Translations under genes and position numbers: made by a program | DNA from: Treponema sp. | GTDB lineage: Bacteria > Spirochaetota > Spirochaetia > Treponematales > Breznakiellaceae | Direction of reading: 5' to 3' | DNA length: 44,651 nt | Assembly: GCA_031282065.1 (NCBI GenBank) | Contig: JAITEL010000059.1 | Coordinates: forward strand, 1 to 44,651 | Part shown: positions 1 through 44,651 of the stretch, piece by piece | Numbering within the stretch: position 1 is the stretch's first letter | Layout of the letters: every line of letters begins with the position of its first letter | The notes under the pieces: generated by a model | Database searches by the model: none | What the model was told of the DNA's origin: nothing | What the model saw: the letters and a program-made list of their open reading frames with translations, nothing else

Positions 1-441
1 GGCGCCGAGGACTATGTGACGGACCTGAAAACCACCCGTTCTCCCGACGGGATAGAATTGCTCTTTGGCCGGAGCATGGTGCTGCTCGCGGCCCGGAACG
101 CCGGCATAGACGCCATAGATTCGGTTTTTTCCGACGTGAACAACGAGGAAGGGCTGCGGAAAGAAACAATGCTCATCAAGCAGCTCGGTTTTGACGGCAA
201 GAGCATCATCAATCCCCGGCAGATAAAAATAGTGCACGAAGTGTTCACCCCGTCGGAAAAGGAAATACGCCGCGCCCTGGCGGTGCTGGAGGCGATCCGG
301 GAAGCGGAACGCAAAGGTTCCGGCGTTATTTCCCTGAACGGCAAGATGGTGGATAGACCCGTCGTTATCAGGGCAGAACACGTACTGGACCTGGCCCGGG
401 CCGCCGGCATAGCCCTTGAAGGAGAGGATGCGGTAAAATGA
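1..441 (+). CDS. citE: Citrate lyase beta subunit (CitE), C-terminal part
   Basis: The frame is open from base 1, so the gene starts upstream of the window; about 146 codons of a usual ~290 are present. CitE is the citryl-ACP lyase subunit of citrate lyase, which splits citrate to acetate and oxaloacetate in the cytoplasm. The visible part opens with GAEDYVTDLKTTRS, a typical CitE segment, contains the SIINPRQI stretch, and ends with the GKMVDRPVVIRAEHVL tail common to CitE and related HpcH/HpaI-type lyases. The stop codon overlaps the citF start (ATGA), so the two are translationally coupled. The citD acyl-carrier gene is not visible and would be expected just upstream. Confidence 0.93.
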   Translation, partial: GAEDYVTDLKTTRSPDGIELLFGRSMVLLAARNAGIDAIDSVFSDVNNEEGLRKETMLIKQLGFDGKSIINPRQIKIVHEVFTPSEKEIRRALAVLEAIREAERKGSGVISLNGKMVDRPVVIRAEHVLDLARAAGIALEGEDAVK

Positions 442-1973
442 AAAAAGACGCGTTAGACTATATCAACGGACTTAAAGGCATAAGCGCCATTCACGGTGTT
501 TTTGAGCTTGACAAGCTGCAAAAGGACTACAGCACCCTTGCCCAGCGTGAAGTCTCCCATAACAAGATTGTTTCCGACCTTGAAGAAGCGGTACGGCTCT
601 GCGGCCTTAAGGACGGACAGACCATCTCCTTTCACCATCACTTCCGGGGCGGCGATTACATCGTCAACATGGTGATGGATACGCTCGCTGAAATGGGCTT
701 TAAGAATCTGGTCCTTGCCCCATCGTCCCTTACGGACTGCCACGCCCCCCTCATCAAACACATACAGAACGGGGTTATCCGCCGCATAGAAACATCGGGC
801 CTGAGGGGACACCTGGCCGATGAAGTCTCCCGGGGCCTCATGGAGACGCCGGTGGTCTTCCGCTCTCACGGCGGCAGGGCCTATGCCATTGAAACCGGGG
901 AGCTTCCCATAGATGTGGCATTTTTGGGGGCCCCTTCCTGCGATCCCTTCGGCAATGCCAACGGCTATTCCCGGGACAGCGAAGACGGGGTTAAGTGCGG
1001 CTCCATGGGTTACGCGAAGTGCGACGCCCAGTACGCGAAGAAGACGGTGATCATCACCAACAACATCGTGCATTTCCCCAACGTGCCTTTTGGAATTCCC
1101 GAAAGCGATGTGGATTACATCGTCAAGGTGGACCGGATCGGGGATCCCGCGGGGATAATGACCGGCGCTACCCGGTTCACCACCAACCCCAAAGAACTGG
1201 TCATGGCGGAGACCGCGGCGGACGTGATTGAAGCCTCGGGCCGGCTGGTGAACGGATTTTCCTTCCAGACCGGGACCGGCGGGGCCTCCCTGGCGGTAAG
1301 CCGCTTTTTGCGGGAAAAGATGCTTGTCCGGGGGATCACCGCGAGTTTTGCCCTGGGGGGCATCACCGGCTCTATCGTGGACCTTCACGAGGAAGGACTC
1401 ATCAAGAAGCTGCTGGACGTTCAGGGCTTTGATCTTAAGGCGGCGGATTCGCTTAAAACCAACCGGTTTCATCATCAAATATCGGCGGAATACTACGCCA
1501 GTCCCCGGGGCGCGGGCGCGGCGGTAAACCAGCTTGACGTGGTGGTACTCTCCGCCTTGGAAGCGGACGTTAATTTCAACGTCAACGTGCTTACCGGCTC
1601 GGACGGCGTTATCCGGGGTGCCATTGGCGGCCACCAGGATACGGCCTACGGCGCGTCGGTGTCCATTGTGGTCTGTCCCCTTACCCGGGGGCGGCTGCCC
1701 TGCATCGTGGACCGGGTGGGAACTATCGTAACCCCGGGAAAAACCGTGGACGTGATCGTTACTGAACACGGCATCGCGGTGAACCCGGAACGGGAAGATC
1801 TAAAGGAGCGGTTTACCGCCGCCCGTCTTCCGGTCTTTCCCATTGAGGAACTGCGGGCTATGGTAGAGTCCCTGGTGGGCAAGCCTGATCCGGTGGAATA
1901 CACCGACCGGGTGGTAGGACTGGTAACCTACCGGGACGGGAGCATCATCGATCTGATCCATCAGGTGAAGTAG
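438..1973 (+). CDS. citF: Citrate lyase alpha subunit (CitF)
   Basis: A full-length 511-residue CitF, the acetyl-ACP:citrate ACP-transferase subunit of citrate lyase. It exchanges the acetyl thioester on the CitD prosthetic group for citrate before CitE cleaves it. Family-typical stretches are SFHHHFRGGDYIVNMVMD near residue 65, VAFLGAPSCDPFGNANG near 160, and the C-terminal DRVGTIVTPGKTVDVIVTEH region shared with CoA-transferase folds. It overlaps citE by 4 nt and is followed by the AbrB-type gene after 43 nt, with citC and citXG in the same run. This operon order (E-F-...-C-XG) gives strong context. Nothing looks broken. Confidence 0.95.
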   Translation: MKKDALDYINGLKGISAIHGVFELDKLQKDYSTLAQREVSHNKIVSDLEEAVRLCGLKDGQTISFHHHFRGGDYIVNMVMDTLAEMGFKNLVLAPSSLTDCHAPLIKHIQNGVIRRIETSGLRGHLADEVSRGLMETPVVFRSHGGRAYAIETGELPIDVAFLGAPSCDPFGNANGYSRDSEDGVKCGSMGYAKCDAQYAKKTVIITNNIVHFPNVPFGIPESDVDYIVKVDRIGDPAGIMTGATRFTTNPKELVMAETAADVIEASGRLVNGFSFQTGTGGASLAVSRFLREKMLVRGITASFALGGITGSIVDLHEEGLIKKLLDVQGFDLKAADSLKTNRFHHQISAEYYASPRGAGAAVNQLDVVVLSALEADVNFNVNVLTGSDGVIRGAIGGHQDTAYGASVSIVVCPLTRGRLPCIVDRVGTIVTPGKTVDVIVTEHGIAVNPEREDLKERFTAARLPVFPIEELRAMVESLVGKPDPVEYTDRVVGLVTYRDGSIIDLIHQVK

Positions 1974-2016
1974 TGTTCCGTCAGGTTTTAGCCGGACCGT
2001 CCGGTCCAGTTCGGCC

Positions 2017-3123
2017 ATGTCCCCTCAACTGATTCTGTTTAACACTCCGCTCACCCTCCTGGCGGGCGGAGTGTTTGGCGGGATTTTTATCCTGATCAAG
2101 ATTCCCAACGGGCTGCGTATCGGCGCTATGGTGGGCGCGGCCTTGTTAAATGTTTTGTTTAATGTTGCGTATATGCCCTCCTCCCCGACCAAATTTATGG
2201 TACAGGTCATTGCTGGCGCGTTGATCGGCTGTACCATGGAAAAAAGCGACGTTACATGTCTGCCCCAGGTGGTAAAGCCGACCCTCATCACGCTGGGCGC
2301 CTTCCTCGCTCTGAATTTAGCCGCCGGCTTTTTGATCCACATGGTAAGCCCGGTGGATCTTCTGACCGCCTTGTTGTGCGCCGTACCCGGCGGGGTTACG
2401 GATATACCGATAATCGCCGCGGACATGGGGGCGGACACGCCCAAGGTAGCCCTGGCCCAACTGGCCCGCTACATCCTGGGAGTAGGAATTTTTCCACCCA
2501 TGATCTTTGCCTATGACAACCTGCGCCTTAAAAAGGAAGAACGCGGAACCTGTACCAACAGCGTTCCCGCCGGAAGGAGCGGCGCGGCGCTGCAACGGGT
2601 AAAATCAACGGTAAAATCTCCCCAAGCCTTTGTCTGCACGATGTGCGTCGCCTTGGGCGCGGGATTCGCCGGCGGACTTGCGGGCATTCCGGCGGGGACC
2701 TTCTTATTTTCCACCATCGCGGTACTGATACTGCGGCTCTGCTTTGATTTCGCCTATCTTCCTCCGTGGGTAAAGAAGACCGCCCTCCTTATCAGCGGCT
2801 GTTATATAGGCGGCGGCATACGCGTGGAGGATGTCCGGGGCTTCAGGCTCCTTGCCCTGCCCATAGTCATCATCATCGCGGGGTACATCATCAACTGTTT
2901 TATTACCGGGAAGCTGCTCAGCCGTTTTTGCGGTTTTAACCGGAAAGAAGGAATGTTGACGACTACCCCCGCGGGCGCGTCGGACATTGCCCTGAGTTCC
3001 GCCGACATCGGCGTAGAAAATACCGGCGTCATCATCATTCAGATTTTCCGCGCCCTTATCGCCATGGCGGTATTCCCCCAACTCATCAACCTGCTGGTGA
3101 TGGTCATAACAGGAGGCGACTAA
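2017..3123 (+). CDS. AbrB-family (PF05145-type) membrane protein
   Basis: A 368-residue integral membrane protein with about ten hydrophobic segments and an internal twofold repeat. The first half carries PGGVTDIPIIAADMG near residue 125 and the second half PAGASDIALSSADIG near 325. This duplicated motif is the signature of the AbrB/YouD-like duplication family, whose biochemical role is poorly defined (putative transporter or regulator). It lies inside the citrate lyase operon, between citF and citC, and its TAA stop shares its last base with the citC ATG. From position I infer a link to uptake or export of citrate or another carboxylate. That is not proven, and no CitS, CitT or TRAP-type carrier is visible. 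A weak ribosome site precedes the ATG. Confidence 0.75.
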   Translation: MSPQLILFNTPLTLLAGGVFGGIFILIKIPNGLRIGAMVGAALLNVLFNVAYMPSSPTKFMVQVIAGALIGCTMEKSDVTCLPQVVKPTLITLGAFLALNLAAGFLIHMVSPVDLLTALLCAVPGGVTDIPIIAADMGADTPKVALAQLARYILGVGIFPPMIFAYDNLRLKKEERGTCTNSVPAGRSGAALQRVKSTVKSPQAFVCTMCVALGAGFAGGLAGIPAGTFLFSTIAVLILRLCFDFAYLPPWVKKTALLISGCYIGGGIRVEDVRGFRLLALPIVIIIAGYIINCFITGKLLSRFCGFNRKEGMLTTTPAGASDIALSSADIGVENTGVIIIQIFRALIAMAVFPQLINLLVMVITGGD

Positions 3124-4274
3124 TGGATATACGGACCGGTTCTCCCTTTCAGGGAAGATACCGTGAGGAACTTCGCTGCTTTCTCGCGAGGAACGGGCTC
3201 AAATACGATGAACGGATCGGATACTCCCTCTGCCTTATCGAGGATGAGGAGATAGCGGCAACCGGTTCCCTGGACGGCAACATACTCAAGTGCATTGCCG
3301 TGTCGCCTGACTTTCAGGAAGGGGGACTGGCCGCCCGGATTGTAAGCGGCCTGATTGACGAAGCCGCCCGGAACGGCGTCTTTCACCTATTCCTTTTCAC
3401 CAAGCCGGAAAACGAAGCCTTATTCCGCAGCCTGGGTTTCTTCACCATCACGAAAACCGGCAACGCCCTATTAATGGAAAACAAGAAAAACGGCGTCGCC
3501 GGCTTTGTGGCCGCCCTAGGAGCCTGTGGGACTTTGCGTAATTCGTATGAAGAAACACCTGATTTCACGCATTTCGAGGCTCCTTTGGGAGTTTGCAAAG
3601 AAGATTTTTGCGATAAATCGCAAAAATCATTGATTTTAGGGGCAAAGCCCCACAAACTCCTTGAAAAGCCGGAGACGGTAAACGGCGGGGCGGCGGGAAG
3701 AAGCGGCGCAATTGTGATGAACTGCAATCCCTTTACCCTGGGGCACCGGTATCTGGCGGAGCGGGCCGCCGCCGAATGTGACGTACTGCATATCTTTGTG
3801 GTCTCCGAAGAAAAAAGCGCCTTTCCCGCGGAGGTCAGGCTGCGCCTTGCCGGGACCGGAACCGCCCATTTGAAGAACGCGCTGGTTCATCCCTCAGGCC
3901 CCTATCTTATTTCCGCTGCCACCTTTCCGGATTATTTCATCAAAGACACGGTTTGCCCGGAAACGGTAAACGCCCTGCTGGATCTCAAGATCTTCGCGGA
4001 ACGGTTTGCCCGTCCCCTGGGAATTACCCGGCGCTTTGTGGGGGAAGAACCGCTGGACCCGGTAACCGGCGCGTATAACCGGCAGATGAAAGAAGCGCTT
4101 CCCTCCTGGGGGATAGCCGTGCGGGAGATACCGCGCCTTGAAAAGGGGGGAGGGCCGGTAAGCGCCGGACGGGTAAGAAACCTGCTGTCCCAAGGCAGGC
4201 TGGAAGAGGCCCTGGAACTGGTTCCCCCCGCCACGGCGGATTACCTACGGAAGTGGAAGGGAGGCGGGATATGA
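3123..4274 (+). CDS. citC: [Citrate (pro-3S)-lyase] ligase (CitC), with an in-frame insert
   Basis: CitC acetylates the thiol of the CitD prosthetic group using acetate and ATP and so switches citrate lyase on. Residues 1-135 form a GNAT-like domain (AVSPDFQEGGLAARIVSGLI near residue 60, the acetyl-CoA-fold loop). Residues ~195-383 form the nucleotidyltransferase domain with IVMNCNPFTLGHRYLAE, the HxGH-like nucleotide site, and a SAGRVRNLL loop near the end. At 383 residues it is longer than the usual ~340-350. The excess, about residues 140-188, lies exactly between the two domains, is unlike CitC, and is coded by a strongly palindromic DNA segment (3582-3667). The ORF stays open through it. 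It overlaps citXG by ATGA. Confidence 0.92.
   Translation: MDIRTGSPFQGRYREELRCFLARNGLKYDERIGYSLCLIEDEEIAATGSLDGNILKCIAVSPDFQEGGLAARIVSGLIDEAARNGVFHLFLFTKPENEALFRSLGFFTITKTGNALLMENKKNGVAGFVAALGACGTLRNSYEETPDFTHFEAPLGVCKEDFCDKSQKSLILGAKPHKLLEKPETVNGGAAGRSGAIVMNCNPFTLGHRYLAERAAAECDVLHIFVVSEEKSAFPAEVRLRLAGTGTAHLKNALVHPSGPYLISAATFPDYFIKDTVCPETVNALLDLKIFAERFARPLGITRRFVGEEPLDPVTGAYNRQMKEALPSWGIAVREIPRLEKGGGPVSAGRVRNLLSQGRLEEALELVPPATADYLRKWKGGGI
3582..3667. repeat. Palindromic element inserted in frame within citC
   Basis: Nested inverted repeats are packed in 86 bp. An outer pair, GGAGTTTG (3588-3595) with CAAACTCC (3653-3660), is flanked by ggct/agcc. A perfect 12-bp inner hairpin GATTTTTGCGAT/ATCGCAAAAATC spans 3603-3628. 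A short GGGGC/GCCCC hairpin lies at 3639-3650. This secondary structure inside a coding region, at a domain linker and with an unusual residue composition (KSQKSLILGAKPHK), resembles protein-coding palindromic repeats such as those known in Rickettsia. I saw no second full copy in this window. Confidence 0.6.
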
Positions 4275-5743
4275 GCAAAAACCGGTTTGACTATCGTTTC
4301 GGGGCTGTCCCGGTTTCCCTGGAAGAGGTTCTCGCGTTCCGGGAGGATCGGAAACGGCGGCAGGAAGAACTTCTCGCTCAGTTCCCTCCCGGTACGGGAA
4401 CGCTGGTTTCCCTGTCCCTGAACATCCCCGGGGAATACAAACACTTCCCCTGGGCGCTCCGGGCGTTTCGGGAAGAGATGGATTTTTTTTCCCGCGTGGT
4501 ACGGAGCGAAGGCATAGCCATCCTTCATAAGGAGCGGATCGAAAAGAACCGCGGTTATACGGGACTTATGGTCGCCGCGGAAACCGGGGAGCGGCTTAAA
4601 CGCCTGGGAACCTGGGCCGAGGAACGCCACGATCTGGGACGGCTCTTTGACATCGATGTTCTTAACAGCCGGGGAGAAAAACTGTCCCGGCGGGACGGCG
4701 GCGGCCCCGGAAGGTCCTGCCTCATCTGCGGCGGGGACCCCTTCTGCTGCGCCAGAACCCGGGCCCACTCCCGGGAAGTGCTGATGGAAGCGGTCTTGGA
4801 CATCATGGGAGGCTTTTTCAGGAAAACCTTGGAGGAAACGATCCGAACCGCCGCCGTAAAAGCCCTGCTCTACGAGGCTGCGGTGAGCCCTAAACCCGGC
4901 CTCGTGGACCGTTTTCACAACGGGTCCCACGATGACATGGATTTCTTTTCCTTTATCAATTCCGCCGCCGCGATAACACCCTTCTTTGCGGACTGCGCCG
5001 CTGCGGGTTTCGATTACCGGGAAAAGCCGGAAGCGGATGACGGGGGCCTTGCCCTTTTCGAGTCCCTCCGGCAGGGCGGCAAACTGGCCGAAGCGCGGAT
5101 GCGGGAAGCCGCTTCCGGCGCCAACACCCACCGGGGGATGATTTTTTCCCTGGGAGTCATAAGCGCCGCGTACGGTTTTTTGTTTCACGACCAAGAGCGG
5201 CCCCCGGCAAAAGCGCTTTTCGACCTATGCCGGAGCATGACGCGGAACCTCCAAGCCGATTTTGCAGGCTACAGCCCCACGCCTTCCCACGGCGAAGCGA
5301 TCTACCGTTCCCAGGGGATTACCGGCATACGGGGCGAAGTATCCCGAGGGTTTCCTGTAGTGCGGGAGTATTCCCTTCCCCATTTGACCCGTATGCTGGA
5401 AGAAGGCGTCTCGCTTAACGACGCCGGGATCCTCATACTCCTGGGCATCCTGGCCCGGCTTGACGATACCAACATCATCCACCGCGCAAACCTGGAAACC
5501 CTCCGGGCCATACAGGAGGACCTGCTGACATTCCTGGAAAAGAACCCCGATCCGCCGGCCGCAACGGAAAAGGCCCGGCAGCTTGACCGGGCGTTTTTAC
5601 AAAAGAACATCAGCCCCGGAGGTTCTGCGGACCTCCTGGGGATTACCTTTTTCCTGCACCTTCTCTGTTCGAGGGCCGCTTCTGAAACCGGATCTCGCAG
5701 ATCCGGTTCCCTTGGGCAATGGTCTTGCCCAGAGAAAAGGTAA
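4271..5743 (+). CDS. citXG: CitX-CitG fusion: holo-citrate lyase synthase / triphosphoribosyl-dephospho-CoA synthase
   Basis: Start chosen at the ATG overlapping the citC stop (ATGA) and preceded by GGAAGGGAGG; a GTG 18 nt earlier is less likely. Residues 1-180 are CitX, which transfers the phosphoribosyl-dephospho-CoA group to CitD. It shows SLNIPGEYKHFPWALRAF and the Cys-rich LICGGDPFCCARTRAHSRE end. Residues ~190-480 are CitG, which makes the 2'-(5''-triphosphoribosyl)-3'-dephospho-CoA precursor from ATP and dephospho-CoA: VKALLYEAAVSPKPGLVDR, then FSFINSAAAITPFF, NTHRGMIFSLG and a final GGSADLLGITFFLHLL. Such fusions are known in other bacteria. The last ~15 residues (CSRAASETGSRR on) lie beyond the CitG homology and overlap the convergent downstream gene. 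Confidence 0.92.
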   Translation: MSKNRFDYRFGAVPVSLEEVLAFREDRKRRQEELLAQFPPGTGTLVSLSLNIPGEYKHFPWALRAFREEMDFFSRVVRSEGIAILHKERIEKNRGYTGLMVAAETGERLKRLGTWAEERHDLGRLFDIDVLNSRGEKLSRRDGGGPGRSCLICGGDPFCCARTRAHSREVLMEAVLDIMGGFFRKTLEETIRTAAVKALLYEAAVSPKPGLVDRFHNGSHDDMDFFSFINSAAAITPFFADCAAAGFDYREKPEADDGGLALFESLRQGGKLAEARMREAASGANTHRGMIFSLGVISAAYGFLFHDQERPPAKALFDLCRSMTRNLQADFAGYSPTPSHGEAIYRSQGITGIRGEVSRGFPVVREYSLPHLTRMLEEGVSLNDAGILILLGILARLDDTNIIHRANLETLRAIQEDLLTFLEKNPDPPAATEKARQLDRAFLQKNISPGGSADLLGITFFLHLLCSRAASETGSRRSGSLGQWSCPEKR

Positions 5744-6155
5744 AGCTCTTAAAAGCGCTGGCTATCCCCCTGTCCCCTTCCATCGCAATATCGCAGAGTT
5801 CTGCGATCTTCTTCTCGTCGGTGGTCAGCTTTTGCCACGCGGATACCAAGGGACAATAGTGAAAATCGATCTTCAGTTCCTCCGGCTGGGCATCCACGGC
5901 CATCTCAAAAACAGCCGCTCCCTTGGGATTGGCAAATTCCTGTGCAAAGGCCAGCAGATCCTCTGTTGGGGTGAACTTGGTCTTCCCGTGCAAACAGCCG
6001 CAGGCAGTGATGGCCCGGCGGGCAAAATCCACCCCCAGCCCCTCCTTGCGGGCCTCCTCAATGAGTAAATACATCCAGGTTGCCCGGTGCTCAATCGCCT
6101 CCCGTAAATCCGCTATAACCTTCCCTTTATCCTGAGGGTTATTGTGTATCATCAT
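5643..6155 (-). CDS. L-2-amino-thiazoline-4-carboxylic acid hydrolase-like protein
   Basis: About 170 residues, recognised as the ATC-hydrolase family (PF14196-like) by the run of ITACGCLHGKTKF, LLAFAQEFANP and FHYCPLVSAWQKL with EKIAELCDIAMEGDR. That pattern of conserved Cys/His and the IAMEGD block is usual in this family of small cytoplasmic proteins, most of which have no proven role. The start is the ATG at 6155 (or the next ATG at 6152), directly after GAGGAGG. It is convergent with citXG, and their 3' ends overlap by about 100 bp, which is unusual. The last ~12 residues probably run past the natural end of the domain. Possible links to citrate metabolism are unknown. Confidence 0.7.
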   Translation of the reverse strand: MMIHNNPQDKGKVIADLREAIEHRATWMYLLIEEARKEGLGVDFARRAITACGCLHGKTKFTPTEDLLAFAQEFANPKGAAVFEMAVDAQPEELKIDFHYCPLVSAWQKLTTDEKKIAELCDIAMEGDRGIASAFKSFTFSLGKTIAQGNRICEIRFQKRPSNREGAGKR

Positions 6156-6345
6156 TTTCCTCCTCACCTATTACCAAGATAGGCTTTCTGTATCCTTTCG
6201 TCTTGTAACAGACGGCTTGCTGCTCCGTGCATCACTCCCGTACCGGTCTTAAGTATAACGGATTATGTGAGTGGTGATGGAGCCCCTTCACTACTGTATG
6301 GACTGTCCCTCCGGCATACAGATCGTGTTAAGGGGGAGCCCCGCC

Positions 6346-6430
6346 CCGTCATTGCGAGCGGAGCGAAGCAATCCACTACGGGGACTTTCCTGACTGGATT
6401 GCTTCGGGGCTGCGCACCTCGCAATGACGG
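6346..6430. repeat. REP-like palindromic repeat, copy A
   Basis: The ends are inverted: CCGTCATTGCGAG at the left and CTCGCAATGACGG at the right. Inside lie GAAGCAATCC and GGATTGCTTC as a second inverted pair. An almost identical element sits at 18714-18796 (copy B), and both are preceded by the same GGGGGAGCCCCGCCCC. This cattgcgag...gaagcaatcc palindrome is a widespread intergenic repeat class in diverse bacterial genomes. The rest of the intergenic stretch 6156-6576 shows no convincing gene; short open frames there are shadows of the repeat. Confidence 0.85.
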
Positions 6431-6576
6431 GTCCTCTGCGATCCCCGATATGACGAAAGCCCCCACGCCCTTCGGAAGTGCGTCCCGCTTATCGCTCATC
6501 TAGAGGCAAGGGGCGCTTTGACTCCTTATCACCACTGCCAGTCATGGGCGTTAAACCCGCTGGCGGGGGAGCCCCT

Positions 6577-8969
6577 CTAGAATACCCCGGTAATGGCCAG
6601 GATGGAGAGGGTCGCGGAAACCAGGGAGAGGATCGTGGTAATAACCGGGGCGAATTGATTAAACTTAGCCGTGAAGGTATTGACAGGTACGCTGATCATG
6701 GATTCCGGGGGAATGTGGTCGGAAAGCTTGAGGTTTTTATGATACATATCAAAGACCTTAATGCCCCGGCCGCTGTTCAGCAGCTCGTCCCGGCCTCCTG
6801 CCAGGTTGATATAGTACTCAGCCTGGCGATCCGGCACATAGGGGTACCTCCCCGGGGCTTTCACCGCCCCGCTTACCAGGACAAAGTATTGCTTAAAGGG
6901 AATGATGATGGTGTCTCCGTTTTCCAAGGCCATATCTTTTGAGAAGTCATGCTCATATAAGAAGGGCCGCAGATCCACCGGGATCTGCTCTTCTCCCCTC
7001 AGGATATAGCCGTTGGTCAAGTCCGATACCGCGGTGAACTGCTTGCGGATGGCTCTCACCGCATTGCCCAGGGTTTCCCCGTAATAAAAGGGGTATTCCA
7101 TCTTGGATGTCCCCTCGATCTCTGCGCTGGTTTCTTCTACCTCGGTCGTACGCATCGGGGAAAGGGCCCCTTCAAAAAAGACAACCGGACGGTTTACGCT
7201 TTTATCATCCACGAATATCCTGTCCCTGTCCTCAAGGAGCACCCGGGGGCTTTCACGAAAGGAGGTGAATTGGGTCTCCCCTGAAAGGCCCTCAAGGGTA
7301 TGGATACGGGAGAGGCGGATACGCTCGGTATCCGCGTTGAGGGTAAAGCCGTCCGCGTAATAGGAGATGAGCGCGTCCAAGTGCTCCTCGGGAAGCAGTT
7401 CATAGGTACCGGGCCTGAAGACCTCACCGCTTATGCTGACGATGCGCCCTGCCGCGGGGATATGGATCCGGTCTCCCGGCCGTATGTAGGGGTCTTGGGA
7501 GAGATCCCCAAAGCGGCGGGCCAAGAACAGGTCGTAGTCTCGTGTTTTTCCCGCAGCGGATCGGATCCGTACAAAGCGCGTTGAGGCCTTGTCCGTAAAC
7601 TCGGTGGCTAATGCGGATAAGCGGGTCAGGCTGGACAGGGGTTTATCTCCGGCTTCAATCACTTCCCCGCTTAGGGTGTAATACCGGCGGTAGGGGATGA
7701 CAATAACATCCCCCTCTTGGAGGGTCCTATCCGCAGTATAGTCGTTGCGAAAGAGGAAAGCTTCCAGGTCCACCGGAATCTGGAGGCCCTCCCGGAGTAT
7801 ATAAGCTTGGGCCAAGTCCGAAACATCGCTGAAAGCGGCTGAGGTATTGCGGCTGGCATTGCCGAGGGTTTCCCCTTGATAAAAGTAATAGGGAATCCGG
7901 GATATGCTCTGGGGGCTTTGAGGGTTTTGAGGGCTCTGGAGGCTTTGAGGGCTTTGAGGCTCCTCCTCCTCTTCGCCTGGGGCGGTCCCGGGTAGGACCA
8001 GCGCGCCCTCAAAGAAGACGGCTGTCCGGTGGTTCCTTTTGTGGTCCACCTGCAGCTCGTCCCCATCCTCCAGGGCTATAGCCCTATCCTCTTCCCAGGA
8101 GATGAAACGGATTTCCTGCGGGGCTTGTGCAGTGCTGCCGGAACGGATGAGGCTCATCTTCTGGGGCACTGCGTTGAGGGTGAAGCCGTCCGCGTAATAG
8201 GAGATGAGCGCGTCCAAGTGTTCCTCGGGAAGCAGCTCATAGGTACCGGGCCTGAAGACCTCGCCGCTTATGCGGACGATGCGCCCTGCCGCAGGGATGT
8301 GGATCTGGTCTCCCGGCCGTATGTAGGGGTCTTGGGAAAGATCCCCAAAGCGGCGGGCTAAGAACAGGTCATAGTCCAGGTCTTTTCCCGCAGCAGTGCT
8401 TACCCGTACAAAGCGCAGAGAGGCCTTCTGGGTCAGCTCCGTGGGTAACGAGGATAAGCGGGTAAGTCCATCCACGGCAAGCATACCGGCTCTGGTAGTT
8501 TCCCCGCTGAGGGCCACCTGGAAACGCCCCATGTGGGTGAGGGTAAGGGAGGCCCCGGACAGGGGATAGTTTCGGGAAACCAGGTTGAGCACCTCCGTCC
8601 TTAATTGGAGGTAGCTTTTGCCCCGGCCGTTTAAGGTTCCCAACTGCTGTACCTTTAACTGATACCCTGCATCCAGGCTCAGGGGAACGCTCAGGGCTCC
8701 TCCTAAGGCGGCTACATAATAGGAAAGGGTATAGACATCCCCCGGGGTGGCAGGGTAATCCGCACTCGAGCGGGCCAGGGATAAACGGGCAGCGGTCTCT
8801 TCCGTACTTTGCCGGGCAAGCGAAGCACGGTCAAGCTCTTGGGGAAAGGCAGGAAGAATTCCCCATAAGAGCGCAAACGCGGCAAGTATGCCTATAGGGC
8901 GACGGCTGAGAGAACCGGTGCATGACCGTATAGGGGGGGGGGGGGGGGGGTATTATAAGCAAAGAACAC
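6577..8969 (-). CDS. SLBB-domain polysaccharide export-type protein, out of frame at a poly-C tract
   Basis: The body (8643 down to 6577, ~690 residues) has repeated SLBB/soluble-ligand-binding modules with YIRPGDQIHIPAAGRI, SGEVFRPGTYELLPEEHL and a final VSGAVKAPGRYPYVPD, and ends in a hydrophobic segment (VITTILSLVSATLSILAI). The same frame continues upstream to encode GILAAFALLWGILPAFPQ (8892-8839), an evident signal peptide, but contains no ATG, GTG or TTG before an in-frame TAA at 8955-8953. A GTG at 8969 with AGGGAG nine bases before it is the best start. It lies two bases out of frame across the 18-C tract, and 19 or 16 Cs would join the two. Likely role: periplasmic/outer-membrane step of polysaccharide export. 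Confidence 0.7.
7334..7545. repeat. Intragenic duplication of an SLBB module (partner 8171-8382)
   Basis: The stretch from gcgttgaggg onward at 7334 recurs 837 bp later at 8171 with only scattered single-base changes over ~210 bp (about 95% identical by eye). Both copies code the same DYDLFLARRFGDLSQDPY...YADGFTLNA block. Flanking module parts are more diverged, so this is a recent duplication or gene conversion within the SLBB gene. A Q/S/P-rich spacer with 9-12-bp repeats (ctttgaggg units, about 7909-7966) lies between them. Confidence 0.85.
8933..8950. repeat. Poly-G tract (18 G on +; poly-C in the SLBB gene)
   Basis: An uninterrupted run of 18 G on the plus strand, read as C on the minus strand, between the likely GTG start (8969) and the signal peptide of the SLBB gene. 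Runs of this length slip at high rates during replication. Frame arithmetic shows that 16 or 19 residues link start and signal peptide, while 18 (as here) ends translation within ~25 codons at TAG. The assembled length may itself be uncertain. Confidence 0.9.
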
Positions 8970-9002
8970 GATAGGTATCTCCCTGGTAGCTTTAATGGTT
9001 TT

Positions 9003-9032
9003 ATGATACTCAATCCCGTACGATTAGGTCAA
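9003..9032 (-). promoter_or_regulatory. Promoter of the SLBB gene (sigma70-type)
   Basis: On the minus strand, TTGACC (9032-9027), an 18-bp spacer and TATCAT (9008-9003). The start of transcription would fall near 8996, giving a ~27-nt leader to the AGGGAG site (8984-8979) and the GTG at 8969. A TATAAT-like string also abuts the poly-C tract (8956-8951) and could act as a second -10, but no -35 partner is visible. Confidence 0.5.
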
Positions 9033-9133
9033 GAGCCCTTGTACCGCGGCTGCGTATGCTCCTCACGCTCGAATTCTCTATTTCTTTGTATAATAAGGAT
9101 TTATCTTTCCCTAGCCGCCATGGAGGTCAATAA

Positions 9134-9416
9134 GTACATCTCTTTGGGGATTCCCTCCTTACCCGGTTTTGTTTTGAGACAAGCGGGAGTCCTGGTAAAG
9201 AGATCAAACGTTTTGGTAAGGAGATAGGTGAGATTTTTCCATGAGGCAAAGAGATTTTCAAAGGAGGTCAAGAGATTTTGCAAAAAGGTCAAGAGATTTT
9301 CCCAGGAGATCAAGCGTTTTTCCCAGGAGGTCAAGAGATTTTATAAGGAGATCAAGTGTTTTTGCAAGGAGATCAAGCGTTTTTATAGCGGCCTGTGGAG
9401 CCTGTTCGTTCCATAG
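9134..9416 (+). repeat. Dispersed repeat with seven or more 21-bp units, copy 1
   Basis: It begins gtacatctctttgggg and ends gagcctgttcgttccatag; between them lie 21-bp units of the type aagagattttcaaaggaggtc (9197-9390). A shorter relative with the same two ends but only two units lies inverted at 32167-32303. Read in frame, the units give seven-residue repeats (KEVKRFC, QEIKRFS, KEIKRFY), and the left end gives LFGDSLLTRFCFETSGSP, matched in the second copy by LFGEPLPDRFCFETTGSP. No ribosome site or full-length ORF is evident. This repeat accounts for most of the 8970-9470 interval upstream of the TerD gene. Confidence 0.75.
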
Positions 9417-9487
9417 CCGCAAGCGGGTACGCCTAGTCGTAGGCCGCGGGATGCTTCTCCCGCATTGCCTTTTTTATTTGACATACG

Positions 9488-9515
9488 TTGAAAGTAGTTA
9501 TAGGGTGTATATACT
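9488..9515 (+). promoter_or_regulatory. Promoter of the TerD/TerA pair
   Basis: TTGAAA (9488-9493), a 16-bp spacer and TATACT (9510-9515). A TTGACA also lies at 9478-9483, but with a poor -10 at standard spacing. A good ribosome site AGGAGG (9532-9537) follows before the ATG at 9544. Confidence 0.5.
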
Positions 9516-9543
9516 TTAGACTTAGTGGTACAGGAGGACAGAA

Positions 9544-10122
9544 ATGTCAATTAGTTTGCAGAAAGGCGGCAAGGTTGATTTAACCAAGAACAACCCTGGG
9601 CTATCGAAATTGATCGTAGGGCTTGGCTGGGATACCAAGAAGTATGATGGGGGAGCGGATTTTGATCTTGATGCTTCATCATTCTTACTGGGAGCGGACG
9701 GGAAAGTAAGCGGTGAAGGGGATTTTATCTTTTATAATAACCCCAAACACCCAAGCAATGCGGTGGTTTCTATCGGGGACAATCGTACCGGTGCCGGTGC
9801 GGGCGATGATGAACAGATCAAAGTGGATCTCTCAAGGGTACCGGCAGCGATTCACAAGATCGCTTTTACCGTTACTATCCACGAGGCCGATGCGCGGCGG
9901 CAGAATTTCGGACAGGTCAGCAACGCGTACATCAGGATTATCAATGAAGTTACCCATGAAGAGCTGTTACGCTTTGATCTGGGTGAAGATTTTTCTATTG
10001 AAACGGCGATTGTGGTAGGCGAGCTGTACCGGCACGGCTCCGAGTGGAAATTCAGCGCCATAGGCAGCGGTTTCCAGGGCGGTCTTAGCGCGCTGGTAAA
10101 GAATTTCGGGCTGCATATATAG
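9544..10122 (+). CDS. terD: TerD-family protein
   Basis: A 192-residue TerD domain protein, full length. The family signature is clear: [12 protein letters not shown] at the N-terminus, [27 protein letters not shown] (residues ~24-50, with the acidic calcium-binding residues), [15 protein letters not shown] near 80 and [21 protein letters not shown] near 155. TerD proteins are cytoplasmic calcium-binding proteins linked to tellurite, phage and envelope stress, with the molecular role unsettled. AGGAGG lies seven bases before the ATG. A second TerD-superfamily gene follows after 75 nt. No TerB, TerC or TerZ gene is nearby, so this is a reduced set. Confidence 0.95.
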
Positions 10123-10197
10123 CCCGGCGCAGGGACTTCTAGGCAGGCAGGGAGGAGGGTCTTAGGCGTTTCTTCTTGCAGCCTTACAGGGGGATAT

Positions 10198-10809
10198 ATG
10201 GCTATAGAATTAAGAAAAGGCAATAAGGTCATCCTCGAGAAGAAATCCGTTTCTTTAGGAGAAATCCTGGTAAACCTTAATTGGAATCATGGAGGAGGCA
10301 GGGGAAAAACCGGTTTTTTTGCATCCCTTTCTCGAGGGGGCAAAGGGGTTGATTTGGATTTAGGCTGCTTGTATGAGCTTAAAAGCGGGCAGAAGGGATG
10401 TGTGCAGGCATTGGGTAAGGCTTTCGGCAATTATCAAGCCCCGCCGTATATTTCCCTGGACGGTGATGATCGGACAGGCGAATCAACGGAAGGTGAAACC
10501 TTGCGTATTAACGGAACAATGATAGCGCAGATTACCCGTATCTTGGTTTATACCTTTATTTATGAAGGCGTCGCAAACTGGCAGCAGGTTGATGGTGTGG
10601 TACGCTTAAGCTATCCGGGCAGTGACGATATTATCGTGCGTATGGATGAATATGGATCGGCTAAAACACTATGCGGTATTGCCCTGCTGGAAAATCAGCA
10701 TAACGAAACCTTCTCTGTTGAAAAAGTTGTTCAGTTTTATGATAGTCAGCGGTACCTTGACCAAGCTTTTGGCTGGGGTATGGAATGGCATTCGGGAACA
10801 AAAAACTAG
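10198..10809 (+). CDS. TerA-type member of the TerD superfamily
   Basis: 203 residues. The pattern LRKGNKVILEKK, EILVNLNW, then VDLDLGCLYELKSGQKGCVQ, ALGKAFG, PPYISLDGDDRTGES, GETLRING and IARILVYTFIYEGVANW-like strings is that of the TerA (stress-response, C-terminal) type rather than classic TerD. The end AFGWGMEWHSGTK also fits. It keeps the acidic DLDLG and DGDDRTG loops expected to bind calcium. It lies 75 nt after terD, is probably cotranscribed from the promoter near 9500, and is preceded by a weak GGGGGATAT ribosome site. Shorter than enterobacterial TerA, which has an extra N-terminal domain. Confidence 0.85.
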   Translation: MAIELRKGNKVILEKKSVSLGEILVNLNWNHGGGRGKTGFFASLSRGGKGVDLDLGCLYELKSGQKGCVQALGKAFGNYQAPPYISLDGDDRTGESTEGETLRINGTMIAQITRILVYTFIYEGVANWQQVDGVVRLSYPGSDDIIVRMDEYGSAKTLCGIALLENQHNETFSVEKVVQFYDSQRYLDQAFGWGMEWHSGTKN

Positions 10810-10898
10810 AGCCCGGATCCCCCGGCCTCAAAGACCAGGCTTGCCACACGTTTTAAATCGTTACAGTATACTGAGGGAAAGAAAGACCCTATAGTAAA

Positions 10899-10918
10899 GG
10901 AGGCTTTTCAAAGCCTCC
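10899..10918 (+). terminator. Hairpin after the TerD/TerA pair
   Basis: GGAGGCTT and AAGCCTCC form an 8-bp stem with a 4-base loop, ~90 nt after the TerA-type stop. The following bases are not a clean T run (cttaccgtttgagggga), so efficient intrinsic termination is uncertain. The rest of the gap to 11105 shows no gene. AAGGAGG at 11093-11099 is the ribosome site of the next gene. Confidence 0.45.
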
Positions 10919-11104
10919 CTTACCGTTTGAGGGGATTTTAAAGCATTCAGTTGGTTTGGGAGATCAGGTAAAATAGTGTATACTTGAATTAAAAGGAACG
11001 TATTTATAGGTATAAAGGGCCAAAACCCGGAGTATAGTCGATAGTTAAGAAACGCATGATAATCAAGTAGCCTTGCTTCCTATGGTTTCTTAAGGAGGAA
11101 TCGA

Positions 11105-13195
11105 ATGCGTGAGACCGCATTAAAGCCGGTGATCCGGTTAATCAAAGAAAATTGCGTTAATTGTCATAAATGTATCATGGTGTGTCCCGTGAAAATGTGC
11201 AATAATGGCTCAGGATCTACGGTGGAGTTTAACAGCGATCTCTGTCTGGGCTGCGGTGAATGTATTCACGCCTGCGATCATAAGGCCAGAGTCGGCATAG
11301 ATGATTTTGAGCCGTTTATGCAGGCGCTTAAGGAAGGAACCAATATAGCGGCTATCGTGGCCCCTGCTATTGCCACCATGTTTGGCGGGGAATACCTGAA
11401 ATTTAACGGCTATCTGAAAAAAATCGGGATTAAAGCGGTCTTTGATGTGAGCTTTGGGGCAGAGCTCACGATTAAGTCCTATGTGGCGTACAGGAAAAAG
11501 AAGAACCCCTCCCTTATCATAGCTCAGCCCTGCCCCTGTCTGGTCTCATTCATTGAAATATACCGGCCTGAACTCATCCCCTACTTGGCCCCTGCCGATA
11601 GCCCCATGGTGCATATCATGAAGATGATTAAACGCTACTATCCCCAGTATGCAGGCTATAAAATCGCGGCTATCTCTCCCTGTTATGCCAAACGAAGGGA
11701 ATTCGACGCGGTGGGTATTGGGGATTACAACGTAACCTTTAAGTCCATCCTGAATCATCTTGAACGCACCAAGGACCGCATCAGCCAGTATGAGCCTGTT
11801 CCCTATGAGAACCCGGCGGCAGAACGGGCGGTCCTCTTTTCTACCCCAGGGGGCCTCATGCGTACCCTGGAACGCTATGACAGTAGAGCTTCAAGTCATA
11901 CCAGGAAGATAGAGGGGAATCCTGAAGTCTATCATTACCTTGCCCATTTGGAGAAAGCCATCAAGAGCAAGAGCCTTTCCCCGTACAATCTGGTGGATTG
12001 CCTTAATTGCAAAATGGGGTGCAACGGCGGACCTGCCACATCGAACCGGAAGCGGCAAATTGACGAAGTTGAAGTAAAGGTGGAAAACCGGCATGTTGCT
12101 GCCAGGAACCATTATAGGAAGAAGCATCGCAGCGAACAGGCTGCAAATCGTAAACTGGAAAAACTCCTGGATGATTACTGGCAAGAGGGCTTATATGACC
12201 GTACCTACGTCAATAGGTCGGAGCTGTTCAAACGAAACGTTACCATTCCTTCCGCGAAGGAGCTACAGGCGGTGTATGTTCAAATGTATAAAAAAGAGGA
12301 GCGGGATTTCCTCAACTGTGCTGCCTGCGGGTATGACAACTGTGAACAGATGGCAGTTGCCATTATTAACGGGCTTAACCGGCCTGAAAACTGCCGGCAT
12401 TTCCTTGAAATCGAGAAAGACCTCCTGAATAGACGACACAAAGAAGAAATTGATAAGACTATTAACATGGTCTACGGGCATACCATAGGAGAGATGAATA
12501 AAAGTATCCAGGGTATTGGCTCTTTGACCCAGCTTATCAATGAGACTGCCGCGGCGATCCTTAAATCCTCTGCGGTGGTGGAAGCCATGGTCGAGAATGT
12601 CCGGTCCATCTACAATACCTTGGAGCATAACGCGGAGAACGTCTTGAAGCTCAGTACCTCTTCTTTGGAGGGCAAGAACCGCATCGCGAAAATCGGGGAA
12701 TTGATAAACGACGTGTCTGCTCAGTCGGATGCCTTGATTCAAGCCTGTAAGGTCATTAGCGACATCGCCGATGAGACGAATATCCTGGGTATGAATGCGG
12801 CTATTGAAGCGGCCCATGCAGGGGATACCATAGGTAAGGGTTTTGCCGTAGTTGCCGGAGAGATACGGCACTTGGCAGATAATTCCGGGCATCAGGCAGG
12901 GGAAATAGAGAAAAGCCTCAAGAGCATTAAACAGCTCATTGATATATCCAGCGGGTCCTCTGTTCAAGCCCAGAGCCAGTTTGATACCATCGTATCCTTA
13001 GTCGGCTCGGTAAAAGATGAAGAGCTGCGTATCAGAAACGCCGTGGAAACACAGAATAATGGAGGCCAGCAGATCATTCAATCCTTAAACGAGGTGAACA
13101 CCCTTATATTACAGATCAAAGCCGAGTCTACGGCCCTCCTGGAATCGGGGAAGGCTGTGCTTAATAATATCAGTTCGCTGAAAAACATACCCTGA
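11105..13195 (+). CDS. Soluble sensor: ferredoxin + [FeFe]-hydrogenase-like + Fe-S + MCP domain
   Basis: 696 residues with no membrane segment. Residues 17-57 hold two 4Fe-4S motifs (C17/20/23/27 and C47/50/53/57). Residues ~70-330 match the hydrogenase large-subunit C-terminal domain. Its H-cluster loops are altered: QPCPC (C143, C145) stands where TSCCP is usual, SPCYAKRRE (C193) and CLNCKMGCNGG (C299, C302, C306). Residues 405-430 hold a further CxxC-x4-C...C cluster (NCAACGYDNC). After a helical linker comes an MCP signalling domain with the tip DETNILGMNAAIEAAHAG. By known family behaviour this is a cytoplasmic redox or hydrogen sensor feeding CheA. No methyl-acceptor receptor or CheW gene is adjacent. 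Start: AAGGAGG six bases upstream. Confidence 0.88.
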   Translation: MRETALKPVIRLIKENCVNCHKCIMVCPVKMCNNGSGSTVEFNSDLCLGCGECIHACDHKARVGIDDFEPFMQALKEGTNIAAIVAPAIATMFGGEYLKFNGYLKKIGIKAVFDVSFGAELTIKSYVAYRKKKNPSLIIAQPCPCLVSFIEIYRPELIPYLAPADSPMVHIMKMIKRYYPQYAGYKIAAISPCYAKRREFDAVGIGDYNVTFKSILNHLERTKDRISQYEPVPYENPAAERAVLFSTPGGLMRTLERYDSRASSHTRKIEGNPEVYHYLAHLEKAIKSKSLSPYNLVDCLNCKMGCNGGPATSNRKRQIDEVEVKVENRHVAARNHYRKKHRSEQAANRKLEKLLDDYWQEGLYDRTYVNRSELFKRNVTIPSAKELQAVYVQMYKKEERDFLNCAACGYDNCEQMAVAIINGLNRPENCRHFLEIEKDLLNRRHKEEIDKTINMVYGHTIGEMNKSIQGIGSLTQLINETAAAILKSSAVVEAMVENVRSIYNTLEHNAENVLKLSTSSLEGKNRIAKIGELINDVSAQSDALIQACKVISDIADETNILGMNAAIEAAHAGDTIGKGFAVVAGEIRHLADNSGHQAGEIEKSLKSIKQLIDISSGSSVQAQSQFDTIVSLVGSVKDEELRIRNAVETQNNGGQQIIQSLNEVNTLILQIKAESTALLESGKAVLNNISSLKNIP

Positions 13196-13199
13196 GGTT

Positions 13200-13230
13200 C
13201 CCGGCAGGTATACGCCATATACCTGCCGGG
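13200..13230. terminator. Strong hairpin between convergent genes
   Basis: CCCGGCAGGTATA pairs perfectly with TATACCTGCCGGG (13-bp stem, loop cgcca), starting 4 nt after the MCP-hydrogenase stop and ending 17 nt before the phosphofructokinase stop. The position suggests a bidirectional terminator, but neither side has a U run. Confidence 0.5.
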
Positions 13231-13247
13231 TATACGGGCCTTAGCCT

Positions 13248-14354
13248 TTACCTTCCCAGGCAGGTCCCCACGGCTGCTGCGCTGTCAAGCATATAGTAAT
13301 CTTCAGGTACTGATTTAACCTTTCCCGCAGGAACAGCGAGATCCACCGAGCAGATCTCCGTACCCTGCAAGGCAACCATCTTACCGTATTCTCCCCGGGC
13401 CAAGAGTTCTGCCGCAGCAGTACCCAGGTTGGTGGCTAAGACCCGATCCGATGCACTGGGGATGCCTCCTCGCTGTACATACCCTAAGACCGTTGCCCGG
13501 GTTTCCATACCGGTCTCCTGTTCAATCTCCTGGGCCACCCGATAGGCAATCGCGGTCTTCACGGTCTTTTCCCGGTATTTCTTACGGTCTTTCTTGTCCA
13601 TTTCCCCTTCCTCAAGGGACAAGGCGCCTTCAGCCACGACCACAATGGAGAAGCTCTTGCCCTTCTGAGCCCGTTTGATGAGGTGCCGGCCAATGGCCTT
13701 GATATCATAGGGGATTTCCGGGATGAGGATCACATCACCCCCTCCGGCTATCCCCGCGTACAGGGCAAGCCAGCCTGCTTTGTGGCCCATAAGTTCAATG
13801 ACCATGACCCGGTTATGGCTTTGTGCCGTGGAATGGAGCCGGTCTATGGCTTCGGTCCCAATGGAAAGGGCTGAATGGAAGCCAAAGGTCCGGTCCGTAC
13901 CGACCATATCGTTATCAATGGTCTTGGGCAGTCCTAGCACATTGAGCCCTTCCTGGGAGAGGCGGTATCCTGTAGTGGTGGTTCCGTTGCCTCCCAAGAT
14001 CACCAGGCAATCCAGGTTACCGTGGTGGTAATGCTCCTTGATGGCCTGTACCTTATCTTCGCTGGAGAAAGAAACGTCCTGATCTTCCATGCCTCCGGGC
14101 TTAAAGGGCTTTTCCCGGCTGGTCCCCAGGATGGTTCCCCCGCGCGTGAGTATCCCTGAGAAATCTTCCGGCTTGAGGAAGCGGACATCCCCCTCAATGA
14201 GGCCCCGGTACCCGTTGGCGATCCCCAGGATGGTCATACCGTACCGATCATAGGCGGCCCGGCATACTCCCCGAATCGCCGCATTCAAACCGGGACAATC
14301 CCCGCCGCCGGTGAGAATCCCTATGGTTTTCGTGGCACTGCGCTGCATTCCCAT
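13248..14354 (-). CDS. pfkA: 6-phosphofructokinase (group III-like)
   Basis: 368 residues, phosphorylating fructose 6-phosphate in glycolysis in the cytoplasm. GILTGGGDCPGLNAAIR at residues 12-28 is the phosphoryl-donor loop. The donor-choosing sites read GGNG at 121-124 (glycine as in ATP enzymes, with Asn in place of the common Asp) and PKTIDND at 143-149 (lysine, as in pyrophosphate-dependent enzymes). This Gly/Lys mix is that of group III PFKs, so donor preference cannot be called. MGHKAGWLA and RATVLGYVQRGGIPSASDR are the substrate-binding blocks. AAGGAG lies six bases before the ATG. It follows the GatB-asparaginase gene after 11 nt and is likely cotranscribed with it. Confidence 0.9.
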   Translation of the reverse strand: MGMQRSATKTIGILTGGGDCPGLNAAIRGVCRAAYDRYGMTILGIANGYRGLIEGDVRFLKPEDFSGILTRGGTILGTSREKPFKPGGMEDQDVSFSSEDKVQAIKEHYHHGNLDCLVILGGNGTTTTGYRLSQEGLNVLGLPKTIDNDMVGTDRTFGFHSALSIGTEAIDRLHSTAQSHNRVMVIELMGHKAGWLALYAGIAGGGDVILIPEIPYDIKAIGRHLIKRAQKGKSFSIVVVAEGALSLEEGEMDKKDRKKYREKTVKTAIAYRVAQEIEQETGMETRATVLGYVQRGGIPSASDRVLATNLGTAAAELLARGEYGKMVALQGTEICSVDLAVPAGKVKSVPEDYYMLDSAAAVGTCLGR

Positions 14355-14365
14355 AGCACGCTCCT

Positions 14366-16828
14366 TTATATGAGTTCTAGGTTTTCCGACGCTCCCCGTT
14401 CCATAAGCGCGGCTCGTTCATCTTCATGGTCTGCTATGATGCTGGCCGCGAGGAAGCGGGCTACTGCGGTTTCCGTGGTGTAGGCTCCCATAGGAACCGC
14501 TCCTCCCCGCCACAGTTCACGGGAACCGGCATAGCCTGAAAAATCGACCAGCCCTTCTTGTTGGGAACTGCAATAAAACCTGACCCCCCGCCGCCTGCCC
14601 AGGGTGAACACCCGTTTCAAGGAATAGGGGCCTTCCCGGAACCCCGCAGTCCCGGTATCGTAAAGCTCAAGAAAAAAGGTCTTCACCCCTTTGTCTATGA
14701 GGCAGGTGAGGTAATCTGAACGAAGCCCCGGATAGATACGGATGACGCACATGGTATTGACCGCCTCTTCCAGGAGTTGGGATAAGACATAGCGATCCGC
14801 TTCCAGGGGCCCGGTGAGCAGGGAACTGCCGAAAAAGACCGGACCTGCCATGTTCCAGTTGCGAAACCCGTCCACCCCTATCCGTTCAAATTTGAGATTC
14901 AGCGGTGATAGGACCTTCCCCCCATGGACCACATAGACCCCCTTGGGCTTACTCAGGGCCAGGGTAACGGCCTTTCTCATGGTCCTGGCTGCCTCGGAAG
15001 AAGCTCCCGGAGGCGTGGAGGAAGCGGCCAGGACTATTGGGGCGTTTGCATCCGCAAAGAGCCAGTACAAGAGAGGCGCGGTGTAGGGCAGGGTGTCGGT
15101 ACCGTGGGCCACCACAATACCATTGGCAGTCCCGGAATTGAGCTTATCCGCAATGGTTTCAGTAAGGGAGGCCCAGTCTGCCGGGACCAGCTCTTCGGAC
15201 AGGGGCCGTCCCACTTGGATGGATTCGTAGCGGATCTTGGAAGGGTCAATCTTATCATCCAGGTAGGGGATGTTTCCTGAGTTCGCAAGCAGTTCTTTAA
15301 GGACCCGCTCATCCCCGCTTTCCACGGTCCCGTCTTCGCCAAGCCTGCCTGAGATGGCCCCACCCAGGGAAAGGACATACACTAAAGAAACCGAGAGCCG
15401 CTCTTTAAGCAGTTCTTTAACCAGGGTCGGTTCAGCCAGGCCGCCGGTTTCCTTCATAATAAGCCCGGTGAGAAACTGAAGGGGGCCTGCATCTCCTTCC
15501 CGGATCCGGCGCACTTCCTGGGGATTTGCTTCAATAACCGCTCCCACGATAGCTTCAATGGCCTTGCGGTCGGTAAGCAGTTCCCAACCCCGGTCTTTGA
15601 TAAGCCGTTCGGGGTCCTGATCCGTCTCGATGACCGCGGTGATCACCTGCTTGGCCATACTGCCGTGGATCCGCCGCTGGGAGAGCAGGTGGAGGATCCC
15701 GGCAAAGCGTTTCGCAGACAGGGGGGTCTTGGTCAGGGTATAGCCCAAACGCTTGGTTTCCTTGAGCACATACGAGGCCATCCACTGGGCCACTTCCTTA
15801 GGTTCTGCACCCTGGGAACAGGTCTGTTCAAAATAGTCGGCTCTGCTGCTTTCATCGCAGACGAATTCCGCTTGAAACAGGGTAAGCCCCTGGGTATCCA
15901 TGAGGCGGTTTCTCCGGGCTTCGGGCAACTCCAGGGTAAAATTATCCAGGGCTTCCAATATCTCCGGTCCCGGCCTTAAGGGGGGCAGGGCGTCCAGGAG
16001 GAGCATAGTCTTTTTCTCTTCAGGGTTTCGGCTCTGAAAGGGTTCCAGGGCGTTCTTTGCCTCGTTCCACAGGCGGCTTTCGGGACGTACCGTTTCTCCT
16101 CGAGTTACCAGTTCTTCCTGCCGGGAGAGTTCCGCATTCACCCCTTTGGTAACAAAGTTAAAGGAATTCAGGTTTCTCAGCTTCACCACAGAGGCGGGTT
16201 TTTCCGGGTAGGGCGCTATGGCTACATAGGCGTTACAGCGGATGAGGCTTTCCAAAGGCGTACCGGGAATCAGTTCCAGGTACTGAATCCGCCGTTTCAA
16301 ATCCAATAAGAACACCTCTGCCTCTTCGCCGATTTCAAAATTCGAGGCGGTCTTGAGGTGCAGGCTGGGCATGCCTGCCCGGGAATAATCCATCCAGGTT
16401 TCCTGCGGGTGCAGCGGGTCTTTAGCGCCTCCATGAATCAGCCGCCCTGCATCTTCTTCAAGACGAATCTCGGTAATGGGTATGTGTTTCTTTCTGCGGT
16501 GGAGCATGATATCCATAGCCCCATCTACCCCCAGCTTAAGAGACAAGCCAGACAGGGCATGTCCTTCAGGCATGACAGGCGTGGCCTGATTACGTTCATA
16601 GGGAACTTCTTTAAGGAGCTTCCCCCCTAAACCCCGGATAAGCAGGTAGGCTTTTCTGAGGGCCTGGAAATTGGGGTCCGGCAGGGCCCCCGGTTCCTGC
16701 CGGCACACCGGACAGGATACAAAGCCGTACCCCGGCTCAGGAGCAACATCAAGGCCACAGGAACAGAAGGTTTTACGCGTGGTAGGGAGTAAAATGCGAA
16801 CCTCCAAGGAAATATAGGACTTAAACAC
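14366..16828 (-). CDS. GatB/GatE-like protein fused to an asparaginase (GatD-like) domain
   Basis: Start set at GTG 16828 (MFKSYISLEV), eight bases after GAGG; a GTG at 16846 is possible. Residues ~1-450 follow GatB: zinc cysteines C22, C24, C39, C42; ITEIRLEEDAGRLIHGG; DYSRAGMPSLHL; RNLNSFNFVTKGV; and the helical plus YqeY-like tail (LTGLIMKETGG). The active region is changed: the usual RKNYFYPDLPKGYQ reads YERNQATPVMPEGHA, and DYRYFPEPDLPPL reads KKTMLLLDALPPL. Residues ~480-820 are asparaginase-like with VVAHGTDTLPYTA intact, but the first motif is LSLGGAISG. Ala (residue 491) replaces the nucleophilic Thr of GGTI. GatDE in archaea is two proteins; here both are one chain. It may be a paralogue without amidotransferase activity. 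Confidence 0.8.
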   Translation of the reverse strand: MFKSYISLEVRILLPTTRKTFCSCGLDVAPEPGYGFVSCPVCRQEPGALPDPNFQALRKAYLLIRGLGGKLLKEVPYERNQATPVMPEGHALSGLSLKLGVDGAMDIMLHRRKKHIPITEIRLEEDAGRLIHGGAKDPLHPQETWMDYSRAGMPSLHLKTASNFEIGEEAEVFLLDLKRRIQYLELIPGTPLESLIRCNAYVAIAPYPEKPASVVKLRNLNSFNFVTKGVNAELSRQEELVTRGETVRPESRLWNEAKNALEPFQSRNPEEKKTMLLLDALPPLRPGPEILEALDNFTLELPEARRNRLMDTQGLTLFQAEFVCDESSRADYFEQTCSQGAEPKEVAQWMASYVLKETKRLGYTLTKTPLSAKRFAGILHLLSQRRIHGSMAKQVITAVIETDQDPERLIKDRGWELLTDRKAIEAIVGAVIEANPQEVRRIREGDAGPLQFLTGLIMKETGGLAEPTLVKELLKERLSVSLVYVLSLGGAISGRLGEDGTVESGDERVLKELLANSGNIPYLDDKIDPSKIRYESIQVGRPLSEELVPADWASLTETIADKLNSGTANGIVVAHGTDTLPYTAPLLYWLFADANAPIVLAASSTPPGASSEAARTMRKAVTLALSKPKGVYVVHGGKVLSPLNLKFERIGVDGFRNWNMAGPVFFGSSLLTGPLEADRYVLSQLLEEAVNTMCVIRIYPGLRSDYLTCLIDKGVKTFFLELYDTGTAGFREGPYSLKRVFTLGRRRGVRFYCSSQQEGLVDFSGYAGSRELWRGGAVPMGAYTTETAVARFLAASIIADHEDERAALMERGASENLELI

Positions 16829-16861
16829 CGATGGTACCTCACTCACGCCTAGGGCTTACAG

Positions 16862-17119
16862 GATTTTCTCACTGTTTTTTCCAAAGCTCTGGGGTTTTAG
16901 GAAAGCTGCTTAACAAAAATCCATTTTTGCTAAAAAAATGTATTACTATTAGTATATATACTGTATAATAAACGGGACTTTAAGGCAATTATGCGGAATG
17001 GGAAGTCCTGAGCAGGGGCGAGAACGGCAGCGGAAGCTAAGGTCCGTATCCTAGGCTCAAGTAAGTTCACAGGTGTAAGGTTCGATTGGAGGAAGGACAA
17101 ACGAACATAAGGAGCTTTT
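16862..17119 (+). promoter_or_regulatory. Long leader and promoter region of the glycosidase gene
   Basis: There is no gene here. An AT-rich stretch has the palindrome AGTATATATACT followed by a TATAAT (about 16950-16967), a likely operator/promoter. The following ~130 nt are GC-rich with short inverted pairs (TGAGC...GCTCA) and could be a structured leader. It matched no riboswitch class that I recognise. AAGGAG ends five bases before the GTG at 17120. Confidence 0.35.
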
Positions 17120-18685
17120 GTGGTAAAACGTGATTTTCCTAAGATCCATTTCTATGATCAGGATTTTGTTGATGTATACGATAAAACTTGGGCATGGATT
17201 CAGGATTGCTGGAATATGGGCGGTGAAAAGAGCGTCCCTTCAGCTACGGAGAGACCGGATGGTATGGAACTCGGGGAGCAAAACCCGGAACTCAATCCGG
17301 TGAGAGAACCGGAAGTCCTTTCAGGGGTGCAGGAAAAGGTCAATAGCATTCAAGGGAAATTTTTTTCATACCCTGGAAGCCTGGTGGTACAGCAAGCGGA
17401 TGCCATTTTTTCATCCTTCTTTCTGGTATACTCAAACCGGATTTATCAGGCTCATCCCACCTTGGATCTCTTCTATGAGCGCCAGGAGCCGAATGGGGCC
17501 ATCCGATCCGCCTATAATATAGAAACCGGTCTTCCGGTGCTGGAGGCAGATAACCCTGAAGGCTTAGGCTTGCCCCTCTTTGCCTGGGCTGAATTCAACC
17601 TCTATCACAAGTCAGCCAACAAGAAACGGATCAAGGACGTGCTTCCTATCCTGCACCGGTATACCGAATGGATAGATTCGATCTGTAAGCGGCCCAACGG
17701 GCTGTATGAGGCGCCTTTGGGGGCTACCTGCATGGTGAATGCCCCGCGAGAGAACGTGGTCTATGCTATGGACTTCAATACCATGATGGCTATTAATGTA
17801 CTGTACCTGTCGGCACTGGCGGATATTCTCAATGATAAGGAAGCCAGTTTCCAGTACAAACGGCAGTATTTCTCCCTCAAGACCCGGATCAATACCCTCA
17901 TGTGGGATAATGAAGACGGTTTCTACTACGATATTGATAAGGATGAAAAGCGCCTTCCCGTAAAAATGCTCTCCGGCTATTGGGCGCTTCTTGCGGAAAT
18001 TCCCAATGATGATAAGGCAGAGCGGCTCATCTATAAGCTGCAAGATCCCCAATGTTTTGGTGCGCCCCATCCCTTCCCCACCGTGGCGGTGAGTGAGCCT
18101 GCTTTTGACGAGACCGGCGGGGGGTATCGGGGCTCGGTGTTTCCCCATCTCACCTTCATGGTGATAAAAGGGCTGGAACGGTACCAGCGTTGGGATCTGG
18201 CCCGGGAGTGCGCCATTCGGCACCTGTATTTTGTGCTGGATTCCATGAGCCCTGAGGGTACCCCGCATAGTACCGGGCAGCATACCTCCAATCACCACAA
18301 GGGGAATCTCTGGGAGGCCTATCTGCCCTTAAAAGAGGGGCCCGCGCAATGGCCGGACAAGCCGGACTTTCCCCGTGTCCAGTACCTCACCTATGATGCG
18401 CTTTCTACGATTTGCCTTACCATCGAAAACATCGTGGGCCTGTTCATATCCCTGCCCCGGAAAACCGTGGACTGGATCATTCCCAACCTGGAGATCATGG
18501 GGGTGGAGAACCTGTCCCTGAAAAAGAACATGATCACCATTTTGTCCAATAAGAGCGGCCGCGGCTGGGAGATCCACATGGAAAGTGAGAAGCTCTACTA
18601 TTTCACCATTAATATCTTAGGCAAGAAAAAAAAGACCCTCCCTATTCCTTCGGGAAAGTGCTCCATGCTGATAGACAAGCTCTAG
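17120..18685 (+). CDS. GH63/trehalase-like (alpha/alpha)6 glycosidase
   Basis: 521 residues, soluble, no signal peptide. The fold pattern of the GH63/MGH1-like family is visible: SSFFLVYSNRIYQAHPTLDLFYERQEPNG near residue 100, GLPLFAWAEFNLYHKS near 160, YAMDFNTMMAINVLYLSALA near 215, LMWDNEDGFYYDIDKD near 265, LSGYWALLAEIP near 290, YRGSVFPHLTFMVIKGLERY near 345 and HKGNLWEAYLP near 400. The substrate is not certain; relatives include glucosidases, mannosylglycerate hydrolase and trehalase-like enzymes. GTG start after AAGGAG. It stands alone as a single gene between divergent and convergent neighbours, behind a long leader. Confidence 0.75.
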   Translation: MVKRDFPKIHFYDQDFVDVYDKTWAWIQDCWNMGGEKSVPSATERPDGMELGEQNPELNPVREPEVLSGVQEKVNSIQGKFFSYPGSLVVQQADAIFSSFFLVYSNRIYQAHPTLDLFYERQEPNGAIRSAYNIETGLPVLEADNPEGLGLPLFAWAEFNLYHKSANKKRIKDVLPILHRYTEWIDSICKRPNGLYEAPLGATCMVNAPRENVVYAMDFNTMMAINVLYLSALADILNDKEASFQYKRQYFSLKTRINTLMWDNEDGFYYDIDKDEKRLPVKMLSGYWALLAEIPNDDKAERLIYKLQDPQCFGAPHPFPTVAVSEPAFDETGGGYRGSVFPHLTFMVIKGLERYQRWDLARECAIRHLYFVLDSMSPEGTPHSTGQHTSNHHKGNLWEAYLPLKEGPAQWPDKPDFPRVQYLTYDALSTICLTIENIVGLFISLPRKTVDWIIPNLEIMGVENLSLKKNMITILSNKSGRGWEIHMESEKLYYFTINILGKKKKTLPIPSGKCSMLIDKL

Positions 18686-18713
18686 GTTCCTTATAGGCGG
18701 GGGAGCCCCGCCC

Positions 18714-18796
18714 CGTCATTGCCAGCGGAGCGAAGCAATCCACTACGGGGGCTGCCCTGCCTGGATTGCTTCGGGGCTGCGCCCCTCGCAATGACG
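18714..18796. repeat. REP-like palindromic repeat, copy B
   Basis: The ends CGTCATTGCCAG and CGCAATGACG with inner GAAGCAATCC/GGATTGCTTC match copy A (6346-6430) almost base for base. It lies between the convergent glycosidase and mutL genes, where it could act as a transcription end or a stabilising hairpin. Preceded by the shared GGGGGAGCCCCGCCCC. Confidence 0.85.
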
Positions 18797-18837
18797 AAAG
18801 CCCCCGAAGCCCCGGCCCCTGAGGGGCTCAAGGAGCC

Positions 18838-20784
18838 TTAAATGCGCCTCACCGCCCTGAACACGGTCTCCCGGTTTATCTCATACCATATAGGCCGGCC
18901 GTGCGGGCAGCGAGGAACCGCCAGTTTTAAGGCCGCTTCACCCAGGGACAGGGCGGTGCGCTCATCCAAATAATCCCCCTCCTTGAGGGCATGATGGCAG
19001 ACCAGGGTGGAGGCCCAGTGTTCCGCTATATCTTCCCCGGCATTCTTGAGGTTCAGGATAGCCTTGACCGTGGCAGCATCCCCCAGACACCAGGCCACAG
19101 GCAGGGCTTCGATACGCCAGGCCCCGTTATCCCCGGTAATCACCACCCCCAGCCGCGCCAGATCGTCCTGGTGCCGGGCGATGAAGCGGTCATCTTCCTC
19201 ACTTTCCGTGGCAAAGGGTATGGCCACCAGCAGCTCTTGGGTGGGAATGGGCTTGGAAAGGAGTTCCTCATAGAGAATCCGTTCATGGGCAGCGTGCTGA
19301 TCGATCATAAACAGCTTGTGCTCATTTTCCACGAGAATGAAAAGGCCGAAGGCCCTTCCCACATAGCGTAAGCCATAGGCGGGGCTCTTTTCCGCTACTT
19401 CCTGGAACGCGCTCTCGGGTCTGCTTTCAGGGGCATCCGTGGATTCATCGGCGAATTCGAAGAGATCGCTCAGGGCTTCCAGGGCCAGGCTTGCGGTTTC
19501 CCGTTGGGAGGCCGCAGCCGGGGGTCTTGACCAATCAGCTTCGCCGGAGAAGAGGCTGGGCCCTGTTCCTGCCTCTTCCTCACGGGGTATCTTCCATGGT
19601 GCCGGCATCGAAGCCCTGTCTGCCGGGCCGCTCCTGTTCCCGTTCTGAAGGGCATAGAGCGGGGCAGGCTCCTCCTCAAGCCGGGCTACCTCTCTGGAAA
19701 GATTCAGATGATGCACAAAATCCCGGATCGTCTGGGTTATCTTGTGGTGTATGGCCCCGGCATCGGCAAAGCGGACTTCCCGTTTCGCCGGGTGGATGTT
19801 GAAATCCGCCAAGGCAGGATTGATATCCACATAGACAGCCCCGACGGGATGGGCGTTGTTGGGAAACCAGCCTTGAACCCCGTATTCCAAGGCCTGCAAC
19901 AGGGAATACTCCTGGATCCGCCGGCCATTGGCAAAGATGTACTGCTGCCGCCGGTCATTACGGGATAAGGCAGGGCTGCCCAGGACTATGGTGATACAGA
20001 AGCCGGTTCCCGAGGTGTTGATCTCATGGAGAAAGGAGGCCTCGTTCCGGTTCAATAAGAGCGCGGCGAAGCGTTCCTTGAGGCTCGAGGCCTTAGGCAG
20101 TATGTATTTGAGCTTAGCGTCCTGGGTAAACCGGAAGCTTATCTGGGGGAAGGCCAGGGCCTTGTCGATAAAGGCCTGTTTACAGAGGTTTGCCTCACTC
20201 CATTCCCGTTTGAGGAAGCGTTTCCTCACCGGAATGGTGTCGAAGATACCCAGGGCCCGGATGCTGGTTCCCTTGACCCGCCGGACCTGTTGGACCTGGG
20301 GCGCCGTGTTTCCCCCGGGGCCGAGCTCCAGGTGCCAGGCTTCCCGGCCGTCCACGCTGGTGAGGATCTCCAGATGAGCAACCGCGGCCGCGGCAGCCAG
20401 GGCCTCTCCCCGAAAGCCCAAGGTATAGGCACTATCCAGGTCGGACAAAGACCGGATCTTGCTGGTGGCGTGGGTTTGGCAGCAGAGGAGCAGGTCTTCC
20501 CTGGTCATACCCGCGCCGTCGTCGATTACCTCAATGCGGCGGCTCCCCCCTCCTTCGATAAACACTTCTATGAGGGTACTCCCCGCATCAATGGCATTGT
20601 CGAGCAGTTCCCGAACCAGGGCTGCCGGCCGGTCAATGACCTCTCCTGCGGCTATCTTGCGGGCCTCTTCAGGGGGGAGGACTTGGATCTCTTTTCGCCG
20701 GCTGCGCTGGTCTGCCGGAGGATCCGGGGAGAGGAGCGGCGGGTCCTTGAGCCGCCCGGCGGGTACGGTATGGGCCTGCACCAT
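18838..20784 (-). CDS. mutL: DNA mismatch repair protein MutL
   Basis: A ~648-residue MutL. It couples MutS recognition of mismatches to strand nicking. The N-terminal GHKL ATPase shows ARKIAAGEVIDRPAALVRELLDNAIDAG, DDGAGM and TLGFRGEAL. The C-terminal dimerisation domain keeps the endonuclease motif DQHAAHERILYEE (the DQHAxxExxxxE pattern) and CPHGRP, so it should nick DNA itself, as expected for a genome without MutH. The start is uncertain because ATG 20784 and GTG 20802 both exist. The first is preferred since the conserved domain begins ~30 residues later, and both overlap or abut the xseB end. Part of a run with xseA and xseB. Confidence 0.92.
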   Translation of the reverse strand: MVQAHTVPAGRLKDPPLLSPDPPADQRSRRKEIQVLPPEEARKIAAGEVIDRPAALVRELLDNAIDAGSTLIEVFIEGGGSRRIEVIDDGAGMTREDLLLCCQTHATSKIRSLSDLDSAYTLGFRGEALAAAAAVAHLEILTSVDGREAWHLELGPGGNTAPQVQQVRRVKGTSIRALGIFDTIPVRKRFLKREWSEANLCKQAFIDKALAFPQISFRFTQDAKLKYILPKASSLKERFAALLLNRNEASFLHEINTSGTGFCITIVLGSPALSRNDRRQQYIFANGRRIQEYSLLQALEYGVQGWFPNNAHPVGAVYVDINPALADFNIHPAKREVRFADAGAIHHKITQTIRDFVHHLNLSREVARLEEEPAPLYALQNGNRSGPADRASMPAPWKIPREEEAGTGPSLFSGEADWSRPPAAASQRETASLALEALSDLFEFADESTDAPESRPESAFQEVAEKSPAYGLRYVGRAFGLFILVENEHKLFMIDQHAAHERILYEELLSKPIPTQELLVAIPFATESEEDDRFIARHQDDLARLGVVITGDNGAWRIEALPVAWCLGDAATVKAILNLKNAGEDIAEHWASTLVCHHALKEGDYLDERTALSLGEAALKLAVPRCPHGRPIWYEINRETVFRAVRRI

Positions 20785-20788
20785 AGGA

Positions 20789-21025
20789 TCAGCCTTCTTC
20801 ACCGAAGAGGCCCAGTTCCGGCGCTTCCTTCTGGGCCTGGACTTCAGGGCCGCTCTTCAGGATTTCGATGCGGCTTTCCACCTTTTCCAAATCCTTTTCC
20901 AGGGCCTGCGCCAGCTTGATCCCCTCTTCAAAGGCCTTGAGGGCCTCATCCAAGGGAATGTCCGGTTTCCGTATCTTTTCTCCTAAGGCTTCTAAGCGTT
21001 CAAACCGTTCTTCAAAGTTCTTCAT
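20789..21025 (-). CDS. xseB: Exodeoxyribonuclease VII small subunit
   Basis: 78 residues, the usual length. FEERFERLEALGEKIRKPDI and LDEALKAFEEGIKLAQ are the two helices of XseB, which forms a coiled hairpin around XseA. It overlaps xseA by ATGA (21022-21025), so translation is coupled, and mutL follows at once. Exonuclease VII degrades single-stranded DNA. Confidence 0.93.
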   Translation of the reverse strand: MKNFEERFERLEALGEKIRKPDIPLDEALKAFEEGIKLAQALEKDLEKVESRIEILKSGPEVQAQKEAPELGLFGEEG

Positions 21026-22275
21026 CCTTCCTCCTTAAACTGGGTATCCAAAGATTGTGCTGCTGCCGGTTCCGGCATGGTAAGGCTTTGGGTTTGCGCG
21101 GTGATGAGCCCTTCCAGGGGCCGGATGATGAGATGCTCCCCCAGGCTGAGCTCGGCTGCGCTGCGGACCAGTTTCCCGGTCTCTTCACGGGTAACCAGGG
21201 AAAAGCCCCGTTCCAGTATGGCCAGGGGGCTTCCTGCCTCAAGGCTGCGCCGGGCAAGCTCCACCCGGCGGCGGAGCCGGTCCAGCCGTTCCTCCAGGGC
21301 CTCAAGGAGGGCTTCTTTTGCATCGTCAAAGCGCACGAGCCGGGGCTGGAGTATAGCCCGGAACCGGTATTCCAGGTCTTCCCGGCTGAAGGGTTTAGCC
21401 AGGAGCCGGATCCTTTCAAGCCGTCCCTGCATGGTACGGTACAGGGTATCCCCCATGGCGCGCAGCAGGAGCCGGGTTTCTTCCCGGTTGGCGCTGACCA
21501 GTTCTGCCGCAGCCGAGGGAGTGGGGGCCCGCAGGTCTGCGGCAAAATCGCTCAAGGCCCAGTCTATTTCATGCCCCACGGCGCTGATTACCGGGATATC
21601 TGAGGCGGCTACTGCCCGGACCAGGGCTTCCTCTGAAAAGGGCAGGAGGTCTTCCAGGGAACCCCCTCCGCGGCCCAGGATGAGCACATCCGCGATACGC
21701 CAGGCATTGGCCTGTTCGAGGCGCCGGACTATGAGGGGGGCGGCCTCGCTTCCCTGCACCGGCGCAGGCAGGAGGATCACCCGAATGCCTGCGGCCCGGC
21801 GATTGAGGACCGTGAGGATGTCCCGGACCGCCGCGCCCGTAGGGGAACTCACCACCCCCACGGTAGCCGGGAAGCGGGGTATGGGCTTTTTCCGGCGCTG
21901 GTCAAAGAGCCCTTCTGCGGAAAGGGCGCGCTTGCGCCTTTCCAGGAGGGCCAGGATGTCGCCGGTACCCGCGGCTTCCATCTCTTCACAGACGATCTGA
22001 TAGGTCCCCCGCTGGCTGTACACCGAAAGGCTCCCCCTCACCCTAAGGAGCATACCGTCCCGGGGTTCAAAGGAAAGGGAGCGCAGGCGGTTTTTGAACA
22101 TAACCGCGGCAATGGCCGCCTTGGTATCCTTGAGGGTGAAGTAGGCGTGGCCCGTACTGGAAGGCCGGTAATTGGAGACCTCTCCCTCTACCTGTATTGA
22201 TGAAAAGGCTCCTTCCAGGTTTGCCCGGATGCGTTCCGTCAGTGCGGAAACCGAAAAATGCTGTGCCTTGTCCAT
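21022..22275 (-). CDS. xseA: Exodeoxyribonuclease VII large subunit
   Basis: 417 residues from ATG 22275 (MDKAQHFSVSALTERIRANL). An N-terminal OB-fold is followed by the nuclease domain: EGEVSNYRPSSTGHAYFTLKD, GVVSSPTGAAVRDIL, DVLILGRGGGSLEDLLPF and SAVGHEIDWALSDFAADLRAPTPSAAAE. A coiled-coil and a final RGFSLVTREETGKL follow. The frame stays open upstream to 22482 through a minisatellite (SHRRNFV-like repeats), but that part is not XseA-like. A good promoter lies just before 22275, so I exclude the extension. It works with XseB to degrade single-stranded DNA into oligonucleotides. Confidence 0.94.
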   Translation of the reverse strand: MDKAQHFSVSALTERIRANLEGAFSSIQVEGEVSNYRPSSTGHAYFTLKDTKAAIAAVMFKNRLRSLSFEPRDGMLLRVRGSLSVYSQRGTYQIVCEEMEAAGTGDILALLERRKRALSAEGLFDQRRKKPIPRFPATVGVVSSPTGAAVRDILTVLNRRAAGIRVILLPAPVQGSEAAPLIVRRLEQANAWRIADVLILGRGGGSLEDLLPFSEEALVRAVAASDIPVISAVGHEIDWALSDFAADLRAPTPSAAAELVSANREETRLLLRAMGDTLYRTMQGRLERIRLLAKPFSREDLEYRFRAILQPRLVRFDDAKEALLEALEERLDRLRRRVELARRSLEAGSPLAILERGFSLVTREETGKLVRSAAELSLGEHLIIRPLEGLITAQTQSLTMPEPAAAQSLDTQFKEEG

Positions 22276-22284
22276 AGCCCTCTT

Positions 22285-22313
22285 ACTATACCTTATAATC
22301 CCAGTGAGTGCAA
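22285..22313 (-). promoter_or_regulatory. Promoter of xseA-xseB-mutL
   Basis: On the minus strand, TTGCAC (22313-22308), a 17-bp spacer and TATAGT (22290-22285). Transcription should start only 2-4 bases before the ATG at 22275, so xseA mRNA would be leaderless or nearly so. The GAGGG before the ATG would then be only partly transcribed. Confidence 0.55.
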
Positions 22314-22356
22314 TGGAATCCCATGTCCTGAAGGAAAGGCAGAGGGGAAGGTTCCG

Positions 22357-22650
22357 AGAGTTCCGGTGATTACTCCCGAAGTTCCGGTGATTACTCCCGA
22401 AATTCCGGCGATGGCTCACGAAGTTCCGGCGATGACTCACGAAGTTCCGGCGATGACTCCCAAAGCTCCGGTGATGGCTCACGAAGTTCAGATGATGACT
22501 CCTGAAGTTTCGGCGATGGCTCCCGAAGTTTCGGCGATGACTCCCGAAGTTTCGGTGATGGCTTCCAGAGTTCCGGTGATGACTCCCGAAGTTTCGGGGG
22601 TGACTCCGAGAGCTCTGGGGATAGCTCCGGGAGTTCCGGGAAGGTATGCC
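22357..22650. repeat. Minisatellite of about fourteen 21-bp units
   Basis: Units of gaagttccggtgattactccc type run from 22357 to 22650 with increasing divergence to the right. As 21 is a multiple of three, each strand reads as a seven-residue repeat: VPVITPE on plus (open for ~140 codons) and SHRRNFV on minus (open into xseA). Neither has a convincing start site. It lies directly upstream of the xseA promoter. Confidence 0.85.
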
Positions 22651-22690
22651 GAGTCCGGGGGAAGCCGTTTTAGGGTCTGCCTTTAAAAGA

Positions 22691-22716
22691 CCGGAGGATG
22701 GCAGACCATCCTCCGG
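22691..22716 (-). terminator. Rho-independent terminator of the InlB-repeat lipoprotein gene
   Basis: On the minus strand, CCGGAGGATGG and CCATCCTCCGG form a perfect 11-bp stem with loop TCTG, followed by TCTTTT. It lies 39 nt past the stop codon of the lipoprotein gene. Confidence 0.85.
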
Positions 22717-22754
22717 GGCTTTAGGATTCCCAGGCGCCTGTGTTTACCAGGCTG

Positions 22755-24473
22755 CTACTGTCTGGTAAATACGAAGTCGGAAATTTCAAGGCTTGAACCG
22801 CTGATGCTATAGGGTAGCGGCGAAGAAAGGTTACCCCTCATGGAGGGGGAATACAGGTGCAGCTTGCTGCCGTCGGCTTTCCAAATACGAAGCTGAGTGG
22901 CAGCAGTAGTTTGCTCCATTCTTATAGTCCCGTCCTCATTGAAGATCAAGGTCTGGCTGATACTTCCCTGGCTTCCCTTCCAGGTGGCAAGCAAGCGGGG
23001 ATCCCCTCCTGCACCGGAACCGGGGGGTATGCTTGCAACCTTGGTGTACGTTACCTCTATCTCCTCGTTTCCATTCCGATATGTAACCTTGAGGATATCA
23101 CCGGAAACCGTGTAGGACATCCCGTCTATCTTGCCCTGGGTTACGGCAAGCTTCACCTCTACAGCTGCCCCCAGGGTATGAAAAGTGCCGGTTCCATCGG
23201 CCTTGAGGTCGTAGTAATAGTCCTGACCGTCCCGGGTCAGCTTCCAGATTCCCGCAAGGCCCGGATCGGATACAGCCTTGGTGCAATCCTCGTTTAAGGT
23301 AATGGAAAGGATCACCTGATTGCCGTCTTTTTGGAGCAGATACACCCTATTCCCTTCCGCCGCATAGCCCAGGGTGAGGGTATCCACACCGTAGCTGATG
23401 ACCGCAGTGGCATCGCTCTTTAACTCAAGTGTACTGCCGGAGCTTTCCTTCCCTAGCCAGCCCCCCAGGAGATCAGAGGCCGCCGCCGCCGGGGTCCTGG
23501 TCTCGGTGGTATTTCTGGTATAAGTAACGGTATCAAGGGTAAAGGTGTCCCCGGTGAAGCTAACACCGCTATTACCAATCGTGCTTGGAGTCCAGCTTCC
23601 CTTACTCCACTCATTGCTCCGGATCTCCCAGCATATACCGCCCTCAAGCAGGATGTAGGCCCTATCGCCGGACCGCCACACCCCGGTATAGGGCGCTAAC
23701 TCGGCTGTGGAAGTCCACTTGGCATAGACGGTCATGTTTACGGTAAGGGTCAGTCTCCCGCCGTCCAGCTCAACGGGGCTGGTATATTCCTTGTTCGTAT
23801 ACCAGCCGTCGAATACGAAGCCTTCTTTTGAAGGCGTATAGTAGCTAAGAGATACCTCACTGCCCTTAGCAACAGGAAGCGGCGCAATCGTCGATCCCCC
23901 CTGGGTGTCGAAGCTAAGAGTTACGGCTTCCAGCCATTTTGCCTGTAAGGTGACAGCCGCCGTTACCGTGTTCGTGCTGAAATCCCACTTGGCATTCCCG
24001 TTATACCAGCCGTCAAAAATCCAGCCCGTCTTAGCCGGCTTCTCTGGGGCCAGCGCCTTTTCGCCCTGCACCACGGTCTGCTGTTCCGGAGCCGGAGTAC
24101 CGCCCTCCGCATTAAAGGTTACGGTGAAGGAGGGAATATCCTCTCCTTCAAGCCACTTGGCATAGAGGGTGGTGTCTTTCAGAACCCCATCCGTAGCAAA
24201 ATTCCACGGGGTGATACAGGTACTCTCCGTATACCAGCCGGCAAAGGTGTATCCCTCCTTGGCGGGGTTCGCAGGCTGGGTAAGCGGCTTCCCTTCCTCC
24301 ACGGTTTGCGGTTCCGGAACCGGAGTACCGCCCTCCGCATTAAAGGTTACGGTGTAACTTGGGCCGGGTTCAGGGTCGCTGTCCCCGTTGGTGGGACAGC
24401 CGGTAAAGATACATGCCAGGGCCAGGGCCGCAAGCAAGCCGAAAGAGCGCGTACAGAGACGTCTCGTGTTCAT
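22755..24473 (-). CDS. Lipoprotein with InlB B-type (Flg_new) repeats
   Basis: 572 residues. The signal peptide ends in a lipobox (IFTGC, Cys26), so it is a lipid-anchored envelope protein. Four repeats of the Listeria-Bacteroides type follow: YTVTFNAEGGTPVPEPQTV...GYTFAGWYTE...TTLYAKWLE, repeated near residues 40-110, 115-180 and 185-253. Then come beta-rich lipocalin-like segments with GVWRSGDRAYILLEGG, GGWLGKESSGSTLEL, GIWKLTRDGQDYYYDL and ATWKGSQGSISQTLIF, each ~90 residues apart. Such proteins are usually surface adhesins or binding proteins. AGGAGG lies six bases before the ATG. A poly-C tract ~115 nt upstream may switch it. Confidence 0.87.
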   Translation of the reverse strand: MNTRRLCTRSFGLLAALALACIFTGCPTNGDSDPEPGPSYTVTFNAEGGTPVPEPQTVEEGKPLTQPANPAKEGYTFAGWYTESTCITPWNFATDGVLKDTTLYAKWLEGEDIPSFTVTFNAEGGTPAPEQQTVVQGEKALAPEKPAKTGWIFDGWYNGNAKWDFSTNTVTAAVTLQAKWLEAVTLSFDTQGGSTIAPLPVAKGSEVSLSYYTPSKEGFVFDGWYTNKEYTSPVELDGGRLTLTVNMTVYAKWTSTAELAPYTGVWRSGDRAYILLEGGICWEIRSNEWSKGSWTPSTIGNSGVSFTGDTFTLDTVTYTRNTTETRTPAAAASDLLGGWLGKESSGSTLELKSDATAVISYGVDTLTLGYAAEGNRVYLLQKDGNQVILSITLNEDCTKAVSDPGLAGIWKLTRDGQDYYYDLKADGTGTFHTLGAAVEVKLAVTQGKIDGMSYTVSGDILKVTYRNGNEEIEVTYTKVASIPPGSGAGGDPRLLATWKGSQGSISQTLIFNEDGTIRMEQTTAATQLRIWKADGSKLHLYSPSMRGNLSSPLPYSISGSSLEISDFVFTRQ

Positions 24474-24585
24474 AGGATTCCTCCTAATACGGATAAAATG
24501 AGCACTACTATAAAAAGCCGCATCCCCAAGGGGATTGCGGACTTACTACACGGGGTAAAGAGAGGAGAGTATGTTGCCGATTCCA

Positions 24586-24600
24586 GGGGGGGGGGGGGGG
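24586..24600. repeat. Poly-G tract (15 G on +) in the lipoprotein gene leader
   Basis: A run of 15 G on the plus strand (C on the minus strand), ~115 nt before the lipoprotein ATG and ~33 nt after the predicted transcription start. It is preceded on the minus strand by CCTTATATA, much as the other tract (8933-8950) is preceded by GCTTATAATA. It lies in a small upstream ORF beginning at 24632. If the tract were 14 or 17 long, that ORF would run to a TGA overlapping the lipoprotein start (ATGA). Confidence 0.85.
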
Positions 24601-24639
24601 TATATAAGGTATGGACAGGCATTGCCGGACATGGGGTTC

Positions 24640-24667
24640 AGTATACCCTTTTTACGCATCTTGTCAA
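24640..24667 (-). promoter_or_regulatory. Promoter of the InlB-repeat lipoprotein gene
   Basis: On the minus strand, a consensus TTGACA (24667-24662), a 16-bp spacer and TATACT (24645-24640). Transcription would start near 24633, so the ATG at 24632 that opens the upstream ORF would be leaderless. The real lipoprotein ATG is at 24473. Confidence 0.65.
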
Positions 24668-24779
24668 GAGAAAGCCCCTCCCTTTTGCCGAAGGGGCATA
24701 GCTCTATCTAAATCTTTATAGTACAATGAATTATAGCTATGCCGGCCCGTAACTTAGGCTGTGCACCCCCTTTTACGGA

Positions 24780-24808
24780 TTGCACTTATTTTCAAACTAA
24801 GGTATGGT
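24780..24808 (+). promoter_or_regulatory. Promoter of the lolA-like/rodZ-like/rimO run
   Basis: TTGCAC (24780-24785), a 17-bp spacer and TATGGT (24803-24808). It gives a short leader to the ATG at 24828. The only ribosome-site-like string is AGGAA at 24811, which is weak. Confidence 0.5.
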
Positions 24809-24827
24809 ATAGGAACATATCTTTGGC

Positions 24828-25547
24828 ATGATAATGAGGTTATTCATAGTGGAATTACGGCGTCTTAGCAGCAGCATTTTTTTTCTTCTATTAGGACTAC
24901 ATACAAACCGGGAGCCCTTGGCGGCTCAGGAAATCATTACCGCGGAACGCTACCTGCAAATGGTAGCCGAGCGGTACAGCAGCATTCGCGATTATGAGGC
25001 CCGGATCCTTATCCGTTCAGGAGGCGTGGATATGCAGGGGACGGTAAGCCATCTGGTGCCCTCCTTTTTGCGTATAGACTTCACCAGGCCCGCAGAACAG
25101 GTCATTCTGTTTAATGAAGACCTGCTGACGATTTATCTCCCCCAATACAATGCCGTGCTCAACCAGTCCATAAGCGCCAACTCCCGGGGTTCCGGAGCTT
25201 CCCTGGCTACGGCCCAGGGGCTCCAACTGCTCCGGCGCAATTACATTCCCGTCTTTGTTACCGGCCCCGATCCCCAGCCTCTTGAAAGGGGCTCGGAAGA
25301 ACAGGTAGTCCAACTGCGGCTCACCCGGCGTTCTGTGTCAGAAGGGTTTAGGGAGATCCTCTTGAGTATCAATCCCGGCACCAAGTTGATACGGCGCATC
25401 CTGGGGACCAGCATCGCAGATGGGCAAGTACGGTTTGATTTTTCAGATATTAAGATCAATCAAGGAATTCCTGAACAGCGGTTTATCTACGATTCACCTG
25501 CATCGGCGAATATGTTTAACAATTTTCTGTTTCAAGATACCGATTAA
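24828..25547 (+). CDS. lolA: LolA-like outer-membrane lipoprotein carrier
   Basis: 239 residues; an N-terminal hydrophobic stretch (SSSIFFLLLGLHT) looks like a signal peptide. The mature part has the LolA pattern: YLQMVAERYSSIRDYEARILI, GTVSHLVPSFLRIDFTRPAEQVILFNEDLLTIYLPQYN, then LTRRSVSEGFREILLSINP and IRRILGTSIADGQVRFDFSDIKIN near the end. LolA ferries lipoproteins across the periplasm, which suits a genome with many lipoproteins. The start is uncertain (ATG 24828 or ATG 24834). The rodZ-like gene follows after ~60 nt. Divergent from the lipoprotein gene upstream. Confidence 0.8.
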   Translation: MIMRLFIVELRRLSSSIFFLLLGLHTNREPLAAQEIITAERYLQMVAERYSSIRDYEARILIRSGGVDMQGTVSHLVPSFLRIDFTRPAEQVILFNEDLLTIYLPQYNAVLNQSISANSRGSGASLATAQGLQLLRRNYIPVFVTGPDPQPLERGSEEQVVQLRLTRRSVSEGFREILLSINPGTKLIRRILGTSIADGQVRFDFSDIKINQGIPEQRFIYDSPASANMFNNFLFQDTD

Positions 25548-25608
25548 GGCGGTTTCATCATGGTATCTGCTAAAACCGCTGCATACACGGTATCTGAGGA
25601 GGAATTTT

Positions 25609-26733
25609 GTGGAATCCCTAGGTAATAAGTTACGAACTGCCCGGGAAGGTAAAGGGTATACCTATGATAAGGTAGGGGATGATATCCATATTGCCACCCG
25701 GTATTTGAAAGCCCTGGAAGCAGAAGAATACGCCGGGTTTCCCGGAGAGCCCTATCTCTTGGGGTTTCTCAAAAATTACGGCGAATACCTGGGTCTGGAT
25801 ACCCAAGAACTGCTTTCTTTGTACAAAGCCAAGCGCAGACAGGAGGAGCCGGTTCCGGTAGAACATCTCTTACCGCCTGCGGCTCCCCGGGTTTCTCCCT
25901 GGCTGCTGGTGAGGGTGCTTATATGCCTGGCCCTCTTGGGCGCCCTGGGAGCAGGGGTCTATTTCTTCCTCACTCGTCCCCAGGCGGCTCCCGGCTCCGT
26001 CATGATCCGGGAACCGGAAAGCTACGTGCTCAATACCGGTACGCTGGAACGGCGTTTCTATCTGGGAGACCTGGTCCAGATCGACTATGACGATGAGGAG
26101 TACCCTTTAGAGCTCACCAGCCTGGGGGATGCCGTTACCATCACCACCCCCTACGGCCCGGTGATCCTGGACTTGAGCCAGGAGGTGGTGATGGACCTCA
26201 ACAGCGACGGCATGGAGGAACTGCGCATTGTGGCGGTGGATTTTGACAAGTACAGGCAGGATGTAGGGGCCCTGCTGCGTTTTGAATTGGATAATACCCT
26301 GCCCCTGGCCGCTCGTTCGGTCCCTGAACCAGCAGGAGCCGACCTGCGCAGCTCAACGCCGCCACTTCCTAATCCGAGTACCACCGGTCTTGCCAATGCA
26401 ACGCCTATCTTTGCTTCTCCCAATGCCTATCCTTTTACCTTGCAGGTCTCTTTCCTGGGCTATTGTATGTTTCGCTGGGAGATACTCTCAGAACGGGATC
26501 GCCGGGGCCGCAATGAACGGTATTTTCAGAAGGCCGACGATATCAACATCCAGGCTCAAAACGGGGTCCGTATATGGGCATCCAATGCCGCGGCGGTGAA
26601 GCTCCAGGCCATAGGCGGGGGACGGACCGTGCCGCTGGAATTAGGGAGCGCCGGTGAAGTGGTCGTAGCGGATGTCCGATGGGTCCGGGATGATGAGTAC
26701 CGCTACCGCTTGGTCCTCGTCCGGCTCGAATAA
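25609..26733 (+). CDS. RodZ-like cytoskeletal HTH protein
   Basis: ~374 residues from GTG 25609, preceded by GAGGAGGA; the frame extends further upstream, but that would overlap lolA. Residues 1-75 form a cytoplasmic HTH: LGNKLRTAREGKGYTYDKVGDDIHIATRYLKALE, YLLGFLKNYGEYLGL. A basic linker and a membrane segment (WLLVRVLICLALLGALGAGVYFFL, ~103-126) follow, then a periplasmic beta-rich part, residues ~130-374. RodZ links MreB to the cell wall machinery; relatives in spirochaetes keep this layout. rimO follows after 2 nt (TAA-GC-GTG), so the two are cotranscribed. Confidence 0.8.
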   Translation: MESLGNKLRTAREGKGYTYDKVGDDIHIATRYLKALEAEEYAGFPGEPYLLGFLKNYGEYLGLDTQELLSLYKAKRRQEEPVPVEHLLPPAAPRVSPWLLVRVLICLALLGALGAGVYFFLTRPQAAPGSVMIREPESYVLNTGTLERRFYLGDLVQIDYDDEEYPLELTSLGDAVTITTPYGPVILDLSQEVVMDLNSDGMEELRIVAVDFDKYRQDVGALLRFELDNTLPLAARSVPEPAGADLRSSTPPLPNPSTTGLANATPIFASPNAYPFTLQVSFLGYCMFRWEILSERDRRGRNERYFQKADDINIQAQNGVRIWASNAAAVKLQAIGGGRTVPLELGSAGEVVVADVRWVRDDEYRYRLVLVRLE

Positions 26734-26735
26734 GC

Positions 26736-28082
26736 GTGCGCTATTACCTTGATCCCTTGGGCTGTGCCAAAAACCAGGTGGATGCGGAAACCCTGATGGC
26801 CTTCCTCAGGGAGGCTTCCTGGGTTTCCGTGGAGGATCCTGCACAGGCCCAGCTCATCATCGTCAATTCCTGCGGCTTTATTGCAAAGGCCAAGCAAGAA
26901 TCCATCAATGCCGTGCTTAAGTACCGTAAAACCTATCCTGATAAGAAGATAGTCCTTGCCGGATGCCTTGCCCAAGGCTATGCCCAGGAACTGTCCGAAG
27001 CCTTGCCTGAAGCAGACCTCATCTTCGGCAACCGGGACCTGGCAAAAATTACCCAAGCCGCGTCGCTGGCCCTTGCTCCTGCGCAAAGCAGCGCTTCCTC
27101 CAGGGTCTTTGTCCCCCGCGAGCGTCCCGATACTGCACTTCCTGCATTGGGAAGACGCCCCCTGCTCTCCCTCCCCGGCTCGGCATACGTCAAAATCGCC
27201 GAAGGCTGCGATAACCATTGTACATTCTGCGCGATTCCCCGCATCCGCGGGCCCCTGCGATCCAGGGCCTTGTCTGAGGTTGTCGCTGAATGTCGGGAAC
27301 TCTTAGACCGCGGTATCAAGGAGCTCTGTCTCATTGGCCAGGATCTGGCGTCCTATGGGACCGATAGAACCGGGGGAAGAAGCGAACTTCCCCAACTCCT
27401 CCAAGCCCTCTCCCGGCTGCATGGCCGCTTTTGGGTCAGGCTCCTCTACCTGCACCCGGACAAGTTTCCCCCGGACATCCTGGACATAATCCGCGGTGAT
27501 CCCCGGCTGCTTCCCTATTTTGATCTGCCCTTTCAGCACGGCGCTTCCAAGATACTGCGGGCCATGAACCGCCGGGGGACCGGGGCCTCCTACCTCGCCC
27601 TGATGCAAGGCATCCGGGAAACCCTCCCGGAGGCGACGATTCGGTCCACCTTCTTAACCGGTTTCCCGGGAGAGACGGAAAAGGATTTCCAGGGTCTGCT
27701 GGATTTTCAAGAGCAGGCCCAGCTTGATTGGGTGGGATGCTTCACCTATTCTCGAGAGGAACATACCCCAGCCTATTCCCTAAAGCCGCGTATTCCCCAG
27801 GACCTTGCACAAGCCCGCAAGGAGCTTATCGAAACACGGCAGGTCCCTATCACGGAAAAGCGGCTGGACCGCTTTCTGGGGAGGACCCTGGAGGCCCTGG
27901 TAGAAGAAGCGGTACAAAGCCCCCCGGAGCAAAGCTATGTCTACCTCGCCCGGCTTATGTGCCAGGCTCCTGAAGTGGACGGTCTTACGTGTATCCGGTC
28001 TGATACGCCCCTGGTGCCGGGGACCTTTGTTAAGGGCAGGATTTTTGCCCGGCAGGGCTTTGATCTGCACCTGCAGACGTAG
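26736..28082 (+). CDS. rimO: Ribosomal protein S12 methylthiotransferase RimO
   Basis: 448 residues; adds a methylthio group to the aspartate of ribosomal protein S12 near the decoding site. Layout: N-terminal MTTase domain with LDPLGCAKNQVDAE, VNSCGFI and LAGCLAQGY (the three Cys of the auxiliary cluster); radical SAM CxxxCxxC in EGCDNHCTFCAIP near residue 150; LDWVGCFTYSREEHTPA near 330; and a TRAM end. RimO rather than MiaB is favoured by YYLDPLGCAKNQVD and the TRAM tail. GTG start 2 nt after the rodZ-like stop. Confidence 0.92.
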   Translation: MRYYLDPLGCAKNQVDAETLMAFLREASWVSVEDPAQAQLIIVNSCGFIAKAKQESINAVLKYRKTYPDKKIVLAGCLAQGYAQELSEALPEADLIFGNRDLAKITQAASLALAPAQSSASSRVFVPRERPDTALPALGRRPLLSLPGSAYVKIAEGCDNHCTFCAIPRIRGPLRSRALSEVVAECRELLDRGIKELCLIGQDLASYGTDRTGGRSELPQLLQALSRLHGRFWVRLLYLHPDKFPPDILDIIRGDPRLLPYFDLPFQHGASKILRAMNRRGTGASYLALMQGIRETLPEATIRSTFLTGFPGETEKDFQGLLDFQEQAQLDWVGCFTYSREEHTPAYSLKPRIPQDLAQARKELIETRQVPITEKRLDRFLGRTLEALVEEAVQSPPEQSYVYLARLMCQAPEVDGLTCIRSDTPLVPGTFVKGRIFARQGFDLHLQT

Positions 28083-28152
28083 ATTGCATGGGCTTTAAGC
28101 CCGCGGGTGCCCTTATTGTCACAGGTTCCTCCGGTGGGTACAATAAACAAGT

Positions 28153-30561
28153 ATGGAAATAAATCAGGAATTTATTGAAGGTTTACACATCAACGAGCTA
28201 AGCCTTATGAAAGGTATAGCAGAAACCCTTAAGGTCAATCTGGGGCAGGTTTCTGCAGTGATAAGTCTCTTAGATGAGGGGAGTACCGTGCCTTTCATCG
28301 CCCGATACCGTAAAGAAAAAACCGGCAGCCTGGATGAGGTCCAGATCCGGGATGTAGAGCATCTGTTTTCCGGTGGAAAAAACCTGGAGACCCGGAGACT
28401 TGAGATCATCCGGGGGATCTTCGAACAGGGGAAACTCACCGGGACCTTGTACGAAAACATAAGCAAGGCCGCGACGCTGGCGGAATTAGAGGATATCTAC
28501 ACCCCCTATAAACGAAAGAAAAAGACACGGGCCATGCTGGCCTGCGAAAAGGGGCTTGAACCTTTGGCTGATGCCATGCTGGAACTGGAGACGCCTTTGC
28601 TCCTGGTCAAGGCGGCATCCTATATCAGCGAAAACACCGAACATCCCGAGTTATCCGTAGCCTCAGTGGAAGATGCCTTACAAGGGGCCATGGATATTAT
28701 CGCCGAAAGGGTTTCTCAGGATCCGGAAAACCGGAAAGCCCTTAAGTCCTTCTATCTCAAGGACGGGCGGATCATCGTAAAAGGCATAGGAGATGAAGAA
28801 ACCAAAAAGACATCCACCTACCAAATGTACTGGGATTACACCGAGCAGCTTGCCCAGATAAAGCCCCACCGGATCTTGGCGATAAACCGGGGGGAGCGGG
28901 AAAAGGCGCTGGAAACGACCCTGGATGTGGACGAATATGCGGCAGTGGAACTGCTTCAGAAGAAGTACCCTCTGCACAATGAGTACCACAAAACCGCTAT
29001 CGAAGACGGGCTTAAACGGCTCTTATCCCCTGCGGTAATCCGGGAAATCCGGGGGGATCAGCGTGATGCCGCAGATGATCACGGGATTTCCGTATTCAGC
29101 CAGAACCTCAAGAACCTGCTCATGCAGCAACCCATTAAGGGAAGCCGGGTCTTGGGGATAGATCCGGGGATCCGGACCGGCACCAAATGCACGCTCCTGG
29201 ACGATACCGGGAAATACCTCAACCATTTTGTCATCTTTAATCACAAGGCCGCCGAGGCAAAGCAGCGCATCCTTGAAGGGGTGAAACAGTACGACATCCA
29301 GCTCATTGCCGTGGGGAATGGCACCGGGTCCCGGGAAGTACAGGAGATCCTTTCGCAGGTCATAGCCGAGAATACGCTGGACGTGTTCTATACCGTGGTA
29401 GATGAAGACGGGGCCTCGGTTTATTCTGCCAGCGACATTGCCCGGGAGGAATTTCCCGACCTGGACCTGACCATTAGGGGGGCCATCTCCATAGGGCGCC
29501 GTCTCCAGGATCCCTTGGCAGAGCTGGTCAAGATCGATCCGAAATCCATAGGCGTCGGGCTCTACCAGCACGATGTGAATCAGAAGAAACTCTCTGAAAC
29601 CTTGGACGAGGTGGTTTCTTCAGTAGTAAACAACGTGGGGGTGAACCTCAATACGGCCAGCGCCTCGCTGCTCCGGTATGTATCGGGGATCAACCGTTCC
29701 CTAGCCAAAAAAATCGTGCAGTACCGGGAGGAACAGGGCAAGATCGCTTCCCGGCAGGAGCTCACCGCGGTTCCCGGTATGGGCACTAAGACGTTTGAAC
29801 AGTGTGCGGGGTTTCTCAAGATTCCCGAAAGTCCAGAGCCCCTGGACAATACCTGGGTTCACCCGGAGCATTACGAAATAGCCCGGACCATCCAACACAG
29901 TATGACCACTACGGAACACATACAGGCCGAAACCGTCCATGCCCTCAAGGACAAGCACGGAATAGGGGACACCACCATCCGGGATATTATAGAGGAATTA
30001 CAGAAGCCCAATCGGGACCCTCGGGAGGGCTACCCTAAACCGGTCATGCAGAAGGGGGTGTTGAACTTTGAGGATCTCCATGAGGGGATGCGGATCACCG
30101 GCAAGATCAAGAACGTGGTTGATTTTGGGGCCTTTGTTGACCTGGGGATTAAAGAGACCGCCCTGGTCCACATTTCAGAGTTGAGCGATGCTTTTGTGAA
30201 GGATCCGATGCATACGGTAAAGGTGGGGGATGTCTTGGAATTCAGGATTATAAGCCTGGATCAGGACCGCCGGCGTATAAGCCTTTCCCGCAAGCGTCCG
30301 CGTACTGCGGGTCCTTCGGTTTCAGCTTCCGATGGAACCGGTAAAAAGCGGCAGTTGGTGGTGAAAAAAGTTGCTGCAGGAGGGGCTGTACCCGAGGCAA
30401 AATCCAGCGCTTTCCCGAAAAGGCCTCAAAAGGCCGCTCCTTCTGGCCGGTATACCCAAACAAAGGAAGGGGCCCCCCTTACTGCTGATGATGACGGAAC
30501 CATGTATAACCCCTTTGCAGAAGCATTTAAAAAGATGCGAGCCAAGAAGGCCGCTCCTTAA
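28153..30561 (+). CDS. tex: Tex-family transcription accessory protein
   Basis: 802 residues. N-terminal HTH/Tex_N part: ETLKVNLGQVSAVISLLDEGSTVPFIARYRKEKTG, LEDIYTPYKRKKKTRA. YqgF-like RNase fold near residue 335: VLGIDPGIRTGTKCTLLD. Helix-hairpin-helix: NNVGVNLNTASASLLRYVSG and LTAVPGMGTKTFEQCAGFL near 495-560. S1 RNA-binding domain near 635-710: GMRITGKIKNVVDFGAFVDLGIKETALVHIS. A basic, low-complexity tail of ~90 residues is added. Tex binds RNA and RNA polymerase and helps transcript turnover. Single gene with a 70-nt gap after rimO; the last part of the transcript is followed by a CCTCCTC/GAGGAGG hairpin at 30591-30608. Confidence 0.94.
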   Translation: MEINQEFIEGLHINELSLMKGIAETLKVNLGQVSAVISLLDEGSTVPFIARYRKEKTGSLDEVQIRDVEHLFSGGKNLETRRLEIIRGIFEQGKLTGTLYENISKAATLAELEDIYTPYKRKKKTRAMLACEKGLEPLADAMLELETPLLLVKAASYISENTEHPELSVASVEDALQGAMDIIAERVSQDPENRKALKSFYLKDGRIIVKGIGDEETKKTSTYQMYWDYTEQLAQIKPHRILAINRGEREKALETTLDVDEYAAVELLQKKYPLHNEYHKTAIEDGLKRLLSPAVIREIRGDQRDAADDHGISVFSQNLKNLLMQQPIKGSRVLGIDPGIRTGTKCTLLDDTGKYLNHFVIFNHKAAEAKQRILEGVKQYDIQLIAVGNGTGSREVQEILSQVIAENTLDVFYTVVDEDGASVYSASDIAREEFPDLDLTIRGAISIGRRLQDPLAELVKIDPKSIGVGLYQHDVNQKKLSETLDEVVSSVVNNVGVNLNTASASLLRYVSGINRSLAKKIVQYREEQGKIASRQELTAVPGMGTKTFEQCAGFLKIPESPEPLDNTWVHPEHYEIARTIQHSMTTTEHIQAETVHALKDKHGIGDTTIRDIIEELQKPNRDPREGYPKPVMQKGVLNFEDLHEGMRITGKIKNVVDFGAFVDLGIKETALVHISELSDAFVKDPMHTVKVGDVLEFRIISLDQDRRRISLSRKRPRTAGPSVSASDGTGKKRQLVVKKVAAGGAVPEAKSSAFPKRPQKAAPSGRYTQTKEGAPLTADDDGTMYNPFAEAFKKMRAKKAAP

Positions 30562-30716
30562 AAAAGCAAAGGCAGCCGGAGTTCGGATACCTCCTCCGAT
30601 GAGGAGGGGGGACTGAAGCAGCCCAGAGATTCGAGAATGGCGGAGTAGAGGCGGGATTTGGGGGGATTGAGCGCAATGCCCGATGATACGGGCTTTTGCT
30701 TTTTCGATGGCGGTTC

Positions 30717-32102
30717 TTAGGGCGGCGGTGTATCATTCCTGCCGGTTCCCAGGATCAGAAGCTCCGGGTGGTACTCGAAGTGCATGGTATCATACCGGGG
30801 CCACCTGCCGCCCCAGATAAAGCCCTGTTCCTCGAAGGCCCGGATCACCGCAAGGGGCGGGTTTTGCCGTTTTTCGGCGGGTACGGACCGCCAGTCAATT
30901 CCCTTGGCCGCGGTCCATTGCCAGTAGGTTTCCATGCCGGCCTGGGGCTTCATCAGTAAGTCCACCGCCACCCCATAGGCGTGAAAGCTGATACTTGTAC
31001 TGCCCGCCACATTCCGCCAGTTCCAGCCGGTAATACTCTGTATGTTTTTTATCCACCCCGGTATCTGCGGGTCGTTTTTCGCCAATTCCTGAATGCGGGC
31101 TTCCACCCGGCCCAGGGGCGCCTCAATGTCCTGGTGTATTTGCACCGGCCATCCCAGAAAGCTTATCCATTTTTGGCGCAAGAACGCCTCCTCTCGAGTA
31201 CGGGCCTGCCAGATGGTTTCAAGAAAGGGAGAACGCATTGCCCCGGGGTTTACGCTCAGACGGTATACACGAGAGGCACCCGATGACCTGCGGGAAATAA
31301 GGTGATTAGCCGCATCTTGCCAGGGGCTCGCCTCCTCCGGGCTGCCGGGAGGTTCCGGGGAATACCGGTATAGGAACTGGGGGCGGAAATCTTCCGGTCT
31401 GTCCAGGTCTTCCCGGAGGAGGAAGCTCCCTTGGGCATAGTACCAGCGGAGCCCGTCCATTTCCAAGGTCCAGTCTCCGTCCTGGAAAACCGCCGGGCCA
31501 AAACGTCCGGGATAGGCCGCGGCAAAGAGCTTCACCATATCCTCTGCCCGGTCTCCTCCCGCGGCTTGGCGCAGTCCCAGTTCCGCCAGTACCCCCTCTG
31601 CCCAGGCTCCGGCCATTCCTTCAATGTCCTTTGCGGTTACCCGTCCTGCAAACAGGAAGCCTCCACCGGGAAGCAGACGCTCCCCCTGGAGGATCCGCTC
31701 AAAATCCCCGTTCAGGTCTTCGCTTTCCTCCCGGCTGGTCCAGAACGGGACGACCTTACCGTCCATAAAATCAAGCGGGGCAAGGAAATCCTCAAGCGCC
31801 GCGGGGATACGCCCCGCCGTAAGGGACGCCCCCACAAAGAAGGTGTCGTAAGCCAGCACCTCGGGCAGCGGCTTTTTAGCGCTTATGTCAAACAACTCAC
31901 CCCCGCTTGTCCGGGCAATAGCCCGGGCAAGCTGCCGGGTATTGCCACCTTCCGCGAAATAGATGACCAGGTTAGGCCCTGCCCGTTTGTCGGGAATTAC
32001 CGTGATATCCTTTTGCGGCACCACGCACCCGCTGAGGCCGAGCATCATTACGAAAAAAAAGAAAGCGAGTCTTTGTACCCGCTGTTCCGTTCCCTGTTTC
32101 AT
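30717..32102 (-). CDS. Flavodoxin-domain/M15-peptidase fusion lipoprotein
   Basis: ~461 residues from ATG 32102, preceded by AGGGAGG. The frame extends upstream through a repeat, which I exclude. A signal peptide with lipobox (GLSGC) makes it a lipoprotein. Residues ~40-190 look flavodoxin-like: NLVIYFAEGGNTRQLARAIA, then FVGASLTAGRIPAALEDFL and KVVPFWTSREE, though the phosphate loop is not a perfect TxxGxT. Residues ~310-455 are an M15-type carboxypeptidase: zinc site SFHAYGVAVDLLM, a later IWGGRWPRYDTMHFEYHPELL. M15 enzymes trim peptidoglycan peptides. The pairing with flavodoxin is not one I know. It is the last gene before a convergent tex. Confidence 0.8.
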   Translation of the reverse strand: MKQGTEQRVQRLAFFFFVMMLGLSGCVVPQKDITVIPDKRAGPNLVIYFAEGGNTRQLARAIARTSGGELFDISAKKPLPEVLAYDTFFVGASLTAGRIPAALEDFLAPLDFMDGKVVPFWTSREESEDLNGDFERILQGERLLPGGGFLFAGRVTAKDIEGMAGAWAEGVLAELGLRQAAGGDRAEDMVKLFAAAYPGRFGPAVFQDGDWTLEMDGLRWYYAQGSFLLREDLDRPEDFRPQFLYRYSPEPPGSPEEASPWQDAANHLISRRSSGASRVYRLSVNPGAMRSPFLETIWQARTREEAFLRQKWISFLGWPVQIHQDIEAPLGRVEARIQELAKNDPQIPGWIKNIQSITGWNWRNVAGSTSISFHAYGVAVDLLMKPQAGMETYWQWTAAKGIDWRSVPAEKRQNPPLAVIRAFEEQGFIWGGRWPRYDTMHFEYHPELLILGTGRNDTPPP

Positions 32103-32166
32103 GCGGCCTCCCTGCATACATTCAGAACCAGAATACACCCTCTCGTATCTATGATACAAAATCATA

Positions 32167-32303
32167 CGCTCTGGGATGAACAGGCTCCTCAGGCTGGTAT
32201 AAAATCTCTTGACCTCCTTGCAAAATCTCTTGACCTCCAGAGAAGGACTCCCGGTGGTTTCAAAACAAAAGCGATCCGGGAGGGGCTCCCCAAAGAGCTG
32301 TAC
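32167..32303 (-). repeat. Dispersed 21-bp-unit repeat, copy 2
   Basis: On the minus strand, it starts GTACAGCTCTTTGGGG and ends GGAGCCTGTTCATCCCAGAG, matching the ends of the copy at 9134-9416, but with only two 21-bp units (AGGTCAAGAGATTTTGCAAGG type). It sits just before the fusion-lipoprotein gene and reads in frame with it (EVKRFCKEVKRFY), although the likely start of that gene is downstream. Confidence 0.75.
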
Positions 32304-32350
32304 TGATTGGCCTCTAGGGAATCTCATTCCTTATCCCGGACTGCCGGCGC

Positions 32351-34147
32351 TTAGGAGCGGATCCACCAGGTATTGAGTCCTAAGACATAGCGGGGACGGA
32401 TAGGGGGCTTTTGAAGCTGCTGCGTATAGGCCACGCGAAACTGTGAAGTATGCCATTGGGGAATCACGTAATGGTTCCAGGTGAGGACCCGGTCCAGGGC
32501 CTTGCCCCAGGCCAATAGCGCCTCTTCATCTTCCTGATGGGCAATAATGCCTTCCACCAGGTAATTCAGCGCAGGATCCCGAACCCCCGCAAGGTTGTAG
32601 GTAGAATCAATATAATCCGAATGCCAGGAAAAGACTAAATTGGCACTGGGATAGGCATTTGCAGAATAGCCCCTATCCAGCATGTCATAATCCCGGGAAC
32701 GCAGACGGTTCACAAACTGGCTCACATCCACCATACGGATGTGCATATCAATGCCGAAACGGGCAAGGTTGCGCTGAAGGGGAATGGCGATCTTTTCCGA
32801 ACTGGGGCTGTAGATCAGCAGTTCAAAGCGCATCGCCTCCCCGCTTGCCCTGTGCACCAGCTTGCCCCGGCGCAGTTCCCAGCCGGCTTCATTGAACAGG
32901 GCCATAGCTTCCCGCATCTGAGGCCGGATATAGCCCGAACCGTCTGTTACCGGAGGCTGGTACTCCTCGGTGAAAACCTCAGGAGGAATCTGAGCGCGAA
33001 TAGGTTCAAGAACCGCGAGCTCTGCGTCTGAAGGAAGCCCGGTAGCGGCGTATTCGGTGTTTTGAAAGTAGCTCCTGGTCCGGGTGTACTGATTGTAAAA
33101 GAGGCTCTTGTTGATCCATTCAAAATCAAGAAAATAATTCAATGCCCTGCGCACCCGGCGATCCTGAAACACCGGCCGCTCTACATTGAGATTAAAGGCG
33201 CTCATGGGAAGGGGGATTTGGTGAGGTATCTCTTCCTTGATGATACGCCCGGAACTAAAGGCCGGTCCCGTGTACTGGGTGTTCCATTTTTCAATGTCCG
33301 ACTCGCTGCGTATATCGTATTCCCCGGACTTAAAGGCTTCCAGGGCAATGGTATCATCCCGGTAATAGTCGTACCGGATGGTATCGAAGTTGTACTGCCC
33401 CTTGTTCACCGGAAGGTCCGCGGCCCAGTAATCCTTGACCCGTTCCAGGATCACGTACTGCCCCATCTTATAGTCCTTGACCCGGTAGGGGCCCGTACCC
33501 AGAGGCGGGACTGTCAGAGGTTCGGAAAAGTTATGCTGTTCCCAAAACCGTTTGGGAAAAACCGTAGTCCCCCCTAAGGCAAGCATTCTTTCTTTGTCCC
33601 CCGGTTCAGGCAGATCAAAGCGGACCCGGTTCCCCGAAAGGACCTGAACGCGTATCCCGTTATAATAGGTTCTGAACTGGGGAACCCCTTTTTCATAGAA
33701 GGTGTTGAAGGAAAAGGCCACGTCTTCTGCGGTGATGGGCTGGCCTTCCTGGTCCCGCGCCCTAGGGTCTATGGAGAAAATGATGAAGGAATAATCCGAG
33801 GCATATTCAAGGCTCTCGGCAATCAGGGGATAGAGGGCATCCTGTTCATCGTCGGAACCGCTCATAAGGGAATCGTAGAAATACTCCCAGCCTTCAGCGC
33901 AGCTTCCCCTCAGGGCATAGCGGTGAAAGTTGTCATAGGTCCCAATGGCGTGGCGGGTGAGGGAGCCTCCTTTGGGGGCCTGGGGGTTCACGTAATCAAA
34001 GTGGGTAAAGCCGGGCCGGTATGCAGGGCTTCCCCGGAGAGATACGCCGGTGGTTTTGATGGTCTTCGGCTCAGTGACCGGGCTTTGGGAGGAGAGGGAA
34101 GAAAGGGCGCTGAGGATGCAGAATAGAACAAGGAAAGACTTTTTCAT
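32351..34147 (-). CDS. Peptide-type ABC transporter substrate-binding protein (YejA-like)
   Basis: ~598 residues from MKKSFLVLFCILSALSSLSS (ATG 34147); an ATG at 34165 is possible. A cleaved signal peptide without lipobox is followed by the SBP_bac_5 fold: FDYVNPQAPKGGSLTRHAIGTYDNFHRYALRG, LIAESLEYASDYSFIIFSIDPRARDQEGQPITAEDVAFSF, then RFDLPEPGDKERMLALGG, AFKSGEYDIRSE and FQDRRVRRALNYFLDFEWINKSLFYNQYTRTRSYF. The strings fit the oligopeptide/microcin C-type YejA group. No permease or ATPase gene is near, so it may serve a system elsewhere. Convergent-like spacing from the fusion lipoprotein upstream; downstream of it the DNA is an intergenic repeat zone. Confidence 0.87.
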   Translation of the reverse strand: MKKSFLVLFCILSALSSLSSQSPVTEPKTIKTTGVSLRGSPAYRPGFTHFDYVNPQAPKGGSLTRHAIGTYDNFHRYALRGSCAEGWEYFYDSLMSGSDDEQDALYPLIAESLEYASDYSFIIFSIDPRARDQEGQPITAEDVAFSFNTFYEKGVPQFRTYYNGIRVQVLSGNRVRFDLPEPGDKERMLALGGTTVFPKRFWEQHNFSEPLTVPPLGTGPYRVKDYKMGQYVILERVKDYWAADLPVNKGQYNFDTIRYDYYRDDTIALEAFKSGEYDIRSESDIEKWNTQYTGPAFSSGRIIKEEIPHQIPLPMSAFNLNVERPVFQDRRVRRALNYFLDFEWINKSLFYNQYTRTRSYFQNTEYAATGLPSDAELAVLEPIRAQIPPEVFTEEYQPPVTDGSGYIRPQMREAMALFNEAGWELRRGKLVHRASGEAMRFELLIYSPSSEKIAIPLQRNLARFGIDMHIRMVDVSQFVNRLRSRDYDMLDRGYSANAYPSANLVFSWHSDYIDSTYNLAGVRDPALNYLVEGIIAHQEDEEALLAWGKALDRVLTWNHYVIPQWHTSQFRVAYTQQLQKPPIRPRYVLGLNTWWIRS

Positions 34148-34264
34148 GGGATTTCGACGCTCCATGTTTGGATTAGGTACACTGTAGTATATACGGGGAA
34201 AAGGAGTCAATCCACATGAGGACTGGGGGATAAAAGAAAGGAGGGAGGGTTTCTCAAAGGAAAA

Positions 34265-34440
34265 GCCTTAAAGCCCTCGGCGCCCCAGGCCTGCCTCAGC
34301 CAGGGCCCGGTACAGGGAGGCCACCGACTCGAAGATGGTGATTTCCCGGAATATCCGTCCTATGCCCTTGCGGATCACTGCATGGGGCTGTTTTTGGTGC
34401 GGAGGGCGTCAATACGCACTTCAAACCGGGCGGTTACAGC
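34265..34440 (-). pseudogene. Possible decayed coding fragment
   Basis: On the minus strand, one frame reads AVTARFEVRIDALRTKNSPM up to 34381 and then a stop. A shift by two bases gives VIRKGIGRIFREITIFESV and ASLYRALAEAGLGRRGL ending at TAA near 34267. The two parts look protein-like and are joined by a frame change. I do not recognise the family. It could also be chance. Confidence 0.25.
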
Positions 34441-34441
34441 A

Positions 34442-34502
34442 CCTTGATCGTACCGGATCAAAGACCTTGATCGTACCGGATCAAACACCTTGATCGCACC
34501 GG
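34442..34502. repeat. 23-bp direct repeats with an internal palindrome
   Basis: CCTTGATCGTACCGGATCAAA occurs twice with 23-bp spacing and a third time in part (34442, 34465, 34488). Each unit holds the inverted pair TTGATC...GATCAA. It lies in the intergenic DNA to the left of the integrated element. 34503-34749 shows no gene. Confidence 0.6.
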
Positions 34503-34749
34503 GGGAAGCCCTGTAAAGAGGAGCAAAAAGGGGAAAATCACCGCTCGGGGAAGCTACCTGTCAGACCAGGAAGGATTGGGCGGCTGAAAACCTGCATATA
34601 CTGAGAAAACTGGCGCTGTAGCTGTTATGAAGTACGGTGGTTGAGAAGAAACGATAGAACACCCGGAAAGACGGCAAGCATTCGAGGGGAGAGGTCACGC
34701 AATCGGTATATCTATCTAATGGGGTAAAGTCCGGCATAAAAAACACTTC

Positions 34750-34791
34750 TGGAGAATAGGGGATTCGAACCCCTGACCTATAGATTGCGAA
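34750..34791 (-). repeat. att direct repeat, left (partial tRNA-Ala copy)
   Basis: Identical over 42 bp to 39561-39602. It covers the tRNA from the anticodon loop to base 73; beyond it the tRNA is lost (tgtcccgc instead of cctatcgc). This is the far end left by site-specific integration. Confidence 0.9.
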
Positions 34792-34937
34792 TGTCCCGCA
34801 AACCGGATTATCTAAAACCTCTAAAAACTATCTAGGCTTATTATAACATTACACCATAAAGACTTGTCAAGAGGCATAAGCGTTTTAGGGCTTTTTTCGA
34901 TTGTTGAAAATTGTTATAAACCATTACAAACCACCGT

Positions 34938-34966
34938 TTTATGTGCCACTTTTATGTGCCACTTTT
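34938..34966 (+). repeat. Integrase arm-type repeat, left
   Basis: TATGTGCCACTTT is repeated in tandem (13-14 bp apart). The same tandem, with one base changed, is at 39454-39481 close to the other end. Both lie inside the element, as expected for arm-type integrase or excisionase sites. A shared aaaccggattat (34799-34811; 39447-39456) lies next to each. Confidence 0.6.
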
Positions 34967-35133
34967 CGGCCCGTGTCTGCTGTCCTAACATTTCCTAAAA
35001 GAAGGGCCGGGGAATGAGAAAGGATAAGGATAGACCCTCCAAAAATATAGGTTTTTATAGGCTTTTATAGTACTCTGTATTGCAAATGTGTAAGTACTTG
35101 TACATTTGTCAGTCCCCTTCCAAAATGCCCGTA

Positions 35134-35237
35134 GACGCACGAGAAGGGGCCTAGGTTCAACGCGAAGGGTAAAATTGTACCAGAACACGTTTATCAAAAA
35201 AAACGCATCTACGGCCCTGTATGAAGCAGTGCGGGGA
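35134..35237. repeat. 104-bp direct repeat, first copy (second 35443-35546)
   Basis: Both copies start gacgcacgagaagg and end gaagcagtgcgggga, are identical as far as I can compare, and lie 309 bp apart. They are intergenic and may mark a duplicated origin or termination region of the element. Between the copies are palindromic GGCCCAAAATTTGGGCC and a 50-bp repeat shared with the Rep leader. Confidence 0.85.
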
Positions 35238-35336
35238 CTTTCCCTAACGTTGACCTACTTCGGCCCAAAATTTGGGCCCCAGATTAGGTTATTATTTCTT
35301 GGTTTTTCTTAGGGTTCGTTACCGTCTTTCCCAGCC

Positions 35337-35386
35337 CAAAATTTGGGGGTAAGATTAGGTTATTAGACGAGGCGTAATTTTGCCGT
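35337..35386. repeat. 50-bp repeat shared with the rep leader (second copy 36668-36719)
   Basis: The sequence aatttgggggtaagattag then gttatta, gacgaggcgtaattttgccgtt recurs nearly unchanged at 36668-36719, just before rep, and in part at 35267-35296. It contains a C-rich/G-rich palindrome. It could be a Rep-binding or nicking region. This is inference from position. Confidence 0.6.
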
Positions 35387-35608
35387 TGTGGTGGTGATGC
35401 CAATGAACGCGCATCCACCGAAGGGCTTATAAAACCCTCCAGGACGCACGAGAAGGGGCCTAGGTTCAACGCGAAGGGTAAAATTGTACCAGAACACGTT
35501 TATCAAAAAAAACGCATCTACGGCCCTGTATGAAGCAGTGCGGGGATATAGGAGAATCCTCTTTTTTATGTTTCTTTGTATTGTTTATTTTGTATTGTGT
35601 ACTTTGTA

Positions 35609-35700
35609 TTTGCCGATTTTCGGCAATGGCCTTTGCTGATTTTCGGCAATGGTCTTTGCTGGTTTTCAGCAATGGCCTTTGCTGATTTCCGGCAATGGAA
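35609..35700. repeat. Four 23-bp hairpin iterons next to rep
   Basis: Units at 35609, 35632, 35655 and 35678 follow tttgcTgattttcggcaatgg. Each unit has TTGCCG-type/CGGCAA-type arms that form a small hairpin. They sit 33 bp after the rep stop. Iterons by a replication gene often bind the initiator, so a replication origin is likely but not shown. Confidence 0.7.
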
Positions 35701-35733
35701 TCCCCGTATAGATACATGAAGCAAGTTGACTTC

Positions 35734-36651
35734 TCATACAACACTACTTACAACCCTCTCTAAAATGCCGTCCAATTCGGCTATCAGTGGGGACACGTCC
35801 GATGTGGTATAATCCCGCCTCTGCCGTCTGTCCCGTTCCCTTATCCGTTCCAAGTTTTTATCACTTATAGCCCCGGCCTCCTTTAGTGTCTGTATTGCCG
35901 CAAGGTGAGTGTCGTTGTGCGCCTCCCGGTAGGCTGCTGCCTCCTGTTTCTCTAACTCCGCAGGTGTTACCTGCCTTGCCTTGTCCAAACAGACCACCCG
36001 CCCTGTTTTGGGGATTGCCTTGTAACTTTCAAGAAACAGCATTTGAAGTCTCCGGTATGTCTCATACTCGAATAAATCATAGGCCGTTAGATCATGTCCA
36101 AAACGGGCCTTTATTCCCTGCCGTCTGTCAATGCCGTATTCAATCCGCAGACAGTTACACGCCTCGAAAAGTGCCGGGATTTTGGCCCCGCGTCCTTTCA
36201 TCTCTGCCGCCTTGTCATACACGCATAATGAGTAACTGCCGTGAGGCGTACTGTAGTTCACCGTCTCTACCATGCCCCCGCGCCTGTACTCATGCCGCCC
36301 GTATCTAGGGGGGTCTCCAAACAACCGTATATATTCAGACGGGCACCGTTTTACTACGCAGGTTTTGCCAACCTCAATTTGAGTCACTATTGCCGCGCCG
36401 AGGCTTATCCCTGTTTCTGTTTCCAGTTTCCGTATTGCCGTCTCTACGCCCCGGCGCGTTAAAGGTGTCATGTTTTCCCCGTTTAGGTATTTTGCAAGAC
36501 TGCCGATTATGCCTACGCCGTCTAGGTATTGGGATATTTTCACGTTCCCCAAATGCCCCGTCCCGGTGTGTGTGTCCAGTCGCCGCCAGTCTTTGATATG
36601 AGCCGTATCCGCCTTTGCGCCCTCTACACGCAGTCTTATTTTGTCTATCAA
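35734..36651 (-). CDS. rep: Phage/plasmid replication initiator (gene II/X, CRI-type)
   Basis: 305 residues. The pattern VGIIGSLAKYLNGENM, LTRRGVETAIRKLETETGI, VTQIEVGKTCVVKRCPSEYIRLFGD, YSLCVYDKAAEMK and LRIEYGIDRR is that of filamentous-phage gene II/X Rep proteins, which nick one strand to start rolling-circle replication. The catalytic tyrosine is probably in the YDKA or YETYRRLQ region but cannot be fixed by eye. TTG start with GGAGGT six bases upstream. The leader just before has a CCCCCAAATTCTGGGGG hairpin touching the ribosome site, which could control Rep level. It is downstream of three small genes on the same strand and ~225 nt from the last. Confidence 0.82.
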   Translation of the reverse strand: MIDKIRLRVEGAKADTAHIKDWRRLDTHTGTGHLGNVKISQYLDGVGIIGSLAKYLNGENMTPLTRRGVETAIRKLETETGISLGAAIVTQIEVGKTCVVKRCPSEYIRLFGDPPRYGRHEYRRGGMVETVNYSTPHGSYSLCVYDKAAEMKGRGAKIPALFEACNCLRIEYGIDRRQGIKARFGHDLTAYDLFEYETYRRLQMLFLESYKAIPKTGRVVCLDKARQVTPAELEKQEAAAYREAHNDTHLAAIQTLKEAGAISDKNLERIRERDRRQRRDYTTSDVSPLIAELDGILERVVSSVV

Positions 36652-36875
36652 AATTCCACCTCCCCCCAGAATTTGGGGGTAAGATTAGGTTATTATAGAC
36701 GAGGCGTAATTTTGCCGTTTTTCCGTGTCCTCTTAGGCAACCCAAGCAACCCGGCCCCGGCCGCCCGCCTTGTCTGAAATCAGAAAATTGGATAGACTGT
36801 AATTGCTGATTTTTCGTCTATCCAAACAAAAGAACCCGGCCAGCCTGTAACCGCCAGCCGGTTTTTTTGTCCGCC

Positions 36876-37310
36876 CTACGCCGTCAATCTCACCGCGTCC
36901 AGGGCCGCCATCCCGGACAGTTCCCCGCAGTTCCATTTTTCAAAAATGGTTTGCGCCGCCTCTTTTTCGTTTAGAAAAAAATACATGATGATTTTGTCCC
37001 TTGTTTTTGAAAGTTCAACAAGGACGGCGTGACCGCCATAATCCCCAAACGACCGCCGGGGCATTTCCGGAGTGAAGTTTAGTCCCGTTACCATGCGGCC
37101 CCTGTCCAGTTCTATGCAGTGCGTAAACTGCCGATGGCCGGGTTTCTTTTGAACCGTTTCACGGTATCCAATGTAACGCTTGCCCTTATTCGCCCCGACC
37201 TTGTAAATGGCCGGGAAGTCCGCAATGTCCGCCCCGGTGTGCAATGTCTCGATAAGCCGGGTGTGTGCCGCCGGGGATTGAGTAAAAACAAAAACCGCGT
37301 CCGCGTTCAT
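36876..37310 (-). CDS. Element protein of unknown function (144 aa)
   Basis: 144 residues, soluble. It starts MNADAVFVFTQSPAAHTRLI and ends ELSGMAALDAVRLTA. I recognise no family. Some weight of basic and acidic residues in the middle (KVGANKGKRYIGYRETVQKK) suggests a nucleic-acid or partner-binding role, which is speculation. Its ATG overlaps the stop of the gene before (ATGA), so translation is coupled, in the order excisionase-YezD-like-this-Rep. GGGGG lies before the ATG. Confidence 0.65.
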   Translation of the reverse strand: MNADAVFVFTQSPAAHTRLIETLHTGADIADFPAIYKVGANKGKRYIGYRETVQKKPGHRQFTHCIELDRGRMVTGLNFTPEMPRRSFGDYGGHAVLVELSKTRDKIIMYFFLNEKEAAQTIFEKWNCGELSGMAALDAVRLTA

Positions 37311-37498
37311 GATTTACCCCCTTTCCCCTCTTTGCGGACGCTTTGCTCCGATACCGTATGAGTAACGTTTACAATGCGTCCCGCATGGATTTTTAGAGAA
37401 ACCCCTACTTCGCCGTAACTGGTGGATTTGAGATTGTCCGTGACTTTAGTAAAAATCTCCGCATAGGGGACAAGGATAGCCAATTCATGGGTGTTCAT
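37307..37498 (-). CDS. YezD-like (DUF2292-type) small protein
   Basis: 63 residues. The core LKSTSYGEVGVSLKIHAGRIVNV is like YezD/DUF2292 proteins (pattern: YGxVxxxIHxGRIVxIE), a small family of unknown role often found on mobile DNA and beside sulfur genes. It overlaps the excisionase gene by 14 nt and the next gene by 4 nt, so the operon is compact. Confidence 0.6.
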   Translation of the reverse strand: MNTHELAILVPYAEIFTKVTDNLKSTSYGEVGVSLKIHAGRIVNVTHTVSEQSVRKEGKGGKS

Positions 37499-37694
37499 GC
37501 ATCACCCCTTGCCTATTCCCGACCGCCTCATTTTCGGCCAGCCACTGGTCTAGGGTTTCACGCCGGAAAAGAACCTTCCGGCGCACTTGGATACGGGGTA
37601 CGTCTAACTTGTCGAAACTTGACAGGCATACTCTTAGATAATCCGCCGCCTCACGTCTTGTAAGGACGATCTCTTGTGAATGGTGATTTTCCAT
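37485..37694 (-). CDS. Excisionase-like helix-turn-helix protein
   Basis: 69 residues. LTRREAADYLRVCLSSFDKLDVPRIQVRRKVLFRRETLDQWL is the MerR-like helix-turn-helix-17/excisionase pattern used to direct excision or to repress. AGGAGG lies seven bases before the ATG. It heads the rep operon and is separated from the integrase by a terminator and a promoter. Confidence 0.75.
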   Translation of the reverse strand: MENHHSQEIVLTRREAADYLRVCLSSFDKLDVPRIQVRRKVLFRRETLDQWLAENEAVGNRQGVMHEHP

Positions 37695-37717
37695 ATCACC
37701 CTCCTATTAAAAAAGAT

Positions 37718-37760
37718 AAAAAAAAGGCCGGACTACCCCCATAAGGGAAAATCCGGCCTT
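37718..37760 (-). terminator. Rho-independent terminator between int and the xis-rep operon
   Basis: On the minus strand, AAGGCCGGA/TCCGGCCTT 9-bp arms (37760-37752 and 37732-37724) with a 19-base loop, then eight T (37725-37718). It lies 24 nt before the excisionase ATG, so it ends the integrase transcript. It also lies downstream of the promoter at 37951-37979, which makes it an attenuator-like stop in that leader. Confidence 0.85.
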
Positions 37761-37950
37761 CTTTATAAGCGCCTAATTCCGTTGATTGACGGATAATAGT
37801 TTGGCGTTTTTAGTTTTGCGCGGTGCAGTCTGTCTGCAAACCCCCTAGGGGAAAATCAGGCATGTTTTTTACAGTGCCTATTCCACGCATAAGCCCGCAA
37901 AGATATTTTTTAACGGCCCCGCCATAAAGCCGTTTATCCTTACAGTCTAC

Positions 37951-37979
37951 ATAATATCAGATATTTTATTTTATGTCAA
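37951..37979 (-). promoter_or_regulatory. Promoter of the xis-yezD-rep operon, with palindromic operator
   Basis: On the minus strand, TTGACA (37979-37974), a 17-bp spacer and TATTAT (37956-37951): near consensus. CTTGT-TT-ACAAG (37995-37984) just upstream of the -35 is an operator-like palindrome. The leader is ~250 nt and holds the terminator above. No other gene lies in 37761-38104. Confidence 0.75.
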
Positions 37980-38104
37980 TACCCCTTGTAAACAAGTTTA
38001 ATCATCTTAAATTATTATAACATAATGGCTTATCCGCAAGGCCCAGTATCGCCCTGATAGTGGGCCGCGGACATATGGTGATGTCAATTTTCACACTGCC
38101 CATG

Positions 38105-39421
38105 CTACGCCCCCTCCGCATACGCCGGGGCCGCCCCCGGCAACAGCCCGCCAAACACCGCCCGTTGCGCCGCCTGTACCCGTTCCCGGTCTCCGGTTAA
38201 AGAGTGATTTGAATAGTGAGCCAGCATTGCCGGGGTTTTGTGCCCGGTTTGCGCCTGTAACAGTTTTTCGTTTATCTGTCCAGACATATATGACGTGTAA
38301 TAATGCCGCCAACCGTGAAAAGTCTGTTTTGCCGCCTCCTCTTTGCTTATCCCCGCCCTAACCAGTGCCGCCCGCAAATCGTCTAGGAACAGACTGCTTT
38401 CCATCGGCTTGTCCGCCTTCCGTTCCCCCCAAAACACAAAACTTTCCATGTCTACGCCGTGCGGGTTTTTTTTCGCAATGTTTATTAGGTCTTGAATGAG
38501 TGAGGGAAAAGGCAACTCCACGCGCCGCGCCTCGTTGTTTTTAGGCGGCTTCAATCCGTCCCGGCAGTTCCACGAATGCTTTACATAAAGACAATCATTG
38601 CCAAAGTCCATAACCCGCAAGCCCTGTATCTCCCCCGCCCTCATGCCTGTAACCATGCTCACCATTGACGCTAGCCGCGTCCGTTCATCGTTCCATTCGA
38701 CCCGGAAAACCGCCGCCGCCAGTTCCGGCGTTAGGACAGACCTCTCTTTTGTTTCATCGGCGAACCATACAAGCCCCGCCGTTATGTCCCGGCCTATCAT
38801 CTCTTTTGCGTAGGCCCACCGCAGGGGAATAGTCCCCGCCTTTACGATGTGGTTCTTTCGTGAGGCCGACAGTTTCCGACCCCCGTTGTCTAAACTGTCC
38901 ATAAATGCTTCCAAATCCGGTTTTTTAATGTCCCCCAGTAACCGACCCTTAAAAAAGGGTATCCAGTAGGAGGCCGCCGTCTGTAGTTGCGCCTTGCAAT
39001 AGTACCGATGAATGCCGTGCTTTTTCCGCAATTTTTCACGGACGTAGGGGGAATTGTCATAATCCCAAAAGTTATTTAGGAAGTCCCCAAAATCAACGGA
39101 TGCCCTGCTGTCGGAAAGAACAAAGGATTTTAACAGCCCCCGCGCCCGCAGTTCCTTACAGACCGCCTCCGCGTCCGCCGTACTTAAAGCAATTGCCCGC
39201 AATTGCGCCAGCAGTGAGCACGTTTCTACGGGCATTGCCGTATCCTTTTTGGGTATGCCGTTTTGCAGCCAGTTAAACGCCGTTGTTACGGCCTCCGCCT
39301 CTGTTGTTTCTTTAGTGCTGATTGCCGGGAGATATTTCCCGGTAGTTCCATCTTTGAACCGGACATAAAAAAACCGACGCCCGGCGCGTTTGATGATTGA
39401 GAAAGGTAATTTTTTAGCCAT
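38105..39421 (-). CDS. int: Tyrosine integrase
   Basis: 438 residues with an N-terminal arm-binding domain (KLPFSIIKRAGRRFFYVRF) and core/catalytic domains. All catalytic residues are visible: Arg in VTGMRAGEIQGL, Lys-type loop PPKNNEARRVEL, HxxR in FHGWRHYYTSYM, His and Tyr in TGHKTPAMLAHYSNHS. It catalyses integration at the 3' end of tRNA-Ala(CGC) next to it and excision with the excisionase. GGAGG seven bases before the ATG. The distance to the right att repeat is ~140 bp. Confidence 0.95.
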   Translation of the reverse strand: MAKKLPFSIIKRAGRRFFYVRFKDGTTGKYLPAISTKETTEAEAVTTAFNWLQNGIPKKDTAMPVETCSLLAQLRAIALSTADAEAVCKELRARGLLKSFVLSDSRASVDFGDFLNNFWDYDNSPYVREKLRKKHGIHRYYCKAQLQTAASYWIPFFKGRLLGDIKKPDLEAFMDSLDNGGRKLSASRKNHIVKAGTIPLRWAYAKEMIGRDITAGLVWFADETKERSVLTPELAAAVFRVEWNDERTRLASMVSMVTGMRAGEIQGLRVMDFGNDCLYVKHSWNCRDGLKPPKNNEARRVELPFPSLIQDLINIAKKNPHGVDMESFVFWGERKADKPMESSLFLDDLRAALVRAGISKEEAAKQTFHGWRHYYTSYMSGQINEKLLQAQTGHKTPAMLAHYSNHSLTGDRERVQAAQRAVFGGLLPGAAPAYAEGA

Positions 39422-39453
39422 GCCCTAACCTCCGAATGGCATTGAAAACCGGA

Positions 39454-39481
39454 TTATGTGCCAGTTTTATGTGCCACTTTT
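39454..39481 (-). repeat. Integrase arm-type repeat, right
   Basis: Two units of TATGTGCCA(C/G)TTT in tandem, matching the left copy (34938-34966). Located between the integrase start and the right att repeat. Confidence 0.6.
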
Positions 39482-39560
39482 CTTTTTTCTTAGAAGTTAA
39501 AGGCATCCGTTGTCGGGTAGCCTCCCGGTAAATCCTTACAACATAAAGACTTACTGAGAA

Positions 39561-39633
39561 TGGAGAATAGGGGATTCGAACCCCTGACCTATAGATTGCG
39601 AACCTATCGCTCTACCAACTGAGCTAATTCCCC
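39561..39633 (-). tRNA. tRNA-Ala (anticodon CGC)
   Basis: 73 nt on the minus strand. Acceptor GGGGAAT/ATTCTCC with the G3:U70 pair diagnostic for alanine, D stem GCTC/GAGC, anticodon loop TTCGCAA (anticodon CGC), T stem AGGGG/CCCCT with TTCGAAT, discriminator A. CCA is not encoded. Bases 39561-39602 are also the att repeat of the integrated element. The tRNA is rebuilt intact by integration. Confidence 0.95.
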
Positions 39634-40316
39634 TCAAGTATCTTCCCAACTGTTTATATTATATCAAAGCCTATACTATTAATCAAGAGGCCGTATTGCC
39701 TCAACCGTAATCTAGCCGAAAAGGGACCGCTTCCTCAAAACCAAATCAGACCCCTCATGCCCGACCTGACCATCAAGAGGACTGTTTCATGGTACCCTTT
39801 TCCCGGTTTATTTTCAAGAGCCTTTCCTCCGCCCGCTTCAGTCGGCTGTTCAAAATTACCGGATCCCTGCCGCTTTTCCGCCTTGCTTTTCTCATTCACC
39901 AAAGGAGAGTCAAGCAGCCGCGGGCAGGGCATTCCCTGACTCTTTTCATAGATTTTATGGTACCGGCCATCCCCCTGTTTCTCTTTGCCGGTCAGCCGAA
40001 ACCGGCCTACACGGGTAAGGATAGGGCTGGATCGGGTTTTTGAGGTTATGAAGGAAAAACCGCTGGTACTTGGGCCGGCTTGGGGGTATGCCTCAAACAA
40101 CGAACTGCCTGCACAGCCTGCCGGTGTTTCCTAATCTGGTCAAAGACCTGGCGCTGAGGGAACTGCCGAAGGGAGCGGTAGATGAGGCGAACTCAAGTCG
40201 GCCTCATCTGTCTTACCTATGAAACGCCTGAAAAGATGGACCCTAAGGTTGCGTAAAAATCGGTCAACCTACTTCAGGACTTGACATACGCAGTGATCCG
40301 GCAAAACCGCTCCGTG
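39634..40316. other. Intergenic stretch without a recognised gene
   Basis: 683 bases between the tRNA and the corrinoid operon end. Short open frames on both strands (plus 39789-40043; minus 39735-40100) have no ribosome sites, no family resemblance and odd composition. A stretch at 40040-40260 has several stops in each frame and may be a decayed gene. Nothing firm is visible. Confidence 0.5.
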
Positions 40317-41087
40317 CTATGAACCGGTATATATCAGGGAAGTTATGGAATCAATTTTCCCGGAATATACGCACCGGTTCCCCAGTAACAGCGGCCCGTT
40401 TTGATGAATAAGAGCGTCCAGATATGTATCGCTGTTTACCGGTATTTCTTTTACTGCAAAACAACCGAATTGTACCAGGGGAATTGAGCTGTGGGGGCAA
40501 AGATGGATAATGGCCATTTCCCCTTTAACGCCGCGCAGCAATCGCGACAGATATGCGGCGGCGAATTCCCTGTAGCGTTTTTCACCCAGTATTGAAACCT
40601 TTGCGTAAGGGTCAGCCAGTGAAATAATGCCCGCCCCTGAATCGATTGATTTATTAAGATACATCTCCAGGCTCGTGGTAATTGAATCGAGAGCGGCGTG
40701 GATCGCTTCCCCGTGTTTCGCGCACCAGCGGTAAAAAAGCTCAGGCCTAATCAGGGACGCGAGAACCGAATAGGGGCCGTTAAGTTTTAAAAGGACTTTT
40801 TTTTCTTTTGACGCGGCGCTTATTTTCCCAACCACGGCATTGATCAGTTCGGATTCGCCAAACTCAGGAACATTAAAAAGCATATCCGGTTCGGTAAAGA
40901 GCGGGCGTATAACTTCGAAGCCGTTGGCGGTTGTTTCGCTGTCCGCGCCAAGCGCTTTTGCCTCGGTGGTAAAATTATCGGGAAAAGCGGCAATACTGTT
41001 ATTGGCGGTATTTCCCGTAATATGTCCCACGCACAGGGCGTTAAGATCAAAGCCGATACCGGAACCAATGTCAGAATCGTACGCCAT
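40317..41087 (-). CDS. Short URO-D/MtaA-like protein
   Basis: 256 residues, against ~340 for usual members. The C-terminal two thirds resembles uroporphyrinogen decarboxylase-like methyltransferases (LLKLNGPYSVLASLIRPELFYRWC, AGIISLADPYAKVSILGEKRYREF, AIIHLCPHSSIPLVQFG). The HxC zinc pattern appears as HLC near residue 195. The N-terminal barrel strands are replaced by a shorter sequence (DLNALCVGHITGNTANN). Placed last in the corrinoid operon, 3 nt after the RACE stop. It could be a divergent or partial methyltransferase, or a partner protein. No function is claimed. Confidence 0.6.
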   Translation of the reverse strand: MAYDSDIGSGIGFDLNALCVGHITGNTANNSIAAFPDNFTTEAKALGADSETTANGFEVIRPLFTEPDMLFNVPEFGESELINAVVGKISAASKEKKVLLKLNGPYSVLASLIRPELFYRWCAKHGEAIHAALDSITTSLEMYLNKSIDSGAGIISLADPYAKVSILGEKRYREFAAAYLSRLLRGVKGEMAIIHLCPHSSIPLVQFGCFAVKEIPVNSDTYLDALIHQNGPLLLGNRCVYSGKIDSITSLIYTGS

Positions 41088-41090
41088 GAA

Positions 41091-42728
41091 TCAGAATCCC
41101 ATGTATTTGATAAAAGAGCGCTCGAATTCGGCGTCCTGGGCAAGCTCGATATTTTCCACCCGCGCGGCTACTTCCCGCATCTTTCCCCTGAGAGAGGCGT
41201 TCAGCAAAAACGCCCCTGCCCCTGAAAGGGAGGTGTTCCCGGCAAAAGAAATTTTTCCCCCGCGCCGGGGAGGAAGGAGGCCGATATTGAGGAGGCTTCT
41301 TTCGTTAAGGTGATATCCGAAAGAACCGGCGATGATTATCTCGTCTATGTCCCCGGCGTCAGCGTTAAAACGGGAAAGAAGCATCTCTATGCCGCAGCGT
41401 ATCGCGCCCTTGGCAAGCTGTATCTGCCGTATGTCTTTTTGGGCTAGGTATACATCGCCGGTAATAAAAAAGGCGTTTTTACCTTCCACCCGTCCCATTC
41501 GTTCTTTTAAAAGCGCGGGATAACAGCCCTTGTCAGGGGGGACAAAACGGCCCCGGCTGTCTATAACGCCGGCGCGGACGAGTTCTCCCGCTATATCAAG
41601 GAGGCCGCTGCCGCAAATCCCCGCCGCGCCGGGGCTGTTTTCCCCGCCGCCTATGACAGCGTAAACACAGGAGCCATCACTGTTGATAGCGAAGGATTCG
41701 ATAGCGCCGGCGCTTGCCCTCATGCCGCGGGAGATGTTCATGCCCTCAAAGGCGGGACCCGCCGCCGTGGACGCCGCCGCTATACGGCCATTTTTGGCAA
41801 ATGCCATCTCGCCGTTGGTCCCGATGTCGATAAAAAGAGCGCAACCCTTTCTTTCTTCCAAACCGGTTACCAATAAACCGGAAGTAATGTCCGCGCCCAC
41901 ATAGGCCGAAATAACCGGCGGCAGGTAAACCCGCGCGAAGGGGGAAATAGCAAGCCGCCTTTCCGTTATATGGCATCCTCCGTAAATGGCCGACGTGTAC
42001 GGGTACTTCCCAAGGCCGGACGGATCAATATTGCAGGCAAGATGCAGCATGGTCGTGTTGCCGCTGTACACAACCTCGTAGATATGGGCCGGCGAAATGT
42101 TTGCTTTCCGTGTTAGCTCCCCGATCATTTGATTGAGTTTGTCGATAAAGGCCCCGTATAAAACCGAGAGGCCGTCTCCCTTGCTCGCAAAATGGATGCG
42201 CCCCAATACGTCCTGGGCGTAGTTTGCCTGGGGGTTCAGCGCCGACACGGATGCCAAGCTTTTTCCGTTTACCATATCCACGAGATTCGCCACGAGAGTC
42301 GTGGTTCCTATGTCGACAGCGAGGCCGTACAATAAACCGCCGGTATCGCGTTCCTCAATCCCCCAAAGTTCTTCCCCGCCGTAGACCTCGGTCCTGCCGC
42401 GCGCAAACCGTTTTGAGATAAAAGGTTCCAGGGGATAATCAAAGCTCGCGCCCTCGGACAGAATGCGGAGGCTGTCGTTTTCACACTCGTAATCCCGCGC
42501 GATATACGCGGCGTCCCCCTCAATCGCCACTTGGCAGGCAAGGATAAATTCGCCGGTACCGGCATCGCGCACCCCGCATTTTCCGCATAGCCCAAGGCCG
42601 TTACAGGGAGTTTCGATATTAACTCCACCCAGGCGGGCGGCCTCGATAATTTTTTGGCCCTTCTCCGCTTTTATGACCGTCTTTTTTTCAACGCCTTTTT
42701 CGAAAGCGGTAAAAGTAATGTCAGGCAT
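41091..42728 (-). CDS. Reductive activator of corrinoid proteins (RACE-type)
   Basis: 545 residues. A 2Fe-2S ferredoxin domain (C42, C48, C51, C65 in PCNGLGLCGKC...C) is followed by the DUF4445/ASKHA ATPase part: GLAVDIGTTTLVANLVDM, VVYSGNTTMLHLACNI, GCALFIDIGTNGEMAF, GICGSGLLDIAGELV and IIIAGSFGYHLNERSLLNIG. Such proteins use ATP and an electron to reset cob(II)alamin to cob(I)alamin in corrinoid methyltransferase systems. It overlaps the previous methyltransferase by 8 nt (start ATG 42728) and shares the operon with the corrinoid protein, which strengthens the call. Confidence 0.9.
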   Translation of the reverse strand: MPDITFTAFEKGVEKKTVIKAEKGQKIIEAARLGGVNIETPCNGLGLCGKCGVRDAGTGEFILACQVAIEGDAAYIARDYECENDSLRILSEGASFDYPLEPFISKRFARGRTEVYGGEELWGIEERDTGGLLYGLAVDIGTTTLVANLVDMVNGKSLASVSALNPQANYAQDVLGRIHFASKGDGLSVLYGAFIDKLNQMIGELTRKANISPAHIYEVVYSGNTTMLHLACNIDPSGLGKYPYTSAIYGGCHITERRLAISPFARVYLPPVISAYVGADITSGLLVTGLEERKGCALFIDIGTNGEMAFAKNGRIAAASTAAGPAFEGMNISRGMRASAGAIESFAINSDGSCVYAVIGGGENSPGAAGICGSGLLDIAGELVRAGVIDSRGRFVPPDKGCYPALLKERMGRVEGKNAFFITGDVYLAQKDIRQIQLAKGAIRCGIEMLLSRFNADAGDIDEIIIAGSFGYHLNERSLLNIGLLPPRRGGKISFAGNTSLSGAGAFLLNASLRGKMREVAARVENIELAQDAEFERSFIKYMGF

Positions 42729-43755
42729 TGGCCCGCTCTTTTACCGTAGCGGTAAAAACCTGAATGTTTTTAAGCGGGCTTGAGGTTGAAAGGCCGCAGG
42801 CGGGGGCGATGATGTCGATTTCCTTGTCAAGAAGAATTGCCGCGGCCTTTTCCACGCGCTCAGGATCGCCCGATTCCAAAAGATAAGTGCTTAAATTCCC
42901 CATAGTGGTAACGGCGGGATTTTCTTTTTTGATCAGGGCGAGGCTCACCATGGCGTCAACGCTGAGGGCGTCGCTTTCAAGGCGGTAAAGATGCTGTTTA
43001 ACCCGGCCAACATCGCCGCAGATGTGGACAATGACGGGTTTCCCTGTTTTATGCGCGGCCCGTATGATCTGGTTGAGATAGGGCAGGGCGTATTCCTCAA
43101 AGAGCCGGGGCCCCAGGATCTCTCCAGTCGCGGTAGGATCGGCTATCGATAAAACCGAAGCGCCGCTTTCGGCCACGCTCAGAGCCCAGTCAATGAGCTG
43201 TCCGGTAACATAGGACAAAAGCCGGTGGGCATTTTCCCTGTCCCGGTAAAGTTCTTTAAAGAAAGTCATGGGGTCAACCAGGGAAGCGGCGCTGCTCACG
43301 GGCCCCGTGATACTGCCTATGACGGGAATATCCGAATGCCCGCGGGAAAGCAGGTTTACCGCCTCGAGAACCGCCGCCCCCCGCGCGCTTTCCGCGACGG
43401 TACCGGGGAGCGCGAATTCAACGTCCCTCACATGTGAAAATTTTTCTTTGTCTATCTTGGGTTCGCAGGTGAGGGAGCCGTAATTGATGGCGCTGCCCAA
43501 GGCCTCAGGCTCGACGGTCATGCAGAAGGGAACGCCGTAATTTTCAAAACCCGTAAATGCCTGTACATCCTCCGCGAGACCCGCCATCAGGCCGCCTTCA
43601 TGGTGGGCTTCGGGAAGGGTATGGCCCCCCTTTTCCATCACCTCGACTATGGCGGCGTTCATCATGCCTCCGGGACAGATGACGGGCGGCCGCTCGGTAT
43701 TTTTTTTATTCAGCTTCCGCAAGAGCCGTTCCATTGGAGAAAAGGCGCCGGGCAT
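42721..43755 (-). CDS. Methylcobamide methyltransferase (MtaA/URO-D-like)
   Basis: 344 residues from ATG 43755 (MPGAFSPMERLL), one base after the corrinoid protein stop and six bases after GGAG; an earlier start would overlap that gene by 44 nt. Family strings: PPVICPGGMMNAAIVEVMEK, FGVPFCMTVEPEALG-like, VIGSITGPVSSAASLVDP, GEILGPRLFEEYALPYLNQII, VIVHICGDVGRVKQHLY (HxC zinc site) and IIAPACGLSTSSPLKNIQVF (the distal Cys). It moves a methyl group to or from the corrinoid cofactor. The acceptor (CoM, tetrahydrofolate or other) cannot be read. Confidence 0.88.
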   Translation of the reverse strand: MPGAFSPMERLLRKLNKKNTERPPVICPGGMMNAAIVEVMEKGGHTLPEAHHEGGLMAGLAEDVQAFTGFENYGVPFCMTVEPEALGSAINYGSLTCEPKIDKEKFSHVRDVEFALPGTVAESARGAAVLEAVNLLSRGHSDIPVIGSITGPVSSAASLVDPMTFFKELYRDRENAHRLLSYVTGQLIDWALSVAESGASVLSIADPTATGEILGPRLFEEYALPYLNQIIRAAHKTGKPVIVHICGDVGRVKQHLYRLESDALSVDAMVSLALIKKENPAVTTMGNLSTYLLESGDPERVEKAAAILLDKEIDIIAPACGLSTSSPLKNIQVFTATVKERANA

Positions 43756-43756
43756 G

Positions 43757-44401
43757 TCAGGCTCCGGCAACGAGCGCTCCGCAGAGCCGTACTGCGTCAT
43801 TCGCGTTCTTTGAATAGCCGTCGGCGCCGATCCGGTCCGCGAAGGCTTGGCTGATAGGCCCGCCGCCCACAGCGACCTTGTACTTGTCCCGTATGCCCCG
43901 CTTGACCAGTATTTTTATCACCTCCTCCATATTGTCCATGGTGGTGGTCATAAGGCTCGAAAGAAGTATCAATTCGGCTCCGATTTCCTCGGCCCTGTCC
44001 ACAAAGACCTGAGGCGGCACGTCCCGCCCCAAATCAAGGATTTCAAACCCCGATGCCTCTAGCATGATTTTCACCAGGTTCTTTCCGATGTCGTGAGTGT
44101 CGCCTTCGATAACGCCGATAACGCCCTTGTGCTTTGCCGAGGCGTTTTCCTGCTTTAGATGCGGCTTTAACACGCCGATACCGGCGTTCATCGCGTCCGA
44201 GCAGATGATCAACTCCGGAACAAAGTACTCTTCCTCGTCAAAGAGTTTTCCCGCCCGCTCCATTCCCTTTGCCAGCCCCTTGTCGATGGCAATATAGGCA
44301 TCAACTTTTTCTTCCACCGCCTGTTGTGAATACTTGACGGCCCCTTCCTCGTCCATATCCACTACTGAATCCGAAAGTTTTTTCAGTAATTCTTCGCTCA
44401 T
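43757..44401 (-). CDS. Corrinoid (B12-binding) methyl carrier protein
   Basis: 214 residues from ATG 44401, preceded by GGAGG. An N-terminal helical cap (MSEELLKKLSDSVVDMDEEG...) and a B12-binding Rossmann domain: EGDTHDIGKN at 100-108, with His103 the cobalt ligand, then SSLMTTTMDNMEEVIKIL and VAVGGGPISQAFADRIGADGYSKNANDAVRL. It is like MtaC/MttC/MtbC. It carries the methyl group between the substrate methyltransferase and the MtaA-like protein. The substrate is unknown. Confidence 0.93.
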   Translation of the reverse strand: MSEELLKKLSDSVVDMDEEGAVKYSQQAVEEKVDAYIAIDKGLAKGMERAGKLFDEEEYFVPELIICSDAMNAGIGVLKPHLKQENASAKHKGVIGVIEGDTHDIGKNLVKIMLEASGFEILDLGRDVPPQVFVDRAEEIGAELILLSSLMTTTMDNMEEVIKILVKRGIRDKYKVAVGGGPISQAFADRIGADGYSKNANDAVRLCGALVAGA

Positions 44402-44415
44402 TTCATTCCTCCATA

Positions 44416-44456
44416 TCAATTAACAGTTAGCAATTAGCAGTTAACAGTTAACTATT
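44416..44456. repeat. Short TTAAC/GTTAAC-rich intergenic repeat
   Basis: Runs of acagtta/gttaac/attagcagtt in 40 bp between two genes of the operon. It looks like a collapsed short tandem repeat; there is no obvious regulator. Confidence 0.4.
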
Positions 44457-44651
44457 GTTCATTGTTCGCTTTCCCGCCTCGGCCATCGCTTTGATGTTTT
44501 CAGCGGGCGTTGAGAGCGGAATATCGCAGCCCGGCATCAACAGGTAGCCGGGACCCGCTCCCGCTTGGGCAATACAGGCGAGGCAGGCCGCCTTCACTCC
44601 TTCGGGAGTTTCCTTCTGCATCACCGCTACCGGATTCATGTTTCCGGCGAA
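44448..44651 (-). CDS. URO-D/MtaA-like methyltransferase, C-terminal end only
   Basis: The frame is open to the window edge, so the gene begins outside (to the right). The end reads GNMNPVAVMQKETPEGVKAACLACIAQ...GYLLMPGCDIPLSTPAENIKAM, the usual C-terminus of a uroporphyrinogen-decarboxylase-like methyltransferase, with the Cys of PGCDIP being the zinc ligand. It is the first visible gene of the corrinoid operon and probably the substrate-specific methyltransferase or a second MtaA. Confidence 0.75.
   Translation of the reverse strand, partial: FAGNMNPVAVMQKETPEGVKAACLACIAQAGAGPGYLLMPGCDIPLSTPAENIKAMAEAGKRTMNNS

Follow-up and report, generated by a model that had tools for sequence, protein, structure and literature searches.

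Repeats in signal-peptide regions are a well-known cause of phase variation, with the CTCTT repeat of the Neisseria opa genes and the poly-G tract of pilC as examples. In those systems the repeat lies between the start codon and the mature exported protein, and the number of repeat units sets the reading frame. We describe a similar layout at an SLBB-domain gene of a Treponema sp. of the family Breznakiellaceae, in a window of 44,651 nucleotides (the whole stretch of DNA that was analysed). It differs from opa and pilC in that the repeat is a proline-coding poly-C, tracts of this kind are unusually long (C14-C22), the switching is a prediction and the spirochaete family is not known for pathogens. 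Treponema pallidum, also a spirochaete, likewise carries G/C homopolymers at the 5' end of surface genes, but in its tpr genes and tp0126 the poly-G lies within promoters and acts on transcription (PMC7864442). The window tract is instead a sense-strand poly-C in apparently translated sequence, downstream of promoter and Shine-Dalgarno (SD) sequence; it lies 52 nt downstream of the predicted −10 hexamer, and a promoter poly-G of the T. pallidum type was not found there. The parallel with T. pallidum that the original prediction drew is therefore loose, holding for a homopolymer at the 5' end of the gene and failing for its position and strand. Two further systems resemble a second arrangement that we describe below, in which the tract lies in a short leader open reading frame (ORF). 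In Helicobacter pylori, the mRNA leader of the chemoreceptor gene tlpB contains a variable G-repeat that is bound by the small RNA RepG (PMC8295292), whereas here the repeat is C, it lies in a leader ORF and the apparent signal is the overlap of the leader frame with the next start. Translation of iraD is coupled to a short upstream ORF (PMC5574718), a coupling that is not made phase-variable by a homopolymer. Among open-access papers we found neither homopolymer-controlled translational coupling nor a report of phase-variable repeats in the window's family.

The 5' end of the SLBB gene is built from the following elements.

9003..9032, minus strand: promoter-like site TTGACC-18-TATCAT, 10 of 12 consensus bases
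8979..8984, minus strand: Shine-Dalgarno-like AGGGAG, 9 nt 5' of GTG 8969
8967..8969, minus strand: GTG, the proposed start codon (leader VFFAYNT, with M as its first residue)
8953..8955, minus strand: TAA closing the SLBB frame 5' of the tract
8933..8950, minus strand: poly-C tract of 18 C; at 16 or 19, GTG 8969 and the SLBB frame would be joined
8839..8931, minus strand: signal-peptide segment IRSCTGSLSRRPIGILAAFALLWGILPAFPQ, which lacks its own start codon (frame translation)
8921..8923, minus strand: ATG that is not in the SLBB frame and aligns with the start of the tract-less orthologues and paralogue (L128-L133)
6577..8922, minus strand: frame of the SLBB protein, 781 aa when counted from 8922, uninterrupted as far as its stop (translation and domain search)

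The SLBB frame comprises 784 codons, ends at a stop at 6579-6577 and is open upstream as far as the TAA at 8955-8953, with no in-frame ATG, GTG or TTG before TTG 8643. Directly after the tract it encodes a signal peptide, RRPIGILAAFALLWGILPAFPQ. On the other side of the tract, the minus strand reads TTC TTT GCT TAT AAT A after GTG 8969 and continues into eighteen Cs (8950-8933), a length that the draft assembly of 179 contigs may have wrong by 1-2 Cs. As assembled, the frame that opens at GTG 8969 stops at TAG 8894-8892 after about 25 residues; 19 Cs would join it to the SLBB frame as a protein of 797 aa, and 16 Cs as one of 796 aa. The region contains two promoter-like sites, compared with 0.5 in shuffled sequences. 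Every coordinate of the original prediction that was checked proved right, and the sequence bears out its elements: a signal-peptide-bearing frame that lacks a start before the TAA; an out-of-frame GTG with AGGGAG and an upstream promoter, the promoter-like site at 9032-9003, beyond the C run; and a frame that is joined at 16 or 19 Cs and ends early at 18. The prediction had overlooked the out-of-frame ATG at 8923-8921 and a second poly-C tract in the window (C15, 24600-24586).

We consider it somewhat probable that the C18 run is translated as part of the 5' end of the SLBB gene and acts as a slipped-strand contingency element. Transcription would start from the promoter near 9032-9003 and ribosomes would begin at GTG 8969; the tract would be translated as five to six prolines, its length modulo 3 setting the frame, so that 16 or 19 Cs would be ON, yielding the signal peptide and SLBB protein, and 18 Cs OFF. 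Slippage during replication may then vary tract length within the population and switch expression of the predicted exporter reversibly between cells. We favor this explanation because of the well-formed promoter, the GTG with its SD sequence, the lack of an SD sequence before ATG 8923, the many parallels in relatives and the intact 784-codon frame, which is as expected of a gene in use. Against it stand the tract-less orthologues with their ATG start, an SD sequence that matches at only 4 of 6 positions, the use of GTG, a weaker start than ATG, and the finding that most tracts in the genus lie in leaders.

The most serious competitor, which we regard as unlikely, is that ATG 8923 is the true start, that the tract belongs to the 5' leader and that a one-base indel between 8923 and the signal peptide, real or a consensus error, makes the start seem missing. 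Five orthologues from the same genus (L128-L132) and a paralogue in the same genome (L133), all lacking the tract, begin with an ATG whose aligned position is 8923-8919 of the window, no more than a codon away from 8923, and the tracts of the genus mostly precede genes with their own SD sequence and start, as this reading would have it. Yet the stretch from the tract to 8923 contains no SD sequence, the 784-codon frame should have decayed after a real frameshift, and signal peptides elsewhere in the family likewise have no start after a tract. Of the two start candidates, it is GTG 8969, with its SD sequence and promoter-like site, that fits the local sequence, and the ATG equivalent to 8923 that the orthologues use. 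If translation began upstream, the ATG would have been free to drift out of frame, with tract length compensating. The phase-variable switch of the original prediction keeps the support of its architecture and of many independent examples in relatives, and the orthologues' ATG leaves a plain one-base frameshift as its less probable alternative. By eye, the tract-less genes L128-L132 directly follow the end of an apparent transposase gene, unlike the gene in the window.

Long C runs are far in excess of chance in this genome. In its 2.65 Mb of draft sequence (179 contigs) there are 44 C/G runs of 9 or more, and about 18 internal runs of 15 or more (C15-C22) where about 0.01 is expected by arithmetic from base composition over 2.65 Mb, so the C18 run is not a chance occurrence. 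Contig-end sequence aside, the runs fall into two classes, one of 9-11, which is background and often lies in coding sequence, and one of 15-22, formed by the approximately 18 tracts; no runs of 12-13 exist (27 runs at thresholds of both at least 12 and at least 14), and only two A/T runs reach 12 or more. Other genomes of the genus carry 8-54 runs of 12 or more, compared with 0-7 in other families of the order, and runs of 14 or more occur in 175 of 200 genomes of the family, although raw per-genome counts are inflated by C runs at contig ends. A search of a named genome set for the pattern ATTA-C16-G also matched Treponema and Spirochaetaceae metagenome genomes, one of which (L271) has the same start-tract-signal peptide arrangement as the window. 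Judging from sample codes and genome sizes, these genomes and the window probably derive from termite guts.

We think it very unlikely that assembly produced the tract or its length, or that the gene is a pseudogene. Many contigs of this assembly do end in C50-C76 runs and C-rich junk, and tract lengths taken from draft metagenome assemblies are unreliable. The window tract, however, has unique flanks on both sides and an intact frame downstream, species assembled independently of one another share tracts at orthologous genes, and two single-contig genomes of the family carry 12 and 5 runs of 14 or more, which argues against a product of draft assembly. The C50-C76 runs and C/G-rich sequence at contig ends of the window's own genome (L079, L080, L081, L084, L085 and L086) are probably sequencing or assembly artefacts.

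The tracts share a characteristic placement. Their Cs lie on the sense strand of the downstream gene (49 co-oriented neighbors against 8, or 49/57), TA directly precedes most of them and their lengths center on 17-19. Orthologous genes of different, separately assembled species often carry tracts of different length: an SLBB/Poly_export gene has one in five species (C16-C19), and recurrent tracts were also found at genes for an outer-membrane efflux protein, an InlB-repeat lipoprotein and an HD_5-domain protein. Other genes behind tracts encode chemoreceptors, a UbiA-family enzyme, a glycosyltransferase, a beta-barrel protein, Ig-like or BspA surface proteins and, in L161, a hydrogenase-like protein. 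Exported proteins were not significantly enriched among tract genes when scored with a crude classifier (14/46 compared with 29/140). In the window itself, 11105-13195 encodes a protein that joins an iron-only hydrogenase large-subunit domain to a chemotaxis MCP signalling domain. In two other species of the genus (L184 and L349), a tract adjoins a repeat-like domain, shared by the two, in a large surface-type protein and apparently lies within coding sequence, which suggests switching within the protein.

The order of start codon, poly-C and signal peptide without its own start is found at the window and about 13 other loci from several genera, and mostly at lipoprotein genes: L174 and L196 in the window's genus; L241, L244, L247, L259, L265 and L293 in G046; and L214, L226, L249, L271 and L307 elsewhere. 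We assign the window tract to this fused form because no SD sequence and start lie between it and the signal peptide. Several of the G046 loci belong to one lipoprotein family, MKEKACSYPSVKKLVNN-poly-Pro-NRSYPSKNLAAAISTLCCVLLFFGCAA, of which L265 is in frame and L244 and L259 are out of frame. Across the fused loci, the assembled sequence is in frame only at L241 and L265.

Most tracts of the window's genus are arranged differently, in leaders upstream of genes with their own SD sequence and start rather than fused to the gene. In what we call the coupled form, the tract is part of a short ORF that lies upstream of such a gene and often has an SD sequence and ATG of its own. The idea that every tract sits in an untranslated leader was dropped after tests of leader starts and signal peptides. 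An SD sequence and start reading into the tract were present at 20 of 72 loci, compared with 2-3 of about 56 controls (∼5%) and 5 of 71 on the opposite strand; the counts were 17/25 against 1/25 controls in G046 and 12/41 against 1-3/32 controls in held-out species. Further, at 11 of 42 loci the leader frame ends, in one of its three phases, exactly over the next start (ATGA or GTGA), where shuffled spacers give an expectation of 3.2. This pattern was found in exploration, and the only test set up in advance was a held-out set, which includes orthologues of the first, with 6 overlaps at 28 loci against 1.5 expected (P about 2e-4). Pooled, 17 of 68 loci of the genus have the overlap at exactly +4, with every other offset at 4 or fewer; the expectation rises to 9.2 (P = 0.008) when real genes at matched distances, of which many probably belong to naturally overlapping operons, serve as the control. 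Outside the window's genus the overlap was not enriched (2/32 compared with 1.1 expected). The SD sequences of coupled genes are also more often paired (0.29 unpaired compared with 0.44; p = 0.018, uncorrected), and the SD sequence is covered by a CCTCC/GGAGG hairpin at L077 as well as at the orthologue L342.

The window contains an example of the coupled form.

24586..24600, minus strand: the window's other poly-C tract, of 15 C, within a leader ORF from ATG 24632 (MSGNACPYLI)
22755..24473, minus strand: List_Bact/InlB-repeat lipoprotein gene, whose start overlaps the leader-frame stop (ATGA) in one of three phases

The same layout of tract and lipoprotein gene occurs at L325 of another species. 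Within the window's genus, these overlaps suggest phase-variable translational coupling, a signal that is modest under the strictest control: a leader stop that meets the next start in only one phase of the tract would make the coupling switchable. The SLBB tract would be one of many such elements, at dozens of genes across the family. We tentatively propose, at somewhat less than even confidence, that the family carries a genome-wide set of poly-C switches in two translational forms, fused and leader-ORF coupled.

These observations also bear on the possibility, to our minds quite improbable, that the tract works through transcription or mRNA control, in the manner of the T. pallidum promoter poly-G or the H. 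pylori tlpB leader. The TA immediately before most tracts would accord with such a role, as would the several tracts that precede chemoreceptor genes, as in H. pylori. But SD-bearing starts read into tracts far above controls and leader frames end on the next start codon, and a promoter model scoring −35 and −10 elements around the tracts was not significant after composition shuffles and was rejected, TA alone being conserved.

For the SLBB protein, the original prediction had proposed capsule or exopolysaccharide export. The protein does contain an SLBB domain (PF10531, E = 7.1e-14), but Poly_export (PF02563), present in the paralogue L134, was not found in it even at E = 5, and its best match to the NCBIfam polysaccharide-export models scores 38 bits against a cut-off of 333. 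The neighboring genes encode citrate lyase and TerD proteins rather than forming a capsule cluster. Export of capsule or exopolysaccharide is a conjecture drawn from the SLBB domain. The gene may also vary by recombination, since it contains a 300-nt direct repeat (7306-7605 and 8143-8442, 86% identical) and in several relatives it is the site of contig breaks. Two tandem repeats lie elsewhere in the window: a 21-bp repeat of 7.4 copies at 9230-9384 (GAGATTTTCCCAGGAGGTCAA), upstream of the SLBB promoter and with AGGAGG in its unit, and a 21/63-bp array at 22353-22639 (CCGAAGTTCCGGTGATGACTC, 12 copies).

If the coupled form is true, a homopolymer could switch a gene from outside its coding sequence, which would be a new mechanism; the genes under such control would be those for chemoreceptors, a glycosyltransferase, a prenyltransferase-like enzyme and surface lipoproteins. 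The coupled form would also give a simple rule—a leader stop on the next start codon—for finding switches that a search of coding sequences misses. With long C runs numbering up to about 200 in some assemblies, a count inflated by contig-end artefacts, these uncultured spirochaetes, apparently insect gut symbionts, would have one of the larger sets of contingency loci known, and surface variation would not be a device of pathogens only.
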